From the NCBI GenBank assembly GCA_016926255.1, contig JAFGOY010000060.1, positions 1 to 64,000 of the forward strand: a stretch of DNA of 64,000 nt, written 5' to 3'. The notes under the pieces are model-generated. The model did no database searches and was not told the origin of the DNA. It worked only from the letters and a program-made list of their open reading frames with translations. The first letter of the stretch is position 1. Each line of letters begins with the position of its first letter. The position numbers and the translations under genes were made by a program. This document shows positions 1 through 64,000 of this stretch, piece by piece. This DNA comes from Anaerolineae bacterium. GTDB taxonomy: Bacteria; Chloroflexota; Anaerolineae; Aggregatilineales; UBA3940.

Positions 1-145
1 AACCGCCGGACTTTTCGGCGGTGGAACGGACACTCTATCGCGTCTTGCTCTGCGATGTTGTACTACCTCTCGTCCGTCCACCTCCTTCTCGTTGTTTTTG
101 TTGATTCTGCAAGGTTATCTACCGGCTTTCTGCCAGTACGTTTGC
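1..145 (-). other. Leader and possible 5' end of a divergent gene cut by the window edge
   Basis: Read on the minus strand, this stretch follows a promoter-like sequence (146-175) and contains AAGGAGGTG, a strong Shine-Dalgarno-like string, around 78-86. A frame from GTG at 81 stays open for 27 codons to the window edge. However, the SD-like string overlaps that GTG, so the true start may lie outside the window. A small inverted repeat (ACCGCCG at 2-8, CGGCGGT at 16-22) sits at the edge. No product can be named. Confidence 0.3.
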
Positions 146-175
146 AGTATAACACGTCCTCCAACGTTATTGCAA
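146..175 (-). promoter_or_regulatory. Minus-strand sigma-70-type promoter
   Basis: On the minus strand, TTGCAA (170-175) and TATACT (146-151) are separated by 18 bp. Transcription would start near 139 and run out of the window, divergent from the DUF503 gene. Confidence 0.45.
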
Positions 176-229
176 CATTTTTTTAACCGAATTGCGTCAC
201 ATTCCATTATCGTGATCATTGTTCTATGG

Positions 230-235
230 TAGAAT
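230..235 (+). promoter_or_regulatory. -10 element of a possibly leaderless DUF503 transcript
   Basis: TAGAAT ends 7 nt before the ATG at 243, and no Shine-Dalgarno sequence is visible. This suggests a leaderless mRNA. No convincing -35 hexamer is seen. Confidence 0.35.
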
Positions 236-242
236 GCGCTCT

Positions 243-530
243 ATGGTCGTTGCAACGTGCGAAATCGATCTACAACTTCCCGGTGTTCGCTCGCTGAAAG
301 AGAAGCGCAGCATCCTCAAAGGTTTGATCGCCCGGCTGCACAAACAGTTCAATGTCGCCTGCGCTGAAGTCGACCTCCACGATGTCTGGCAGTCGTCGGT
401 GATCGGGCTGGCGGTTGTCTCTACCTCCGTACCTCATACCCAGCATGTGCTTGAAAACATCGTCGCCTGGATCGAGCATTATCGCCCTGATCTGATCGTT
501 GTCGACTACCATATCGAGATCATCCGCTGA
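243..530 (+). CDS. DUF503 family protein (YlxP-like)
   Basis: This 95-residue protein matches the small DUF503/YlxP family. The N-terminal beta strand (VVATCEIDLQLP) is followed by the family signature SLKEKRSILKGLIARL, and then by an AEVD..D.WQ segment and a hydrophobic VIGLAVVST strand. The family is often found near translation and ribosome-maturation genes in other bacteria, but its biochemical role is not established. The ATG at 243 is preferred over ATGs at 219 and 234 because family members begin with this strand. There is no Shine-Dalgarno sequence, but a -10-like TAGAAT lies 7 nt upstream. The neighbours give no functional hint. Confidence 0.85.
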   Translation: MVVATCEIDLQLPGVRSLKEKRSILKGLIARLHKQFNVACAEVDLHDVWQSSVIGLAVVSTSVPHTQHVLENIVAWIEHYRPDLIVVDYHIEIIR

Positions 531-676
531 CACCGGCTTCGATCTGCAACCCCCGACTCTTCGTTCTCGTAATAGTTTTCAGAGAAGCGGATACTAAAAA
601 CCATTCGAACCACATCGCTTTACGACTTTGTCTGTGCTATGATCAGGTTCGATAATCATCAGGGAAGGATAGACAA

Positions 677-1432
677 ATGAGCCAGGATGAACCAACCCCT
701 AAAGACGAAGAAAAATCTACGTCATCGCCATCTAAACGTGATCGTGGTGGAAGGTTCAATCGCACCCTGACCACGTTGATCCTGGTCGGCATTTTACTTG
801 TGATCCTGGTGATCGGTTTCCTTCTGGTCGATACTGTTCTCTCCGTCACCCGCCCCGCTTCCGATCTGGCCGATGCGGTCAGCACCGAAGTCAGCCAAGT
901 GTTCAATCCGACCCCGACCATCATCGCCAATCCGCAGACGATAGTCAAGCAGATCGAGTCATTGGCCCGCCTTGAAACCGCCTCCTATACCATCGAAAAA
1001 GTGATCACCGCCGAGAGCGGCGAGGGGCCTTTCGGCTTTCTGTTCAGCGATAAGCTGCTGCTCGTCGCCCAGGGACAGGTGATCGCCGGAGTCGACATGG
1101 AGTTAATCCGCCCCGAAGATGTTCGCGTATCCGGCACCTCGGTCTTTATCACCCTCCCTGCCGCCGAGATATTCGTTGCCACGCTCGACAACGATAATAC
1201 CTATGTCTATGACCGTGAGACGGCGATCTTCGGCCAGCAGGTCGAGTTGGAAACCCTCGCCCGACAGGAAGCCGAATCTGCGATCCTCGAAGCCGCGCTC
1301 GAAGACGGCATCCTCGATATGGCCCAGGACAATGCCGAAGGCTATGTCGGCCAGTTGATGACCGCCCTCGGTTTTGAGGAAGTCGTCTTTGTGAGAGGCA
1401 CCCCATCCCCCGATCAGAATCTCGGTGACTGA
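677..1432 (+). CDS. DUF4230 domain membrane-anchored protein
   Basis: The 251-residue product has a charged cytoplasmic N-terminus (about residues 1-32), one strong transmembrane helix (about 34-56) and an exported C-terminal domain. That domain resembles DUF4230: a region around ARLETASYTIEKVI, then DKLLLVAQGQVIAGVDMEL, a predicted beta-rich core and a closing amphipathic helix. The family is widespread and has no known function. Start choice is supported by GGAAGGA upstream of the ATG. The gene is monocistronic and ends at a good hairpin terminator. A role at the cell surface is inferred only from topology. Confidence 0.8.
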   Translation: MSQDEPTPKDEEKSTSSPSKRDRGGRFNRTLTTLILVGILLVILVIGFLLVDTVLSVTRPASDLADAVSTEVSQVFNPTPTIIANPQTIVKQIESLARLETASYTIEKVITAESGEGPFGFLFSDKLLLVAQGQVIAGVDMELIRPEDVRVSGTSVFITLPAAEIFVATLDNDNTYVYDRETAIFGQQVELETLARQEAESAILEAALEDGILDMAQDNAEGYVGQLMTALGFEEVVFVRGTPSPDQNLGD

Positions 1433-1471
1433 CACATTGATAGGTCGACTACATTTCTGATATTCGATTTT

Positions 1472-1504
1472 AGCCCGGTGGTTTCAGCCCCGGGCTTCTT
1501 TAAT
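1472..1504 (+). terminator. Rho-independent terminator after the DUF4230 gene
   Basis: AGCCCGG (1472-1478) pairs with CCGGGCT (1490-1496), and TCTTTAATTT follows. Confidence 0.75.
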
Positions 1505-1615
1505 TTCCCATCACTTCCACCCGGCCCACACACCCGATTTTGAGTATAATCACATATATTGTGCTGGATACTTTCCCGGCTGTTTGGATCGATTTCTGGA
1601 TAACTACACAGGTAA

Positions 1616-3649
<2,034 letters not shown>

Positions 3650-3693
3650 TCACCACTTTGTGGATCGTCAGCAAACCATAGCAAACAAAGCCA

Positions 3694-3757
3694 ACCCTGA
3701 TCGCCCCCTGTGGGTGGGGGCGATGGGCCGTAGGCCCAGAGGGGGTGGATCGTTGCC
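3694..3757. repeat. Dispersed hairpin element, copy A
   Basis: One of four intergenic copies in the first 14 kb. The outer arms are TGATCGCCCCC and AGAGGGGGTGGATCGTT. The inner hairpin is GGGCC-GTA-GGCCC. The copy sits between ligA and the padR promoter. It has no protein-coding look. Confidence 0.7.
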
Positions 3758-3807
3758 CCACAAGATTCGAATCATCGTTAGAAAATCATCAGAATATCCC
3801 CGCCCGA

Positions 3808-3835
3808 TTGACTTTCCCCCGCTTTAACGTATAAT
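3808..3835 (+). promoter_or_regulatory. padR promoter
   Basis: TTGACT (3808-3813) and a perfect TATAAT (3830-3835) are 16 bp apart. The 24-bp palindrome begins 6 bp downstream, over the expected transcription start. Confidence 0.7.
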
Positions 3836-3841
3836 TAGTTC

Positions 3842-3865
3842 AACTATATTGAATTCAATATAGTT
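3842..3865. promoter_or_regulatory. Perfect 24-bp palindromic operator of the padR operon
   Basis: The half site AACTATATTGAA is followed directly by its exact reverse complement, with no spacer or mismatch. It overlaps the predicted start of transcription of the PadR gene. This is the standard place for an autorepressor, so PadR itself is the likely ligand (inference). Confidence 0.7.
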
Positions 3866-3905
3866 TAAATCGATAACGATAGTTAATCATCATGGAGGAA
3901 TGCTG

Positions 3906-4544
3906 ATGGGTCCAGGCGGGCCACCAGGTTATAGACGCAGAAGAAGTCGACGCGATTTCTGGCAGGAATGGTCAGAAGAACGTCGCAGCCACTGGGAAGA
4001 TTGCGATTCACCGCCCTGTGATGAGGATCAACCGGGATTCCGCCCGCCCGCCCCGCCAGAAGTCGCCCGCGAATGGCGCAAGTTTTTCCATGAGTTTACG
4101 GGAGCATGGCCGGAGGATCACTGGGCTTTCAGTGGTCGCCGCTTCAGTCCCTGGCACCAGGGGCAGGCATCGTTCAATCCTTTTGTCGCCAGCATTCTGA
4201 GCAAAGGCGGCGGTCTGCTGCCTCTGTACGTCCTGCACCTGCTTTCGCAGAAGCCGCGCTATGGCAACGAGATCATGGATTTGATCACCGAGCAGACGGC
4301 GGGGCAGTGGGGGGCCAACCCCGGCGCGATCTATCCTCTGATGAACACCCTTGAGGAACAGGGCTTGATCGAAGGCACCTGGGATGATCCCACCAGGCGA
4401 ACCGTCCGGGTCTACAATCTCACCGAGTTCGGCGATCAGGAAGTACGCCGTCTCAAGGCAATCGTCCGTCCCAAGCTCATCGAGGCAATCAAGGTGATGC
4501 AGAACCTTGTCGAAAATCTCAACGCCGGTGAAGAAGAGCCGTGA
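3906..4544 (+). CDS. PadR family transcriptional regulator
   Basis: The C-terminal two thirds of this 212-residue protein form a PadR winged helix. LYVLHLLSQKPRYGNEIMD is followed by GAIYPLMNTLEEQGLIEG and a wing/helix ending in YNLTEFGDQEV. The N-terminal ~90 residues are unusual: Arg/Trp/Pro-rich, low complexity and probably disordered. PadR proteins are repressors that often sense small molecules or envelope stress. ATG 3906 is preferred over ATG 3900 because GGAGG at 3894-3898 is then 7 bp away. A perfect palindrome on its promoter suggests autoregulation. Two small genes (4653-4868 and 4915-5187) follow in the same direction and are probably co-regulated. Confidence 0.9.
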   Translation: MGPGGPPGYRRRRSRRDFWQEWSEERRSHWEDCDSPPCDEDQPGFRPPAPPEVAREWRKFFHEFTGAWPEDHWAFSGRRFSPWHQGQASFNPFVASILSKGGGLLPLYVLHLLSQKPRYGNEIMDLITEQTAGQWGANPGAIYPLMNTLEEQGLIEGTWDDPTRRTVRVYNLTEFGDQEVRRLKAIVRPKLIEAIKVMQNLVENLNAGEEEP

Positions 4545-4569
4545 AACTGGCAGCAAAAACTTGTCGTAG

Positions 4570-4586
4570 GGGCACATGCTGTGCCC
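4570..4586. repeat. Short GGGCACA/TGTGCCC hairpin
   Basis: GGGCACA-TGC-TGTGCCC lies between padR and the next small gene. A sister copy, GGCACAGC-GC-GCTGTGCC, is at 13979-13996. Confidence 0.5.
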
Positions 4587-4652
4587 GCTGAGGTCGCTCA
4601 AAAGACGTTGGCCCGGTGCTTCAGCGCCGGGAACAATGGAAAGGATCAAACA

Positions 4653-4868
4653 ATGCCAGCAGGTGATCGAAAAGGACCGGAAGGCAAAGGACCTCGTTCT
4701 GGGCGCGGATCAGGGTATTGCTCCGGCAGCGATAAGCCGGGATACCAGGATGCGCAGCCAGGCAGAGGGCTTGGCAGAGGAACCGGCAGCGGTTCCCGGC
4801 GTGGTAAAGACACCGAAAATGGTGTCAGGCGTCGATTCTGGCGTCGTCCAACCGCCGATAGTGAATAG
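4653..4868 (+). CDS. DUF5320 domain small Gly/Arg-rich protein
   Basis: The 71-residue product starts MPAGDRKGPEGKGPRSGRG and continues GYCSG, the hallmark opening of DUF5320 proteins. These proteins are short, Gly-rich and of unknown function; they often lie near metal- or nitrogenase-accessory-type genes in anaerobes. The rest is Gly/Arg/Ser-rich with no predicted fold. ATG 4653 has GGAAAGGA upstream, which fixes the start. It lies 108 bp after padR and 46 bp before the next gene, so an operon under the PadR operator is likely. Confidence 0.75.
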   Translation: MPAGDRKGPEGKGPRSGRGSGYCSGSDKPGYQDAQPGRGLGRGTGSGSRRGKDTENGVRRRFWRRPTADSE

Positions 4869-4914
4869 TGTGTTATTGGTTTAGTGGTTTTTGCCATACA
4901 GGAGGTTCTAGGCA

Positions 4915-5187
4915 GTGGAAGAGCGCGTGATTCATGAAGTGCGGTTTATCGAGACCGAAGACGGGTTCCGTGTCGAAGTCAAAGGTGACAAAGATCGCAT
5001 CCGCCAGTGGTGCGGGCGACCGGGCTTTGGCCCTGGGTTTGGCCCCGCTCACCATATCCGGCACAGGATGCGCCAGCACGGATTCCGGGGCCATGGACCC
5101 TGGCACTACGGTGCCTGGGGTTGGTGGTGGGACGAAGAAGACGAGCCGGAAGACAGGCCCGTCGACGAAGCCCCTCCGGCGGAATAA
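4915..5187 (+). CDS. Small His/Trp-rich protein of the PadR operon
   Basis: This 90-residue protein is not recognised. Residues 1-30 look like a short beta-beta-alpha unit (EVRFIETEDGFRVEVKGDKD), as in small domains that pair with DUF5320-type proteins. The middle is rich in His, Gly and Trp (RHRMRQHGFRGHGPWHYGAW), which could bind metal, and the tail is acidic. Translation starts at GTG, with GGAGG at 4901-4905. It is third in the run padR, DUF5320, this gene. Metal binding is an inference from composition only. Confidence 0.65.
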   Translation: MEERVIHEVRFIETEDGFRVEVKGDKDRIRQWCGRPGFGPGFGPAHHIRHRMRQHGFRGHGPWHYGAWGWWWDEEDEPEDRPVDEAPPAE

Positions 5188-5295
5188 ACTGCACAACGCA
5201 CCCACCGAGCTGGGGAGTCTGGCAAAAGCCGCTCCCCGGTTTCCGTTTGGGGTTCCTATGTGCTATCCTATCGCACTGAGCAAAGGAGCCGCCCG

Positions 5296-5997
5296 ATGAC
5301 TATTTTTCAGTATCACCCCGATATTATTGCCCGTTTTTCCGATCTGGTTGGCGGGATCGTCGTCGCTCATGGAATCGCCAACGGTTCCACCCCGGACAGT
5401 GTCCGCGAGATTTACCTATCCGAACAGCAGGAAGTACTTGATCGTATCGGCAATACGCCCCTCAGCGAAATCGAATCGCTCGCCGCGTGGCGTTCGGCTT
5501 TTCGCGCCTTCGACGTCAACCCGACCAAATACCGCAGTGCCGCCGAAGCCCTTCTTCGCCGCCTTACCAAGAAAGGCGACATCCCCTCGATCAACACCCT
5601 GGTCGATCTCTGCAATCTGGTCAGCATCCGCTACGCGCTGCCGGTCGCCGCGCTCGACACCGCCGGAATCGATGGGGCGATCACCGTCCACTTTGCCGGT
5701 GGCTCCGAGCAGTTCATGAACCTGGGCGCGGACGAAGCCGAGCATCCCGAACCGGGCGAGGTCGTCTTCACCGACGAGAGCGGTGCAGTCGTCGCCCGCC
5801 GCTGGTGCTGGCGTCAGAGTGATCAGAGCGCCGCCCGCCCCGAAACCACCGATGTGGTCATCACCATCGAATCCCAGCACTCCGGAGGCCGGGCTGATGT
5901 CGAGGCCGCTGCCGCTGATCTCTGCGATCTGCTTGCCGAATATCTCGGAGCCGACGCAGAAGTCGTCATTCTCGGCGCGGATCGTCTCGCCGTCTGA
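5296..5997 (+). CDS. B3/B4 tRNA-binding-domain protein
   Basis: The 233-residue protein resembles stand-alone B3/B4 domain proteins, related to the editing region of the phenylalanyl-tRNA synthetase beta chain. Diagnostic segments are AWRSAFRAFDVNPTKYRSAAEALLRR, KKGDIPSINTLVDLCNLVSIRYALPVAALD, and a C-terminal GEVVFTDESGAVVARRWCWRQS strand pair, each typical in order. Such proteins are suspected to deacylate or bind aminoacyl-tRNA-like substrates, but the role is unproven. The ATG at 5296 is preceded by AAGGAG. It may be transcribed with the upstream small genes, 108 bp away. Confidence 0.85.
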   Translation: MTIFQYHPDIIARFSDLVGGIVVAHGIANGSTPDSVREIYLSEQQEVLDRIGNTPLSEIESLAAWRSAFRAFDVNPTKYRSAAEALLRRLTKKGDIPSINTLVDLCNLVSIRYALPVAALDTAGIDGAITVHFAGGSEQFMNLGADEAEHPEPGEVVFTDESGAVVARRWCWRQSDQSAARPETTDVVITIESQHSGGRADVEAAAADLCDLLAEYLGADAEVVILGADRLAV

Positions 5998-6158
5998 GCA
6001 CTTATATAGTTCGATAAAATCTTCTGCCGATTTTGGAGTCACCGCAGAAAAAAACTTCTGCGCTGGATGTCCCGTGCGGCGTTTAGCAGTTGTGATCCGC
6101 AAGGTAGGCTGTGGGAATTTGGGAATTTTGTGCGCCATCAAAGTCGACATAAACAGTG

Positions 6159-6164
6159 TATAAT
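6159..6164 (+). promoter_or_regulatory. -10 element before the lipoprotein gene
   Basis: A perfect TATAAT lies about 110 bp before the GTG start of the next gene. The -35 region is weak. The rest of 5998-6275 shows only a weak hairpin (TTCTGC/GCAGAA near 6023-6053) that may end the upstream gene. Confidence 0.35.
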
Positions 6165-6275
6165 TCAATCATGCGATTGACTTAACAAATACCGCATTTT
6201 CCTGTCATAGAAACCGCTGGACTTGTCCCGGCTGAGTACTTGCCATTTAGCACGACTTACCGCAGAGGGTGTTCA

Positions 6276-8477
6276 GTGACCAGAAGAACCACGTTTCGCA
6301 CCATCGTTCTTGCCTCCTTGCTGATTTTGTTGACGGTACAGGGCTGCAACTTACCATCCAGAACGGCAAATCAATCAGCCGGATACCTTGTTAAGGCAGC
6401 CGAAGGCGGTACTTTCGAATGGCCTGATGTGGGAACACTTGAGATACCCGCTGGGGCGCTGTCTCAGGACACACAGGTGAATGCCAGCCCTTCGGGTGAA
6501 GAAGTGCCTTTCCCGCCAGAGAGTTCCTTTACATTGATCGGCGATGAGGTTGAGATAGACCTCGGCGGTGTGCCGCTCACCGGGCATCTTACCATGACCT
6601 ACACTTTACCCCCTGACACCCCCGTCGGTGACAGCACCCTCTTTATCATCGCCCGTACCTATGCGCCGGATGGGACGCCTATGGCGCTGGGGGCTATTAG
6701 AGATGGGCTGGAACTTCGTTTCCCGGTCATCGGAGAAGGTTTTTACCAGCTATTCACCATTGAAAAACCGGATTACGCTGCACTCAGCGAGAGCCTTGCT
6801 GAGATCAGAGAGCCGCTGACTGTGCCCACCTACCCGCAGGTCGCATCTGACTGGTGCAGCCCCACAGCGCTTACCATGATGGCTCAGTATCATGAAGGGG
6901 CATGGCCTGCTGGCGGCACCGGCAGCAAGTGGGGGGAGACGAGTTCCTGGTACCTGACCGGTTTGGCGCATCAACCGGCGAACTCAGGGAACTTTTTCCA
7001 CAATCTGCTCAGGGCAGCCGGTTACAGTGCCCCCATCGATGTCAGGCAGTCTTTTTCGACGGCGGACATGATTGTCATCATCTGGAACTGGGAATCGGCT
7101 ATCTGGCAGGATAATACGGCCAGTCATAATGCCGGTGATGTCGACATGGAATTTGCCGAAGAACTCTATCAGGCCTTCCGAGCTTACGTTGAATCTAATT
7201 TCTGGGGGATTTATGGCATAAGGAGGCCGGTAGCCTGGGGTTCAGGGATGATCGAACACAGCCGGGTATTGACAGGCAGCGACGGAACAAAGCTTTACTA
7301 CAATGAGACTGCCAACGGCCAACAGAATGTCGCCATGACATGGGAAAGTCACCACAATGCGGTCATGGCCTCATTGACCACTGATCCTGAGATAATCGAT
7401 ACGGTGGTGATGCTCAGTGAACCGCGCCCAGAAGAGGCGCGGCAGGGTGTCATCTGGCTTCGACCCGAAACCAGCACCAGGGGCGGTTCACTGGTGCTGC
7501 GGAGAATAGACGGCACAGAGCGTGAGGATATTTGCTATTGGTACTGGGACGGCAGCGGCACCCGCACAAGCGGCTACTACTTCGATAACCATGAGGTAAG
7601 CCCTGACCCCTGCGCCTCCCAGCCAGCGAGTGCCGAATTTGACCACTCCTTCGGCATTCAGGATGCCAATTACGAACTCTACTATGAGTACGATGTGCTG
7701 AATATCAGCGATGAATATCACAGCTATCTCGCGGCTGTGGAGGTTGAGCGGGCCAGCGGCGGGGCACCGATCCTGATCGATCACGTGGAAACAGCACTGC
7801 TGGCACCGGGAACCAGAGCGATGAGTTACAGTGGCTACAATCTGGCGGGCGCTATCCCGCTGGACATCAACCTCGGTGCGGGCCGCCATACTTTGAAGTT
7901 CACACTATGGCTCGATGGCGTTCTTCAAGATACGAAGTATGTCTTCTTCACAGTCGAGCCTTTCACCGCACCGCTGCCCGCTATGCCGACCGAGCCTCCT
8001 ATGCTGCCCCTGGTGTCAACCACACCTGACATCCCGCAGATCACCTTTCCCACCGCGACCCTGACACCCCTCCCACCTACTGCAACAGCCACCCCATATA
8101 TTCCGCCCACCGATACGCCGCAGCTCATCGTTCCGCTCACCAGAATGCCCTTAGTACCATCCTGTTCGATGAGCAGCCCGGTTCTGAGCAGCCCTGCCGA
8201 TGGGGCATGGGTCGGCTCGCTCCAACCGACGCTGGAATGGAGCTATTCTTCTCTGGTCTGCTGGCCGGATTCTTATCGTATCCAGATCGCAACCGATCAA
8301 AGGATGTCTAACATCGTTCAGACCGGCCAGACAGAAGCGAAGACTTTCATCCCGGCACCACTGACAGGCTGCACGACTTATTACTGGCGTGTGGCAGGTA
8401 TGAATGGATCGGATAGCGGACCCTGGTCACCTGTATGGTCCTTTACCCCTGGGGATGCACGCAGGTGTGGGCCGTAG
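6276..8477 (+). CDS. Large lipoprotein with ZU5-like and C39/papain-like domains
   Basis: The 733-residue protein is exported. It has an Arg-rich N-terminus, a hydrophobic segment and a lipobox-like LTVQGC, so it is likely a lipoprotein. Residues ~40-150 resemble a ZU5-type beta module (GGTFEWPDVGTLEIPAGAL). The segment YPQVASDWCSPTALTMMAQY (Cys194) resembles the catalytic-Cys helix of C39-like papain-fold peptidases; a His is available in WESHHNAVMAS, but the family fit there is uncertain. A Pro/Thr linker leads to a C-terminal fibronectin-III-like domain (SSPADGAWV...TYYWRVAG). GTG 6276 has GAGGG upstream. A surface cysteine peptidase or peptidase-like binding protein is inferred. A repeat element follows. 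Confidence 0.7.
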   Translation: MTRRTTFRTIVLASLLILLTVQGCNLPSRTANQSAGYLVKAAEGGTFEWPDVGTLEIPAGALSQDTQVNASPSGEEVPFPPESSFTLIGDEVEIDLGGVPLTGHLTMTYTLPPDTPVGDSTLFIIARTYAPDGTPMALGAIRDGLELRFPVIGEGFYQLFTIEKPDYAALSESLAEIREPLTVPTYPQVASDWCSPTALTMMAQYHEGAWPAGGTGSKWGETSSWYLTGLAHQPANSGNFFHNLLRAAGYSAPIDVRQSFSTADMIVIIWNWESAIWQDNTASHNAGDVDMEFAEELYQAFRAYVESNFWGIYGIRRPVAWGSGMIEHSRVLTGSDGTKLYYNETANGQQNVAMTWESHHNAVMASLTTDPEIIDTVVMLSEPRPEEARQGVIWLRPETSTRGGSLVLRRIDGTEREDICYWYWDGSGTRTSGYYFDNHEVSPDPCASQPASAEFDHSFGIQDANYELYYEYDVLNISDEYHSYLAAVEVERASGGAPILIDHVETALLAPGTRAMSYSGYNLAGAIPLDINLGAGRHTLKFTLWLDGVLQDTKYVFFTVEPFTAPLPAMPTEPPMLPLVSTTPDIPQITFPTATLTPLPPTATATPYIPPTDTPQLIVPLTRMPLVPSCSMSSPVLSSPADGAWVGSLQPTLEWSYSSLVCWPDSYRIQIATDQRMSNIVQTGQTEAKTFIPAPLTGCTTYYWRVAGMNGSDSGPWSPVWSFTPGDARRCGP

Positions 8478-8497
8478 GAACTATATCCAAAGCCTCT

Positions 8498-8555
8498 TGA
8501 TCGCCCCCTGTGGGGGAGATGTCTCCGCAGGAGACAGAGGGGGTGGATCGTTGCC
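8498..8555. repeat. Dispersed hairpin element, copy B
   Basis: Same frame as copy A: TGATCGCCCCC and AGAGGGGGTGGATCGTT arms, with GGGGGAGAT and an inner hairpin GTCTCC-GCA-GGAGAC. It lies between convergent genes. Confidence 0.7.
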
Positions 8556-8570
8556 TACCAAGCAGGTTTG

Positions 8571-10073
8571 TCACCCCGCATGTGGCAGCCGGATTGTAAA
8601 ACAGCTTCCTTCGCCGGGGGTGCTTTTCGCCTGCACTTCACCATGCATCGCCTCGACCAGTTCCTTGACCAGCGTCAGTCCCAGCCCGGTGCCCTCGGCG
8701 TGACTTTCTTTTGGCCTGTAATAGCGATCCCATACGTAGGGCAGTTCTTCCGGCTCGATCCCCTTCCCGGTGTCCCGGACCTCAATGATGAGCGCCTGCC
8801 CGTTGGTCTTGGCTGACACGACGACGATCCCACCCGGTTCGGTTCGCCGCAGCGCCGTCTGGAGCAGGTTTCGCATCACCTGCGTCATTCGATCCTGATC
8901 GGCCAGCGCGAGGGGCAGTCCCGACTCGATGTCGGTGATCATTTCCACTCTGGCCCGTTCCCACGCCTGCGGCCTGATCGACTCCACCAGCCCGTTGATG
9001 ATGTCGAGCACGTCTACCGGTTCTGGCCTGAGCGCCAGTTGATCGACCTCGACCCGCGCCAGCGTAAAGATATCCTCGACCAGAACCTGTAATCGTCTGG
9101 TCTCCTCTCGAAGGTTATCCAGATGCCGGTCGTTGTTCAGTTCGTCCAGTCCCCGGCTGATCGCTGCAATCGGCTCCTTGATTTCGTTGGCCAGTCCATC
9201 GAGCAGCGCATGCTGCGAGTCAAAAAGCCGTTTGTTCGTCACCTGCTCGATCCGCAGATCGGTTGTCACCCGGTCGAGTTCCGCTGCCAGCTTGTGGATG
9301 TCGCCCCGGAGCTGTGCCAGTTCGTCCTCTTCGTCATCGGTTTCCGGGAAAGGCCGCTCCCCATCGTTCAGCGCGATGGTATCGCGCACCAGCGTTTCGA
9401 TCCGCCGCGTGTTTCGCCGCGCCGATATTCTCGCCAGGGGAAGCGCCAGCACCAGTGCCAGCAGTGTTGCCCCCGCCGATATACCGGCAGTCTTGGCGAG
9501 GCCGGGGATCACGTTGGCGACCACCATCGTGATGATCGAAGCAAAACTCCAATCGAACCCCGCCGGGACGAACGCCGGTTTGATCAGCCACAGCGCCCCG
9601 CCGAAGGTGATCGGCAGCGCCAGCAGAGCCACGACGCTGAGCTTTGCCTGTGTCAGCCGCCATGAATAAGAGCGCCGGCACTGATCCTGCCACCGCCTTG
9701 CACTATGAATCGCCCCCCGGATGATCAGCGCCGCAGCCCCCCCCGACAAAGCCAGCGCGATGGTGGGTAGCTCCGCAGCCGTTCCCCGCTTGATAATCGT
9801 CATCGCCGAGAGCGCCAGTGCCCCTGATACCAGGTTGAACGCCGATGCACAGGCGAGTTCGTAAGCCGTGACATTCGTTTCATCCGGGTCAGGCCGCAGC
9901 CGGATCGCGAACACCAGTGCCCCGACAGGCGCAAGCAGCGCCAGCCCGGAATGCAGAACCGGGGTCGATACCCCGGCTTTGGCGATGAATAAAGGAATCG
10001 CCAGCAGCCCGATCACAACCGCCGAATCGGTCACCGCGCGCCAGGGAGCCGCCGAAAGCCACCGCCGCTTCAT
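8571..10073 (-). CDS. Degenerate sensor histidine kinase (no phospho-acceptor His)
   Basis: The 500-residue protein has about six hydrophobic helices in its first ~215 residues, then a HAMP-like linker, a dimerisation helix pair and a HATPase_c domain. The G1 box (DTGKGIEPEELPYVWDRYYR) and G2 box (GTGLGLTLVKELVEAM) are intact, so ATP binding is plausible. The H box, normally SHELRTPL, reads ANEIKEPI, with Asn296 in place of the phosphorylated His. In the N box (NLLQTALRRT), Thr406 replaces the Mg-binding Asn. A conventional kinase reaction is therefore unlikely. Its ATG overlaps the stop of the upstream DNA-binding gene by 4 bp (ATGA), so the two are translationally coupled. Confidence 0.85.
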   Translation of the reverse strand: MKRRWLSAAPWRAVTDSAVVIGLLAIPLFIAKAGVSTPVLHSGLALLAPVGALVFAIRLRPDPDETNVTAYELACASAFNLVSGALALSAMTIIKRGTAAELPTIALALSGGAAALIIRGAIHSARRWQDQCRRSYSWRLTQAKLSVVALLALPITFGGALWLIKPAFVPAGFDWSFASIITMVVANVIPGLAKTAGISAGATLLALVLALPLARISARRNTRRIETLVRDTIALNDGERPFPETDDEEDELAQLRGDIHKLAAELDRVTTDLRIEQVTNKRLFDSQHALLDGLANEIKEPIAAISRGLDELNNDRHLDNLREETRRLQVLVEDIFTLARVEVDQLALRPEPVDVLDIINGLVESIRPQAWERARVEMITDIESGLPLALADQDRMTQVMRNLLQTALRRTEPGGIVVVSAKTNGQALIIEVRDTGKGIEPEELPYVWDRYYRPKESHAEGTGLGLTLVKELVEAMHGEVQAKSTPGEGSCFTIRLPHAG

Positions 10074-10405
10074 TGATCGCCCCTTAGCCGGTAGCCCGCG
10101 CCCCACACCGATTCGATAATCTCACTGTGTTTGCCAAGCTTCATTTTGATCCGCTCAATCGTCTTGTAGACCGTCTGCTCGCTCCCGGTCTGATCCTCCC
10201 AGACGATCTCTTCGAGGTACGCACAGTTGAATGTCCGCCCGGGGTGTTGGAGCAGAAGATGCAGCAGCCTGAACTCGACCCGGCTCAAATCCAGCAGGAC
10301 CCCGTCGACTCTCACCTGCCGCCGGTCAGGTCTCAGTGTGATCGGCCCCCACTGTAATTTCTGGCCGGAGCCGTTTGCCTTCTTCGTATGTTCTGCGCGA
10401 TCCAT
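10070..10405 (-). CDS. Stand-alone OmpR-type winged-helix regulator without receiver domain
   Basis: All 111 residues are accounted for by a short basic leader and one OmpR/PhoB C-terminal winged helix. LDLSRVEFRLLHLLLQHPGR is the N-terminal strand and helix 1, TVYKTIERIKMKLGKHSEII is the recognition helix region, and SVWGAGYRLR is the closing hairpin. There is no phosphorylatable receiver in the gene or upstream of it. The ATG at 10405 is preferred over TTG 10408 because GAGGGAG is then 7 bp away. It is the first gene of a two-gene unit with the degenerate histidine kinase. Signal transfer by protein contact, not by phosphotransfer, is the simplest inference. Confidence 0.88.
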   Translation of the reverse strand: MDRAEHTKKANGSGQKLQWGPITLRPDRRQVRVDGVLLDLSRVEFRLLHLLLQHPGRTFNCAYLEEIVWEDQTGSEQTVYKTIERIKMKLGKHSEIIESVWGAGYRLRGDQ

Positions 10406-10711
10406 CAAGCCGCTCCCTCGTGCGGTTTGCAGCCACCCCGCTACTATAATATGTCACCATTTCCATTTCGACTAGTGTTTCGCGGTCTAAATATCACTAT
10501 GTTTATAGGTTCATCGCGAAACACTCAAGCAGTTGTGCAAGTCAGGCGGCTAACCCTGTCCGTATTTCAGCCCAACTGCACTGGTGGTTTGTAATGGCTG
10601 ATTTTAAGATCACAGAAAGTGTGTGCCCACTGACTCAAAACTAATTGTTGACTGATATGGTATTATTTTAGAAAGAATTAACCGATGTTCATAAGCAGGG
10701 GAGAGGGTACA
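10406..10711. other. Divergent intergenic region with a long inverted repeat
   Basis: This region separates the minus-strand regulator/kinase pair from the plus-strand GlsB-like gene. It contains perfect 11-bp arms AGTGTTTCGCG (10474-10484) and CGCGAAACACT (10515-10525) around a 30-nt centre. TATAAT-like strings occur at 10444-10449. No gene was recognised. Confidence 0.5.
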
Positions 10712-10954
10712 ATGAATTTCGTGTGGCATATCCTTATAGGCGCTCTGGCTGGATTTTTAGCCGGGCAGGTATGGAAGGGGAAGGGCTTCGGATTGGTCGT
10801 CAACATCATTGTTGGTATTGTTGGCGGCTTTATCGGTGGCTGGTTATTCGGACTGTTGGGTATTGGCACCGGAGGTGGTTTGATCGGCAGCCTGATCACG
10901 GCGGTCGTCGGTGCATTGATACTGCTGGTTGTGCTGAATCTGCTTAAAAAATAA
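10712..10954 (+). CDS. GlsB/YeaQ/YmgE family stress-response membrane protein
   Basis: An 80-residue, very hydrophobic, Gly-rich protein with three predicted helices, the usual make-up of this transglycosylase-associated family. The pattern HILIGALAGFLAGQV, GFIGGWLFGLLGIG and a last helix VVGALILLVVLNLL is characteristic. The family is linked to general and acid stress in other bacteria, without a defined biochemical activity. ATG 10712 is preceded by AGGGGAGAGGG. A strong terminator follows, so the gene is probably monocistronic. Confidence 0.9.
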   Translation: MNFVWHILIGALAGFLAGQVWKGKGFGLVVNIIVGIVGGFIGGWLFGLLGIGTGGGLIGSLITAVVGALILLVVLNLLKK

Positions 10955-10971
10955 GAATTGGATGGTAGGAT

Positions 10972-11007
10972 TCAAAAATCGAGTTCTTGCAGGAACTCGA
11001 TTTTTGA
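10972..11007 (+). terminator. Strong rho-independent terminator
   Basis: A perfect 15-bp stem (TCAAAAATCGAGTTC and its reverse complement) encloses the loop TTGCAG, with the T tract inside the 3' arm. Confidence 0.85.
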
Positions 11008-11025
11008 TTACAGGAGTTAAGTCTC

Positions 11026-11841
11026 ATGGCTGCTGATCCAGAACCGCGAGTGTTGTACATCGTCTCGGACGCCACCGGCGAGACCGCCTATCGAGTCACC
11101 AGGGCCGCGCTGACCCAGTTCAAGGATCATCTGGTCGATATCCGCTGGCGGCAGGGCACCCGCACCGTCGAGCAGGTGAAGGAAATCGTCTGCGAAGCCG
11201 CGCAAACCAACGCCCTGATCGTCCACTCGCTGGTCATCCCCGAGCTGCGCCAGGCGATCCTCGACGAGAGCCGTATCCACAGCGTGACGATCCACGATGT
11301 GATCGGCCCGGCACTCATGCATCTCTCCGATTGGCTGGAGGATCAGCCCGCCCACCGGCCCGCTGTCCTCGATCAGATCAACGAATCGTATTTTCAGCGC
11401 ATCACCGCCCTTGAATACGCCGTCCGCCACGACGATGGCCGCAATGCCGGGGAACTCGACCGTGCCGATCTGGTGTTGGTTGGCGTCTCCCGCACCTCAA
11501 AAACTCCCCTGAGTATCTACTTTGCCTATCGCGGCTGGATGGTCGGCAATGTTCCCCTAGTGATGGGCATCGAGCCGCCCGATATACTATTCAAACTCCC
11601 GCGCAGTCGCGTCGTCGCCCTGACAGTCCGCGCCGACCGCCTCGCCACCTTGCGCAGCAAGCGTCAGAATCGCCTCAAGATGAAAGGCTCTTATGACAGC
11701 ACCGACGCCATTGGTGACGAGCTGCGCCATGCCCGCGAGATCATCGCTCGCGGCGGCTGGCCGACCGTCGATATGAGTATCAAGTCCATTGAGGAAGCTG
11801 CCTCCGAAATTCTCGAACTGGTCGAGAAGGCTCTCTACTGA
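11026..11841 (+). CDS. PPDK/PEP-synthase regulatory protein (DUF299, bifunctional kinase/pyrophosphorylase)
   Basis: This 271-residue protein belongs to the PSRP family that phosphorylates and dephosphorylates pyruvate phosphate dikinase or PEP synthase on a Thr, using ADP and Pi. Visible marks are the opening YIVSDATGETA, the P-loop-like GVSRTSKTPLSIYFA near residue 150, MGIEPP, and the C-terminal helix KSIEEAASEIL. AGGAG lies before the ATG. The target dikinase is not in this window. Which of the two enzyme types it controls cannot be told from the sequence alone. The radical SAM gene follows after 70 bp in the same direction. Confidence 0.93.
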   Translation: MAADPEPRVLYIVSDATGETAYRVTRAALTQFKDHLVDIRWRQGTRTVEQVKEIVCEAAQTNALIVHSLVIPELRQAILDESRIHSVTIHDVIGPALMHLSDWLEDQPAHRPAVLDQINESYFQRITALEYAVRHDDGRNAGELDRADLVLVGVSRTSKTPLSIYFAYRGWMVGNVPLVMGIEPPDILFKLPRSRVVALTVRADRLATLRSKRQNRLKMKGSYDSTDAIGDELRHAREIIARGGWPTVDMSIKSIEEAASEILELVEKALY

Positions 11842-11911
11842 TCGATTGAATAGAGAATCGCTTTTCCATCGTATACTTGCATACAGGCAAATCGATTCAA
11901 GGAGTCTTTCC

Positions 11912-12817
11912 GTGATTGAACTATCCGGCGTTCACCTCTTGCTGACCTATCAATGCACCCTCGAATGTGATCACTGTTTCGTCTGGGGTAGTCCCTGGCA
12001 AAGCGGCACGATTTCCGGCGCGAATGTTCAGAAAATCCTCGATCAATCCAGAGACATACACACCATCCGCTGGGTTTACTTCGAAGGTGGCGAGCCGTTC
12101 CTTTATTATTCCCTCCTCCTGCGAAGCGTCCGCGCCGCCTCGTCGATGGGCTTCAAGGTCGGCATAGTCTCCAACAGCTTCTGGGCCACCACCGTCGACG
12201 ATGCTGTCGAGTGTCTCCGTCCTTTCGCCAGTCTGATCGATGACCTGTCGATCAGCAGCGATCTCTACCACTGGGATGCTGCCCTGAGCCAGCAGGCCCA
12301 AAATGCGCAGGCAGCCGCCGATCAACTCGATATTCCGCTGGGAATCATCAGCATCGCCCAGCCGGAAACCGTCGACACAGACACTGCCATCGGGCGGATA
12401 CCAACCGGCGAATCGACTATCATGTATCGCGGGCGCGCTGCCGAAGAACTGGCCGACCGCGTGCCTCACCATCCCTGGGATCAGTTCGATACCTGCCCCT
12501 TCGAAGACCTGCGCGATCCGGGTCGTGTTCACATCGATCCCTTTGGCTACGTCCACATTTGCCAGGGCATTTCGATAGGCAATGTCTTCGAGCAGCCCCT
12601 CGCCGAAATTTGCGCCGCCTACGATCCCGGCACCCATGCTATCACCGGGCCGATCCTCGCCGGAGGCCCCGCCGAACTCACCCGGCGCTACGATCTGCCC
12701 CATCAGGCCGCCTACGCCGATGCCTGCCACCTGTGCAGCCAGTCCTGCGCCGCCCTCCGATCTCGCTTTCCGAGCATCCTCACCCCCGATCAGATGTTTG
12801 GAGTCACCTGGGCGTAA
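11912..12817 (+). CDS. Radical SAM protein with C-terminal Cys-rich region
   Basis: The 301-residue protein carries CTLECDHC, the CxxxCxxC cluster site, near residue 13. It then has the usual radical SAM elements: EGGEPFLY (the GGE motif), a VGIVSNSFW strand and a partial barrel. The C-terminal part has further cysteines (DTCPFEDLR, HICQG, ACHLCSQSC) that resemble a SPASM/twitch cluster region. The specific family and substrate are not recognised; peptide modification or anaerobic maturation are possible. Start is GTG 11912, with AAGGAG 7 bp upstream; longer in-frame starts overlap the previous gene and have no ribosome site. Confidence 0.8.
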   Translation: MIELSGVHLLLTYQCTLECDHCFVWGSPWQSGTISGANVQKILDQSRDIHTIRWVYFEGGEPFLYYSLLLRSVRAASSMGFKVGIVSNSFWATTVDDAVECLRPFASLIDDLSISSDLYHWDAALSQQAQNAQAAADQLDIPLGIISIAQPETVDTDTAIGRIPTGESTIMYRGRAAEELADRVPHHPWDQFDTCPFEDLRDPGRVHIDPFGYVHICQGISIGNVFEQPLAEICAAYDPGTHAITGPILAGGPAELTRRYDLPHQAAYADACHLCSQSCAALRSRFPSILTPDQMFGVTWA

Positions 12818-12849
12818 AAACCACCATTACACACAAAACCGAGCGCCAC

Positions 12850-12900
12850 TTGATCGCCCCCAGGACTGGGGGAGATGCCGCGTAGCGGCAGAGGGGGACG
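12850..12900. repeat. Dispersed hairpin element, copy C
   Basis: TGATCGCCCCC, then GGGGGAGATG, an inner hairpin TGCCG-CGTA-CGGCA and AGAGGGGG. The outer right arm is shortened relative to copies A and B. Confidence 0.65.
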
Positions 12901-12915
12901 ACTGGTCTCCCACCC

Positions 12916-12944
12916 TTGACATCAAGAACATATGTTCGTATAAT
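12916..12944 (+). promoter_or_regulatory. Consensus promoter of the zinc-finger gene
   Basis: Perfect TTGACA (12916-12921) and TATAAT (12939-12944) with a 17-bp spacer. The expected start nucleotide (about 12951) is the first base of the GTG start codon, so the transcript is probably leaderless. Confidence 0.85.
12926..12937. promoter_or_regulatory. LexA-like palindrome in the promoter spacer
   Basis: GAACATATGTTC lies exactly between the -35 and -10 hexamers. It fits the Gram-positive-type SOS box pattern GAAC-N4-GTTC (RNRY core satisfied). Position and sequence together suggest repression by LexA. No other such box was found near a promoter in this window by eye. Confidence 0.5.
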
Positions 12945-12950
12945 AGAATC

Positions 12951-13841
12951 GTGGCCGGGTTTGACTTTCTCCCCTCTGAATACGACGCCTACTGGCGGAC
13001 GCACTGCGCGATCTGCCGTGCGCCGATCACCCAGCCGTCCACCGGGCGACCTCGCGTCACCTGTTCCGCCGCTTGCCGCCAGCGCCTTCGCCGCTCGATC
13101 AGCATCGACTGGTACGATCAGGTACGTAATGCAAAGGACGATCACGAAGCGGAGAAAATCCTCCACATGTGGGAGCGGAAGTTCGGCCCCTTCGATTCGT
13201 CTGACAAACCCGATGGCACACCCAACGACCGCTGGCGCTTGAAATATCGGCTGGTTCGCGGCATCCCCATCCCCCACTGTCGTTACTGCCATCGCCCGAT
13301 CATCGTCGACGGTGAATGTGGTCCCGCCACACAGTACTGTTCGTCGATATGCAAGCGAAAAATGGCCGAGGAACGCCACACCGTCGAAGAGGGGTTCCGC
13401 CGCTATTCCCCGGAGGAGATCGACGGTCGGGTCTGGGTGCGCATTCGATTGGGTGGGCGGGCAAGGGCCTGCAAGCACTGTGGGAAACCCTTCCCGCTTT
13501 ACTACGACCATCAGGTATATTGCAGCAAGCGCTGCCGTCAGGCAGCCTGGCGTGCCCGTCGCAAACGCTGCGCCGAATGTGGTGAATGGTTCATGCCAAC
13601 CAGAGGCAGTGAAACCCGGCAGAGATTCTGCTCAAAACGCTGCGCAAATCGCCAACGTAGCCGAAATCGTACGCTGCGCAAACAGGCCGCCCTCGCCGAA
13701 TCCAAAACCAATCAAAGCGCTGATGTGACCGTCGGCTGCTCGTTTTGCGGCAAACGCTTCGCCACCCCCGCCAATAGCCCATCCAACTTCTGCTCCGACC
13801 GCTGCCGCACTCGCTTCAACGCATTGAAAGGCAGTCAATAA
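12951..13841 (+). CDS. Protein with five tandem Cys4 zinc fingers
   Basis: The 296-residue protein has five units of the form C-x2-C-x(13-20)-C-x3-C, each followed by basic residues. They are CAIC...CSAAC, CRYC...CSSIC, CKHC...CSKRC, CAEC...CSKRC and CSFC...CSDRC. They resemble treble-clef or FCS-type fingers. The linker between fingers 1 and 2 is helical and charged, and the overall basic character suggests nucleic-acid binding. I do not recognise the family. Start is GTG 12951, forced by the consensus promoter directly upstream; an upstream open frame overlaps another gene and a repeat and is not used. The LexA-like box suggests a DNA-damage role (inference). Confidence 0.8.
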   Translation: MAGFDFLPSEYDAYWRTHCAICRAPITQPSTGRPRVTCSAACRQRLRRSISIDWYDQVRNAKDDHEAEKILHMWERKFGPFDSSDKPDGTPNDRWRLKYRLVRGIPIPHCRYCHRPIIVDGECGPATQYCSSICKRKMAEERHTVEEGFRRYSPEEIDGRVWVRIRLGGRARACKHCGKPFPLYYDHQVYCSKRCRQAAWRARRKRCAECGEWFMPTRGSETRQRFCSKRCANRQRSRNRTLRKQAALAESKTNQSADVTVGCSFCGKRFATPANSPSNFCSDRCRTRFNALKGSQ

Positions 13842-13873
13842 TGCGATAAACAGACCTTGTCAAATATAGCCGA

Positions 13874-13973
13874 CCCTGATCGCCCCGACCTGCCCCCTGC
13901 AAGGGGGAAGTGGCAGGTCGGAGACCTGTCGAAGGGGGTGGGGAGATGTCGTGCAGCGACAGAGAGGGGCGAT
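13874..13973. repeat. Dispersed hairpin element, copy D (composite)
   Basis: A longer copy with CTGATCGCCCC, a second nested arm pair (GACCTGCC and GGCAGGTC), then GGGGAGATG, an inner hairpin GTCG-TGCA-CGAC and AGAGAGGGGCGA. It looks like two element ends inserted in each other. Confidence 0.6.
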
Positions 13974-13978
13974 TTGCA

Positions 13979-13996
13979 GGCACAGCGCGCTGTGCC
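13979..13996. repeat. Short GGCACAGC/GCTGTGCC hairpin
   Basis: GGCACAGC-GC-GCTGTGCC abuts copy D and is related to the hairpin at 4570-4586. Confidence 0.45.
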
Positions 13997-14033
13997 CGCG
14001 ACGGAGGCTTGTAACAAGTTGCGATAGTTGTAC

Positions 14034-14039
14034 TATAAT
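14034..14039 (+). promoter_or_regulatory. -10 element of tcmP
   Basis: A perfect TATAAT lies 34 bp before the tcmP ATG. The -35 is weak. A small inverted repeat (ATAGT/ACTAT) overlaps it. Confidence 0.45.
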
Positions 14040-14073
14040 AAAGTTCACAGTCCACACTCTTCTTGGAGGGGCT

Positions 14074-15207
14074 ATGCCTTCAAAAGATACTCACGATAAA
14101 TACTGGGATGACTACGACGGCTTGCAGGCGGCTAAACATGCCATGCTTGGCAATTACCTGGACGGCTGGTATCCAATTCTATCAAAAGTATCAGGTGGAA
14201 TACTATATGTAGATTGTCATGCCGGTCGAGGCAGACATGAAACAGGCGATGAAGGCTCACCCATACTCGCACTTAACCGATTGTTAGCCCACAAAAGTCG
14301 TAAACAGATTCTGGAGCATTCCTGCCCCTATTTTGTATTTTTTGAAAAGGAAAAGAGCAACTTTGACGCTTTACAAGCCGAACTACAGAAGTTAGGCGAT
14401 CCACCCGGTATACAGATAAGGCCATTTCAAGAAGACTTTCAGTTGAAATTGGAAGATGTTATCGAAGAGATTAGCGCTGAATGTGCGGGTAGTATTTCAA
14501 TTTTTGCTTTTATTGATCCCTTCGGCTTTACACTATCAATGTCATTTCTAAATCGTTTGCTCAGTCAACACCGTTCCGAATTGCTTATCAATCTGATGTA
14601 CACCGGCATTGACAAGGAAATACACAACACATTAAGCCAACCATCGCCAACGAAAATCGAACTTCTTGATAATTTGTTTGGCTCCGATGGCTGGCGGCAA
14701 ATGACAAAAGAGATCTACCCTGAACCACAAAAACGTGCTGAAGAAACTATACTATTATTTTCACGGCAGCTTGAAGCTCAATATGTCACCCAAATGTATA
14801 TGCGTAGCCACAATAAATTGAAATACGCTCTCTTACACGCAACAAATCACAAGCGTGGTCGTGAACTAATGATTGATACTTTGTGGAAAGTGACACCCGA
14901 TGGTAGTTTCACAGCAGTTGAGAAAAATAGACCTGAACAATTGGTGCTGATTACACCAGAACCCAATTTTGAGCCGTTAAAAGAGGCATTGTGGAAAGAA
15001 TATGCGGGGCGAGAAGCACTTGCAAAAGATATCTTCGATTGGCGATTGCAAACCCTGTATAGGAAAACCCATTTGCGTAAGATATTGAAAGAGTACCATG
15101 ATCACCAAATCATTGAGTTTGTAGGAACAACTGCCTTGAAAGACAGCACATTGATTCGCTTTCCACCAGAACGACGTGAACCGTATACGCAATTAAATCT
15201 AATTTAA
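14074..15207 (+). CDS. tcmP: Three-Cys-motif partner protein TcmP
   Basis: This 377-residue protein matches the TcmP family, defined by its pairing with DUF5131 (phage Gp37/Gp68-like) three-Cys proteins. The N-terminus has the typical [23 protein letters not shown] run. It is followed by a Rossmann-like glycine loop ([21 protein letters not shown]) and by FIDPFGF, which recalls the DPPF/NPPF region of SAM methyltransferases. A methyltransferase-like fold is therefore inferred, but activity is not established. The partner gene lies convergently downstream with overlapping stop codons. The region is about 40% GC against about 60% nearby in sampled lines, a sign of transfer. GGAGG precedes the ATG. 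Confidence 0.9.
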
Positions 15208-15926
15208 GAGAACTCAAACTGCTGCGGCATTTCATCCCAGGTGCGCCCTTCAAGTGTGCGCCCATTCGCCTTTTTGTTAGTTCCCCCCCATTGTTTAAAG
15301 AAAAATGGGGTATGAGTTCTTTTACATTGCTGATGAATACTGATAACCCATTCCCTTTTTATCGGGCGCGCATTTGGGCCTGATTCACCTCCCACGATAA
15401 CCCAATCAATGCCGGGCAGTTCTAGATTAGGTATTGGTCCGAGCAAAGGTTCGAGCGATAGGAATTTTACGATTGCACCGGTCTGACGGAGGTGATCGAT
15501 TCGGAATACGTAATCATCGTTTTCAACACTGACGCCCATCCAGACGTTGTCAGGCCAATCTATATCGTTATTCAGTTCCAAGAGTCTCTCGGATCGCTTT
15601 GTTAAAACCTGAAACGTGTGCCATGAAGCTTCACGCATTACAGCGAAAACTTGGTTCACAAACGAAAGTGGTACTTTTTCATGAAACAAGTCACTCATCG
15701 AATTTACAAAGATCATTTGTGGCTTTCTCCACTCAGTTGGGCGTTCTAGTTCATCTGGATGGAGTGTTACATCAAAGCCATTTCTGTACTTTTCCATACC
15801 CATAGCTTTAAGCCGTTTTGCCATTCGTTCAGCATAACAGTTTTTGCAGCCAGGACTGACTTTTGTGCAACCGGTAACAGGATTCCAGGTTGATTCTGTC
15901 CATTCAATGCGAGATTTAGTTGCCAT
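15204..15926 (-). CDS. DUF5131 / Gp37-Gp68-like three-Cys-motif protein
   Basis: The 240-residue protein begins with the family signature [16 protein letters not shown], then [17 protein letters not shown]; the cysteines are spaced C-x6-C-x2-C. This motif suggests an iron-sulfur cluster, and the family is regarded as radical-SAM-like, though the reaction is unknown. Further family marks are [20 protein letters not shown] and [13 protein letters not shown] near the end, all present. ATG 15926 has GGAGA upstream. The gene is the convergent partner of tcmP, shares its low GC content and has no homologue elsewhere in the window. The pair is probably one functional unit despite opposite orientation. 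Confidence 0.92.
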
Positions 15927-15964
15927 GCTGTTTCTCCCGTTACGCTTTGTGTTGCAGTTATTCA

Positions 15965-15970
15965 ATTATA
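15965..15970 (-). promoter_or_regulatory. -10 element of the DUF5131 gene
   Basis: TATAAT on the minus strand, about 40 bp before the ATG at 15926. The -35 is weak. Confidence 0.4.
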
Positions 15971-16051
15971 GAACATGCGCACTATTTTGACATAGTCCCG
16001 GAAAACACATGCTAATAAAGGGCTATAGCCACGACGCGTGGCCCAAATTCT

Positions 16052-16110
16052 CTGTCACAAAACACCGCCTTTTTCCATTTTGTCCCTCGATTCACCCCCT
16101 GTCACAAAAC
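16052..16110. repeat. Pair of 12-bp direct repeats upstream of elp3
   Basis: CTGTCACAAAAC occurs at 16052-16063 and again at 16099-16110. Their position before elp3 could be regulatory. Confidence 0.4.
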
Positions 16111-16179
16111 TATATCGCTGCGATGACAAATGATCGGTAAAATACCCTCTGAACGCCAGCCAGCTCAGGGACTATTTTT

Positions 16180-17838
16180 ATGCCCGGTAAATACCAGGTC
16201 ACCCCGCGCGGCAGGGGCACCTCGCCCCGCCAGCAGGCCGAATGGCGGCAGCGCCACGGCCAGCCCATCGATCTAGAATCTCAGCAGGGAACCATTCTGG
16301 CCATCGTTGAAGCCATCCGAGAGGCCGAATCTTTCAACCCCGACATCTACGACCGGATCGTCCGCCACTTAGCGCGTGAAGGCCATCCGATTCTGCCCAA
16401 GGCTGTGATCCGCCGGGGTTATCTCGCTCTCATCGAGGCCGGCATCGCTCCCAGAAACGACCTCGTTTTGCAGCGCCTCCAGATGAAACCCACCCGCACC
16501 CAGAGCGGAGTCGCCCCGGTCACCGTGCTCACAAAGCCTTATCCCTGCCCCGGAGCCTGCGTTTTCTGCCCCGATGACGTCCGCATGCCCAAGAGCTATC
16601 TGAGCAACGAACCCGGCGCGATGCGCGCCCTCATGCTCGATTTTGATCCTTACGTCCAGACAGCAGAGCGGATCAAGGCCCTCCGCAGAATCGGCCATAC
16701 CGTCGACAAAATCGAACTCCTGATCCTGGGTGGCACCTGGTCATGCTATCCCCGTGACTACCAGGAATGGTTCGTCCGCCGCTGCTTCGACGCCATGAAC
16801 ACCACAGAATCGCCTGATCTGATCGAAGCTTACCGCCTCAACGAGAATGCCCCCCACCGCAATGTGGGATTGGTCATCGAGACCCGTCCCGATCATATTT
16901 CCGCCGATGAAGTCGTCTGGCTGCGTCAACTTGGCGTCACGCGGGTTCAGCTTGGCGTCCAATCCCTTGACGATCACCTCCTTGAACTCAATAAGCGCGG
17001 CCACACCGCTGAAGAGTCCCGCAGGGCGATCCGTTTGCTTCGCAGTTCCGGCTTCAAGATTGCTGTCCACTGGATGCCGAACCTGCTCGGCGCGACGCCC
17101 GAATCGGATTTAGCCGATTTCGAAACCCTGTGGGCCGATCCCGCCCTGCGCCCCGACGAGATCAAAATCTACCCCACCGGCCTGATCCGGGGCACCGAGC
17201 TGTACGATCACTACGAACGTGGTGAATACCACCCCTATGACGAGGAAACACTGATCGATCTGCTCGCAGCGTGCAAAAAGCTCGTGCCCCCATACTGCCG
17301 GATCAACCGTCTGATGCGTGACATTCCCGCGCCGGAAATCGCCGAGGGGGTTACCACTTCGAACCTGCGCCAGATTGTGCAGCAGCGTCTCAGAGCCGAA
17401 GGATCGCCCTGCCGGTGCATTCGATGTCGGGAGGTACGCCGCGAGCCGGTTGACGCGGAAGCGGTGCGGATCGACCAGATCGAGTATCAAACCGACCACA
17501 GTCGCGAGCTTTTCTTGCAGGCCCTCACCGGACAAGATCGGCTGGCGGGATTTTTGCGTCTCTCCCTGCCGATCTCGCCCGCGCCCATTGCGGAATTCGA
17601 CGGGCAGGCGATCATTCGACAGGTACAGGTCTACGGCCCGGTCGTCGGCATTGATGCCGAATCGGGGCAGCAGGCACAGCACCGGGGATTGGGCACGCGG
17701 CTGATCGAGGAAGCCTGTGTCATGGCTGGGAACAATGGTTTTACCAGAATCGCCGTGATCGCCGCCGTCGGCACGCGGGAGTATTACCGTCGGCTGGGTT
17801 TTGATCTGGGCGATCTCTATATGAGCAAGGAGCTTTGA
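16180..17838 (+). CDS. elp3: Elp3-family radical SAM/GNAT tRNA uridine-34 modification enzyme
   Basis: This 552-residue, full-length Elp3 has a tRNA-binding N-terminal part with basic leader (residues 1-100), a radical SAM domain with CPGACVFCPDD (third Cys of the cluster upstream of DD), and a C-terminal acetyltransferase domain with a Q..HRGLG.RLIEEA acetyl-CoA loop. Family marks such as LGGTWSCYPRDYQEWFVRR and VQLGVQSLDDHLL are present. Elp3 forms 5-carboxymethyl on the wobble uridine of tRNA from acetyl-CoA. No other Elongator subunit is present, as expected for bacteria; the enzyme from Dehalococcoides, another Chloroflexota, is a close known relative. It overlaps no neighbour, and birA starts 2 bp after its stop. 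Confidence 0.95.
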   Translation: MPGKYQVTPRGRGTSPRQQAEWRQRHGQPIDLESQQGTILAIVEAIREAESFNPDIYDRIVRHLAREGHPILPKAVIRRGYLALIEAGIAPRNDLVLQRLQMKPTRTQSGVAPVTVLTKPYPCPGACVFCPDDVRMPKSYLSNEPGAMRALMLDFDPYVQTAERIKALRRIGHTVDKIELLILGGTWSCYPRDYQEWFVRRCFDAMNTTESPDLIEAYRLNENAPHRNVGLVIETRPDHISADEVVWLRQLGVTRVQLGVQSLDDHLLELNKRGHTAEESRRAIRLLRSSGFKIAVHWMPNLLGATPESDLADFETLWADPALRPDEIKIYPTGLIRGTELYDHYERGEYHPYDEETLIDLLAACKKLVPPYCRINRLMRDIPAPEIAEGVTTSNLRQIVQQRLRAEGSPCRCIRCREVRREPVDAEAVRIDQIEYQTDHSRELFLQALTGQDRLAGFLRLSLPISPAPIAEFDGQAIIRQVQVYGPVVGIDAESGQQAQHRGLGTRLIEEACVMAGNNGFTRIAVIAAVGTREYYRRLGFDLGDLYMSKEL

Positions 17839-17840
17839 CC

Positions 17841-18635
17841 ATGAGCGACCTATCACAGCAGCGCATACAGGAAGTGCTTGATGGACTGGATACGGGCAGC
17901 ATTGGCGCGGAAACCCATTTCTTCGGGACGATTGGTTCGACCAACGACGAGGCCCGCCGCCTTGCCGAATCTGGCGCGCCGGAAGGTACTATCGTGGTCG
18001 CCGATGAACAGAAAGCAGGCAGGGGACGGTTTGATCGGGTGTGGGAAGCCCCACGGGGATCGAGTATTTTACTCTCGGTGATCTTCCGCCCAACCCTGCC
18101 CCCCGATCGGGTCCAGCGGCTGGTGATGGCCTGTGGGTTGGCCGTCATCGAAGCCTGTGAAGCACTGGCAACCGTTCGAGTCGATATAAAATGGCCCAAC
18201 GATTTGCAGATCGGCGGGAAGAAGCTGTGTGGCATCCTGCCCGAAAGCGCGCTGATCGGCAGCCATTTCGAGTGGGTGGTGGTTGGAATGGGAATCAATG
18301 TTACCCGGCAGTTCGAACCGCCGGACCCGCTGGCAGCAACCGCAACGAGCCTGCAAATGGAAACCGGTAGGCCGGTTGATCGCGGCCTGCTGCTGGGAGA
18401 GATCATGCGGCGGATTGACCTCTGGCACAACCAATTGGAGGAACAGGCGCTGCTGCAAGCCTGGATCGACCGCTGCGTGACGCTCGGTCGGCGTGTGCAG
18501 ACTGGATCAGGCGACAGCGTGATCAAAGGCGTGGCGGAAGCCATCGACGAGACGGGAGCGCTGTTACTCCGGGACAGCACCGGCGAACTCTGGCGCGTCG
18601 CGGCAGGTGAAGCCACGCTGCTCGAAGGCAGATGA
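17841..18635 (+). CDS. birA: Biotin--[acetyl-CoA-carboxylase] ligase
   Basis: The 264-residue protein is a monofunctional biotin protein ligase. It has the lipoate/biotin ligase core with STNDEARRLA, the biotinyl-AMP loop GRGRFDRVWEAPRGSSILLS, and KWPNDLQIGGKKLCGIL. It ends in the small SH3-like C-terminal domain (GVAEAIDETGALLLRDSTGELWRVAAGEA). There is no N-terminal helix-turn-helix, so it should not repress biotin genes. Start at ATG 17841 has AAGGAG 8 bp upstream, inside the end of elp3, and the two genes are likely co-transcribed. The biotin-accepting carboxylase is not in this window. Confidence 0.95.
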   Translation: MSDLSQQRIQEVLDGLDTGSIGAETHFFGTIGSTNDEARRLAESGAPEGTIVVADEQKAGRGRFDRVWEAPRGSSILLSVIFRPTLPPDRVQRLVMACGLAVIEACEALATVRVDIKWPNDLQIGGKKLCGILPESALIGSHFEWVVVGMGINVTRQFEPPDPLAATATSLQMETGRPVDRGLLLGEIMRRIDLWHNQLEEQALLQAWIDRCVTLGRRVQTGSGDSVIKGVAEAIDETGALLLRDSTGELWRVAAGEATLLEGR

Positions 18636-18671
18636 AGTTGTGTGTCAGCTAAAGTTCATCGCCTGAGGGCG

Positions 18672-19859
18672 TCAGGCAATGACTCCCAGTTCCTTTCCCA
18701 CCTTCTCGAACGCTGCCAACCCGATTGACAGATCATCCTCTGTATGCGCCGCCGTATTCATCACCCGGATGCGTGCTTTGCCCTCCGGCACCGTCGGGTA
18801 GCCAATTGCCATCGCGAACACCCCTTCTTCGAACAGCTGCCTGCTGAACTTCTGGGCCAGCGTCGCCTCGCCCAGCATCACCGGCACGATAGGCGTCTGG
18901 GTGCCTCCTGTATCGAAGCCCATTGCCTTCATTTGTTTCTTGAATGTGTCGGCGTTTGCCCACAGCCGGGTGACCTGATCGGTGCTTTCCTCCAACAGAT
19001 CGACCGCCGCAAGGCACGCTGCCGCGTCCGGCACGGTCATTGCCGACGAGAACAGGAACGGACGCCCGCGCTGGCGCAGCCAGTCGATGATCACCTGTTT
19101 CCCGGCCACCATGCCGCCCATCACGCCGAATGCTTTTGACATCGTTCCCACTTCGATATCGACCTTTCCGTGCAGCCCAAAGTGATCGACAATCCCACGT
19201 CCACCTTTGCCAAGCACACCTTCGCCGTGTGCATCGTCGACCATCAACAAATAGCCATAATCCTTTGCTACTTCATACAAACCCGGCAGCGGGGCGATGT
19301 CCCCATCCATGCTGAACACCCCGTCGCTGACAATCAACGCCCGCCCTTCGACCTCTGTTTCCTCGATCACCTGGCGCAGGTCATCCGGGTTGTTATGTGC
19401 GTAGCGCACTATCGAAGCCCGCGACAGGCGGCACCCATCGATGATGCTGGCGTGGTTCAGTTCATCCGAGAATATAATGTCGCCTTTACCAACCAGTGCC
19501 GGGATGGTCGCAAGGTTGGCGTTGAACCCGCTCTGGAAGGTGATCGCGGCCTCGACGCCCTTGAAGGCCGCCAGCCGACGTTCCAGTTCGACATGCAGGG
19601 TCATTGTCCCGGCGATGGTGCGCACTGCTCCCGGTCCGACACCATAGGCATCAATCGCGTTCTTTGCTGCTTCGCGCAGCCGGGGATGGTTTGCCAATCC
19701 CAGGTAGTTATTCGCGCAGAAATTCAGCACCCGCCGCCCGCCGATTGTCACCCAGCCGTCCATCGGGCTTTCAATCGTGCGAATATGGGTAAACAATCCC
19801 TGTTCCTTTAATAAGGAAATCTCTTCTTCGATCCACCGGGTTTTGGCTTCGCTTCCCAT
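18672..19859 (-). CDS. Glycine C-acetyltransferase / 8-amino-7-oxononanoate synthase (KBL/BioF type)
   Basis: The 395-residue PLP enzyme belongs to the alpha-oxoamine synthase family. The signatures are [50 protein letters not shown] and the PLP-lysine region [12 protein letters not shown]. Sequence features resemble the KBL/BioF hybrid branch seen in thermophiles and Gram-positives, where the substrate (acetyl-CoA plus glycine, or pimeloyl-CoA plus alanine) cannot be read safely. Nearness to birA makes a biotin role possible, but birA is on the other strand and other bio genes are absent. ATG 19859 has GGAGA upstream. The enzyme is cytosolic and dimeric in known members. Confidence 0.85.
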
Positions 19860-19998
19860 TGCATTTCTCCGTTTTGTGATGGCTGTGTGAGCATAATAAC
19901 AGGCATACCTGCTCTTCGTTTCACTAGTATTATAGAGCAAGGCACGCTATTCTATTCACCTGATCCGACCATTTTGCCTGTAATTTCTGGAACTTCGC

Positions 19999-22182
19999 AT
20001 GTCAAAAACACTCAAACGCTGGGGCCTGTATGTTGGCGTGATCCTCCTCGTGATTGCTATCGATCAGGCCGTCGAGCAGTTTGTCGTCACCAATCTTCAG
20101 ATCGGTGAAACCTGGGATGGCTTCAGCCTGTTCGATGGTTTCATAACCCTCACCCACAGTCACAATTCAGGAGCCGCTTTCGGTTTATTCCCCATTGCTG
20201 CCAATGTTTTTCTGATTCTGGCAATCATAACCGTGATCGGTTTCACCGTCTTCTATCCGACTCTACCTGATTACGCCTGGATGTCCCGACTGGGGCTGGC
20301 GATGACCGCTGGTGGTGCATTGGGCAATGCCCTTGACCGGATCGTGTATGATGGGATTGTGATCGACTACGTCAACGTCCGGCTGGCCCCTAACTTTTCC
20401 AATGTCTCAAATCTCTCCGATCACATGATCGTTCTCGGTGTCGCTTTTCTCCTGGTCGACCAATGGCTTGAAGAGCGCCGCCGGATGCAAGACGAGTTAA
20501 AAAGTGAAACGATCCCCGGCTGGTGGAAAGATGCTGTTGGCTACCAGATTTATCCCCGTTCCTATGCTGATTCGACTGGTGACGGCATCGGCGACCTGCC
20601 GGGCATGATCGAAAAGCTTGGCTATCTGAAGTGGCTCGGTATCGACGCGATCTGGCTGTCGCCGTTTTATCCTTCCCCGCTCTTTGATGTGGGTTACGAT
20701 ATCGCTGACTATATCAACATCGCACCCGAATACGGCACGCTTGAAGATTTCGACCGCCTGCTGGAAGAAGCCCACCAGCGCGATATCCACATCATTATCG
20801 ACCTCGTGCTCAACCACACCTCTGATGAACATCCCTGGTTTGTACAGTCCCGGTCAGACCGTGATAATCCCTACCGCGACTGGTACATCTGGCGCGATGG
20901 CAAAGAAGGTGGCCCGCCCAACGACTGGGTGTCGACCTTTGGGGGCCCCGCCTGGACGTTCGACGAGCCTACCGGCCAGTACTATTATCATTTCTTCTTT
21001 GAACGTCAGCCCGATCTCAACTGGCGCAACCCTGAAGTCAAACAGGTCATGTTCGATGTAATACGCTTCTGGCTTGATCGGGGCGTCGATGGCTTCCGGC
21101 TGGATGCCATCGGCACGATCTATGAAGTTGAAGACCTTCCGAACTCAGACTTTTCTACACCTGCAACAGAAACCTGGCTCAAGCGGCTGGAAGGCGAAGA
21201 ATGGGTCGAAGCCGGATATGATGAGCGGATGCGCTATCAAATTGATCTGCCTGAAAATCATACGCTGATGCAGGAACTCCGCACGTTGATCGATTCCTAC
21301 GATGACCGCCTACTCCTGGGCGAAGTCAGGAAGGTCGAATATTATGGCAATGGCATTGATGAACTGCATTCGATCTTCAACTTCGATCTCTCCGATATCA
21401 ACCGGCCCGACGCACTCGCGATCAAGAAACTGCTAGCCGAACGTCTACCCACCGTTCCCGCCGGGGGCTGGGAATGCAATACCTTTGGCAATCACGATCG
21501 CTCGCGTTCCCCCCACAATTTTGCCGACGGTAAATACGACCGACGGCGTTACGAACAGGGGCTGGCCCTGATCATGTTCCTGCCGGGGACGCCGATAGTA
21601 TATTATGGTGAAGAGATCGGCATGCGGAACTGGCCAGTGACCACCCTTGATGGTTTCCGTGATGGCCTGGGCCTCTTTGCCTACAACCTCCTGGTTGAAC
21701 ATGGTGTCGAGCCAGATGAGGCTGTCAAAAGGGCACAGCAGTACCTCTCGCGTGATAAGTGCCGCACGCCGATGCAGTGGGCCGATGCACCCAACGGGGG
21801 ATTCTCCCTGGATGGTGCCGCGACCTGGCTGCCTGTCAATCCTGATTATGCCGATGGGATCAACGTGGCCGACCAGCGCACCGATCCAGGATCGCTGCTC
21901 CATACTGTGCGGCGGCTTGCGCAGGTTCGCCGGGCCAACATTGCCCTGCGGCGCGGCGAATTCGAACTACTCGATACCCCGGACGACGTGCTGGCCTTCC
22001 GCCGTATCGATCAGGAACAAACCTGTATTGTCGTCTTCAATATGTCTGATCAACCGGTTACATTGAAACTTGGCCGCCGAATCCACACCGGCCTTTTCTC
22101 CAACGTCGAACCCGGCAGACTCTCAATCGACTTTGCCAGCCTCTCTCTTGCGGCCTATGAGGTGATAGTGGTAGAGGAGTAG
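19999..22182 (+). CDS. Fusion: lipoprotein signal peptidase (LspA)-like domain plus GH13 alpha-glucosidase
   Basis: One uninterrupted frame of 727 residues. Residues 1-160 form a four-helix LspA: NSGAAFGLF, GGALGNALDR..YDGIVIDY with catalytic-type Asp123, and SNLSDHMIVLG with Asp141, matching the two-aspartate site of signal peptidase II. Residues 170-727 form a GH13 alpha-glucosidase-like enzyme starting WWKDAVGYQIYPRSY. It has the nucleophile Asp369 (DGFRLDA), the acid/base Glu442 (LGEV) and the Asp500 motif GNHDRS. LspA ends are cytoplasmic, so the glycosidase would sit at the inner membrane face. An internal ATG near 20486 could make a free enzyme, but no stop separates the halves. sixA follows 4 bp later. 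The biological link is unknown. Confidence 0.92.
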   Translation: MSKTLKRWGLYVGVILLVIAIDQAVEQFVVTNLQIGETWDGFSLFDGFITLTHSHNSGAAFGLFPIAANVFLILAIITVIGFTVFYPTLPDYAWMSRLGLAMTAGGALGNALDRIVYDGIVIDYVNVRLAPNFSNVSNLSDHMIVLGVAFLLVDQWLEERRRMQDELKSETIPGWWKDAVGYQIYPRSYADSTGDGIGDLPGMIEKLGYLKWLGIDAIWLSPFYPSPLFDVGYDIADYINIAPEYGTLEDFDRLLEEAHQRDIHIIIDLVLNHTSDEHPWFVQSRSDRDNPYRDWYIWRDGKEGGPPNDWVSTFGGPAWTFDEPTGQYYYHFFFERQPDLNWRNPEVKQVMFDVIRFWLDRGVDGFRLDAIGTIYEVEDLPNSDFSTPATETWLKRLEGEEWVEAGYDERMRYQIDLPENHTLMQELRTLIDSYDDRLLLGEVRKVEYYGNGIDELHSIFNFDLSDINRPDALAIKKLLAERLPTVPAGGWECNTFGNHDRSRSPHNFADGKYDRRRYEQGLALIMFLPGTPIVYYGEEIGMRNWPVTTLDGFRDGLGLFAYNLLVEHGVEPDEAVKRAQQYLSRDKCRTPMQWADAPNGGFSLDGAATWLPVNPDYADGINVADQRTDPGSLLHTVRRLAQVRRANIALRRGEFELLDTPDDVLAFRRIDQEQTCIVVFNMSDQPVTLKLGRRIHTGLFSNVEPGRLSIDFASLSLAAYEVIVVEE

Positions 22183-22186
22183 GACG

Positions 22187-22660
22187 ATGAGATTGTACTT
22201 TTTACGCCATGCCGAAGCCGAACAGCTTGCCGCCAGTGATTTTGAGCGCAGGCTGACCGAACGGGGGATCAGGCGCACCCAAACCGCCGCCCAGGGTCTT
22301 CTCAAGCTGGGGATCAAACCGGCCCATATCTATTCAAGCCCGCGTGTTCGTGCCCTCCAGACTGCCAAGATCGTTGCCGAGGCGCTTGATCTCCCCGTCG
22401 AGGTGGACGACGGCCTCGATTTCGATTTCGCCCTGGACGTCGTCGAGGAGTTGATCGACGATCTCGCCCCTGATGCCGAGGTGATGTTTGTCGGACATGA
22501 GCCGGGAATGAGCGAAGTCGTCGGCGACCTGACCGGTGCGGATGTAGTGATGAAGAAGGGTGGTCTCGCCCGCGTCGATGTCGAATTCGTCACAGAGCCG
22601 TTCAGTGGACAATTAATCTGGTTAATTGCACCCAGGGTCTTTGACCGGTTGGGCGAGTAG
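22187..22660 (+). CDS. sixA: SixA-type phosphohistidine phosphatase
   Basis: The 157-residue protein is a small histidine phosphatase superfamily member. LYFLRHAEAEQ carries the RHG-type His, RLTERGIRRTQTAA and YSSPRVRALQTA are in their usual places, and the second His is in FVGHEPGMSE. The length and these motifs fit SixA, which dephosphorylates histidine-containing phosphotransfer proteins. Only 4 bp separate it from the LspA-GH13 stop, with AGGAG inside that gene, so they are one operon. Whether its target is a phosphorelay or another phospho-His protein is not visible here. Confidence 0.88.
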   Translation: MRLYFLRHAEAEQLAASDFERRLTERGIRRTQTAAQGLLKLGIKPAHIYSSPRVRALQTAKIVAEALDLPVEVDDGLDFDFALDVVEELIDDLAPDAEVMFVGHEPGMSEVVGDLTGADVVMKKGGLARVDVEFVTEPFSGQLIWLIAPRVFDRLGE

Positions 22661-22743
22661 TGCCGGAGCAGCACTTTTAAGCCGATCAGTGCTCATCAAT
22701 CAATCAATAGTGTAACAAAACTGTAACCAGCCATACCCGATTC

Positions 22744-22773
22744 TTGTTTGGCGCGTCTTACCTAGTGTACACT
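22744..22773 (+). promoter_or_regulatory. Candidate promoter of the Tad operon
   Basis: TTGTTT (22744-22749) and TACACT (22768-22773) with an 18-bp spacer. AGTGTACACT (22764-22773) is a perfect palindrome covering the -10. The rest of 22661-22930 shows no gene. Confidence 0.4.
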
Positions 22774-22930
22774 CGCAGTAGGTAGTATAGGACTCCAACA
22801 CCATTGACGGGTTGAGTGTCCCGTGCTATGTTGGGACTGACGTTATTCTATCTTCGAATTCTGGTGGTTTTATGCGTTATTCATCTTATTGTCTAAACGC
22901 ATCGAAAGCTGGCGAACTGCGAGGTGCGTC

Positions 22931-25900
22931 GTGAACTTATCTAAATTGATTCGCAACGAACGTGCTCAGGGCCTGGTCGAATTTGCCCTGACATTGATCT
23001 TCTTTTTAATGCTGATCTTTATGATCATCGAACTTGGTCGCATCATGCATGCGATCGTGACCCTTCAGGCCGGCGTCCGCGCCGGTGCACGCTACGCCGT
23101 CACCGGTGACTGGATGACCGAGTACGGTAACGATCCCACCTATGGTTGGACGGGAGGGTCCGGTGATCCCCTGGAGCAGATACCGCCTTGCTGGCCCCTG
23201 TTCCCCGGAGACAGCGAGGTGGCAGGAACACCCCGAGAGCCGTATCCGGGCATGGAATACTACCAACCACACCGCAACGCGCGAACCTGCTCCGTCGAAC
23301 ATCAGGCTCTGGGTCAGATGACGTCGCTGCAGTTGAACCCGCAGGCCGACATTCTTCTTTCTGAGCCGAACAGCTACGAGCTTGTGGTTAGCGGTATGGG
23401 TTTGCTGCCCGATGGGAGCGATGAATATGAAGTCGGCGGAACCACACACACTTACAGTGAAAAAGGGTATGGTACGGCTTCAAGCAACTATACTCTTATA
23501 CGTGGATATGCCGGACTGCCTCAGCAGAAAGTGGTTGTCCAGGTAAGATATCGCCTGCCGATCATCACCCCTATTCTGAGTTCAATTGCGCCTTCGCTGG
23601 AACTGCAAACGCGTGCCGTGATGACCAACGAGGCATTTGGCAGCACCGGCCTTAACCGTGAGGCGATCACGCCGCCGGAACTCGGTGATATTTCACCCCT
23701 TGAAAACCCCATTCCGCCCGATCTCGTCATCGACAGTTTCGTCTATGATCCGTCGGAATTAGGGTTGATCGACGAGATTGGCGACACGCTGACTGTTGAT
23801 GTCGTTATCAATAACATTGGCAACCTGGATGCCGTCGCCGACCCGGCAGGTGATATCAAAGTTTGTTTCTATACCACCACATCTGAATTGCCAGCCAACG
23901 CCGACGAGATCGCCGAAACGGAGATCGGATGTGGGACCTTTACCGATCTGGCTGCCGGGGGAACGGTAACCGTTCCCGGTATTATTGTTACCATCAACAA
24001 AGGCGGAACGATCTATCTATATGGCTGGGTCGACTCCAACAAAGTCGTTGATGAAGACGGTGAGGACGGCACTTCCTATGAATTCCCCCAGAATGAGGAG
24101 AACAACATCCTGCTCCTGGCTGAAATCGTAGCTGGCGACGTCGCGGACATTGGGGTTCTCCCCGGCACACCCGGTCTCTCGAACTCTACCCCGGCTGATG
24201 GCAACACCTTCGAATATAATCTGGTCGTAACAAACAACGGGTCAAGTGATACCAGCAATGTAGTAGTCCGGATCGATCTTCCCGCCGGGTTTGAGTTCAC
24301 CGCAGGTAGCGGCGGCTGCTACAGTTGGTCCGCACCCGGCTCCTCGCCGGTCACCTGTACAATCAACTCACTTGACGTTGGGAACAGTGTATATCCCAGC
24401 CTGACTATCCTTGTCACATCTGGGACAACCTCGGATATATACACGCTGACCGCATCAATAACATCCAGCGCTCTCCCCGACAATAACACGTCCAATAACA
24501 GCACTTCAGCGGAAGTCGCCGTCAACGGCACCGAGCTTTCCCTGACTAAAATATTCTCCCCAACCGAACCAAGCAATGGAGAGAATATCACCTATACAGT
24601 TACAGTTAACAATGTCGAGGGCAATGCGGCTGCGGATGTCCAGATTACGGATGTGTTAAATGTCAGTCATTACAGTAGCATTTCCTACACGAGTCAGGTA
24701 TGCACTGGTCTTGATGGAACGGGAGCCTGCAATGCAGGTGGAACCTATGACAACACAACCTGGGACCTCACAGGATTTTCTATCCCGGTGGGTGGATCGG
24801 CGGTACTGGAAGTAACGGCAGAGATAGCCACTTTCGATGAACTGACCAACACGGCGGCGATTTCTTCCGCCCCGCCCGATCCGGAATCGGACAACAACTC
24901 GGAAAGTGTTTCGGTCATGCCTTATAACATCGACCTCGAATTTGAGCCGATAGATGGGCCAACTGAAGGCGCACCGGGCGACGAAGTAACTTATTCGATC
25001 ACACTGAAAAATGTTTCTTCATACCCTGCAACCGATATCCAGGTGCAGGTCTATATCCCCGCCGAACTGACTGTGACTGCTTCGGATGCCAGCCCTCATT
25101 CCTTCTCGGAAGTGAGCAATATCTGGATTGTCAACCAGTTGAATGCTGGCAGCTCTGCGATATTGGACCTTACTGTACAGATCGATCCCACTCTCCCTGA
25201 CCCGGCACCTGAGCTTGTCCTGGCGGCTGAAGTCATCGTTGCCGACGAGACCGATGTAGACTCGATACCGGGCGATGGTATCGGCGATGACTATGTCGAG
25301 CATGCATTCACCCCGTCGAGCAACCTGGACCTTGAACTTGTCAGCGGTACGGTAGACCCTGTCACGGTCAGCGCCGGGCAGACGGTCACCTACACCTACG
25401 AGATCATCAACAACGGCCCCGGCACGGCTTTCGATGTGGAACTCATCAACGCTCTGCCTGACGATATCATCGATGAACTGAGGATCACCGAGCTTGATGT
25501 ACAAAACAGCACCATAACCGTCACCCTGCGCGAATCTGACGGAGCCCTGCTCCTCGGCGATCTCCCCGATGGGGAAAACCCCACACTGGTCATCAAAGGA
25601 ATTGTCAGAGGGCGCAGTTCGACCGAGACGTTTACCAACACAGCTACACTGACTCTCGATACACCCGGTGACAGCACACCGGGGAATAATGAAGTGGATC
25701 TTGAGGTAACGCTCACCCCACTCACTTATGCCTATAATGTCGCTTACCAGGACGGCGATCTCGACTGCAATCAAGACAAAGTCTGGGGAGCCAATTCCTC
25801 ACTAGGTCTCGACTATACCTGGGTCGAAATTCCGTCGAGCGTCATTCATGGCACCTACTCAAGTTCCGGTTATACTCAGGGCACCATCCGGTATCAGAAT

Positions 25901-28444
25901 GGAACCACCCTCAACCAGGCCGGACAGGAGCTTTACAACTGTCGTATCTGGGGAGCTGACTTCTACCTCGAATGGGATGATCTTGAAGAAGGAACCTGGA
26001 CGGTTGTCCTGGGCTGGGTCGAAGACTGGCAGGATTATCGCCTCTTTGACTTAACCGCCACCACTCAGTATATGAACACGCTTCTCCTGAATAACTACAG
26101 TATCTACAATAGCGTGGGTTACTACGACAGGCTCGAACTGAAGACTTTTGAGGGTATCCAGGTCGGTGATGACGAGACGCTCCGGCTGACTTTCCACGGA
26201 GAAAATTCCACTCATGGTATCCTTGAGTCCGTACTGTTGATCTACGAAGATGCTCCTGCCCAGGTCGCCGACCTGTCTGTCACCAAAACCCTGGTCGATC
26301 CGGTCTCCGGCAACCCAATCGCCGGGGCAGTGTATCCAGGTGACGACATCCGCTTTGAGATCACCGTTGACAACGATGGACCGAGCAATGCAGGGGGAGT
26401 GTCAATCCTCGATGAGCTTGACGATGGCCTGATCTTCAACTCGGCCAGCGCCGGGAAAGGCTCATACAATTCCAGCACCGGCATCTGGTCAATCGGCACC
26501 ATCAATGACGGAGCCAGCTATACACTGACCATCGACGCCACCGTCGATCCGGGCCTGTCTACCCCGGTTGACCTGTATAACACGGCGGCTGTCGCCACGA
26601 CATTGCAGATCAACCCGACTTCACCGGGGCCAAACAGCGCCACGATCCTGATCGATGTCAATCAGACAAACGCCAATATCCAGGTTGATCAGGTTGGAAC
26701 CACATCGGCCCTGCCTGGCGGTACGGCAACCTTTACCGTCACGGCGACGAACGCTGGCCCATCGAATGCCACCCTGGTTGAGATCACCGATCTGCTTGGC
26801 GATGGCCTGAACTTTGTTTCGGCCACGCCTACTCAGGGCACCGTCAGTGTGACGGAGGTCGTTGGCGGAGATGACACCATTGTCTGGTCGATACCGACCC
26901 TGGCGATGGGAGCCGTCGAAACACTGATCATTGAAGCTACCGTCGATCCGGGTATCTCAACCTTCCCAACGGATATTGACAACATCGCCACGCGCACGGC
27001 TTCTACGCCGGACGATCTCATTCCGGCTGACAACAGCGACACAGTGACGGTCACCGTTCAGGACCCGCGCATTGACCTGAGCCTGGAAAAATCCGTCGAT
27101 CCGACAGACCTGGGGACAGGGACTCCCTTTACCTATACGCTTACCCTCACCAATGAAGCAGCTTACGCAGTCGCCACCGGCATCACGGTCACCGATACGC
27201 TTCCTGCGGGAATCACCGTGACCGGTTCGGACACGCATGGCTATGGCAGTTACGCTGCCGGAGTCTGGAGCGGCTTCAACCTGAACCCCGGTGCCAGCGC
27301 AACGCTCGAAATCTTCGCCGAGGTGACCGCACCTCTGGGTACGGTGATCACCAACACCGCCGAAGTTACCGCAGTTGGTCAAACCGATATAGACTCTACG
27401 CCAAACAACGGCAATACCGGTGAGGATGACTATGCCAGCGTCGCATTCACTGTGATTGCGCCGAATACCGATCTCGCGCTCACCCTGTCCGCTGACGACA
27501 CCACACCGACCGTCTACGATGACGTGGTCTTTACCATCGACATAGACGAACAGGGTGCTGGTGCAGCAACCGGCGTCGAGGCCACACTGGTCCTGCCCAC
27601 CGGCCTGACCTACGTCAGTAACACCGGCACCTGCACGCATACCGCTGGTACGGTCACCTGTGATATCGGCGCGATTGCCATGAACGGCAGCGCCTCGGTG
27701 ACCGTCACGGCATCGGTCGACGAGGACAAAGACGGCTCGAACTTCACCGTTGCTGCCGAAGTCACTGCCATCGACCAGACCGACGACGACTCGACTCCGG
27801 GTGACGGCGCTGGCGACGACTACGATACTGTTTCCGTCACTCCGCACGCCAACTTCTTCTTCGTCAACGTCGGGAACTATGTGAGTTATCGGTGCGGCAA
27901 CAGAACCTTCGGCCCGACGGAAATAGGCTCGAACTGGTTGTACATGGGACAAGCTGCCACCTGGCAGCTCCTGGGACGCCGCGATGTTACCTTCTATGGA
28001 ATGACTACCGGCCCCAGCGGACTGGACTGGATCGGCAGCGTATCCTACAATGATGCAAACAGTCTCACCGATCAAGACCGAACAATTCGTTATCCAAATA
28101 CCTCTTCAGTACCTGGAGGTTACGAGTCTGACTACTTGTACCGCTGCCGTGAAGACCGGAGCAGTCTGACTGTCAATTTTAACAATCTTGAACCTGGCAC
28201 CTATCGGCTCTACTATCTATCCTGGAACTATAATAATTCTACTGACTGGGATGTCGACTACCGGATCGGTTCTGGTCTATGGCAGTCGTGGTTGAACAAT
28301 TACGACTCCTATTCTTCTGCTGGGGATAATGTCATGGACGTTGAGGTCAGTAGTAGTATTGTCCTCAGCACAACCAACAGCATTACCGTCCAAATAGGGA
28401 ATGGTGGCATGACCTCCGGCATCGGCATCGAGAAACTGCCGTAA
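22931..28444 (+). CDS. Giant TadE-anchored DUF11/CARDB-repeat surface protein
   Basis: The 1837-residue protein begins with a TadE-type prepilin segment (NERAQGLVEFAL, then one hydrophobic helix), so it is exported as a pilin-like protein. After a TadE-like globular part there is a CARDB-like unit. Eight or so DUF11 repeats follow, each opening like DLSVTKTLVDP and containing the VTNxG.S.A. core. A malectin-like insert lies near residue 935-1110 (a Trp/Tyr-rich YNVAYQDGD region), and a related C-terminal cap (FFFVNVGNYVSYRCG) closes the chain. Such repeats form long adhesive stalks. GTG 22931 is a cautious start: GAGGTG lies 4 bp upstream. TadE, TadG and CpaB genes follow. Confidence 0.85.
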   Translation: MNLSKLIRNERAQGLVEFALTLIFFLMLIFMIIELGRIMHAIVTLQAGVRAGARYAVTGDWMTEYGNDPTYGWTGGSGDPLEQIPPCWPLFPGDSEVAGTPREPYPGMEYYQPHRNARTCSVEHQALGQMTSLQLNPQADILLSEPNSYELVVSGMGLLPDGSDEYEVGGTTHTYSEKGYGTASSNYTLIRGYAGLPQQKVVVQVRYRLPIITPILSSIAPSLELQTRAVMTNEAFGSTGLNREAITPPELGDISPLENPIPPDLVIDSFVYDPSELGLIDEIGDTLTVDVVINNIGNLDAVADPAGDIKVCFYTTTSELPANADEIAETEIGCGTFTDLAAGGTVTVPGIIVTINKGGTIYLYGWVDSNKVVDEDGEDGTSYEFPQNEENNILLLAEIVAGDVADIGVLPGTPGLSNSTPADGNTFEYNLVVTNNGSSDTSNVVVRIDLPAGFEFTAGSGGCYSWSAPGSSPVTCTINSLDVGNSVYPSLTILVTSGTTSDIYTLTASITSSALPDNNTSNNSTSAEVAVNGTELSLTKIFSPTEPSNGENITYTVTVNNVEGNAAADVQITDVLNVSHYSSISYTSQVCTGLDGTGACNAGGTYDNTTWDLTGFSIPVGGSAVLEVTAEIATFDELTNTAAISSAPPDPESDNNSESVSVMPYNIDLEFEPIDGPTEGAPGDEVTYSITLKNVSSYPATDIQVQVYIPAELTVTASDASPHSFSEVSNIWIVNQLNAGSSAILDLTVQIDPTLPDPAPELVLAAEVIVADETDVDSIPGDGIGDDYVEHAFTPSSNLDLELVSGTVDPVTVSAGQTVTYTYEIINNGPGTAFDVELINALPDDIIDELRITELDVQNSTITVTLRESDGALLLGDLPDGENPTLVIKGIVRGRSSTETFTNTATLTLDTPGDSTPGNNEVDLEVTLTPLTYAYNVAYQDGDLDCNQDKVWGANSSLGLDYTWVEIPSSVIHGTYSSSGYTQGTIRYQNGTTLNQAGQELYNCRIWGADFYLEWDDLEEGTWTVVLGWVEDWQDYRLFDLTATTQYMNTLLLNNYSIYNSVGYYDRLELKTFEGIQVGDDETLRLTFHGENSTHGILESVLLIYEDAPAQVADLSVTKTLVDPVSGNPIAGAVYPGDDIRFEITVDNDGPSNAGGVSILDELDDGLIFNSASAGKGSYNSSTGIWSIGTINDGASYTLTIDATVDPGLSTPVDLYNTAAVATTLQINPTSPGPNSATILIDVNQTNANIQVDQVGTTSALPGGTATFTVTATNAGPSNATLVEITDLLGDGLNFVSATPTQGTVSVTEVVGGDDTIVWSIPTLAMGAVETLIIEATVDPGISTFPTDIDNIATRTASTPDDLIPADNSDTVTVTVQDPRIDLSLEKSVDPTDLGTGTPFTYTLTLTNEAAYAVATGITVTDTLPAGITVTGSDTHGYGSYAAGVWSGFNLNPGASATLEIFAEVTAPLGTVITNTAEVTAVGQTDIDSTPNNGNTGEDDYASVAFTVIAPNTDLALTLSADDTTPTVYDDVVFTIDIDEQGAGAATGVEATLVLPTGLTYVSNTGTCTHTAGTVTCDIGAIAMNGSASVTVTASVDEDKDGSNFTVAAEVTAIDQTDDDSTPGDGAGDDYDTVSVTPHANFFFVNVGNYVSYRCGNRTFGPTEIGSNWLYMGQAATWQLLGRRDVTFYGMTTGPSGLDWIGSVSYNDANSLTDQDRTIRYPNTSSVPGGYESDYLYRCREDRSSLTVNFNNLEPGTYRLYYLSWNYNNSTDWDVDYRIGSGLWQSWLNNYDSYSSAGDNVMDVEVSSSIVLSTTNSITVQIGNGGMTSGIGIEKLP

Positions 28445-28458
28445 ACAACGTTAAAGAA

Positions 28459-28490
28459 CCCCACCCGGAGGGCCTCGCTTCCGGGTGGGG
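28459..28490 (+). terminator. GC-rich hairpin after the giant adhesin gene
   Basis: CCCCACCCGGA (28459-28469) pairs perfectly with TCCGGGTGGGG (28480-28490). The following CAAAACAAAAC has no T tract, so attenuation or mRNA protection is more likely than full termination. Confidence 0.55.
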
Positions 28491-28541
28491 CAAAACAAAA
28501 CTTATCGGAAGATCGCGAGGCATAGAGAAAGGGTTCATCTA

Positions 28542-29939
28542 ATGAACTGGCAGCAGATATTCCAACAACCCGCATCACCCTTCTCACCACGTGAAGCGAA
28601 GCGCGCCCAAAGCTTTGTCGAGTTTGCCCTGACGCTGCCCCTGATGCTGCTCATGATTTCCGCAGCCGTGGAATGGGGACAGATCATCGCCACTTACAAC
28701 CGCATCCAGATCGCCGCACGTGAGGGCGCGCGCTTTGGCGCGGCAGGCGGTACCGACGACGGCATCCGGACGATTGTCGAGCAATCGGTACAGGAATCAC
28801 TGGTGGATGTCAACGAAGCGCAGTTAGGCGTCTGGGTCGTGCGCCCGGTGATCAACACCGAAGGCGGCTGGGAATGGCTATGTGGTGGCACAGGCACCTG
28901 GGGATATGAAGAGTGTGATGCCGGGACTCCAGGGGAAGCTGTCCAGATAGTCAATGTCTATGGCAGCCCTGTAGACGGCAGCGGCGTCAGCGTCGGCATG
29001 GCCAATATTGTTACGCCGTCCGAGGCCCTGGCTGACATCGCATCGGTTGGTAACACCGGTGATGACTACACAGCTATCGACGACAGCCGCTTCGTCGTCG
29101 TCGGCGTCTACTACCGGGTCGATACCATCCTGAACCTGCCCTTCTTTACCAACCCCGGTTCTGAGCAGGATGAGGGGCGCGGCATGGCCCCGATCACCGC
29201 CTACGCGATCATGCGCCAGGAAGTCGACCAGGAGACGATCAACCTGAAGGCCGCCGGATGCAATCCTTACGCCATGGCCTTCAATCGCGAGTTGTTCCAA
29301 AACGATGACGGAACTTTCATCGGCGAAGGGGAACCTCTCCGCGTCAATGCGAATCTTCCTGCCAGCTATTATGTTGATGAACCCGAACACATTGTCAAAA
29401 ACGACCTTGGCGTTGCTCCTCCCGACCGTACCTGGAGCGTCACGGCCTGGCGGTATGATCAATACGGTATTCCAAGCTTCTCACACAACAGTGGTTTCTG
29501 TGACAGCCCTCTCCAGGATAAAAACGAATGTGGCGCACTGTGGCCGCCCGGCAGTGCTCTTGAAAACGATATTGGTATTGGTTTCATCGAATACCAGGAC
29601 GTAGATGGTGCAGAAGGGGACGATGCCATTCACCGTGGAGACTGGGTGCTTTACACCGATAGTACCGTCAATACGGCCAACCAGCCCTTTCTGGATCACG
29701 AAGCCACTAGTCGAGCTCTACGCGTCATAGTCTATGACTACGAAAGTGGTGTCAACCCGGGTCTATATTCTCATCATTATGGGTGGGAGGATGAGCCAGC
29801 TCTCGGTGCTGAATATTATCAATATCGAGTCGATGATTTCGCGATTATCAAAGTAACCGATCACAGCGACTCTGATAAATGGGCTTCGTTCGAGTTCGTC
29901 CGCTGGGATACCTCCTGCGGCTACGACCTGGGAGAGTAA
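28542..29939 (+). CDS. TadE-like pilus assembly/pseudopilin protein
   Basis: The 465-residue protein has a long N-terminal leader and a TadE signature, SFVEFALTLPLMLLMISAAVEWGQ, broken here by the helix core. It continues with IQIAAREGARFGA, the conserved amphipathic run of TadE proteins. The C-terminal ~350 residues form a large exported domain of unknown fold with several Cys (CGYDLGE at the end, NPYAMA region), possibly disulfide-bonded. Start ATG 28542 has AAAGGG upstream. It lies 97 bp after the giant adhesin with a hairpin between them. It probably makes a minor pilin with a specialised outer domain. Confidence 0.8.
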   Translation: MNWQQIFQQPASPFSPREAKRAQSFVEFALTLPLMLLMISAAVEWGQIIATYNRIQIAAREGARFGAAGGTDDGIRTIVEQSVQESLVDVNEAQLGVWVVRPVINTEGGWEWLCGGTGTWGYEECDAGTPGEAVQIVNVYGSPVDGSGVSVGMANIVTPSEALADIASVGNTGDDYTAIDDSRFVVVGVYYRVDTILNLPFFTNPGSEQDEGRGMAPITAYAIMRQEVDQETINLKAAGCNPYAMAFNRELFQNDDGTFIGEGEPLRVNANLPASYYVDEPEHIVKNDLGVAPPDRTWSVTAWRYDQYGIPSFSHNSGFCDSPLQDKNECGALWPPGSALENDIGIGFIEYQDVDGAEGDDAIHRGDWVLYTDSTVNTANQPFLDHEATSRALRVIVYDYESGVNPGLYSHHYGWEDEPALGAEYYQYRVDDFAIIKVTDHSDSDKWASFEFVRWDTSCGYDLGE

Positions 29940-29953
29940 AACTACAGACTAAC

Positions 29954-29982
29954 GTCCGGGCGGCTGTGACGGTCGCCCGGAC
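29954..29982 (+). terminator. GC-rich hairpin between the TadE-like and TadG-like genes
   Basis: GTCCGGGCG (29954-29962) pairs with CGCCCGGAC (29974-29982). No T tract follows. Confidence 0.5.
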
Positions 29983-30011
29983 AGGCACTTATCTATTCGT
30001 CATTGGTAGGA

Positions 30012-30030
30012 GGCGATCTCGAAGATCGCC
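30012..30030 (+). promoter_or_regulatory. Hairpin in the tadG-like leader
   Basis: GGCGATCT-CGA-AGATCGCC forms a perfect 8-bp stem 20 bp before the ATG at 30050 and close to the AGGAGG-like string. It may modulate translation or mRNA stability. Confidence 0.35.
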
Positions 30031-30049
30031 AAAAGCAGAGAGATGCCTT

Positions 30050-32143
30050 ATGAATGAGTTATTGAATCGCTTGAAAGCACATGACGATGCCGAGCAGGGG
30101 CAGATCATTCTCCTGCTCGCCTTCGCGATGATTGGCCTGCTCGTTGCAATGGGCCTCTCCATCGATGCGGGCTTTCTCTATGCCCGCAAAACGCAGCTCG
30201 ACCGCGCTATCGAAGCCGCCGCCCTGGCCGGAGTCGTCCGCCTTGACGATCCCGACGTAAAGGGTGAGGACTACGATTCTCGGCTCAGTTCGGCCAATGT
30301 GCGCGGCATGCAGCTTCTTGCCGCCAACCGGGTCCTTGTCGATTCTACCCCGGGCATTGACTGCGACTCAGTAGACTGGACTACCGACGACTACTGTGGA
30401 AAGACCATGGCCGGTTCGGTTCCCGGCTCAGTGCGCTACCATGCCGAAGCACGCTGGGAGGTTCCCACCTTCTTCATGGGCATCATGGGCTTTGCCGAAA
30501 TCCCGCTGCAATCCGCTTCCACCGCCGAATACATGCCGATGGTCGATATCTTCGCCAGCGACACCAACCAGTACGGCATGCTGGGACTCGCCAACCAGTC
30601 GATGTGGGGGCGTAATATCTGTACCTCACGTGGCGATGCCTATTCACCACTGCATGGTAACGCCGAGAAGGTTACCGACACTAACGACCAGTACGGCGAG
30701 ATCAACGGTGTTTACACCTATCGAGTCGTCGTCCCTGCCGGTTACTTTGATAAGTATCCCTCCGGTGTTCGTATCGAATTGTATGATCCTGATGGAGGCA
30801 ATGTCCCCGACGCCTGGATGAGCACCACTGGCTACCGTCGTAACGGGACGCCCTTCACTGCCACCTGTCCTTATGGTCGGGGTGAGGGCTGCACAGTTAA
30901 GACAGGCGACTCGGAAATCCCCTACTGGTTCCAGCGCATGGACGAGACGGAGGGCAGTTCAACCAGCTGCGGCGGTACTAACAATAACCAGAACTACAAT
31001 AACAGCCTGGTTTTCCGGCTGTTCTACTACAGCCAGGAAACGGATGGCAGCCTCCAGGAAGTCGATCTTGCCTTTTACCTTGGCAAACTCTGGGTCAGCA
31101 CCACCGACCCAACCAACCCAAGCGGCAACCACCCGACCCACTACCCCAATTCTTCCTACACGCTCAACAATAACAGTGCTTCTGACCTATACGCCGAAGC
31201 CCGCGCCACCGATATGATGTGGGTCGCTCCTGGCATTGCCGATGCCGATGACCGGATGCCCGCGTTTGCCGCCGGAACCATCCCCGATGGCGGCGGCGGT
31301 ACCATAGCAGGACTGTCTTCTCCGGCAGAACCCTATGTTATGACCGAAGATTGTGAAACTTTCCGGAGCTATCACTATACTGCAGATGTGGTCGATGCGA
31401 GCAATCACGAATATACTGCCGCGCTTGCCTGCAGCAGCGCAACCAATGGGGACTTCCTGATCTCTGAAGATGAACTGGTCGATGCCTACCAGACGTCTCC
31501 GGGAGTTTACGAGTTCTTCATCCAGGTATCGAGCGCCTGGGGCACCGGCGAAAACGACTTCGATATCTGGGCCGGGCCATCTCCCCGAGACAAAACCGAA
31601 GTGGCTGCTCCGGCCTATGGCAATGCCCGCCAGATTTATATCACCAACGAACTTGCCGACGACAACGACGAAGTTCACTATGCCGATGGTGTTGCAGTCT
31701 ATGCAATCGGGCATATGCCGATGAACATGATCGCCGATGACGCCGAGGACATGCCTCTCGCTTACCTGGGGGCCGAGACGACCGGCCAGCAGATGACCGT
31801 CCAGTTATGGGACGCCGATACCGGGACGGAACCCCCTATCTACTTCTATTTTGACTCCGTCCCCCTCTCTGACTGGAATGCCTGCTTCGGAACTGTGGCA
31901 CAGTGTGAGGCTCAACTCAATGCAGCCGGGGTTGACGATGATGACGTAAATGTCGTCAGCACGGCTTCTCAAATCCCTCTTTCGAATGCCTGGTCAACCT
32001 GGTCCTTTACCATCCCGTCGATTGAGGAAGAGCCTTATGTCAACTTCCCGGGCGGGCGTCTCATCGCCAACTACAACGGCGGCCACACCGATAACCTTAC
32101 CTGGAACATTTCCCTGGAAAGCCGCCCGTTCCTGGTCGAGTAG
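30050..32143 (+). CDS. TadG-like pilus assembly protein
   Basis: The 697-residue protein starts with a TadG-type segment: EQGQIILLLAFAMIGLLVAM leads to GLSIDAGFLYARKTQLDRA, and IEAAALAGVVRL follows, with an Ala-rich helix. The large C-terminal region (about residues 60-697) is beta-rich and exported; no von Willebrand A motif was seen. TadG proteins help organise the Flp/Tad pilus at the cell surface. Start is ATG 30050; the in-frame extension upstream is rejected because a ribosome site and hairpin sit there. It is third of the four-gene Tad operon, 110 bp after its neighbour. Confidence 0.75.
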   Translation: MNELLNRLKAHDDAEQGQIILLLAFAMIGLLVAMGLSIDAGFLYARKTQLDRAIEAAALAGVVRLDDPDVKGEDYDSRLSSANVRGMQLLAANRVLVDSTPGIDCDSVDWTTDDYCGKTMAGSVPGSVRYHAEARWEVPTFFMGIMGFAEIPLQSASTAEYMPMVDIFASDTNQYGMLGLANQSMWGRNICTSRGDAYSPLHGNAEKVTDTNDQYGEINGVYTYRVVVPAGYFDKYPSGVRIELYDPDGGNVPDAWMSTTGYRRNGTPFTATCPYGRGEGCTVKTGDSEIPYWFQRMDETEGSSTSCGGTNNNQNYNNSLVFRLFYYSQETDGSLQEVDLAFYLGKLWVSTTDPTNPSGNHPTHYPNSSYTLNNNSASDLYAEARATDMMWVAPGIADADDRMPAFAAGTIPDGGGGTIAGLSSPAEPYVMTEDCETFRSYHYTADVVDASNHEYTAALACSSATNGDFLISEDELVDAYQTSPGVYEFFIQVSSAWGTGENDFDIWAGPSPRDKTEVAAPAYGNARQIYITNELADDNDEVHYADGVAVYAIGHMPMNMIADDAEDMPLAYLGAETTGQQMTVQLWDADTGTEPPIYFYFDSVPLSDWNACFGTVAQCEAQLNAAGVDDDDVNVVSTASQIPLSNAWSTWSFTIPSIEEEPYVNFPGGRLIANYNGGHTDNLTWNISLESRPFLVE

Positions 32144-32168
32144 TTTTTAAATATCACAGAATATAAAC

Positions 32169-32193
32169 GGGGGCAGTCCGCATGGCTGCCCCC
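32169..32193 (+). terminator. GC-rich hairpin after the tadG-like gene
   Basis: GGGGGCAG (32169-32176) pairs with CTGCCCCC (32186-32193). A T tract is lacking. Confidence 0.5.
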
Positions 32194-32283
32194 CGGCTTG
32201 CCTTTAAAATTGTGTGGTTATACAATCAGCATCAGCAAGGTGTACCAGCAAAGTAGAACATCAGGTATCAGGCACTGTTCACA

Positions 32284-32315
32284 GGTAAAAATCGGGTATC
32301 AGACCGGTTTTTACC
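32284..32315 (+). promoter_or_regulatory. Hairpin in the cpaB leader
   Basis: GGTAAAAATCGG (32284-32295) pairs with CCGGTTTTTACC (32304-32315) with one G-U pair. It lies 38 bp before the cpaB start and has no trailing T run. Confidence 0.4.
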
Positions 32316-32353
32316 CACGCAGTTGATCCGAACTATTCAGGAGAAGAGTTGTT

Positions 32354-33553
32354 ATGGCCAGAAGGGGTGGCAGTCGAACTGCAATGATCATTATCATCGT
32401 CCTGATCGTCGTCGTCCTCCTTGCCGGGGGCGGGCTTTTGCTGCTGCGCGGCGCAGGCGGGGGCCTCATGGGGGCGGCAGAGCCAGCCGCCGAGGCAAAC
32501 GTGCCGCCGACGCCAACGCCAGAGCCGCAGACGATGAGCATTATCATCGCCGCCCGCGATATTCCGCGCGGGTCGCGTCTCACCGCGCAGGACGTGACCA
32601 TCATGTCCTGGCCGCTCATCGAAGCGGCCCCGCCGCCCTACGGCGCGCTCGTCGTCGGTGATGAACAGGGTGCAGGGCTGGATCAGGTCGAAGGGCGCAT
32701 CGCCCGCGTTGATATTCTCTATGAACAGCCCGTTCTCGACTTCATGATCACCCCTGGTGATGAACCAATGGACCTCGCCGATCTCGGTTCCGATGCGGCG
32801 CTCAAGGTGCCGCAGGGCATGGTCGCGGTTGCCGTTCCTATCCAGCGTCTCTCGGCGGTTGCCTACGCGCTGCGTGAGGGCGACCACGTCGATATCATGA
32901 TGTCGTTCAACTTCGTCGACATCGACGAGGAATTCCAGACCATTCTGCCCAACCAGGGCCTGCTCTTCATCGAAGACATCGAAACCGGCGAGATCGATTT
33001 CCTGGAATACCCGTTGGGCCGTGAGGAAGTCGGCGTCCTGGGCCAATCGATTATCGTCGTACCCAACGGCGAACAGGTTTCCAAGAAGGCCACCCAGCTT
33101 ATCATCGACAATGCCATCGTGATGCGTGTTGGCGACTGGCCCCTGCGCGATCTCAACCAGCCGATTATCGTCACCCCTGAGCCGGTGGTGGAAGAAGAAC
33201 CAGTCGAAGAAACGGAAGAGGGTGAAGCTCCAGCCGGCGAACCGACGCCCACGCCGGTGCCCGCCATCCAGGTTCCCGATGTGATCACGCTGGCGATGAC
33301 CCGCCAGGATGCGCTCGTCCTGAAGTACGCCACCGAAGTCGGCGCTAATATCGACTATGCGCTCCGCAGTGCGCTCGACGACGATATCGAGGATATCGAA
33401 ACCGATACGGTCACACTGGGATATATCGTCAATTTCTATAACGTGACCCCGCCGGAAAAAGAGGAATACGCACTTGACAGTCAGGTTGGCCTGTTGAGCC
33501 AGTTCGCCCCGGCAGAAACTGTCACCGAGGTACCCCCGCCCAGCGTGGACTAA
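32354..33553 (+). CDS. cpaB: CpaB/RcpC-type Flp pilus assembly protein with SAF domain
   Basis: The 399-residue protein has one N-terminal transmembrane helix (about residues 10-32) and a Pro/Thr linker. A SAF/CpaB domain starts IIIAARDIPRGSRLTAQDV and contains KVPQGMVAVAVPIQRLSAVAYALREGDHVDIM, which is the usual CpaB core. The C-terminal half adds Pro/Glu-rich spacers and a second beta region (TLAMTRQDALVLKYATEVG). CpaB is a periplasmic or envelope component thought to gate Tad pilus secretion. The other core genes (CpaC, CpaE, CpaF, TadB, TadC) are not in this window. The gene ends at a strong shared terminator. Confidence 0.88.
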   Translation: MARRGGSRTAMIIIIVLIVVVLLAGGGLLLLRGAGGGLMGAAEPAAEANVPPTPTPEPQTMSIIIAARDIPRGSRLTAQDVTIMSWPLIEAAPPPYGALVVGDEQGAGLDQVEGRIARVDILYEQPVLDFMITPGDEPMDLADLGSDAALKVPQGMVAVAVPIQRLSAVAYALREGDHVDIMMSFNFVDIDEEFQTILPNQGLLFIEDIETGEIDFLEYPLGREEVGVLGQSIIVVPNGEQVSKKATQLIIDNAIVMRVGDWPLRDLNQPIIVTPEPVVEEEPVEETEEGEAPAGEPTPTPVPAIQVPDVITLAMTRQDALVLKYATEVGANIDYALRSALDDDIEDIETDTVTLGYIVNFYNVTPPEKEEYALDSQVGLLSQFAPAETVTEVPPPSVD

Positions 33554-33574
33554 CCTGCAAAATAATATGTAAGC

Positions 33575-33610
33575 AAAAACGGCGCAGGCTTCAAAACCTG
33601 CGCCGTTTTT
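33575..33610. terminator. Bidirectional terminator between cpaB and the TPR kinase
   Basis: A perfect 14-bp stem, AAAAACGGCGCAGG with its complement, has the loop CTTCAAAA and A/T runs on both sides. It serves the convergent genes. Confidence 0.85.
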
Positions 33611-33619
33611 TTACCGGAC

Positions 33620-35998
33620 TTACTCCTCTTCAGGCAGTGCTGCCATCCGCTGCTTTATCATTTCGGCCAGTTCGGGGTCGTAGCTACCGAATTCCAGCGC
33701 CACGCCGTAATTACGGCGGGCTTCATTCACCTCGCCTACCTCGGCTAGAATGTCGCCCCGCAGCACATAAGGATACGGCCAGCCTTCATCGAGTGCCGCC
33801 GACTGATCGGCCAGCCCGAGTGCCCAATCATAATCACCCGTTACCAGTACGGCGCGTCCCAGGTCGTAGTGTATCTCATGACCGAAATCTTCGTTCAGGA
33901 ACGGCCATGCATAGCTATCACGGTCTCGCTCTACGATTGATCCCAGCATTTCGATTGCCTGATCCGGGTCTCCCATATCGATCAGAGCCAGCCCTATCAC
34001 ATATTTCGCTTTAGCCAGATCAGGTTCCTGTTCAAGTGCTGCATTGCCAAGCTCCATCGCGGCACCATAATCATCCGCTTCCCAGAAGACATAGGCTAAT
34101 CCGGCTTTTACCTCTGCATTTTCCGGGTGCTCGGCAATCAACTGCTCGTAGAAGCCAATTGCCGTTTCAGGCCGCCCGACTGAGAGGGCAAAGCTGGCCC
34201 CATTCTCCAGGTATGTAATCTCTCTGTTTCCCCGTTCGTATGCTTCCCGGAAGTTGGCTTCGGCTTGCTCAAAGTCTTCCATTGCCCCGAAGATATATGC
34301 CCTTGTTTCGATAAGTGGTGCAGCATGCTCTGGCTCAGGATGAGTCTCTATTGCCCAGTTGATATCTTCCAGCGCCAGTGGATATTCGCCATAGTACCAT
34401 GCATACAGGTTCGCCCGACGTTCGAGGGCATCCACGCATAACCACGGATTGCTGTTGTTGACACAGTTGGTTTGGATGGCTCTTCCAAATGCCGACATCG
34501 CTGTGTCGACGTTATAGTATTCATCCGAGTCTGTGTATAGTGCCCCTCTGAGCAGGTTAACCTCCGGATGATACGGATCGAGTTCATAGGCCTCTTCCAG
34601 CACTTCATTGGCCGAATCAAAATCATACTGTTCCAGGTATATTCGGGCCAGGCCAGTGAGTGCCCAGGTATTCGTCGGGTCGATATCGAGTGCTTCATCC
34701 AACAGTTCTTCGGCTCTTTCCGGCGAAGTATAGATGAGCCCATAAGCTTCTTCGACTAAACGACTGGATTCGGTGGGGCTCTCATCATCTTCGATAAGTT
34801 CTCCAAGTTCCTCGAACCCAGCGGGTGCTTCTTCGGCGCCCTCATGCGCGTCGTCACCGGTATAGACTTCAGCCATAGAATCAAGGCCAGCAGTCGCTTC
34901 CCCGCCAAATAACTCATGTCCGGCGAATACTCCTCCGCCAATTACGATCATCGCCCCCAGTACGACCAGTGCGGCCACCCACCATTTTACCTTCCGCTTC
35001 TTCCTTTCTGGCATCGGGATATCCAGCGGTTCGGCCAGTTCGGTTTCGGCTGTATCCGGCGCTTCGACGGCGACCGTCGGCCCGGCAACGGAGACAGTTT
35101 CCCATGATGCTTCCGGCACGATCTCCGCCGTCACTTCCCCAACGCCGGTGATCTCGTCCTGGTCTTCTCTTGCCCGGAGAACCGCGTTGCGCATGGCCCC
35201 CGCCGAGGGATAGCGATCCAGCGGGTCTTTCGCCAGACTCTTGAGCACAACCCGCTCCACCGACTTCGGAAGCTTTTCGACAAATTTATGTGGCGGCACC
35301 AACGGATCGTTGATATGTTTGAGGATCACGCCGTAGGGCGTATCGGCGTCATAGGGGGGCTGTCCGGTCATCATTTCGTAGAACACGATCCCCAGCGCAT
35401 AAATATCGGTGCGTTCGTCGGCTTTCTCTCCCCGGCCCTGTTCAGGCGACATATACGCCGGGGTGCCGATCATCGCGCCGCTGGCCGTCAATCCCGTCTG
35501 GCCTATAATGCGCGCAATCCCGAAATCGCTCAACACCGGGTTATCGATGGTCGGCAGCAACACATTAGCTGGTTTGATATCCCGATGAACCATCCCCTGA
35601 CTGTGAGCATAGTCAAGGGCGTCGGCCAGTTTTGCGCAGATATCAAGTGTATGGGGCAGGGGAAGCCGCTCACCGCGACCGGCCAGATCGTGCAGCACTT
35701 CCTTGAGTGTTTTCCCACCCTCTATGTATTCCATCACCATGAAGTAGCGCTCGACCTGCACGTCAAAATCGAAAACCTGTACGATATTCGGGTGGCGCAG
35801 CGAGGCGACCGCCTTTGCCTCGCGCTGGAATCGGGTGATAAAGCTGGGGTCTTCTGACAGGTGCGGGTGCAGCACCTTTACCGCCACATAGCGATCCAGA
35901 CCGGGCTGGTAGGCTTTGTAAACATCGGCCATGCCCCCACGCCCCAATCGCTCTATGATCTGGTATCTACCCAGTGTCTGACCTCCCAGATCGGTCAT
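33620..35998 (-). CDS. Receptor Ser/Thr kinase with extracellular TPR domain
   Basis: The 792-residue protein has an intact Hanks-type kinase domain (residues ~10-275): GRGGMADVYKA, VAVK, HRDIKPANVLL, DFGIAR and GTPAYMSPEQ. A juxtamembrane acidic/Pro linker leads to one transmembrane helix (about 335-360). The outer part (about 415-785) has at least eight TPR-like repeats of the Asp-Pro-x-Asn type, such as ALDIDPTNTWALTGLARIYLE. The layout implies that the TPR array senses or binds protein or peptide outside and the kinase signals inside. ATG 35998 has AGGAGAAG upstream. It is the second gene on the minus strand after a membrane glycosyltransferase-like gene. Confidence 0.93.
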   Translation of the reverse strand: MTDLGGQTLGRYQIIERLGRGGMADVYKAYQPGLDRYVAVKVLHPHLSEDPSFITRFQREAKAVASLRHPNIVQVFDFDVQVERYFMVMEYIEGGKTLKEVLHDLAGRGERLPLPHTLDICAKLADALDYAHSQGMVHRDIKPANVLLPTIDNPVLSDFGIARIIGQTGLTASGAMIGTPAYMSPEQGRGEKADERTDIYALGIVFYEMMTGQPPYDADTPYGVILKHINDPLVPPHKFVEKLPKSVERVVLKSLAKDPLDRYPSAGAMRNAVLRAREDQDEITGVGEVTAEIVPEASWETVSVAGPTVAVEAPDTAETELAEPLDIPMPERKKRKVKWWVAALVVLGAMIVIGGGVFAGHELFGGEATAGLDSMAEVYTGDDAHEGAEEAPAGFEELGELIEDDESPTESSRLVEEAYGLIYTSPERAEELLDEALDIDPTNTWALTGLARIYLEQYDFDSANEVLEEAYELDPYHPEVNLLRGALYTDSDEYYNVDTAMSAFGRAIQTNCVNNSNPWLCVDALERRANLYAWYYGEYPLALEDINWAIETHPEPEHAAPLIETRAYIFGAMEDFEQAEANFREAYERGNREITYLENGASFALSVGRPETAIGFYEQLIAEHPENAEVKAGLAYVFWEADDYGAAMELGNAALEQEPDLAKAKYVIGLALIDMGDPDQAIEMLGSIVERDRDSYAWPFLNEDFGHEIHYDLGRAVLVTGDYDWALGLADQSAALDEGWPYPYVLRGDILAEVGEVNEARRNYGVALEFGSYDPELAEMIKQRMAALPEEE

Positions 35999-36130
35999 TG
36001 CGGCTTCTCCTAAAATAAATCTGGATAATATTTGGACTGGTTCTTCTCCTGCCAGTATAGTATCGACCCGCAATTACCGATAGCCCATATCCCTATGAAA
36101 CACTGGATAGTTTACGAACGGGCAGTTGAC

Positions 36131-38203
36131 TTACCAGGCGCTCCAGCCCCACAGTTGCATAAGAGGTGTCAGCGGTGGATCGATCCCGTACACGGCCAGG
36201 TAATCGGGAATCTGCCGCCCGAACAGCACTCCCATCGAGAGCAGGAACAGGCCCATCACTGTGACAGCCAGCAGCCAGCGCTGGCCTCGCTCCGGCACCC
36301 ATTGGCGGAGTCCCAGATACCAGACGGCCATCAAAGGCAGTGCCCCGGGGATGATATAGTAACCGGTCGAGATGAACCGCCCCTGGTAAAAGTCGCAGTA
36401 GAGCGGCATCTGGATCGGATCGATCCTGAACACCGCCAGCCCGACACTCAACCCTGCGTCGATCAGCAGCAGCACCATTGCCCGTCTCTGCCACAGTGGT
36501 GCTTCTGGATACGCCCTGATGCCATAGACGACCAATCCCGCGCCGCTTACAATGCTCAGGCCAAACAACCCCAGAACGATCCAGCGCGGTAGCCCCGGCA
36601 ACGACCAGCCATAGCGCGACCAGAACGAGGTGAACAGCCAGCGCATCGACTGACTGAAGATTTCCCGGTTTGCTTTCCAATCCATCAGGGTGGCTATTCG
36701 CGGGTTGAGCTTGACTCCCGTGTCGGCCAATCGCTCCGGAAGCAGCGTTACCAGATCGGAGCGTATCAGGGGTATTCCGCGTTCCGACGAAGCATTCAGC
36801 AGCAGGTTCTCGAAGGCTTTTCCCCCCCACGTTCCCCGGCTGGCGGCCCGATTCTCATACAGGGGGGCTTCGTCCAGCGGCCACTCACCCGCCGCCATGA
36901 TCACCCCGTCGTATTGAATAGTGTATTCTCCCAGGTACTCTCCCGGTGCCAGCATCTGGTAAACCATGCACTGGGCATCCTCCGGGATTGTCACCGTTGT
37001 GGCATAGAATTTCCACTCCTCATCGACCGTCACCGGCTCATCTGCCCAGGGGATGCGCTCCGGGTTGCCCCGATCAGGCGCATACAGCAGGCTCGGTGGA
37101 TTGTCAAGCGTTTGCTCGCGATCAGCCCGCATCCATGCACCGAGGGTCACCAGCTGCCCGCGCAGTTCTTTCACCGTCGAGCCGGGCAGGGACTGCCACA
37201 TACTCGCGTTCGAATCGTTCGCCGTCTGCTCGAATACCCGGCTGCCTTCCGGCGCATCGCCGACCTGTTGAGTGCCGTTGTCGAAATCCACCCGGTACCA
37301 GCTTGCCGGGCGATGCCATCTCAAACCCAGCACAGCCCCGATCCCGGCCAGCCCCAGCGCCACGTAGAGAATCCAGCGGGGCCAGGCCTTCCGGCGTGCC
37401 AGCGGAACCGCCAGCAACATCACCGGCAGCCCGGCATAGGCCGTCGTCTTGCTGACCATGCAAGCGGCGACTCCCATCATCAGCAAAGCCAGCCCCCACG
37501 GACTGTAACCCCGGCGCACCAGCCGCACCGACGCGTAAATCGCCAGTGAGACGGCGGCAGCCGCTGCGACCGTGTTGTTGACTGTAGCCGTCAGCACGAC
37601 GAAGCTCGGCAGCAGCGCCACCACTGCCGGAATCGCGATCCGCATCAGCCGGTCATTTGGGAACAGTTCGCAGGCCGTCAGGTAGGCCAGCCAGATAGTC
37701 AACACGCCCAGTCCGACCGTAAACAGCCGGGCGATCAATAACTGCGTTTCCAATGTTGCGTTTCTAAACGGGAAAAGCACCGATGCCGCGATCAGGTAAT
37801 ATCCTGGCGGCTCTTTGAGCTGCGAGTTGAAACGGTTGATGTAGCGATCGACGTCTCCCGGCGAGGCATAGCCCGATTCTTCTTGAAGGCGGTCTCGCAG
37901 GTCGATCCAGTCTGCGTCGGTTTTCAGCCCCAGCGTATCGATCAGGAGTTGGTTCGCCATTCGCCCGCCCGAACCCAGCCGGTGATGCGCCCAGATGTAG
38001 GTCGAGATGATCTCCCGGCGGATGTCCAGGTCGGGATTGTCGGGATCGGGCATCTCGCGGTGGACAATCAGCGTGCGGATGTATTCAAAATGGCCGGGTT
38101 CTTCAACCTGCGACCAGGTCGGCACGATGATCGCATGGGCCATACCCAGCGCCGCCGAGAGGAGAAGCAGCATCAGGATCAGTTGGCGTTCGGTTTTTCG
38201 CAT
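36131..38203 (-). CDS. PMT/DUF2142-like polytopic membrane glycosyltransferase
   Basis: The ~690-residue protein has about 10-12 hydrophobic helices. The first luminal loop contains WSQVEEPGHFEYIRTLIVHR, with an acidic pair, and later NRFNSQLKEPPGYYLIAAS. This is the style of GT-C/DUF2142 proteins, which use polyprenyl-phosphate sugars. A large exported beta domain (about residues 330-480) interrupts the helices and looks like a carbohydrate-binding insert. The start is uncertain: ATG 38203 is chosen over ATG 38230, and neither has a good ribosome site. Its neighbours (TPR kinase below, polysaccharide operon divergent above) suggest surface-glycan modification, but the substrate is unknown. 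Confidence 0.7.
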   Translation of the reverse strand: MRKTERQLILMLLLLSAALGMAHAIIVPTWSQVEEPGHFEYIRTLIVHREMPDPDNPDLDIRREIISTYIWAHHRLGSGGRMANQLLIDTLGLKTDADWIDLRDRLQEESGYASPGDVDRYINRFNSQLKEPPGYYLIAASVLFPFRNATLETQLLIARLFTVGLGVLTIWLAYLTACELFPNDRLMRIAIPAVVALLPSFVVLTATVNNTVAAAAAVSLAIYASVRLVRRGYSPWGLALLMMGVAACMVSKTTAYAGLPVMLLAVPLARRKAWPRWILYVALGLAGIGAVLGLRWHRPASWYRVDFDNGTQQVGDAPEGSRVFEQTANDSNASMWQSLPGSTVKELRGQLVTLGAWMRADREQTLDNPPSLLYAPDRGNPERIPWADEPVTVDEEWKFYATTVTIPEDAQCMVYQMLAPGEYLGEYTIQYDGVIMAAGEWPLDEAPLYENRAASRGTWGGKAFENLLLNASSERGIPLIRSDLVTLLPERLADTGVKLNPRIATLMDWKANREIFSQSMRWLFTSFWSRYGWSLPGLPRWIVLGLFGLSIVSGAGLVVYGIRAYPEAPLWQRRAMVLLLIDAGLSVGLAVFRIDPIQMPLYCDFYQGRFISTGYYIIPGALPLMAVWYLGLRQWVPERGQRWLLAVTVMGLFLLSMGVLFGRQIPDYLAVYGIDPPLTPLMQLWGWSAW

Positions 38204-38382
38204 GGGAACCTGCTCTAATTCGTTGACCATATTTTCGAACAGCCCTAAGTTTATGCGATTGCCCCCGGATAACCAAACACTCGGCAATACTGAAAACTAC
38301 AAGTAGCTTCCCTACTGTTTCCCTGTTACTATTGCCTCAAAACAAGTATTTGTTTGGATGTATCCAGGGATAACCAGACCCG

Positions 38383-40554
38383 ATGAAACAAATCAGCCAG
38401 AACTACAAATCAGGCGCGATCCGCCTCGAAGAAGTCGATCCCCCCGCCCTGAAATCGGGGGGAATCCTCGTCCAATCCGCCTACAGCGTGATCTCGTCAG
38501 GCACCGAGAGCATGAAAGTCCGCGAGGGGCAGATGTCCTATCTGGGCAAGGCGCGCGCACGCCCCGATCAGGTGAAAAAGGTGCTCGAAACGCTCCGCCA
38601 GCAGGGGCCGGTTGCCACCTATCAAAAGGTGATGAATCGCCTCGATAAGCTCACCCCGCTGGGATATTCGCTTTCCGGCACCGTCGTCGAGGTCGACCCG
38701 CAGGCGGGCGAGTTTGCCGTCGGACAGCAGGTTGCCTGCGCCGGGGCGGAGTACGCCAACCACGCGGAGATCAACTTCATTCCGAAGAACCTTGCTGTGC
38801 CCGTTCCACCCGGTGTCCCGATGCACCACGCGGCCTTCACCACCATCGGCGCGATTGCCATGCAGGGCTTCCGGCAGGCGCAGATGCAGCTTGGCGAAAC
38901 CGCCTGCGTGATCGGCCTGGGCTTACTGGGGCAGATATTGATCCAGCTTCTCAGTGCCGCCGGGGTGCAGGCCGTCGGCGTCGACCTGATCCCCGACCGC
39001 TGCCAGCTTGCTACGCAGTGCGGCGCGATCAGCGCCGGTCAGCCCGACGACGCCGCTTTCCTCGCCGACATCGTCCGCCTGACGCGCGGCGCGGGTGTCG
39101 ACTGCATTTTCATCACCGCCGGGGGAAACAGCAACGAGCCGGTCGAGCTGGCCGCCGAGATCGCCCGCGACCGCGCCCGCATTGTCGACATCGGCAAGAC
39201 GCGCCTCGACCTTTCATGGAAGGAATACTACGGCAAAGAGCTTGATGTCCGCTTCTCGCGTTCCTACGGCCCCGGTCGCTACGATCCTTCCTACGAGGAA
39301 AAGGGCGTCGATTATCCCATCGGTTATGTGCGCTGGACGGAACGGCGCAACATGCAGTCCTTCCTCGATCTGCTTGCCAACGGGCTGATCGACCTCGAAC
39401 CCATCGTCACCGGCATTTACCCCTTCGACGAAGCCGAGCAGGTCTACGCCGACATCGCCGAGGGGAAGGACGTCGGGCTGGGGGTTGTATTCAAATACAC
39501 CGATCAGCCGGTGCCGGTACGCTCTCTGCCCGTTCAATCGACGGATCGGGTTGCACCGGTCGAGAGTAAAGTCCGCATCGGCGCGATTGGGGCCGGGAAC
39601 TATGCATCGAGTATGCTGCTCCCCCACCTCAAAGCCGACAGCGCTGCCCTGCTGGTTGAGGTCGCTACCGCGACCAGCCTGTCCGCCGCCAACGCCAAAC
39701 AGAAATTCGGTTTCAGGCGCACCTCGACCGATTACCAGTCGCTGCTGGCCGCCGATGACATCGACGCGGTGATCATCGCTACCCGCCACGCTTCCCATCC
39801 TTATATGGTCGGCGAGGCGCTCCGCGCCGGGAAATCGGTTTTCGTCGAGAAGCCGCTGACGGTCGATCTCGACGGGATAAGCCTCGTCCATCAGGCCATC
39901 GCCGAATCGGGCAACAGCCGCCTCCAGGTGGGCTTTAACCGCCGATTTGCTCCGCTTGTGCAGGACCTCGCTGCCTTTTTCGCCCGGACTTCCGCCCCGC
40001 TGGTCGTCAATTACCGCGTCCATGCCGGGCAGATGGCCGCCGACTCCTGGTATCTCGACTCCCAGCACGGATCACGCTTTGCCGGGGAAGCCGGGCATTT
40101 CATTGATGTGTTCGCCTACCTGACCGGTTCGCTCCCCGTCGCGGTGACTGCTTCCGCGCTGCGCCCACCGTCGCCTTCTCCAGACGATCTGGAGAACATC
40201 GCGGTGACCGTCGAATATGAGGACGGTTCGCTTGGCGTGTTGTTCTACCTGACTCAAGGGTCGCCCATCGTCCCGAAGGAAAGCATCGAGGTGTTCGGCG
40301 GCGGGCTGACCGCCCACCTGGACAATTTCAACAGCGTCACCTTCTACGGATCGTCACGCAAGAAGAAGACCGCCGTATCGCAGGACAAGGGACAGAAGCA
40401 CCAGATGCGGGCCTTCGTGGAGGCGATCAAGACCGGCGGACCGATGCCGATCCCCATCGACAGCCTGTTCGATACCACCCTGGTAACGCTCGCCGCCGGG
40501 GAGTCGATTCGCCGCGGACAGCGCATCCTGCTGGATGAGTACAGGCCGTCCTGA
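38383..40554 (+). CDS. Bi-domain oxidoreductase (zinc-type alcohol dehydrogenase plus Gfo/Idh/MocA)
   Basis: The 723-residue protein is a known fusion. Residues 1-370 form a zinc-type MDR dehydrogenase (YSVISSGTESMKV, GYSLSGTVVEV, the Rossmann CVIGLGLLGQILIQLL). Residues 390-723 form a Gfo/Idh/MocA oxidoreductase (GAIGAGNYASSMLLPHL, VIIATRHASHPYMVGEAL, FVEKPLTVDL). The combination is typical of bacterial exopolysaccharide clusters, where it is thought to act on sugar nucleotides or their derivatives, but the reaction is not settled. It opens a six-gene operon: the next ATG follows the stop by 3 bp. No obvious ribosome site was seen. Confidence 0.9.
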   Translation: MKQISQNYKSGAIRLEEVDPPALKSGGILVQSAYSVISSGTESMKVREGQMSYLGKARARPDQVKKVLETLRQQGPVATYQKVMNRLDKLTPLGYSLSGTVVEVDPQAGEFAVGQQVACAGAEYANHAEINFIPKNLAVPVPPGVPMHHAAFTTIGAIAMQGFRQAQMQLGETACVIGLGLLGQILIQLLSAAGVQAVGVDLIPDRCQLATQCGAISAGQPDDAAFLADIVRLTRGAGVDCIFITAGGNSNEPVELAAEIARDRARIVDIGKTRLDLSWKEYYGKELDVRFSRSYGPGRYDPSYEEKGVDYPIGYVRWTERRNMQSFLDLLANGLIDLEPIVTGIYPFDEAEQVYADIAEGKDVGLGVVFKYTDQPVPVRSLPVQSTDRVAPVESKVRIGAIGAGNYASSMLLPHLKADSAALLVEVATATSLSAANAKQKFGFRRTSTDYQSLLAADDIDAVIIATRHASHPYMVGEALRAGKSVFVEKPLTVDLDGISLVHQAIAESGNSRLQVGFNRRFAPLVQDLAAFFARTSAPLVVNYRVHAGQMAADSWYLDSQHGSRFAGEAGHFIDVFAYLTGSLPVAVTASALRPPSPSPDDLENIAVTVEYEDGSLGVLFYLTQGSPIVPKESIEVFGGGLTAHLDNFNSVTFYGSSRKKKTAVSQDKGQKHQMRAFVEAIKTGGPMPIPIDSLFDTTLVTLAAGESIRRGQRILLDEYRPS

Positions 40555-40557
40555 TCG

Positions 40558-42519
40558 ATGCCCTCGTTGAACTGGTATGTCAGGCGGTTTTTCGCCATGT
40601 CTCCCCGCGAGATGGGATTCCGCATCCGGCAGGTGGCGCAGAAAACCATCTGGAAGCGGCAGGTAGACCGGGACGTTTCCCCGGCCATTCCCGAACCCGA
40701 TTGGACGTCGATGCCCGATCTCTCGGCGCTGATCGTTCCGCCGGGCGTGGTCGAGGGATCGCCAGAGCTTGCCGCCGCGCTGATCGCCGAAGCGGAGTCC
40801 ACTCTCCGCCACGAGTGGCATTTCTTCGACCTCGACGGTCTCCGCGAAGACCCCATCGACTGGCACTATGACCCCACGATGCAGAAGCGCGCTCCGCGCG
40901 CCTTCGGCCCCGGCATCGACCACCGTGACGAGTCCGTCGTCGGCAGCATCAAGGTGATCTGGGAGAAGAATCGCCACCACCACCTGACCGTTCTCACCGC
41001 TGCCTACACGATCACAGGTGATGAACGTTTCGCCGCCGAAGCCGCCGATCAGCTTCTCGATTGGGTCGAGCAGAACCCTTACCTGATCGGCGTCAACTGG
41101 TCGCACCCGCTCGAACTTGCCATCCGCCTGATCACCTGGGTGACCTGCGAGCGCCATCTGCGTGGTTCAGCCCACTACGATCGGGTTTTCGGTCCGCAGA
41201 GTCCAATCTGGCCGTCGATTTATTTACAGCAGCTATTCATCGAAAAGACCTACTCGCGCGGTTCCTCGGCCAACAACCACCTGATCGGCGAGATGGCCGG
41301 GCTGTACATCGCCGCTTCCGCCTGGCCGATCTATGATCGCTCCCGGCACTGGCGCGATCTGGCTCAGGGCGTTCTCGAAAAAGAGATCGTCCGCCAGACC
41401 TTTCCTTCCGGCCTCAACCGCGAGATGGCCTTCTCTTATCACCTCTTCACGCTCGAATTCTTCCTGCTCGCCCTGCTCGAAGCGCAGCGAGCCGGTCAGA
41501 ACTTCTCCAAAGACTACCGGGATCGCCTCACGAAGATGCTCAAAGCGATTCCCCCACTGGTCGACGTCGGTGGTAATCTGCCCCGCTATGGCGATGGCGA
41601 CGAAGGCCGCGCCGTTCAGGTTCAGCCCGGCGATGTCTCCCGCGTTGGGTGGCTTTACCGGGTCGGCCATGTGCTGCTGGGCTGCAACGTCCCGCTGACG
41701 GATGAAAGCCGACTGCCTGCGGCGCTGCTCGGAATCGATACGGCGGATGGCGATCAGGGTACGGTTGAGCCGCCGCAGGGATCGACCGCTTTCGAGGATG
41801 CCGGGGTATTCGTCCTCGCCTCGCGCCGATCCACACCCGGCGAGGTGTTCGTGCTGGCCGATGCCGGGCCGCACGGTTTCCTCTCGATTGCCGCCCACGC
41901 CCATGCCGACGCGCTCTCATTCACGCTCTCGGTGGGCGGGCAGCCGGTGCTGATCGATCCCGGCACCTATGCTTACCATACTCAACAGGAATGGCGGAAT
42001 TACTTCCGGGGAACCACTGCCCATAACACACTCACCGTCGACGGGCTTGATCAATCGACCCACACCGGGGCGTTCATCTGGACGCAGCAGGCGAAAACCC
42101 GCGTCGAAACGTGGGAGCCAACGCCGGGATGTGGCAGCCTCACCGCCTCACACGATGGCTACCGGCGGATCGGGGTCATGCACCATCGGACGCTGACGCT
42201 CGATGATCGCCGCCTGACTATCGAGGATCACTTGACCGGTGAGGGCCGCCACGAAATCGCTCTGAACTTCCATGCGGCTCCCGGCTGCCTGATCGATCAA
42301 AATGCCGACTCTTCCCTGACGATCCATTGCGGCCCGGTTCAAGTTCATTTAACATTACCCGATGCCCTGCAACCCCGGCTCGTCAATGGTGCGGAGGATG
42401 CAGGCTGGGTTTCGCCCCGTTTTGGGGTGAAAGTGCCCACCTGGTCGATCATCGCCGGTGGAATTTGTGAATGCCCGGTCACATTGTTGACCGTTCTGGA
42501 GATTAATCATGAAGGTTAG
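40558..42519 (+). CDS. Heparinase II/III-like (alginate lyase family) protein
   Basis: The 653-residue protein fits the heparinase II/III family. An alpha-helical N-terminal toroid (WHYDPTMQKRAPRAFGPGID, NWSHPLELAIRLITW, SSANNHLIGEMAGLY with the catalytic-type Asn-His pair) precedes a beta-sandwich C-terminal domain (HADALSFTLSVGGQPVLIDPG, TTAHNTLTVDGLDQS). The SSANNHL segment and the HADA..DPGTY block are the expected active-site regions. No signal peptide is evident, which is unusual for a lyase acting outside. In polysaccharide operons such proteins are thought to trim or release the polymer. Its end overlaps the next gene by 11 bp. Confidence 0.9.
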   Translation: MPSLNWYVRRFFAMSPREMGFRIRQVAQKTIWKRQVDRDVSPAIPEPDWTSMPDLSALIVPPGVVEGSPELAAALIAEAESTLRHEWHFFDLDGLREDPIDWHYDPTMQKRAPRAFGPGIDHRDESVVGSIKVIWEKNRHHHLTVLTAAYTITGDERFAAEAADQLLDWVEQNPYLIGVNWSHPLELAIRLITWVTCERHLRGSAHYDRVFGPQSPIWPSIYLQQLFIEKTYSRGSSANNHLIGEMAGLYIAASAWPIYDRSRHWRDLAQGVLEKEIVRQTFPSGLNREMAFSYHLFTLEFFLLALLEAQRAGQNFSKDYRDRLTKMLKAIPPLVDVGGNLPRYGDGDEGRAVQVQPGDVSRVGWLYRVGHVLLGCNVPLTDESRLPAALLGIDTADGDQGTVEPPQGSTAFEDAGVFVLASRRSTPGEVFVLADAGPHGFLSIAAHAHADALSFTLSVGGQPVLIDPGTYAYHTQQEWRNYFRGTTAHNTLTVDGLDQSTHTGAFIWTQQAKTRVETWEPTPGCGSLTASHDGYRRIGVMHHRTLTLDDRRLTIEDHLTGEGRHEIALNFHAAPGCLIDQNADSSLTIHCGPVQVHLTLPDALQPRLVNGAEDAGWVSPRFGVKVPTWSIIAGGICECPVTLLTVLEINHEG

Positions 42520-43813
42520 TGTATTCGGGTTGGGTTATGTGGGCGTTGTTGCCTCAGCCTGCCTTTCCCGCGATGGTTTTACCGTCGTCGGCGTCGACAT
42601 CTACGAAGAGAAAGTCCGGCTGGTCAATTCCGGGCAGGCGACGATTATCGAGCTTGGCCTCGGAGAACTGCTCAAGGCTGGTGTAGAATCCGGTCGGCTC
42701 TCGGCCACCACTTCCGCCGACGAAGCCATCGCCCGCACCGATATCTCGTTGATCTGCGTCGGTACACCAAGCCGCCCCGACGGTTCCCAGGATTTGTCGG
42801 CTGTTTACCGCGTCTGCGAGCAGATCGGCGATGCGATTGCCCACAAGGGGCGGTCACACATCGTCGTGATCCGCAGCACGGTTCTACCGGGAACGACGGT
42901 AAAATGCGCCGAAATCCTCCGCGAACATGCCGGGGATGTGCCGGTTCACCTCGCCATGAACCCCGAATTTCTACGCGAGGGCAGCGCCATCCGCGATTAC
43001 GACGCACCGCCCTTCACCGTGATCGGCACCAACGCCCCGGTCGCCGAGGCCGCCCTACGCGAACTATACGCCGGGATCATCGCCCCGGTGTTCGTCACCG
43101 AGCCGCCCATCGCCGAGATTCTCAAGCTGGCCTCGAATGCGTGGCACGCCACCAAGATTACCTACGCCAACGAGATCGGGCGGCTGGCAAAAGCGAGCGG
43201 AGTCGATGGCCGTGAGGTAATGCGTATCCTGATGGAAGATACCAAGCTCAACGTTTCAAAAGCCTACCTGCGCCCCGGCTTCGCTTTCGGTGGGTCGTGC
43301 CTGCCTAAAGACGTTCGCGCCCTGACCTACTTCGCCAAGACCGAATCCATCGACGTGCCGCTGCTGGATGCGCTCCAGCTATCGAACCATGCCCAGATCG
43401 AACTGGCGCTCCGCCGGGTGATCGACACCGGCAAACGACGAGTCGGCCTGCTGGGGCTGTCCTTCAAACCGGGCACCGACGATCTGCGGGAAAGTCCTAC
43501 CGTCGAACTGGCCGAACGGCTGATCGGAAAGGGCTACGAACTCCGCATTTTCGACACCGCCGTCCATGAAGCGAAACTGGTCGGGGCCAACCGCGCCTAT
43601 ATCGAGCAGAAAATCCCGCACCTGTCGAGATTGCTCGTCGAGACACTGGACGAGATCGCCGATCATGCCGAGGTGATCATTATTTCTTACGGTGCTGCCG
43701 AATTCCGCCCGCTGCTAGCTGCGATTGATCCCGACATTCAGATCATCGACCTGGCGGGCACCTTCCCGCCCGTCTTCTTCGAAGGAAAACCTTACGATGG
43801 CATTGCCTGGTAA
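42509..43813 (+). CDS. GDP-mannose 6-dehydrogenase-like nucleotide-sugar dehydrogenase
   Basis: The 434-residue protein is a UDP-glucose/GDP-mannose dehydrogenase. The Rossmann start FGLGYVGVVASACLSRDGF, the SLICVGTPSRPDGS loop, the NPEFLREGSAI block and the active-site FGGSCLPKDVRALTY (Cys264) are all intact. The run NEIGRLAKASGVDGREVM resembles AlgD strongly, so GDP-mannose to GDP-mannuronate is the likely reaction rather than UDP-glucose oxidation, though this needs biochemical proof. The combination with a lyase-like gene recalls alginate-type loci. Start ATG 42509 lies inside the preceding gene, and its last 17 bp overlap the next one. Confidence 0.9.
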   Translation: MKVSVFGLGYVGVVASACLSRDGFTVVGVDIYEEKVRLVNSGQATIIELGLGELLKAGVESGRLSATTSADEAIARTDISLICVGTPSRPDGSQDLSAVYRVCEQIGDAIAHKGRSHIVVIRSTVLPGTTVKCAEILREHAGDVPVHLAMNPEFLREGSAIRDYDAPPFTVIGTNAPVAEAALRELYAGIIAPVFVTEPPIAEILKLASNAWHATKITYANEIGRLAKASGVDGREVMRILMEDTKLNVSKAYLRPGFAFGGSCLPKDVRALTYFAKTESIDVPLLDALQLSNHAQIELALRRVIDTGKRRVGLLGLSFKPGTDDLRESPTVELAERLIGKGYELRIFDTAVHEAKLVGANRAYIEQKIPHLSRLLVETLDEIADHAEVIIISYGAAEFRPLLAAIDPDIQIIDLAGTFPPVFFEGKPYDGIAW

Positions 43814-45020
43814 AGTCCTGATCATCGTCCAGAATCTCCCCGTCCCCTTCGACCGCCGTGTCTGGCTCGAATCGACGACGCTCAAGCAGGCCGGGTACGG
43901 CGTCTCGGTGATCTCACCCACCGGAAAACATGGTGATTTCAAAAAGGCCCATGAGGTCATCGAGGGGATCAACGTCTATCGCTACCCGGCCCCGCCGGAA
44001 GCCAAGGGGTTGATCGGCTATGCGTTCGAATTTTCTTACGCATGGCTGATGACTGCGCTGCTTTCGCTGGTGGTCTGGGTGCGGCATGGCTTCGACGTGA
44101 TGCAGGCCTGTAACCCGCCCGAAACCTATTTCCTACTGGCATGGTTCTATAAACTGTTCGGGAAGAAGTTTATCTTCGATCACCACGATCTCTCCCCGGA
44201 AATGTATGTTGCCAAAGGCGGTAAGCAGGGCGGCCTGCCCTTCCGTTTGCTGCTCTTACTCGAAAAACTGACTTTCAGAACTGCCGATGTGGTTATGACG
44301 ACCAATCTGTCTCACAAAGAGATCGCCGTGAAGCGCGGCGGCTTCGATCCCGACAAAGTATTCGTCGTGCGCAGCGCCCCGAATCTAGATCGCTTCACCC
44401 GCTACGACCCGATTCCTGAGTTAAAAGAAGACGCACCCTATCTCGTCTGTTATCTGGGGGAGATGTGCCCCCAGGACGGCGTCGATCACATGCTTTATGC
44501 TGCCCAGGTGGTCTTAAACAAACACAACCGCAAGGATGTCCACTTTACGTTTATCGGCGGTGGCCCGTCACTCGACGATCTACGGAAGCTGAAATCCGAA
44601 CTTGGCCTCGATGAGTTTATAACCTTTACCGGGCGTGTCTCCGACGACGATCTCTGCCGCTACCTCTCCACCGCCGACATCTGCGTCGATCCCGATCCGT
44701 TCACCGAGTGGTCGAACCAATCTACGATGAACAAGATCATGGAGTATATGGCCTTCGGCTGCCCGATTGTCGCCTTCGATCTGAAGGAGAATCACTACTC
44801 GGCACAGGACGCGGCGATCTACGCCACGCCCAACGACGACAACGAGATGGCCGCCCTGATTATCGATCTGCTCGAAAACCCCGATAAGCGCCAGCAGATG
44901 GGGCGCTATGGTCTCAATCGCATCGAGAACGAACTGGCATGGCAATACAGCCAGCCCCATCTGCTCGCCGCCTACGCCGCCGCCGGTTACCCCGCTGGGG
45001 GGCAGGGGGTGATCCTATGA
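43797..45020 (+). CDS. GT4 family glycosyltransferase
   Basis: The 407-residue protein is a GT-B glycosyltransferase of the WbuB/GT4 type: IIVQNLPVPFDRRVWLESTTL at the N-terminal Rossmann domain, DHHDLSPEMYVAKGG, and the C-terminal YLGEMCPQDGVDHML and FTGRVSDDDLCRYLS segments. The EX7E-type region reads NKIMEYMAFGCPIVAFDLKE. It probably transfers a sugar from a nucleotide donor to the growing repeat unit at the membrane. ATG 43797 is inside the previous gene, a sign of translational coupling. The exact donor cannot be told. Confidence 0.9.
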   Translation: MALPGKVLIIVQNLPVPFDRRVWLESTTLKQAGYGVSVISPTGKHGDFKKAHEVIEGINVYRYPAPPEAKGLIGYAFEFSYAWLMTALLSLVVWVRHGFDVMQACNPPETYFLLAWFYKLFGKKFIFDHHDLSPEMYVAKGGKQGGLPFRLLLLLEKLTFRTADVVMTTNLSHKEIAVKRGGFDPDKVFVVRSAPNLDRFTRYDPIPELKEDAPYLVCYLGEMCPQDGVDHMLYAAQVVLNKHNRKDVHFTFIGGGPSLDDLRKLKSELGLDEFITFTGRVSDDDLCRYLSTADICVDPDPFTEWSNQSTMNKIMEYMAFGCPIVAFDLKENHYSAQDAAIYATPNDDNEMAALIIDLLENPDKRQQMGRYGLNRIENELAWQYSQPHLLAAYAAAGYPAGGQGVIL

Positions 45021-46174
45021 AAATCGTCCATATTGCCTGGTCGATCGTCCCATCGCGGTCGGCCAATAGTACCCAGGTGATGAAAGTCTGCGAGGCATTT
45101 GCCCTCAACGGGCATGACGTAACCCTCCTGGTTCCCGACCGGCCCGCCGGGGTGTCCGATGTTAACGATGTTTTCGATTTCTATAACGTCGAGCACAATT
45201 TCGCTATTGAGCGGCTGCCCTGGGTGAAGTTCAAGGGGCGCACCTATATTTATAACTGGCTGGCCGCCCGGCGTGCGCAGCATCTGCAGCCCGATCTCGT
45301 TTTTGCGCGGTCGCTGGTCGGTGCTTATTTCGCGGCGATGCGCGGCCTGCCGCTGGTCTTCGAAGCGCATAAGCCCATTGACGATTATCGTCATGCCTTT
45401 ATCCGCAGGCCGCTGTTCGACGCGATGATCTCCCGCCCGAATTTCAAGCGGCTGGTCGTCGTCTGTGACGCTCTGCGTCGAATGTTTTTGGAGAACCACT
45501 CTATTGCCGACGAGTTAATAGTGGTCGCGCCTAACGGCGCATCGCCGCTCACTTCTTCGGATGTTCCTCTCCCCGATCTCAGCGTGGCCGGGATGCATGC
45601 CGGTTACATCGGTTCTTTGTACGAAGGGCGCGGCGTCGATATGATTGGCAGTATGGCCGAAAAGTGCCCGGAGGTACATTTCCACCTGATCGGCGGCAAT
45701 CCCGATCAGGTCAAAGCCTGGCAGCAAAAGCTGATTGAATTCGACAACATTACTTTCCACGGCTTCATGCCCTATGCTGAAGCCGCCGTCTACCGGCAGG
45801 CTTTCGACGTGCTGCTTGCCCCCTACCAGCGCGAGGTGTCGGTTGGATCACACGGTCAGGCCGAGGCAAGCCGCTATATGTGCCCGATCAAGCTGTTCGA
45901 GTATATGGCAACCGGTAAGGCGATCATCTGCTCGGATTTGCCCGTGCTGCATGAAATTCTCGAAGACGGCCAGACGACCCTGTTTTGCCCACCCGACGAC
46001 GTCGACGCGTGGGCAGCGGCGGTCGACCGGCTGAACCGGGACCCGCTGCTCAGGGAGACAATCGGCGAGCAGGCCCGGACGAAACTCCTGAGTCAGCATA
46101 CCTGGCAGATACGCGCCGAACAGGTTCTTGCAGGGCTTGAAGGCATCGGAGAGAACAACCAACCAGATGAGTGA
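45017..46174 (+). CDS. GT4 family glycosyltransferase
   Basis: The 385-residue GT-B enzyme opens MKIVHIAWSIVPSRSANSTQV and carries HAGYIGSLYEGRGVDMIGSM in its donor domain. It ends with the diagnostic IKLFEYMATGKAIICSDLPVLHEILEDG acidic-pair region. Its start codon overlaps the stop of the upstream gene in ATGA fashion. The protein is soluble or peripheral. It is the second of three adjacent glycosyltransferases, so the product is probably a heteropolymer with at least three linkages (inference). Confidence 0.9.
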   Translation: MKIVHIAWSIVPSRSANSTQVMKVCEAFALNGHDVTLLVPDRPAGVSDVNDVFDFYNVEHNFAIERLPWVKFKGRTYIYNWLAARRAQHLQPDLVFARSLVGAYFAAMRGLPLVFEAHKPIDDYRHAFIRRPLFDAMISRPNFKRLVVVCDALRRMFLENHSIADELIVVAPNGASPLTSSDVPLPDLSVAGMHAGYIGSLYEGRGVDMIGSMAEKCPEVHFHLIGGNPDQVKAWQQKLIEFDNITFHGFMPYAEAAVYRQAFDVLLAPYQREVSVGSHGQAEASRYMCPIKLFEYMATGKAIICSDLPVLHEILEDGQTTLFCPPDDVDAWAAAVDRLNRDPLLRETIGEQARTKLLSQHTWQIRAEQVLAGLEGIGENNQPDE

Positions 46175-47414
46175 AGCCGGTAACGATCAGGCCGAAACGA
46201 AGCCCCCCCATGATAAATTAACCATCTGCGCGATCGGGTCGGTGGCAAACATCCACGTTCAGAATCGAACCCGGTGTTTCGCCGGGCGAGGTCACCGGGT
46301 GTGCCTCATCTCCGACAGCCCCGGCGAGATCGAGGGGGTGGAGGTGCTTTCCCCGCGCTCACCGGCAAACCCAGCCAGACGCCTGATTGTCCAACTGGTG
46401 GATTATCACCGGATGCTGCGCCGGGCCACTGCCGATATCTACCATGTGCATTTCGCCTGGTACCTCCGGGCGTGGATGGTCCTGCTCCTTGACTGCCGCC
46501 CGCTGGTGGTCAGCCTGATGGGAAGCGACATTTTCTACAAAGAACGCCGCCGGGGTGGTTTGTTCAGCCGGTGGCTGACGAGGGAACTGCTCCGGCAGGC
46601 CGACCTGATCACCGCGAAGTCAAACCATATTATCGAAGCAGTGTATGATCTGATCGGTCAGCACCCCAACATCACCAGGATGATCTGGGGGATCGACCCG
46701 GCCCAGTTCCATCGGCAGGATGCCTCGGATTTGCGCCAGCAGCACGGATTGACGCATGAGCAGTTTGTCATCCTGTTTCCTAAATCGCTGATTCCGCTCT
46801 ACCAGTCGCACCTAGTCATTGCCGCACTGAAAAATATCGTCAGAACGCATCCAAATGTCAGGCTGGTGATCACCGACGACGGCGCTGACCCGGCCTACAA
46901 AAAACGACTTCTCGGTCAGATTGAGGAACTAGGGATAGGCGAATACGTGTTGTTCATCGACGCCGTCCCCCATTCGATGATGCCACGCTATCACAGCCTA
47001 GCCGATCTGGTGATCGCCATGCCGCTGTCGGACGGGCTCCCCCAGGCGCTGTTCGAGGCGATGGCCTGTGAAACCCCCAATATGCTCCCCAATCTACCAA
47101 ACTATGCCGAAGTTGTGACTCACGGCGAGAACGTCTACCTGGTCGACTATACACCGGAAAGCATTGCAGCCGGGATCAACCGTTTGATCGAGGATAGGGC
47201 GCTTTACGAGGATATTGCCCGCAAAGGATTAGAGACCGTCAGGCGCGAGGCGAATTTCCCCGACGAGGTCAGCCGGATGGAGGCAATGTATTACGAACTG
47301 CTCGACGCGCCCCGGAAGAAGATCGGCAGGTGGCGCCGGTTATTGGTTGGCTTGATGATCGGCGGCTACGTGATTTTCGAGAAGGGGATCGAAGCCCTGC
47401 GGGGCGATCACTAA
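46167..47414 (+). CDS. GT4 family glycosyltransferase
   Basis: The 415-residue GT-B enzyme has a short polar leader, CAIGSVANIHVQNRTRCFAGRGH in the acceptor domain, a DIYHVHFAWYLRAW block, and LIPLYQSHLVIAALKNIV and MPLSDGLPQALFEAMACE in the donor domain. The end (KIGRWRRLLVGLMIGGYVIF) is an amphipathic or membrane-associated helix, which may hold the enzyme at the membrane. ATG 46167 overlaps the previous stop by 8 bp. It is the last gene of the polysaccharide operon, closed by a terminator. Confidence 0.88.
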   Translation: MSEAGNDQAETKPPHDKLTICAIGSVANIHVQNRTRCFAGRGHRVCLISDSPGEIEGVEVLSPRSPANPARRLIVQLVDYHRMLRRATADIYHVHFAWYLRAWMVLLLDCRPLVVSLMGSDIFYKERRRGGLFSRWLTRELLRQADLITAKSNHIIEAVYDLIGQHPNITRMIWGIDPAQFHRQDASDLRQQHGLTHEQFVILFPKSLIPLYQSHLVIAALKNIVRTHPNVRLVITDDGADPAYKKRLLGQIEELGIGEYVLFIDAVPHSMMPRYHSLADLVIAMPLSDGLPQALFEAMACETPNMLPNLPNYAEVVTHGENVYLVDYTPESIAAGINRLIEDRALYEDIARKGLETVRREANFPDEVSRMEAMYYELLDAPRKKIGRWRRLLVGLMIGGYVIFEKGIEALRGDH

Positions 47415-47447
47415 AGAATCGCATTTGAACATACCGGGTACAACAAT

Positions 47448-47485
47448 CAGGGCGACCGTTCAAAGGGTCGCCCTGTCGCGTTTTT
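47448..47485 (+). terminator. Terminator of the polysaccharide operon
   Basis: CAGGGCGACC (47448-47457) pairs with GGTCGCCCTG (47466-47475). TCGCGTTTTTATC follows on the plus strand. Confidence 0.75.
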
Positions 47486-47495
47486 ATCTGATAGC

Positions 47496-48635
47496 CTAGA
47501 AGCCGATGCTGCTGGCCGGGTTATCAGGAGAGTGCATCCAGCGCATCTCGAAGTGAAGGTGCGGGCCGGTGCTCTGGCCGGTGTTGCCCATCGCACCGAT
47601 AGAGGCACCACGCTGAACGGTCGCACCACAGCCCACATACATGCTGCTGAGGTGGCCGTAATAGGTCGTCCAGCCATTGCCATGATCGAGAACGATCAGG
47701 TTGCCGTAGCCCCAGGTATTCCAGCCAGCAAAGATGACCGTGCCGGAGTCGGCAGCGTAGATCGGCGTGCCAACCGGGTAGGCCAGGTCGATACCAGAGT
47801 GCCAGGAACTGAATAACTCGGTGATCACATACTGGGCAACCGGGCGGATCCAGGCCCCGGTTCCGATGTTGGCAACGTTGACCGAACCGCAGGCACCCGG
47901 CATATCGGGCATGAACCCGGCAACAGCCTTGGCACCGGAGGAAGTGGTCGTCTCGACCGGCGTCGGGATCGGCCACTCGGCGACCGGGCCTTCGCCACCC
48001 GGCACGACGATCATCATGCCCCAGGGAGGATTATCTTCGGCGGTGTAGGTTCGTAATTCGTTGTAATCGGACTGGATAATCGAATCGGCGGTGACCACAT
48101 ACTTCTCAGCGATCCACCCAATGGAATGCTCACCATCGGATTTGTGATAGACTCCATCGGTCGGGAGGATGTTCAATTCCATGCCAACGGTAATATGGTT
48201 AAGGTTACTACCGAGAGCATCCATGTTGCCCCAGTAGATCGAGTTGCGGTCGAGGCCGAAATTGGCGGCGATCTCGCCGATGGTATCCCCCGATTTGACA
48301 GTGTAACTGATCACCGAACCACGCGCACGGTCGGGGACGATGGTGTAGGGATTAAACTGGCGGTAGAACTGGCTGCCGCCCGTCAACACAATTGCCCCGG
48401 TTCCGGAGGAGACATTCAAAGCGGCCTCCGACTGTTCGGCGGCGGCGCTGCTCTCAGGCGCATCTTCCCGGTTGGATAAAGCCGTCCGCACCGGGCCGAG
48501 AAGGACAAGCGTCAGGCCGATCATAGCAACGGCAACCGAGATCGGGGTGAGATAGCGGGTAAGGAAATCTACCAGTGGTTGGCCACCACTTGCGGCAGGT
48601 TGCGACAGACTCAACCGGTTTTTAGTTCGCTTCAT
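47496..48635 (-). CDS. LysM and peptidase M23 domain envelope protein
   Basis: The 379-residue protein has a Lys/Arg-rich start, one membrane helix (about residues 29-52), one clear LysM repeat (YTVKSGDTIGEIAANFGLDR) and a second LysM-like unit (SIGWIAEKYVVTADSIIQSD). A C-terminal M23 metallopeptidase follows, with zinc-site motifs WHSGIDLAYP, GNGWTTYYGHLS and HLHFEMRW. The expected His/Asp ligands are present, so it may cut peptidoglycan cross-links or, less likely, act as a scaffold. Start ATG 48635 has GCAGGATG upstream. It is convergent with the polysaccharide operon and divergent from thrS. Confidence 0.93.
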   Translation of the reverse strand: MKRTKNRLSLSQPAASGGQPLVDFLTRYLTPISVAVAMIGLTLVLLGPVRTALSNREDAPESSAAAEQSEAALNVSSGTGAIVLTGGSQFYRQFNPYTIVPDRARGSVISYTVKSGDTIGEIAANFGLDRNSIYWGNMDALGSNLNHITVGMELNILPTDGVYHKSDGEHSIGWIAEKYVVTADSIIQSDYNELRTYTAEDNPPWGMMIVVPGGEGPVAEWPIPTPVETTTSSGAKAVAGFMPDMPGACGSVNVANIGTGAWIRPVAQYVITELFSSWHSGIDLAYPVGTPIYAADSGTVIFAGWNTWGYGNLIVLDHGNGWTTYYGHLSSMYVGCGATVQRGASIGAMGNTGQSTGPHLHFEMRWMHSPDNPASSIGF

Positions 48636-48852
48636 AAATATACATCCTGCAACCAAACGGCCAGGAAATACCCGGCCTGGCCGTGGGCGCGTAATCTTAT
48701 CGATAATGTTATGGTAGCGTGCAGGAAAAGACCCGTCAAGGTGGGTAGGGCATCCGGTGGAAAACCGAAGCGTTTTTAACCGCAAGGAATGCGGAGGAGA
48801 CAAAGAAACGAGCAAAGTTCCTTAAGTTTTGATGAAATACCGGCACTATCGG

Positions 48853-48881
48853 TTGACAGCACGTGAACGGGTCGATAATCT
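48853..48881 (+). promoter_or_regulatory. thrS promoter
   Basis: TTGACA (48853-48858) is followed after 17 bp by TAATCT (48876-48881). A GATAAT 2 bp earlier is the alternative -10. Both place transcription start near 48886, just before the T-box. Confidence 0.55.
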
Positions 48882-48902
48882 AATAGGTGAAATTCAATAT
48901 GT

Positions 48903-49146
48903 AAAGCGTTGATCGGGACGAGTACCCGCACGACCTGCCCAGAGAGAAGGAACCACCGGCTGAAAGTTCCTTTGCCGGAATGCGGCAAAAACCCCCCGAG
49001 AGCGCATCCCAGAACAATCCTACAAGTATGGGATGACGGCCCGGCCCCGTTACCGGCCCTGAGAGATCAAGGCAGATGCCTTGAAGTTGGGTGGAACCGC
49101 GTGCAGCCTCCACGCCCCAATACGGCGTGAGGCTGTTTTATTTTTC
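48903..49146 (+). ncRNA. T-box riboswitch leader of thrS
   Basis: Conserved T-box parts occur in order: GGGACGAGTA (AGTA at 48921-48924), CAGAGAG (48940-48946), GGCTGAAAG, and the T-box proper GGGTGGAACCGCG (49089-49101). The terminator helix follows. The variable base is A (TGGA), which would pair with a tRNA whose discriminator base is U. An ACC triplet at 48991-48993 is a plausible threonine specifier, but its place in the loop was not modelled. Uncharged tRNA-Thr should favour read-through into thrS. Confidence 0.9.
49105..49146 (+). terminator. T-box regulated terminator
   Basis: AGCCTCCACGCC pairs with GGCGTGAGGCT (one bulged C), then GTTTTATTTTT. It competes with the antiterminator that includes the T-box. 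Confidence 0.85.
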
Positions 49147-49179
49147 TAAACGTTTGAGGATTGGACAGGAGTTAATTTG

Positions 49180-50997
49180 ATGGGAAAGGCAAAAGAAAAA
49201 CAGGAAGAGGTGCCATACGCCGAATCGCACCTGTATAAAATCAGGCATTCGGCGGCACATGTGATGGCTCAGGCAGTGATCGAGATGTTCCCAAATGGGA
49301 AGGTCGCTATCGGGCCGCCAATCGAGGACGGTTTCTACTATGACTTCGAACTGCCGCGCGCACTGACCCCGGACGATCTGGACAAGATCGAGAAGCGGAT
49401 GCGCAAGATCATCAAGGGTAAGTATGCATTCGAACGACAGGAGTTAAGCGCGGACAAGGCACGCGAAGTTTTCGCCGACCAGCCTTACAAGATCGAGTTG
49501 ATCGAAGGATTGGAAAGCGGCGGATACGACGAATACGGCGAGAAGATCGAAGAAGCCCCGGTCATATCGATCTATAAGCACGACACATTCGAAGACCTGT
49601 GCCGGGGGCCACACGTTGAAAACACGGGTGAGATCAACCCGTCGGCGGTCAAGCTGTTGAACGTGGCCGGAGCTTACTGGCGCGGCGACGAGAAGAACAC
49701 GATGCTTCAACGCATCTACGGCACCGCATGGGAAAGCGTCGAGGAACTTGAAGCCTACCTGGAACGGCTGAAAGAAGCCCAGGAACGAGATCACCGGACG
49801 CTGGGACGCGAACTTGACCTGTTTAGCTTTTCGCAGGACGTGGGACCAGGGCTGGCGCTGTGGCACCCAAATGGAGGCCGCATCCGGGCGCAGATCGAGG
49901 AATACTGGTCGCAGCGGCACCGCGAAGGCGGCTACGAGAGGGTCTATACGCCGCATATCGGCAAGGCGAACCTGTGGCAAACCAGCGGCCATCTGAACTG
50001 GTACAAGGACGGGATGTACGCCCCGCTGACCATCGAAGAGCAGGAATACTACATCAAGCCGATGAACTGCCCGTTCCACATCGCGATCTTCAAGAGCCAG
50101 ATGCACTCGTACCGTGACCTGCCGATGCGCTTCGCGGAGTTCGGGACGGTGTATCGCTACGAACGGTCAGGGACGCTGCACGGCCTGATGCGCGTGCGCG
50201 GCTTCACCCAGGACGACGCGCACCTGTTCTGCACATTGGAGCAGATGCCCGAAGAAATCCTGGGCGTGCTGGAATTCTCGCTCTCGATCCTGCGCGATTT
50301 CGGCTTCCAGGAATTCGACATCGAGCTGAGCGTGCGCGATCCGAAGAACCCCGGCAAGTATGCCGGGCAGGACAGCGACTGGAAGATGGCCGAAGCAGCG
50401 CTGATCAGCGCCATCGAAAAGCTCGGGCTGTCTTACAGGCGCGTCGAAGGCGAAGCGGTGTTCTACGGGCCGAAGATCGACATCAAGGTGCATGATGCGC
50501 TGAACCGCACCTGGCAGATCACGACGATCCAGTTCGACTTCTGGCTGCCGGAAGCATTCGAAATGGAGTTCGTCGGGCAGGACGGGGAACCGCACCAGCC
50601 TTACATGGTTCACCGGGCACTGCTGGGATCGATGGAACGCTTCTTCGGCGTGCTGATCGAGCACTACAAGGGCGCTTTCCCCGTGTGGCTGGCCCCGGTG
50701 CAGGCGGAACTGATCCCGATTGCCGACCGGCATTTCGACTACGCCTACGACGCGCTGGCGAAGCTCAAAGCCGCCGGGCTGCGGGCGGAGGTCGACGACT
50801 CCGGCGACCGGATGGGGAACAAAATCCGCAAGGCGCAGGGGCAGAAGGTGCCCTACATGCTGGTGATCGGCGACCGGGAGATCGAGGAAGGGGCGGTGTC
50901 GCTGCGGCTGCGATCGGGTGAAGACCTGGGGGCAACATCGGTGGACGATTTCATTGCCATGGCCCAGGAAGCGGTCAAGAGCAAGGCGCAGGTCTGA
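49180..50997 (+). CDS. thrS: Threonine--tRNA ligase lacking the N-terminal TGS domain
   Basis: The 605-residue synthetase attaches Thr to tRNA-Thr. It begins almost directly with the editing domain: HSAAH supplies the HxxxH site and CRGPH the C-x3-H site. The class II core has motif 2-like region FAEFGTVYRYERSGTLHGL, RVRGFTQDDAH, the zinc-ligand stretch MNCPFH and motif 3 HRALLGSMERF. An anticodon-binding domain follows (VWLAPVQAELIPI to the end). The ~60-residue TGS domain found in most bacterial ThrRS is missing, which explains the shorter length. AGGAG is 8 bp before the ATG. The gene is controlled by the T-box. Confidence 0.96.
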   Translation: MGKAKEKQEEVPYAESHLYKIRHSAAHVMAQAVIEMFPNGKVAIGPPIEDGFYYDFELPRALTPDDLDKIEKRMRKIIKGKYAFERQELSADKAREVFADQPYKIELIEGLESGGYDEYGEKIEEAPVISIYKHDTFEDLCRGPHVENTGEINPSAVKLLNVAGAYWRGDEKNTMLQRIYGTAWESVEELEAYLERLKEAQERDHRTLGRELDLFSFSQDVGPGLALWHPNGGRIRAQIEEYWSQRHREGGYERVYTPHIGKANLWQTSGHLNWYKDGMYAPLTIEEQEYYIKPMNCPFHIAIFKSQMHSYRDLPMRFAEFGTVYRYERSGTLHGLMRVRGFTQDDAHLFCTLEQMPEEILGVLEFSLSILRDFGFQEFDIELSVRDPKNPGKYAGQDSDWKMAEAALISAIEKLGLSYRRVEGEAVFYGPKIDIKVHDALNRTWQITTIQFDFWLPEAFEMEFVGQDGEPHQPYMVHRALLGSMERFFGVLIEHYKGAFPVWLAPVQAELIPIADRHFDYAYDALAKLKAAGLRAEVDDSGDRMGNKIRKAQGQKVPYMLVIGDREIEEGAVSLRLRSGEDLGATSVDDFIAMAQEAVKSKAQV

Positions 50998-51020
50998 CAG
51001 ACCACGAATCGACAATCAGA

Positions 51021-51047
51021 GAGACGCCCGTCCGGGCGTCTCCTTTT
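51021..51047 (+). terminator. thrS terminator
   Basis: GAGACGCCCG-TC-CGGGCGTCTC followed by CTTTTG. Confidence 0.8.
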
Positions 51048-51103
51048 GATTCCGAATCTTTCGGACGAGTTTCTATGAATGCTTTTATCCGACAATCAGT
51101 TAT

Positions 51104-51547
51104 TCAAACCCATCTACCCACAATTCTGTCAATTCTCAAACCCATACCTTGTTCGTCGTCCAGCATGTCCGAATCAACAAATACATGATAATAGTCATCT
51201 ACCCCACGAATCAATATCCATGAATATGGATGTGATGTTCCTTCTCCATGTGTGGTTAACGCACTGCAATCTAAGACTTCGCAAACACGGCCAATGAACT
51301 CATGTACATCCCTACACTTCACTAAATCAAGATCGAAGACAATGAGCCTAATGACCGTGAAATAATCCCCACGGACAGTCTCAAGTATCACTGTGATATC
51401 TATCTCTGGAGTTCTATCCCACCAATCAGCATAATCAGAATCGATAGCCTTTATGCGACCTCGATCGATACCGACAACCTGACTTAATGCATTCCGAATA
51501 TCATCTTTGGTCACATCTCGGTTTATACAAATGTCCAGCCAAGACAT
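51104..51547 (-). CDS. Small AT-rich orphan gene
   Basis: A ~147-residue protein that I do not recognise. It looks like a mixed alpha/beta domain: an N-terminal helix run (SWLDICINRDVTKDDIRNAL), a strand-rich middle (EIDITVILETVRGDYFTVIRLIVFDLD), then a helix and a YSWILIRGVDDYYHVFVDSD hairpin. The composition is about 37% GC in a sampled line, far below its neighbours, so it may be a recent arrival. ATG 51547 has AGGA upstream; an earlier ATG at 51568 has no ribosome site. No transmembrane helix or signal peptide was seen. An immunity-protein-like or antitoxin-like role is possible, but it is only a guess. Confidence 0.6.
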   Translation of the reverse strand: MSWLDICINRDVTKDDIRNALSQVVGIDRGRIKAIDSDYADWWDRTPEIDITVILETVRGDYFTVIRLIVFDLDLVKCRDVHEFIGRVCEVLDCSALTTHGEGTSHPYSWILIRGVDDYYHVFVDSDMLDDEQGMGLRIDRIVGRWV

Positions 51548-51599
51548 AATCTCATTCCTATTTGTCATTAGGAGAAATGACCATATATTCTGGCATGTT

Positions 51600-53630
51600 T
51601 TAAGGATTATGTTCACCCGTCCAGTCGGGGGCGTAGTCATTAGATTCGGTCTCGGTCAGGCGGGTGACGGCCCGCGACTGGAGATCGAGGCGATAGAGAT
51701 CGGTGGTGTCGTCCTCGGTGCGGTTGAAGTACAGCGACAGCCCATCACCCGACCAGGCCGGGCGGCCATTCTCCCCCTCTTCGACGAGCGGCATCGAGCG
51801 ACCGGTTGCAATATCAAGGGCATAAATCGACTCGGCCTCGCCATCTTCGGACAGGGTGTTGTAGGCCAGGAAGCGGCCATCGGGCGACCAGGCCGGGAAG
51901 CGGCAGTCGGCGGCGGGGCAGTCGAAAATCTCGGTCACCTGCCCGCCGGGATAATCCATCAGGGCGATCTCCCAGACTCCTCGCTGGTTGGTCATGAAGG
52001 CGATCTGCGTGCCATCAGGAGAGAACTGCGGGGCGCGGTCGGCAGTGTCATTCGATGTCAGGCGGTTGAGCATCCCCCCGTCGACCTGCACGACGACGAT
52101 CTCGCTGCGGTTGCCGGAACCGGACTCATAGGCGATCGATGTGCCGTCGGGCGACCAATCGGGATGACGATCTGGCTCGGTGCCAGAGGTAAGCTGCTGA
52201 ATATCTCCGGATGCAAGAGAACCGTTTACAACCAGAGCGATGTAAATATCACTGTTCCCTGCCTGCATCGACTCGAAAGCGAGATACTGCCCATCGGGCG
52301 ACCAGTCCGGCTCGCCATCATAAACCTGGTTGTCGGTCAGCACCTGCCGGTTGCTGCCTTCGGCGTCGATCAGGACGATCTCCGACTCTGCACTCTCGCC
52401 AAGCGTGAAGAAGGCCAGTCGACCGGGGCCGGTCTGCGGGCCGGGGGTGACGTCGATATTGAAGGACAATCCGTCCGAAGTAGGTTCGGGAGCAGCAGTC
52501 GAAGGAGACTCCGGTGTGCGGGTGGGCAACTCCACATCACTGGCAGATTCGACAGTAGGGACAACCGGCGTGGATTCACTATCCGGCGGGGCAGTGGAAT
52601 CAGAGGTGGCGGGCGGACCGCCTTGCAGCCACTCGCCAATCTGAGGCCAGAAGATAAAGCCAAGAACAATCAGCGCGAAAACAATAATGGGAAGGGCTAT
52701 CGAACTGAGCCAGCGCATCGAATGGGGCTTCAGGCCCGGTTGAGCCAGCAGTCCTGGTCGGGACACTTCTTTCCGGGTCGGCGGGGCCGGGGGAGGAGGC
52801 GGCGGCTCTGTGCGGATCGACCCGGCGACAGCTTCCTTGAAACTGGCGGCGAGGTCAACCGCTGTCGGGTAGCGGTCTTCGGGTTCTTTGGCCATTGCAC
52901 GGGCAATCACGTCGTCAATCGCGGCAGGGAGAGTGGCTTCGATCTCCGTGACCGACGGGATCGGCTCACGAACGTGCATATACATGACGGTGAGCGGCGT
53001 ATCGGCATCGAAGGGCGGCTGTCCGGTGACCAGTTCGAAAAGAATGGCACCGAGTGAATAAATATCACTGGCCGGGGTCGCCGATTTACCCCGACAGCGT
53101 TCGGGTGACATATAGTGCGGCGTCCCGACAACCCCTTCGGTGGTGACGTGGGTGGTCGTGCCGAGCATCTTGGCAATGCCGAAATCGGTGAGATAGGCAT
53201 TGTCACGCTCGTCGAGAAGGATATTGCTGGGCTTGATGTCGCGGTGGACGATGCCCTGCTGGTGGGCGTAATCCAGCCCTTCGGCGATCTGTTCGAGCAT
53301 ACGGGCAATGGTGGGCAGATCGAGGGGACCCTGGAAGAGTCGTTTCCGCAGGGAGCCGGATTCGAGAAGGCGCATGACGATATAGGGCTGGCCCTCGAAC
53401 TCACCGTAGGCGTAGACGGGAAGAACAGATCGATGCTCCAGGCGAGCGATCATGCGGGCTTCGCGCTGGAAACGCTTGGTGAAGGCCGGATCTTCGGAAT
53501 ACTGCCGGGGGAGAACCTTGATCGCCACATAGCGGCCAACCGAGGGCTGGAAGGCTTTGTAGACGGTCGCCATGCCACCCTGTCCAATCGTCTCGATCAA
53601 GTCAAATTCGGCAAAACGTTGTGGTTCCAT
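51600..53630 (-). CDS. Receptor Ser/Thr kinase with extracellular beta-propeller
   Basis: The 676-residue protein has an intact kinase domain (GQGGMATVYKA, VAIKVL, HRDIKPSNILL, DFGIAK, GTPHYMSPE) up to about residue 270, then a Pro-rich linker and one transmembrane helix (about 304-327). After a low-complexity Pro/Ser/Thr stalk there are about five WD40/PD40-like blades, each with the W-SPDG motif (for example EPDWSPDGQYLAFES). The propeller faces outside and is a likely ligand-binding or sensor part, similar to many Chloroflexota and actinobacterial kinases. ATG 53630 is the only sensible start. Its downstream neighbour on the strand is the AT-rich orphan. Confidence 0.93.
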   Translation of the reverse strand: MEPQRFAEFDLIETIGQGGMATVYKAFQPSVGRYVAIKVLPRQYSEDPAFTKRFQREARMIARLEHRSVLPVYAYGEFEGQPYIVMRLLESGSLRKRLFQGPLDLPTIARMLEQIAEGLDYAHQQGIVHRDIKPSNILLDERDNAYLTDFGIAKMLGTTTHVTTEGVVGTPHYMSPERCRGKSATPASDIYSLGAILFELVTGQPPFDADTPLTVMYMHVREPIPSVTEIEATLPAAIDDVIARAMAKEPEDRYPTAVDLAASFKEAVAGSIRTEPPPPPPAPPTRKEVSRPGLLAQPGLKPHSMRWLSSIALPIIVFALIVLGFIFWPQIGEWLQGGPPATSDSTAPPDSESTPVVPTVESASDVELPTRTPESPSTAAPEPTSDGLSFNIDVTPGPQTGPGRLAFFTLGESAESEIVLIDAEGSNRQVLTDNQVYDGEPDWSPDGQYLAFESMQAGNSDIYIALVVNGSLASGDIQQLTSGTEPDRHPDWSPDGTSIAYESGSGNRSEIVVVQVDGGMLNRLTSNDTADRAPQFSPDGTQIAFMTNQRGVWEIALMDYPGGQVTEIFDCPAADCRFPAWSPDGRFLAYNTLSEDGEAESIYALDIATGRSMPLVEEGENGRPAWSGDGLSLYFNRTEDDTTDLYRLDLQSRAVTRLTETESNDYAPDWTGEHNP

Positions 53631-53816
53631 CTATAGATGCTGCCCTTGAAATCGATCTCGTCAACACTGTAGCACAGGAACCGGGGGGATGCTAGGGACT
53701 GCTGCCCTGCGGCAAAAATCACGGTGTGATTCTTTTCGCTTTGGCTCAAAGCGCTTATAATCGGCGCTGAATGGCCAATCACATAGACGATGACCTGAGC
53801 AGCATCGAGGGCAGCT

Positions 53817-55919
53817 ATGGCAACAAACAAGCCATCCGACCAATCCAGATCAAACAGGACAAATGACGGAGATAGACGTAAAAAGTCGCGCCATGAGTGG
53901 TGGTATCTGCCGGCTGCCGTGCTGCTGCTGCTCGGCGCGGCGTTCTTCCGCGAGTGGAAACTCGGATCGGTGCCGCCGGGGATGCACGACGAGGAGTTGA
54001 TCAACGCGCAGTTATCCGATGAGATGCGGCAGGGCGATGTATCGGTCATCTACGACGAAACCGAACCGGCTCGCGAGGGCGTGTATTACGCACTGCTGGC
54101 AGCTTCAACCGCGGTAACCGGACGCGGGCTGATCCTGTGGCGGATGCCTTCGGTGTGGCTGGGGATGCTCTCGCTGGCGATGATGACCCGGCTGATGGGG
54201 CGCTTGTTTGGTGACCGTGTTTCGCTGATGACATTGGGACTGGCGGCAATCTCGTTCTGGCCGGTATGGATGGGCCGAAGTATACAGCATGTCGCAGCAC
54301 TGCCGCTGGCGACAACGGTCGTGATCTATGCATTTACCCGTGCCTTTCAATCAAAACAACTGACAACAGCCAGCCTGTGGTTTACCATCGGCGGGCTGGC
54401 ACTGGGCGCAGCACAATATGTCCACGTCACCGCATGGACGCTGCTACTGCTGTATTTTGTCATCATTATCTGCATGGTAGTGATTGACCGCGAGATCGTC
54501 AAGAAAAACCGGGCAAACATCTTCTACGCGCTGATGCTGTGCATCGTGCTGATCCTGCCGCTGGTCATCTACATCGCCCGGCATCCAGGTGTGCGGGAGG
54601 TCATGCCGATCGCCGAGCAGACACGGCTGATCGTCGAGGCACCGCGCCGGATACTGACCTCGCTGGCGGCACTGGTGCTGCGAGGTGATATGCTGCCCCA
54701 GCACAACCTGCCCGGACGCCCGGTTTTCGAACCGGTCAGCGCGGCATTAATGGCGATCGGGATCGGGGTGGCGCTGGCCCGCTGGCGAAAAGGCCCCTAC
54801 GGATTGGTGCTGCTGTGGCTGGTTATCGGATTGATCCCGACAGCATTCAACCCGCACACGCCCGATTTCGAATTCATGGGTGTGCTGCTGCCGGTGATCT
54901 ACGTGTTTCCGGCAATTGGCCTGAGCACCATCTACGACCTGGCAAGCCAGACGAAACAAGATCGGTTGAAGGCGAACCTACAACGTCTGATCAGCCTTGC
55001 AGTGGCGGGAATCATCATTGCCAACGCGCTGTGGACATACCGCGATTACTTTGTCAGGTGGCCCTCGCTGGGCGATGTCAGGTTAAACTACCAGGCCGAC
55101 CTGGGCCTGCTGGCCCATTACCTGGACACGAGCCAGGATTCCTCGCCGATATCGGTGTGCTCGACGCCGGTCGACCGGGGAGAAGACCCGTTTGCATTGA
55201 CCAATGCCGAACTGCTTTCTCGCTACCTCATGCACCGGCATAACCAGCCCATTCGCTATTTTGACTGCACACAGAGTCTCGTGCTGGCAAACGGGGGCGA
55301 ATCGCAATTACTAATCTTTCCACGAGGGCATTATTACGACCGGCTGCCCGGCCAGCTGTTATCCTGGATGCGCTATGCCGACGACGAACAGGTGCCGGGC
55401 ATACGCCCGGATGTAATCATGCGGTTTGAGGCAAGAGAAGAAGTCGCCTCATATATGGGCGCATTCACAACAGAGGCGATGGCCGTCTGGCCCCCGCCGC
55501 CAGAGAGCACTGGCGAGCTGGCATCGCTGCCGGTTCCGTTTGGCTATAACATCACGCTGCTGGGATATGACATCCGGGATGACCACCTGCGGGCGGGTGA
55601 CTGGGTTGAGCTAACAACGTACTGGCGGGTCGACGGCCCACCTCCGACCGGGATGACGGTTTTCACGCACCTGTTGAGCAACCCGGTGGTGGTCGTGGCA
55701 CAGACGGACAGCCTGGGCGTACAAACCGGCACGCTCGAAGTGCGGGATATCTTTATCCAGAACACATTGATCGGGACGCCGGTTGGCATGTCGAAGGGAG
55801 AGTACCCACTGTCAGTGGGACTGTATTTCCCCGGTAGCGGCGAACGGCTCTCGGCCTTTGAAGGCGATCAGGCGATGGCTACCCGGCTGTTCCTGCGCAG
55901 CGTGACGATTGAACCCTGA
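53817..55919 (+). CDS. PMT-like polytopic glycosyltransferase
   Basis: The 700-residue protein has about 11 hydrophobic helices in its first 400 residues. The first outer loop reads GSVPPGMHDEELINAQLSDEM, the acidic D(D/E)E-type motif of GT-C/PMT enzymes. The C-terminal 200 residues are exported and beta-rich, ending in a sugar-binding-like domain (YNITLLGYDIRDDHLRAGDW). Such enzymes use polyprenyl-phosphate sugars to glycosylate proteins or lipids outside. Acceptor and sugar are unknown. Start ATG 53817 has GAGGG upstream. RtcA starts 18 bp after its stop, but no functional link is known. Confidence 0.75.
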   Translation: MATNKPSDQSRSNRTNDGDRRKKSRHEWWYLPAAVLLLLGAAFFREWKLGSVPPGMHDEELINAQLSDEMRQGDVSVIYDETEPAREGVYYALLAASTAVTGRGLILWRMPSVWLGMLSLAMMTRLMGRLFGDRVSLMTLGLAAISFWPVWMGRSIQHVAALPLATTVVIYAFTRAFQSKQLTTASLWFTIGGLALGAAQYVHVTAWTLLLLYFVIIICMVVIDREIVKKNRANIFYALMLCIVLILPLVIYIARHPGVREVMPIAEQTRLIVEAPRRILTSLAALVLRGDMLPQHNLPGRPVFEPVSAALMAIGIGVALARWRKGPYGLVLLWLVIGLIPTAFNPHTPDFEFMGVLLPVIYVFPAIGLSTIYDLASQTKQDRLKANLQRLISLAVAGIIIANALWTYRDYFVRWPSLGDVRLNYQADLGLLAHYLDTSQDSSPISVCSTPVDRGEDPFALTNAELLSRYLMHRHNQPIRYFDCTQSLVLANGGESQLLIFPRGHYYDRLPGQLLSWMRYADDEQVPGIRPDVIMRFEAREEVASYMGAFTTEAMAVWPPPPESTGELASLPVPFGYNITLLGYDIRDDHLRAGDWVELTTYWRVDGPPPTGMTVFTHLLSNPVVVVAQTDSLGVQTGTLEVRDIFIQNTLIGTPVGMSKGEYPLSVGLYFPGSGERLSAFEGDQAMATRLFLRSVTIEP

Positions 55920-55937
55920 TCAGCGGTGAACCCCACA

Positions 55938-56981
55938 ATGATCCAGATTGACGGCCAACAGGGAGAAGGTGGCGGGCAGGTGCTGCGCACCGCGCTGGCG
56001 CTTTCTATTGCAACCGGGCAGCCGGTACAGCTTTCCAATATCCGGGCAAAGCGGCGAAATCCAGGGCTGGCCCCTCAGCACCTTGCGGGGGTGCTGGCTG
56101 CCGCGCAAATCTGCGGAGCGGAAGTCGGTGGGGTGCGGCTCCGCTCGACCCAGGTCACTTTTCAACCGGGTGGAGCGGCACAGGCCGGTCAGTACTCGTT
56201 CGACATCAGCCAGATGGCGGGGCAGGGGAGCGCCGGGGCGGTGACACTGCTCTTGCAGACGATCCTGCTGCCGCTGGCATTGAGCGATGGCGAGTCGGAA
56301 TTGGTGATCCGGGGCGGGACGCATGTTGCCTGGAGTCCGCCGGTTCATTACGTTCAATGGGTGCTGCTGCCCACACTCGAACGGATCGGGATCAAAGCAG
56401 AGATCGAACTCGAAACCTGGGGCTGGTACCCGAAAGGCAGGGGACAGATCAGGGTGTGGATCGGTGGTGGGGCGCGGCTCACGGGGATCGATCTGGGGAA
56501 ACGTGGAAACCTCAAGACGATCAAGGGAATGGCCGGGGCCAGCAACCTCCCGGCGCATATTCCGCAACGGATCGCAAACCGGGCGAACAACGTTCTGCGT
56601 GAAGCAAACCTCCCGGCCAGAGTCGAACCGATACGCACCGGCGGGCCAGCGACCGGTGCAGGGGTGTTCCTGGCAGCGGAATATGATGGGTTGATCACGG
56701 GTTTCAGCGCGTTGGGGGCAAGAGGAAAGCCTTCCGAGGTAGTGGCCGACGAAGCGGTTGGTGATTTGATCGCCGCACACCAACAAGACGAAGGGCTCGA
56801 CGAACACCTGCCGGATCAACTTCTGCCCGCGCTGGCGCTGGCAGAAGGATCGTCATCGCTGGGAACGGTCGAGATTACCGGACATACCATGACGGTGGTT
56901 GACATTATCGGCTATTTTACCGAGCGTGAGATCCGGGTCGAGGGGATAGTCGGAGAGCCGGGGGTAGTTACTGTTGAGTGA
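55938..56981 (+). CDS. rtcA: RNA 3'-terminal phosphate cyclase
   Basis: The ~347-residue enzyme turns a 3'-phosphate of RNA into a 2',3'-cyclic phosphate using ATP. The start QIDGQQGEGGGQVLRTALALS is the family signature, GSAGAVTLLLQTILLPLA and GWYPKGRGQI are conserved, and the adenylated His lies in DEHLPDQLLPALA (His290). ATG 55938 is preferred for homology; an in-frame GTG at 55926 adds four residues. The ligase partner RtcB and the RtcR regulator are not nearby, so it is not the classic repair operon. It overlaps the next gene by 8 bp. Confidence 0.95.
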   Translation: MIQIDGQQGEGGGQVLRTALALSIATGQPVQLSNIRAKRRNPGLAPQHLAGVLAAAQICGAEVGGVRLRSTQVTFQPGGAAQAGQYSFDISQMAGQGSAGAVTLLLQTILLPLALSDGESELVIRGGTHVAWSPPVHYVQWVLLPTLERIGIKAEIELETWGWYPKGRGQIRVWIGGGARLTGIDLGKRGNLKTIKGMAGASNLPAHIPQRIANRANNVLREANLPARVEPIRTGGPATGAGVFLAAEYDGLITGFSALGARGKPSEVVADEAVGDLIAAHQQDEGLDEHLPDQLLPALALAEGSSSLGTVEITGHTMTVVDIIGYFTEREIRVEGIVGEPGVVTVE

Positions 56982-58191
56982 GGCATTCGTTCCAGGCAAA
57001 GCAGCGGCTATACTGACCATCGAGGCGGGGATTCCCGGCGGGGTACCGACCGTCGTCGAGATCACCTACCGGGCGCTGGAACGCTGGGGATATCAACCGA
57101 CCGTATACCGATCACAGTTTGCGGAAGGTGATCTCTCACCCTGGGAGCGGATCAGGACAGCGGCCCGTGATCGAAAGCCACGGTTGATTGACGAGCGCGG
57201 ATTGGATACGATGATCGTCCCCGCACCGCCGGTGCCGTTCTGGGGATTCTATGCCGTGCCCCAGTTTACAATCGGTAAGCTGCTGGGGGTCTACCGAGGC
57301 GTGTTCGTCGTGTCGGGGAGCGCGAACGTGGCGCTGCCGCTGGCGCTGCGCAGCAAGCCCTACGCACTGTGGCTGGCGACTACCTACCGGGACGAACTGG
57401 AAGCCAAAGCAGCGGTCGGGGATCAGTGGGCGCAGAGTGTGCTATCAAAACCAAGCTGGCGATTGATCGAATGGCAGGAGAAGCTTGCCATCCGCCGGGC
57501 GAAGCGGGTACTGTCGATGAGCTACCACACGGCGGAGCGAATCCGAGAACTGGTGCCGGAAGCCGCCGGGCGCGTCGAAACCGTCCCGGTGCCGGTCGAC
57601 ACGACGATCTACAGGCCCGACCCAGACACACGACGAGAATCGCCGTATGGGGAATACCTGCTGCTTGCGGCGCGGATCAACGACCCGCGAAAGAACGTCG
57701 GGATGCTGATCAGGGCGTTTGCGATCATCCACGAGCGGCATCCCCAGATCAAGCTGGTGCTGGCAGGCGAAGCACCGGACGAGCCGCTGCGATCATTGGT
57801 CAATAGCCTGGGCATAGGCAGATCGGTAGTGTTTGCCGGGATGGTTTCAAGGGAGGAACTGCTCAAGTTGTACCAGGGTGCAACCCTGTTTGTGCTGCCC
57901 TCGACGCAGGAAGGACTGGGAATCGTGGTTTTGGAGGCGCTGGCCTGCGGCACACCGGTCATTGCAACCCGCTGCGGAGGGCCGGAAGGGTTCGTGATCG
58001 ACGGGGAAACGGGCAAACTGGTAGACGATCCCCACGATGCGGAGGCGTTCGCCGAGGCGGTGCTGAATGTGCTGCCCTCCGCCGGGCAGATGCGGGAACG
58101 GTGCGCGGCATTCGCCGAGGCAGTCTACTCTTACCCGGTGGTGGAGGCGCGGCTCAGGCAGGCATTTGAAACGATCCAGCCGCAGCGTTGA
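56974..58191 (+). CDS. GT4 family glycosyltransferase
   Basis: The 405-residue GT-B enzyme has the GGVPTVVEITYRALE acceptor region, YLLLAARINDPRKNVGMLIRAF in the donor domain, and LPSTQEGLGIVVLEALACGTPVIATRCGGP as the acidic-pair donor-binding block. It starts at TTG inside the end of rtcA, a weak start, but no better in-frame codon is seen near family length. It may belong with the PMT-like gene two genes upstream in surface glycosylation. The substrate is not predictable. Confidence 0.85.
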   Translation: MSEAFVPGKAAAILTIEAGIPGGVPTVVEITYRALERWGYQPTVYRSQFAEGDLSPWERIRTAARDRKPRLIDERGLDTMIVPAPPVPFWGFYAVPQFTIGKLLGVYRGVFVVSGSANVALPLALRSKPYALWLATTYRDELEAKAAVGDQWAQSVLSKPSWRLIEWQEKLAIRRAKRVLSMSYHTAERIRELVPEAAGRVETVPVPVDTTIYRPDPDTRRESPYGEYLLLAARINDPRKNVGMLIRAFAIIHERHPQIKLVLAGEAPDEPLRSLVNSLGIGRSVVFAGMVSREELLKLYQGATLFVLPSTQEGLGIVVLEALACGTPVIATRCGGPEGFVIDGETGKLVDDPHDAEAFAEAVLNVLPSAGQMRERCAAFAEAVYSYPVVEARLRQAFETIQPQR

Positions 58192-58209
58192 TCGGGATCA
58201 CTTCCGACC

Positions 58210-58659
58210 TCAAATCCATCGCCTCGTGCGCTGTTTGTATTCACAGTAATCCGCGCCGAAGCGTTCCTCAAGCATAGCTTCTTCAACGCGAATGAACAGA
58301 ACCTCCATTAGAACGGCAAAGACGGCAACCACAGCCCAGGGGGTCAGCGACCCCAGCAGCAAGGCAATCCCGATCAGGACAAGGGTGAAACCGAGATACA
58401 TCGGGTTCCGGGTGAGACAAAAGACACCGGTTATCACCAGCGCGGACGATTCTTCGAAAGGTTTAACCGTAGTACCACGCGTACTGAAAGCTCTGTCGGC
58501 CAGCAAATTGATCGCCACCCCAACTACCAGTGGAATGATCCCCAGGAAGATCAGAGGTGTTGTGAGCAACTGCCTGCCGGGGAACAGGAAATGCAGGATG
58601 CCCATCAGGCCGATGGCCGTATACAGATAGATCGGCGGATGGATTTTCTTGCCGGGCAT
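58210..58659 (-). CDS. Isoprenylcysteine carboxylmethyltransferase/PEMT-family-like membrane protein
   Basis: The 149-residue protein has four predicted membrane helices and the family block VFCLTRNPMYLGFTLVLIG, followed by the EEAMLEERFGADYCEYKQRTRRWI C-terminal tail. The ...RNPMYLG... and E..L...FG..Y..Y...V.RW pattern defines the bacterial ICMT/NnrU-like superfamily of SAM-dependent membrane methyltransferases. Its acceptor in bacteria is generally unknown. ATG 58659 has GGAGG upstream. It is convergent with the GT4 gene, 18 bp apart. Confidence 0.85.
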   Translation of the reverse strand: MPGKKIHPPIYLYTAIGLMGILHFLFPGRQLLTTPLIFLGIIPLVVGVAINLLADRAFSTRGTTVKPFEESSALVITGVFCLTRNPMYLGFTLVLIGIALLLGSLTPWAVVAVFAVLMEVLFIRVEEAMLEERFGADYCEYKQRTRRWI

Positions 58660-58749
58660 TTTTCCTCCTCGACTCAATTCAAGCGGCTTTATTCATCTAC
58701 GGAATACATACGTTGGGGGCAAGCGCTTTGTTGCACAAACCAGCCGCGT

Positions 58750-58779
58750 TTGACGGAGTGACAGGCAATAAACTATACT
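58750..58779 (+). promoter_or_regulatory. Promoter of the Trm112-like gene
   Basis: TTGACG (58750-58755), an 18-bp spacer, TATACT (58774-58779). The ATG is at 58818, with CAGGAG upstream. Confidence 0.6.
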
Positions 58780-58817
58780 CGTGCCAAGAATAGATTTCTC
58801 TTCCAGGAGACCATTGG

Positions 58818-59078
58818 ATGGTTCACGAAAACTTACTAGAAATTCTGCGCTGCCCGGTTGCTGTACACTATACCGACAAAGGCGATGACCCCGGTCGGCT
58901 TGAACTGGTACATGGATGCTGGCTGGTATGCGCCGATTCGGGTTACAAGTATCCTATTATTGATGATATCCCTGTGATGTTGGTTGAAGTCGGCAAAAAA
59001 TACAGTGATGTTGCGACCGCCGATTTGCCCGTTCCACCTCCGAAAGAAGACGTCATCCCTGCCGAGGAAACCGAGTAG
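58818..59078 (+). CDS. Trm112/YcaR-like small protein with degenerate zinc site
   Basis: The 86-residue protein opens LLEILRCPVAVHYTD and has LVHGCWLVCADSGYKYPIIDDIPVMLVEVGKK, the classic Trm112-like fold signature (YPI.DDIPVML). Family members usually carry four zinc-ligand Cys. Here, Cys12 and Cys38 remain in the normal places and the partner positions are Val/Asp, so zinc binding is doubtful. Trm112-like proteins activate methyltransferases; none is adjacent apart from the ICMT-like gene on the other strand. The tail is acidic and Pro-rich. The response regulator follows in the same direction. Confidence 0.85.
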   Translation: MVHENLLEILRCPVAVHYTDKGDDPGRLELVHGCWLVCADSGYKYPIIDDIPVMLVEVGKKYSDVATADLPVPPPKEDVIPAEETE

Positions 59079-59153
59079 TTCCAGGCCCAGTCGATTGTCT
59101 TCCCTGGCTTCAGGGCCATGTTATTGTGAAGCATCATTGAAGAGGATACACCT

Positions 59154-59555
59154 ATGACCGATATGCTGCCTCCGTTAACCCACATCCTGGTGATCGACGA
59201 CGATCCCAACCTGCTTCTGCTATTGACCAAGATGCTGGCTCGCATAGGTGCAAAAACAACAACCGCCGAAACCGGAGTCGAAGGTCTGGATTTACTCGAC
59301 AAAGTCAACTATGACTTATTGATTCTGGACCTGATGCTCCCGGATGTCGACGGGTATGAGATTTTAAGGCGTTTGCGAGAAGAAACCCGCTACGACAAAC
59401 TGCCCATTCTGATCCTGTCTGCCCGCGCCGACCCGGATGCGATCAGCAGGGGGCTGGGGCTTGGTGCTGACGGCTACCTGACCAAGCCGTATCTACCGAA
59501 CACGCTGACCAGCCGGGTCAGGACTTTACTGGCTCAAGGCCGAAAAACCACGTAA
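59154..59555 (+). CDS. Single-domain response regulator
   Basis: The 133-residue protein is one receiver domain with no output domain. It has the acidic cluster D15-D17 (VIDDDPN), phospho-acceptor Asp59 (ILDLMLPDVDG), the switch Ser (LSARADP) and Lys111 (LTKPYLP), so it should accept phosphate. It may act as a phosphate sink or bind a partner protein. AGAGGA is found upstream of the ATG. Its kinase is not adjacent. It ends at a strong terminator. Confidence 0.93.
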   Translation: MTDMLPPLTHILVIDDDPNLLLLLTKMLARIGAKTTTAETGVEGLDLLDKVNYDLLILDLMLPDVDGYEILRRLREETRYDKLPILILSARADPDAISRGLGLGADGYLTKPYLPNTLTSRVRTLLAQGRKTT

Positions 59556-59576
59556 TCGTCAGTGTTGAAATCGAAC

Positions 59577-59615
59577 AACGGCATTCACCCAATCGAGTGA
59601 ATGCCGTTTACTTTT
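59577..59615 (+). terminator. Terminator after the response regulator
   Basis: AACGGCATTCAC (59577-59588) pairs perfectly with GTGAATGCCGTT (59597-59608), then TACTTTTTACC. Confidence 0.8.
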
Positions 59616-59660
59616 TACCGGTGATGCGTTTGTTCAGTTTCGCGCCTCGCGGTCAGGCGG

Positions 59661-60248
59661 TTACCATTCTTCGCCTTCATAATACTCCGGTGGAAGCTCG
59701 TCGAGGTCTTCTTCGTAATATTCACCCTCCACGACTTCGCTCTTTTGACCGGGAAGCGGCAGCGCCTTGCGGCGGTATTGCTCGGCCAGATCAGCGCCAC
59801 TTTTCAGACGTCCGTAGCGAGCACGCCTTTCCTCCAATTGATACTGAGCCAACGAATCGCGCAGTTGAGAAGGCCGCTGTTTTTTCTTCATGCCGCGTGC
59901 AATCAACCAGGCGATGGTCAGGGTGGGGATCAATTGAGTGCCGGGGATCAGCCCTTCGAACACGGTGACAAGCTGAAGTGATTGCAGTCCCAACAACTCA
60001 AGAATGATCCAGGCAATGGGCGCGGCGAAGAAGTCGAACGCCAGGTCGAGCAGATCAAGCGCCAGGGGAACAGTGATCGGCACCGCCTGGAGCGTCTCGA
60101 AAAAATCGGCGTCCTCCGGCACGTCGACGTTGACAATCTGCCTGGCGGCGATGATCAGCAGGGTGATCGCGCCAACCAGGGCCAGGGCGAGAATGATCCC
60201 AATTGCCAGTGCAGCCTCTTTTATTGTTTGTACAAAAGCAGTATCCAT
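59661..60248 (-). CDS. Membrane protein with acidic cytoplasmic-type tail
   Basis: The 195-residue protein has a strong N-terminal helix (about residues 13-36), a possible second hydrophobic region (about 60-90) and a third helix-like segment (VFEGLIPGTQLIPTLTIAWLIA). A long charged tail follows (residues ~115-195), first basic and then very acidic with paired Tyr (GEYYEEDLDELPPEYYEGEE). I do not recognise the family. The CBS-domain gene lies upstream by 43 bp on the same strand, so the two may form an operon. The Tyr/Glu-rich tail could be a docking or phosphorylation region, which is speculation. Confidence 0.65.
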   Translation of the reverse strand: MDTAFVQTIKEAALAIGIILALALVGAITLLIIAARQIVNVDVPEDADFFETLQAVPITVPLALDLLDLAFDFFAAPIAWIILELLGLQSLQLVTVFEGLIPGTQLIPTLTIAWLIARGMKKKQRPSQLRDSLAQYQLEERRARYGRLKSGADLAEQYRRKALPLPGQKSEVVEGEYYEEDLDELPPEYYEGEEW

Positions 60249-60291
60249 GAATATCTCTGCCTTTCATTCCACCACTGCTATTTCCTGCTGG

Positions 60292-60699
60292 TCAGGCTTT
60301 TTTGTCCTCAGCGATTACCTCAGTCACCAGATCGGTCATGGAAACAATGCCGAGCAGCATATCGCCATCGACAACCGGCACATGGCCAATCCCGGTCTGC
60401 CGGAAAAGCCGGGCGATATATTTCGCCTTTAAGTTTGGCATGACGGTTACCAATGGTTTCGTCATGACTTCATCAACGGAAGTAGTGTCGGGATCAAGCC
60501 CCTTGGCCAGAACGTTTTTCACTATATCGGAATAGGTGATGATCCCGTAGGGGTCATCTTCCTGGCGAGGTTCGATTATCAGGCTGCGTACGCCTTCCAG
60601 CCTCATCTGACAGGCCGCATCGCTGATGCTGGCATCAGCAAGGATAGTAGCAATTTCAACCTGCATGATATCTCTGGCAGTGAGGTTGTATTTGGCCAT
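60292..60699 (-). CDS. Twin CBS domain protein
   Basis: The 135-residue protein consists of two CBS motifs: ARDIMQVEIATILADASISDA with GIITYSDIVKNVL, then VMTKPLVTVMPNL with VVDGDMLLGIVSMTDLVTEVI. Twin CBS modules usually bind adenine nucleotides and act as energy-status sensors or as subunits of another protein. ATG 60699 has GGAG 7 bp upstream; the ATG at 60702 is too close. It is the first gene of a short minus-strand unit. Confidence 0.92.
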   Translation of the reverse strand: MAKYNLTARDIMQVEIATILADASISDAACQMRLEGVRSLIIEPRQEDDPYGIITYSDIVKNVLAKGLDPDTTSVDEVMTKPLVTVMPNLKAKYIARLFRQTGIGHVPVVDGDMLLGIVSMTDLVTEVIAEDKKA

Positions 60700-60885
60700 C
60701 ATGCATCTCCAATTCACTGTTGTCCTCTACATTATGGCCCTGCCGTTTCCTTAGCACAAATAGACCGGTGGGGCTTTGTCAGAAAGTCGTCTACCTGTTT
60801 TCCCGCGCTTCCGATACAATTACGACGTGAGTCAATAACGGGATGATGCTGGTTTTTAACCAGGTCAGGATGACGTGGAGGGGTG

Positions 60886-61923
60886 ATGCGATACCGCAGA
60901 CAGTTTTTGTTCAGCATACTTGTGATTATGTTGGTCGTGTCAGGTTGCAATTTACTCGGCGGCGGCGACCAACTCGCTGTCGATGCTACTCTGCCGGAAC
61001 CGGGAATCGGGGTGATACCGACTGCTTTCGACCTGGCACCGACCCTCGCTCCCGGCACGGCGGTGACGGCAACCCCAGCCCCAGTCGGGCCGACGCCCGA
61101 AGAGGGCGGGAACGCCGATAATGCGGGTGCAGCACCAACCCCTCTCCCGGAGCCGACCCAGATTGTGCCCGACGTAGCACCGACTGACGCTCCTGCGGCG
61201 GCCCCTGCTTCCGGTGGGGGAGATGATGCCCCTGGAATTTTCATCGCGCCGCAGCTTGGCGCTGCCGAAGAAATCATCCTCGTATCCGGTGTCAACTGGC
61301 CGCCGAATGTCAAGGTCAGCCTGCACTGGGCAGAACCGGGCGGCGAGACCGGGCCGGTCTACTGGGAAGAGGAAACGGATGAAAACGGTCGTTTCGAAGT
61401 GGGCCTGATCGTCCCACCGACTGAAAAATGGCCGGGCGGCGAGCCGCAGGAACGCGACATGATCGAGCTACGGGCAATGACGCCTTCCCTAGAATACCAG
61501 TATTATTGGGCGACTTATACCTACATTCCCGCCTCGGTAAGCTCTCTGGTTTTGCCGTTTACCAATCCGGATTACCCTTATTCGATTTCAGTGCCCAATC
61601 TCTGGACATGGTACTGGGATGAGGACGATACTACCGATGTCCGGTTCTCCTCACCCTACGAAGTTGGCTATGGCTTTGCACTTGTCGTATCCGGCAGCAG
61701 CGCCGAAAGCGTTGTGGCGGGGATCATGGCCCAGGAAGCGCCTGGGGAAAGCTACACAACCGGCAATCTGAGCACTTCGGGATATCCAGGCATCGAGGCG
61801 ACAACTGCAGGTGGCACCGTGGTGCAGTTCATCGAGGGTGATGATTATATATATGTCATCAGCTTTACCAACGATGACGGTCAGACCGCCTATAATATCC
61901 TTGACACCTTCACTCTGAATTAG
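60886..61923 (+). CDS. Pro/Thr-rich lipoprotein
   Basis: The 345-residue protein has a signal peptide with a lipobox (LVVSGC), a long Pro/Thr/Ala-rich spacer (residues ~35-120) and two beta-rich parts. The first (EEIILVSGVNWPPNVKVSLHW) looks like a surface beta-sandwich. The second (YPYSISVPNLWTWYWDEDDTTDVRFSSP) resembles PsbP/DUF-type small lipoprotein domains with a closing IYVISFTNDDGQTAYNILDTFTL. No enzyme motif was found. GGAGGGG lies just before the ATG; a GTG 3 bp earlier is the alternative. Cell-surface location is a safe inference. Confidence 0.85.
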   Translation: MRYRRQFLFSILVIMLVVSGCNLLGGGDQLAVDATLPEPGIGVIPTAFDLAPTLAPGTAVTATPAPVGPTPEEGGNADNAGAAPTPLPEPTQIVPDVAPTDAPAAAPASGGGDDAPGIFIAPQLGAAEEIILVSGVNWPPNVKVSLHWAEPGGETGPVYWEEETDENGRFEVGLIVPPTEKWPGGEPQERDMIELRAMTPSLEYQYYWATYTYIPASVSSLVLPFTNPDYPYSISVPNLWTWYWDEDDTTDVRFSSPYEVGYGFALVVSGSSAESVVAGIMAQEAPGESYTTGNLSTSGYPGIEATTAGGTVVQFIEGDDYIYVISFTNDDGQTAYNILDTFTLN

Positions 61924-61942
61924 AAAAACTGGTTAAAAAGTC

Positions 61943-61976
61943 AAAACGGCACAGGGGATTTGCCTGTGCCGTTTTT
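61943..61976. terminator. Bidirectional terminator between the lipoprotein gene and pyrH
   Basis: AAAACGGCACAGG (61943-61955) pairs with CCTGTGCCGTTTT (61963-61975), with A and T tracts on both sides. It serves both convergent genes. Confidence 0.8.
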
Positions 61977-62003
61977 GATCATTGTGGAAATTAATCGATG
62001 CTG

Positions 62004-62732
62004 TCAACTGATCATCGTGCCAACCTTTTCGCCCAGGACGGCGCGAACGACGGCGTCCTCCTCCCACAGGTCAAGCACGATAACGGGCAGGTGATTGTCC
62101 ATCGCCAGCGAGATCGCCGTACTGTCCAGCACCTTGACCCGCTTATTCAGCGCATCCATGAAGGTCATATGATCGTGGCGCTGAGCGTTGGGGTCGACCT
62201 TCGGGTCTGTGTCGTAGACACCGTCGACTTTGGTCGCCTTGATCAGCACGTCGGCGTTGATCTCCATGCCACGCAGCGCAGCGGCGCTGTCGGTAGTGAA
62301 ATAGGGATTGCCGGTTCCCCCACCGAGGATCACAACCCGGCCTTTCTCCAGGTGCCGGATCGCCCGCAGGCGGATATACGGTTCCGCCACTGCCCGCATC
62401 TCGATGGCCGTTTGCACACGGGTTCCGATTCCCTGGCGTTCGAGCGCATCCTGCAGGGCCATCGCGTTCATCACCGTTGCGATCATCCCCATATAGTCCG
62501 CCGTAGCGCGTTCCATCCCGGCCTCGATGCCGATCTGTCCCCGCCACAGGTTACCAGCGCCGATCACCACCGCCACTTCGACGCCAAGTTGCTTCACCCG
62601 CTTGATAATCTCGGCGATCCAGGTTGCCCGCTTGGGGTCGATCCCGAACCCTTCTTCCCCCGAGAGTGATTCGCCGCCCAGTTTTAGCAAAATGCGGTTG
62701 TATTTGGGCATGCCCGTCAACTGTTGGCTCAA
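62004..62732 (-). CDS. pyrH: Uridylate kinase (UMP kinase)
   Basis: The 242-residue enzyme phosphorylates UMP to UDP and is hexameric in known bacteria. It has [19 protein letters not shown] at the N-terminus, [11 protein letters not shown], the [13 protein letters not shown] region, [21 protein letters not shown] and [13 protein letters not shown], all with expected spacing. TTG 62732 is chosen because GGGGGA lies 4-5 bp upstream; ATG 62711 has no ribosome site. It is downstream of rpsB and tsf, with a terminator in between, so it can also be transcribed on its own. frr, its usual partner, is absent. Confidence 0.96.
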
Positions 62733-62819
62733 TGGTTCCCCCGTTTCGCTATGATTGTTCTGGCCTATCCACTTTCATGAGGCGACTGTAAGAGTCGTCC
62801 CTATTGCCTGCTAAATGGC

Positions 62820-62856
62820 AAAATAAGGGGGATTAGAATGGTTTTCTAATCCCCCG
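62820..62856 (-). terminator. Minus-strand terminator between tsf and pyrH
   Basis: The 12-bp perfect stem GGGGGATTAGAA (62827-62838) and TTCTAATCCCCC (62844-62855) is followed on the minus strand by TTATTTTG. Confidence 0.8.
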
Positions 62857-62871
62857 TTTGCTGTTGCCCAG

Positions 62872-63498
62872 CTACTCGTTGTCTTCCTCGCCGGTTTGCC
62901 CAGCGATATCCCCGATTTCGAACCGGGCGAACCGATTGACGCGGATATTCTCCTTCAACGCAGCAATCGCCTCGACGATAATGTCATTGATCGTTTTCTC
63001 GTCATCTTTGACGAAGGACTGCTGGAGCAAACAAATCTCGGCGTAGACCTTGTTCATCCGGCCTTCGACAATTCGGTCGATGACGTTGTCGGGTTTACCC
63101 TGAGCCTTAGCTTCGGATTCAAACTCTTTCCTGTGCTCGTTGACAATCTCTTCCGAGACATCGGCCACGTCGAGATACTGCGGGTTGGCAAACGCAATAT
63201 GCAGCGCGAGGTCATGGGCCAGTTCCTGAAACTGATCTGTGGATGCGACAAAGTCGGTTTCACAGTTCAGCTCAAGCATCACACCCACCCGGCCACCAGG
63301 ATGACCATAAGTCTCGATCAGCCCTTCGCGAGCTTCGCGTTCCGATTTCTTTCTGGCTGTTGCAAGCCCCTTCTCGGCAAGGTATTTTTTTGCTTCGTCG
63401 AAGTTCTCATTGTACTGTTCCAGCGCCTTCTTGCAGTCAAGGACTGCCGCGCCTGTCTCTTCACGAAGTTTCTTTACCATCTCAGCGGATACTGCCAT
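62872..63498 (-). CDS. tsf: Translation elongation factor Ts
   Basis: The 208-residue protein opens SAEMVKKLREETGAAVLDCKKAL, contains the strictly conserved NCETDFVASTDQF block, and has the C-terminal helical module with VYAEICLLQQSFVKDDEKTI, then a short acidic tail. It is of the shorter type (about 200 residues), lacking one of the two subdomain repeats of E. coli EF-Ts, as in many bacteria. It recycles EF-Tu-GDP. It lies 35 bp after rpsB on the same strand, the usual operon order. Confidence 0.97.
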   Translation of the reverse strand: MAVSAEMVKKLREETGAAVLDCKKALEQYNENFDEAKKYLAEKGLATARKKSEREAREGLIETYGHPGGRVGVMLELNCETDFVASTDQFQELAHDLALHIAFANPQYLDVADVSEEIVNEHRKEFESEAKAQGKPDNVIDRIVEGRMNKVYAEICLLQQSFVKDDEKTINDIIVEAIAALKENIRVNRFARFEIGDIAGQTGEEDNE

Positions 63499-63533
63499 TG
63501 GTCTTTTTCCGTCCTCTTTGTTGTAATGCCTAA

Positions 63534-64000
63534 TTATTCGTCTTCTGCCTGTTCTTCTTCGGGGCTTTCCGCCTCTTCCTGTTCTTCATCATCTTCTTCA
63601 GCAGGAGATTCTTCATCATCGGCGGCTTCTTCGTCTTCGGAAGCTTCTTCTTCCTCTTCTTCCGCTTTCGCTTTTGCTTTCGCCTCAGCCTCTTCTTCGA
63701 AGCTCAGTTCGCCGCTGCGAAGCTTGGCGAGCGTCGCCTGCCCCAAGAAGTCCTCGTCGTCGGCGTCTTCTTCCGGACCTTCGTAATCGTATTCTGCCGA
63801 GACGGTTTCCTCCGCCATCAGTTCTTCGTCGGTCATTTCGTCTTTGCGCAGGGCGATGCCCTCCAGAACAGCATCGGCAACGACACTGGTGATCAGCTTG
63901 ATGGCACGAATGGCATCGTCGTTCGAAGGAATGACGTAGTCGATCAAGTCCGGGTCGCAGTTGGTATCAACCATCGCGATGGCCGGGATATCGAGGATAT
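63534..64000 (-). CDS. rpsB: 30S ribosomal protein S2 (3' part; 5' end outside the window)
   Basis: The first visible residues, [20 protein letters not shown], are the conserved S2 core, with [17 protein letters not shown] directly after. The C-terminal extension of about 100 residues is strongly acidic (Glu, Asp and Ala runs, for example [20 protein letters not shown]) and likely disordered. Such long acidic tails on S2 occur in some bacteria but are not universal. The gene starts beyond 64000. It is followed by tsf. Confidence 0.95.

Follow-up and report, generated by a model that had tools for sequence, protein, structure and literature searches.

The window, a 64,000-nucleotide stretch of contig JAFGOY010000060.1 from an Anaerolineae bacterium, encodes on its minus strand an OmpR-type two-component gene pair in which the catalytic residues of the kinase and the receiver of the regulator are both missing. 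It is a real, well-supported co-degenerate pair, known from one assembled genome. The first gene encodes a receiver-less regulator of 111 aa (10070..10405, minus strand), with a short flexible N-terminal tail followed by a complete predicted OmpR/PhoB-type winged helix, and the second a membrane pseudo-histidine kinase of 500 aa (8571..10073, minus strand), whose start overlaps the regulator stop by 4 bp (ATGA). The kinase starts with the ATG at 10073 and the regulator with the ATG at 10405; this last position and a third changed catalytic residue, Glu300, correct an earlier sequence-only reading of the pair. Both frames are open over 611 codons, with no stop and no frameshift, there is no N between positions 8000 and 11500, and the codon usage and GC3 of the pair are normal (within the range of the window's genes). 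Here it is proposed, with moderate confidence, that the pair has diverged from an ordinary OmpR-type two-component system and now operates without phosphotransfer. The pair is probably functional and independent of phosphorylation, as inferred from its sequence.

The kinase matches the Pfam profile HATPase_c with 91.8 bits (cut-off 26.4), and its HisKA match of 20.1 bits is below the cut-off of 26.9. Its AlphaFold model shows six predicted membrane helices and a long helix that continues into the first DHp helix, followed by a second DHp helix and the ATPase domain; pLDDT is mostly >90 for the ATPase domain and about 60 for the DHp region. The top Foldseek matches of the model are histidine kinases, including the pseudokinase DivL, and RetS is among its closest solved folds. 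The N-terminal membrane input domain, with helices at residues 10-236, corresponds to 9366..10046 (minus strand, as all kinase features below), the first DHp helix with the degenerate H-box (residues 286-315) to 9129..9218 and the ATPase (CA) domain (residues 351-498) to 8580..9023.

In an alignment of the window kinase with 23 class-wide relatives, the H-box aligns without gaps, reading A-N-E-I-K-E-P in the window and S-H-E/D-L-R-T-P in the relatives. Three catalytic positions that are invariant in all 23 relatives are altered: the phospho-accepting His is Asn296 (codon 9186..9188), the Thr four residues past it, which is the phosphatase/kinase residue, is Glu300 (9174..9176), and the N-box Asn is Thr406 (8856..8858). 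The sequence-only reading had correctly identified Asn296 and Thr406, as well as the intact G1 box (D434-T-G-K-G-I439, 8757..8774) and G2 box (G461-T-G-L-G-L466, 8676..8693). Within the first DHp helix, the His closest to Asn296 is His288, 8 residues upstream of it in a column that is Arg in 22 of the 23 relatives, and therefore not a shifted phospho-acceptor; this speaks against the possibility, raised in that reading, that another His might align with the HisKA site. Where a histidine kinase carries a phospho-accepting His in the H-box and a HATPase_c domain with N, G1, F and G2 boxes, the window protein has Asn296 and an ATPase domain with G1 and G2 in which the N-box Asn is replaced. Its missing catalytic residues make it a pseudo-histidine kinase in the sense of a homologue lacking at least one catalytic function (PMC12632262). 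Judging from these residues, the protein would be catalytically inactive, and phosphatase action is unlikely, given Glu300 and a partner without a receiver. The N-box Asn is a Mg-nucleotide ligand in this ATPase fold, and its loss makes nucleotide binding uncertain. The proposal that the protein binds ATP through its G1 and G2 boxes is thus weakened, and binding is doubtful, since even DivL, which keeps all ATP boxes, binds ATP poorly (PMC4211667).

In the regulator, Trans_reg_C (57.7 bits) is the sole Pfam match above cut-off, with no Response_reg match in its 111 aa and, in a tblastn search with the receivers of ten relatives, no receiver remnant upstream of the gene, in agreement with the initial description of a winged helix only. 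Of the two parts of an OmpR-family regulator, the receiver with its phospho-accepting Asp is thus absent and the OmpR/PhoB winged-helix domain is present, with a complete predicted fold. The AlphaFold model has the four-stranded sheet, three helices and C-terminal hairpin of a PhoB/OmpR winged helix (pLDDT about 80-93 in the domain), preceded by about 12 disordered residues of the tail. Canonical regulators from the class and phylum search have winged helices with up to 50% identity to this domain. The winged helix of the pair has lost 21 of the 49 sites scored as conserved, many of them in the recognition helix and a few in poorly aligned columns of the tail, so the DNA target has probably changed or binding has weakened. 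A possible target is a divergently encoded small membrane protein of the Transglycosylase-associated/GlsB-YeaQ type (10685-10954; 51 bits). By tblastn, the window has only one strong receiver match, a separate receiver at 59175-59531 on the plus strand, 49 kb away, which is 35-41% identical to the receivers of relatives.

A 50-bp inverted repeat upstream of the regulator (10474-10525) was considered as its operator and rejected, since it is part of a two-hairpin repeat of about 110 bp (approximately 10472-10581), with two copies at gene ends, and is therefore an interspersed repeat and not a regulon. The repeat has the form CTAGTGTTTCGCG-N30-CGCGAAACACTC, followed by CAGTTGGGCAA and GCCCAACTG, which are separated by about 25-30 bp. 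The genome carries four copies whose 10-bp arms are perfect and whose spacer is exactly 30, and no copy with 1-3 arm mismatches was found; the C17 copy has an inverted 30-bp core between its flanks. The Rfam search of the region upstream of the regulator returned nothing of note.

The N-terminal 299 residues of the kinase, from the membrane domain to the H-box, were used to search for relatives in 61 close genomes, 154 of the order, 396 of the class and 400 of the phylum. This query found distant relatives only (best 62 bits, 29-30% identity), and in the named genomes the kinase search returned only two distant kinases, both from proteobacteria (27-28% identity). Full receiver-plus-winged-helix regulators adjoin 21 of the 23 relative kinases, which implies an ordinary two-component system as the ancestor of the pair. 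The canonical OmpR-type systems of the family (L013, L024, L025, L032, L037 and others) have the same layout of membrane domain, long helix, DHp and ATPase domain, and, as in the window, the regulator gene directly before the kinase gene. In contrast to the window pair, they have the His, the Thr, the N-box Asn and the full receiver. In trees with outgroups, the kinase groups within the two-component family (support 100/99) and the regulator within the corresponding group of regulators (support 94/94); the trees place the pair in the family but not at an exact position within it. The end branches of the pair are very long, with 2.33 and 2.34 changes per site against medians of 0.64 and 0.34, indicating that kinase and regulator changed together. 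No intact copy of the family was found in the same genome, so the two genes are not a redundant duplicate; a candidate paralogue (L002) belongs to another family and has a normal His.

The gene pair with the same substitutions, which the sequence-only reading had proposed to look for in relatives, was not found: the searches of the 154 order, 396 class and 400 phylum genomes, covering about 850 genomes of the phylum, returned no orthologue of the pair. The regulator search in class and phylum genomes returned as short frames only one case at a contig edge and one split near a run of N. The latter (a 128-aa frame in G657) is a receiver regulator and was rejected as a second receiver-less case, and a 697-aa frame (L037) that resembled a possible winged-helix fusion is a canonical regulator whose frame stays open upstream. 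Another kinase of the family with a long branch (L019, 886-2406, in G031) departs at 17 of 92 conserved sites and has kept its His and its receiver partner.

The losses in the kinase are concentrated in one part of the protein. The window kinase has lost 24 of the 89 sites that are conserved in ≥90% of the relatives; in a leave-one-out comparison the other kinases of the family lose 0 to 7, except the long-branch L019, which loses 17. With domain borders set by hand from the alignment, the lost sites are 10 of 23 in the HAMP/linker, 10 of 12 in the first DHp helix, 1 of 6 in the second DHp helix and 3 of 45 in the ATPase domain, the last including the Mg-binding Asn and leaving 42 sites kept. 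The difference between linker plus first DHp helix (20/35) and ATPase domain (3/45) is significant (Fisher, p = 7.7e-7). Similarly, the ratio of identity to relatives over identity among relatives is 0.89 in the ATPase domain and 0.34 in the first DHp helix; in the membrane input domain, mean identity is 18% to relatives and 24% among them. The first DHp helix is the receiver-docking and phosphotransfer surface, and its erosion therefore fits the loss of the receiver.

This pattern bears on the reading of the pair as a relic, in which the receiver was lost, the kinase then became pointless and both genes are decaying, a rather unlikely alternative. It would account for relatives with normal residues and a receiver and for the pair being found in no second genome, and the two-hairpin repeat immediately upstream of the regulator might be the trace of a rearrangement in which the receiver was lost. 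However, neutral decay should not spare one domain, which disfavours simple decay, and the ATPase domain is conserved as in working kinases. Recent decay is disfavoured by the open 611 codons, the normal codon usage and the very long end branches, and the 4-bp overlap has also been kept. In simulated neutral drift of 0.1 substitutions per site, both frames stayed stop-free in 0.6% of runs, and the same drift changed about 17 of the 89 conserved sites against the 24 seen; 24 changes on average would need drift of >0.1 substitutions per site, so the change needed exceeds what a short stop-free neutral period could give. The losses may have arisen at a late stage of the long branch. The sequence-only reading had named relatives with the normal His and a receiver as a sign of recent decay; such relatives do exist, which tells partly against that reading, but they are distant, and a recent event is disfavoured by the long branch with its intact frames.

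Judged by residues and domain content, canonical phosphotransfer is impossible on both sides, and this, together with a loss pattern that disfavours simple decay, upholds the altered mechanism of the sequence-only reading, except for its ATP-binding step. A more specific form of the proposal, put forward tentatively, is that the two-component pair was converted as a unit to a phosphorylation-free system, in which the pseudokinase controls a separate receiver-less regulator by contact. The membrane protein would still sense via its membrane domain, and conformational changes would pass down the long helix to a DHp/ATPase core that is a maintained fold, presumably unable to phosphorylate or dephosphorylate. 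Its partner would be a bare DNA-binding winged helix, translationally coupled to the kinase. Gene order and overlap suggest, as a guess, control by direct contact, most likely with the winged helix held or released at the membrane.

Pseudokinases such as RetS and DivL act on another histidine kinase or a response regulator, and the window protein may likewise form mixed dimers with another kinase or bind a foreign response regulator, the winged helix then being free-standing, constitutively active and merely sharing the operon. The presence of DivL and RetS among the closest solved folds, the maintained ATPase domain and about 80 kinase-matching loci in the genome, which make partners plentiful, are consistent with this alternative. 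It is nonetheless unlikely, as the joint acceleration of both genes suggests continued mutual dependence and the window helix has lost 10 of 12 conserved sites, whereas DivL keeps a conserved patch around its replaced His, since it still binds a receiver (PMC4211667). That phosphotransfer survives otherwise, through another kinase His such as His288 in the same helix or through a receiver in trans among the other response regulators of the genome, is very improbable, because His288 is off the catalytic position, other catalytic residues have been replaced by Glu300 and Thr406 and the regulator offers nothing to phosphorylate canonically.

Each half of the phosphorylation-free arrangement proposed here has known counterparts. 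In ToxR/CadC-type membrane regulators, an OmpR-type winged helix is under the phosphorylation-independent control of a membrane partner or domain, although there it is fused to a membrane anchor and in the window it is a separate soluble protein. DivL-type pseudo-histidine kinases share with the window kinase a replaced phospho-acceptor, a kept fold and no expected autokinase activity, but DivL keeps the N-box and the receiver-binding patch and works with receivers, whereas the window pair lacks the N-box Asn, the patch and the partner's receiver. The His is missing in 0.9% of HisKA domains (722 of 76,471; PMC12632262), and with about 80 kinase-like loci approximately one His-less kinase is expected in the genome, so the loss of the His alone is unremarkable. 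Receiver-less members of response-regulator families are known singly, such as HrpR/HrpS (PMC2222644) and NnaR (PMC12632262); HrpR/HrpS have a sigma-54 type output, and the portions of these sources consulted describe no paired degenerate kinase for them. Pseudokinases and receiver-less regulators being each already known, what would be new is the loss of both ends of the phosphorelay in one operon; no description of it was found in the literature searched, with most subscription papers outside the search scope. If the proposal is true, the histidine kinase fold would be able to convey a signal to DNA with no phosphate involved, and the pair would offer a simple two-protein system to test phosphate-free signalling.

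The same membrane input domain is also found at another locus (L029, 1333-2865), fused to a nucleotide-cyclase-like domain and not to a kinase core, which suggests that it is a membrane sensor module, mobile and not named in Pfam.
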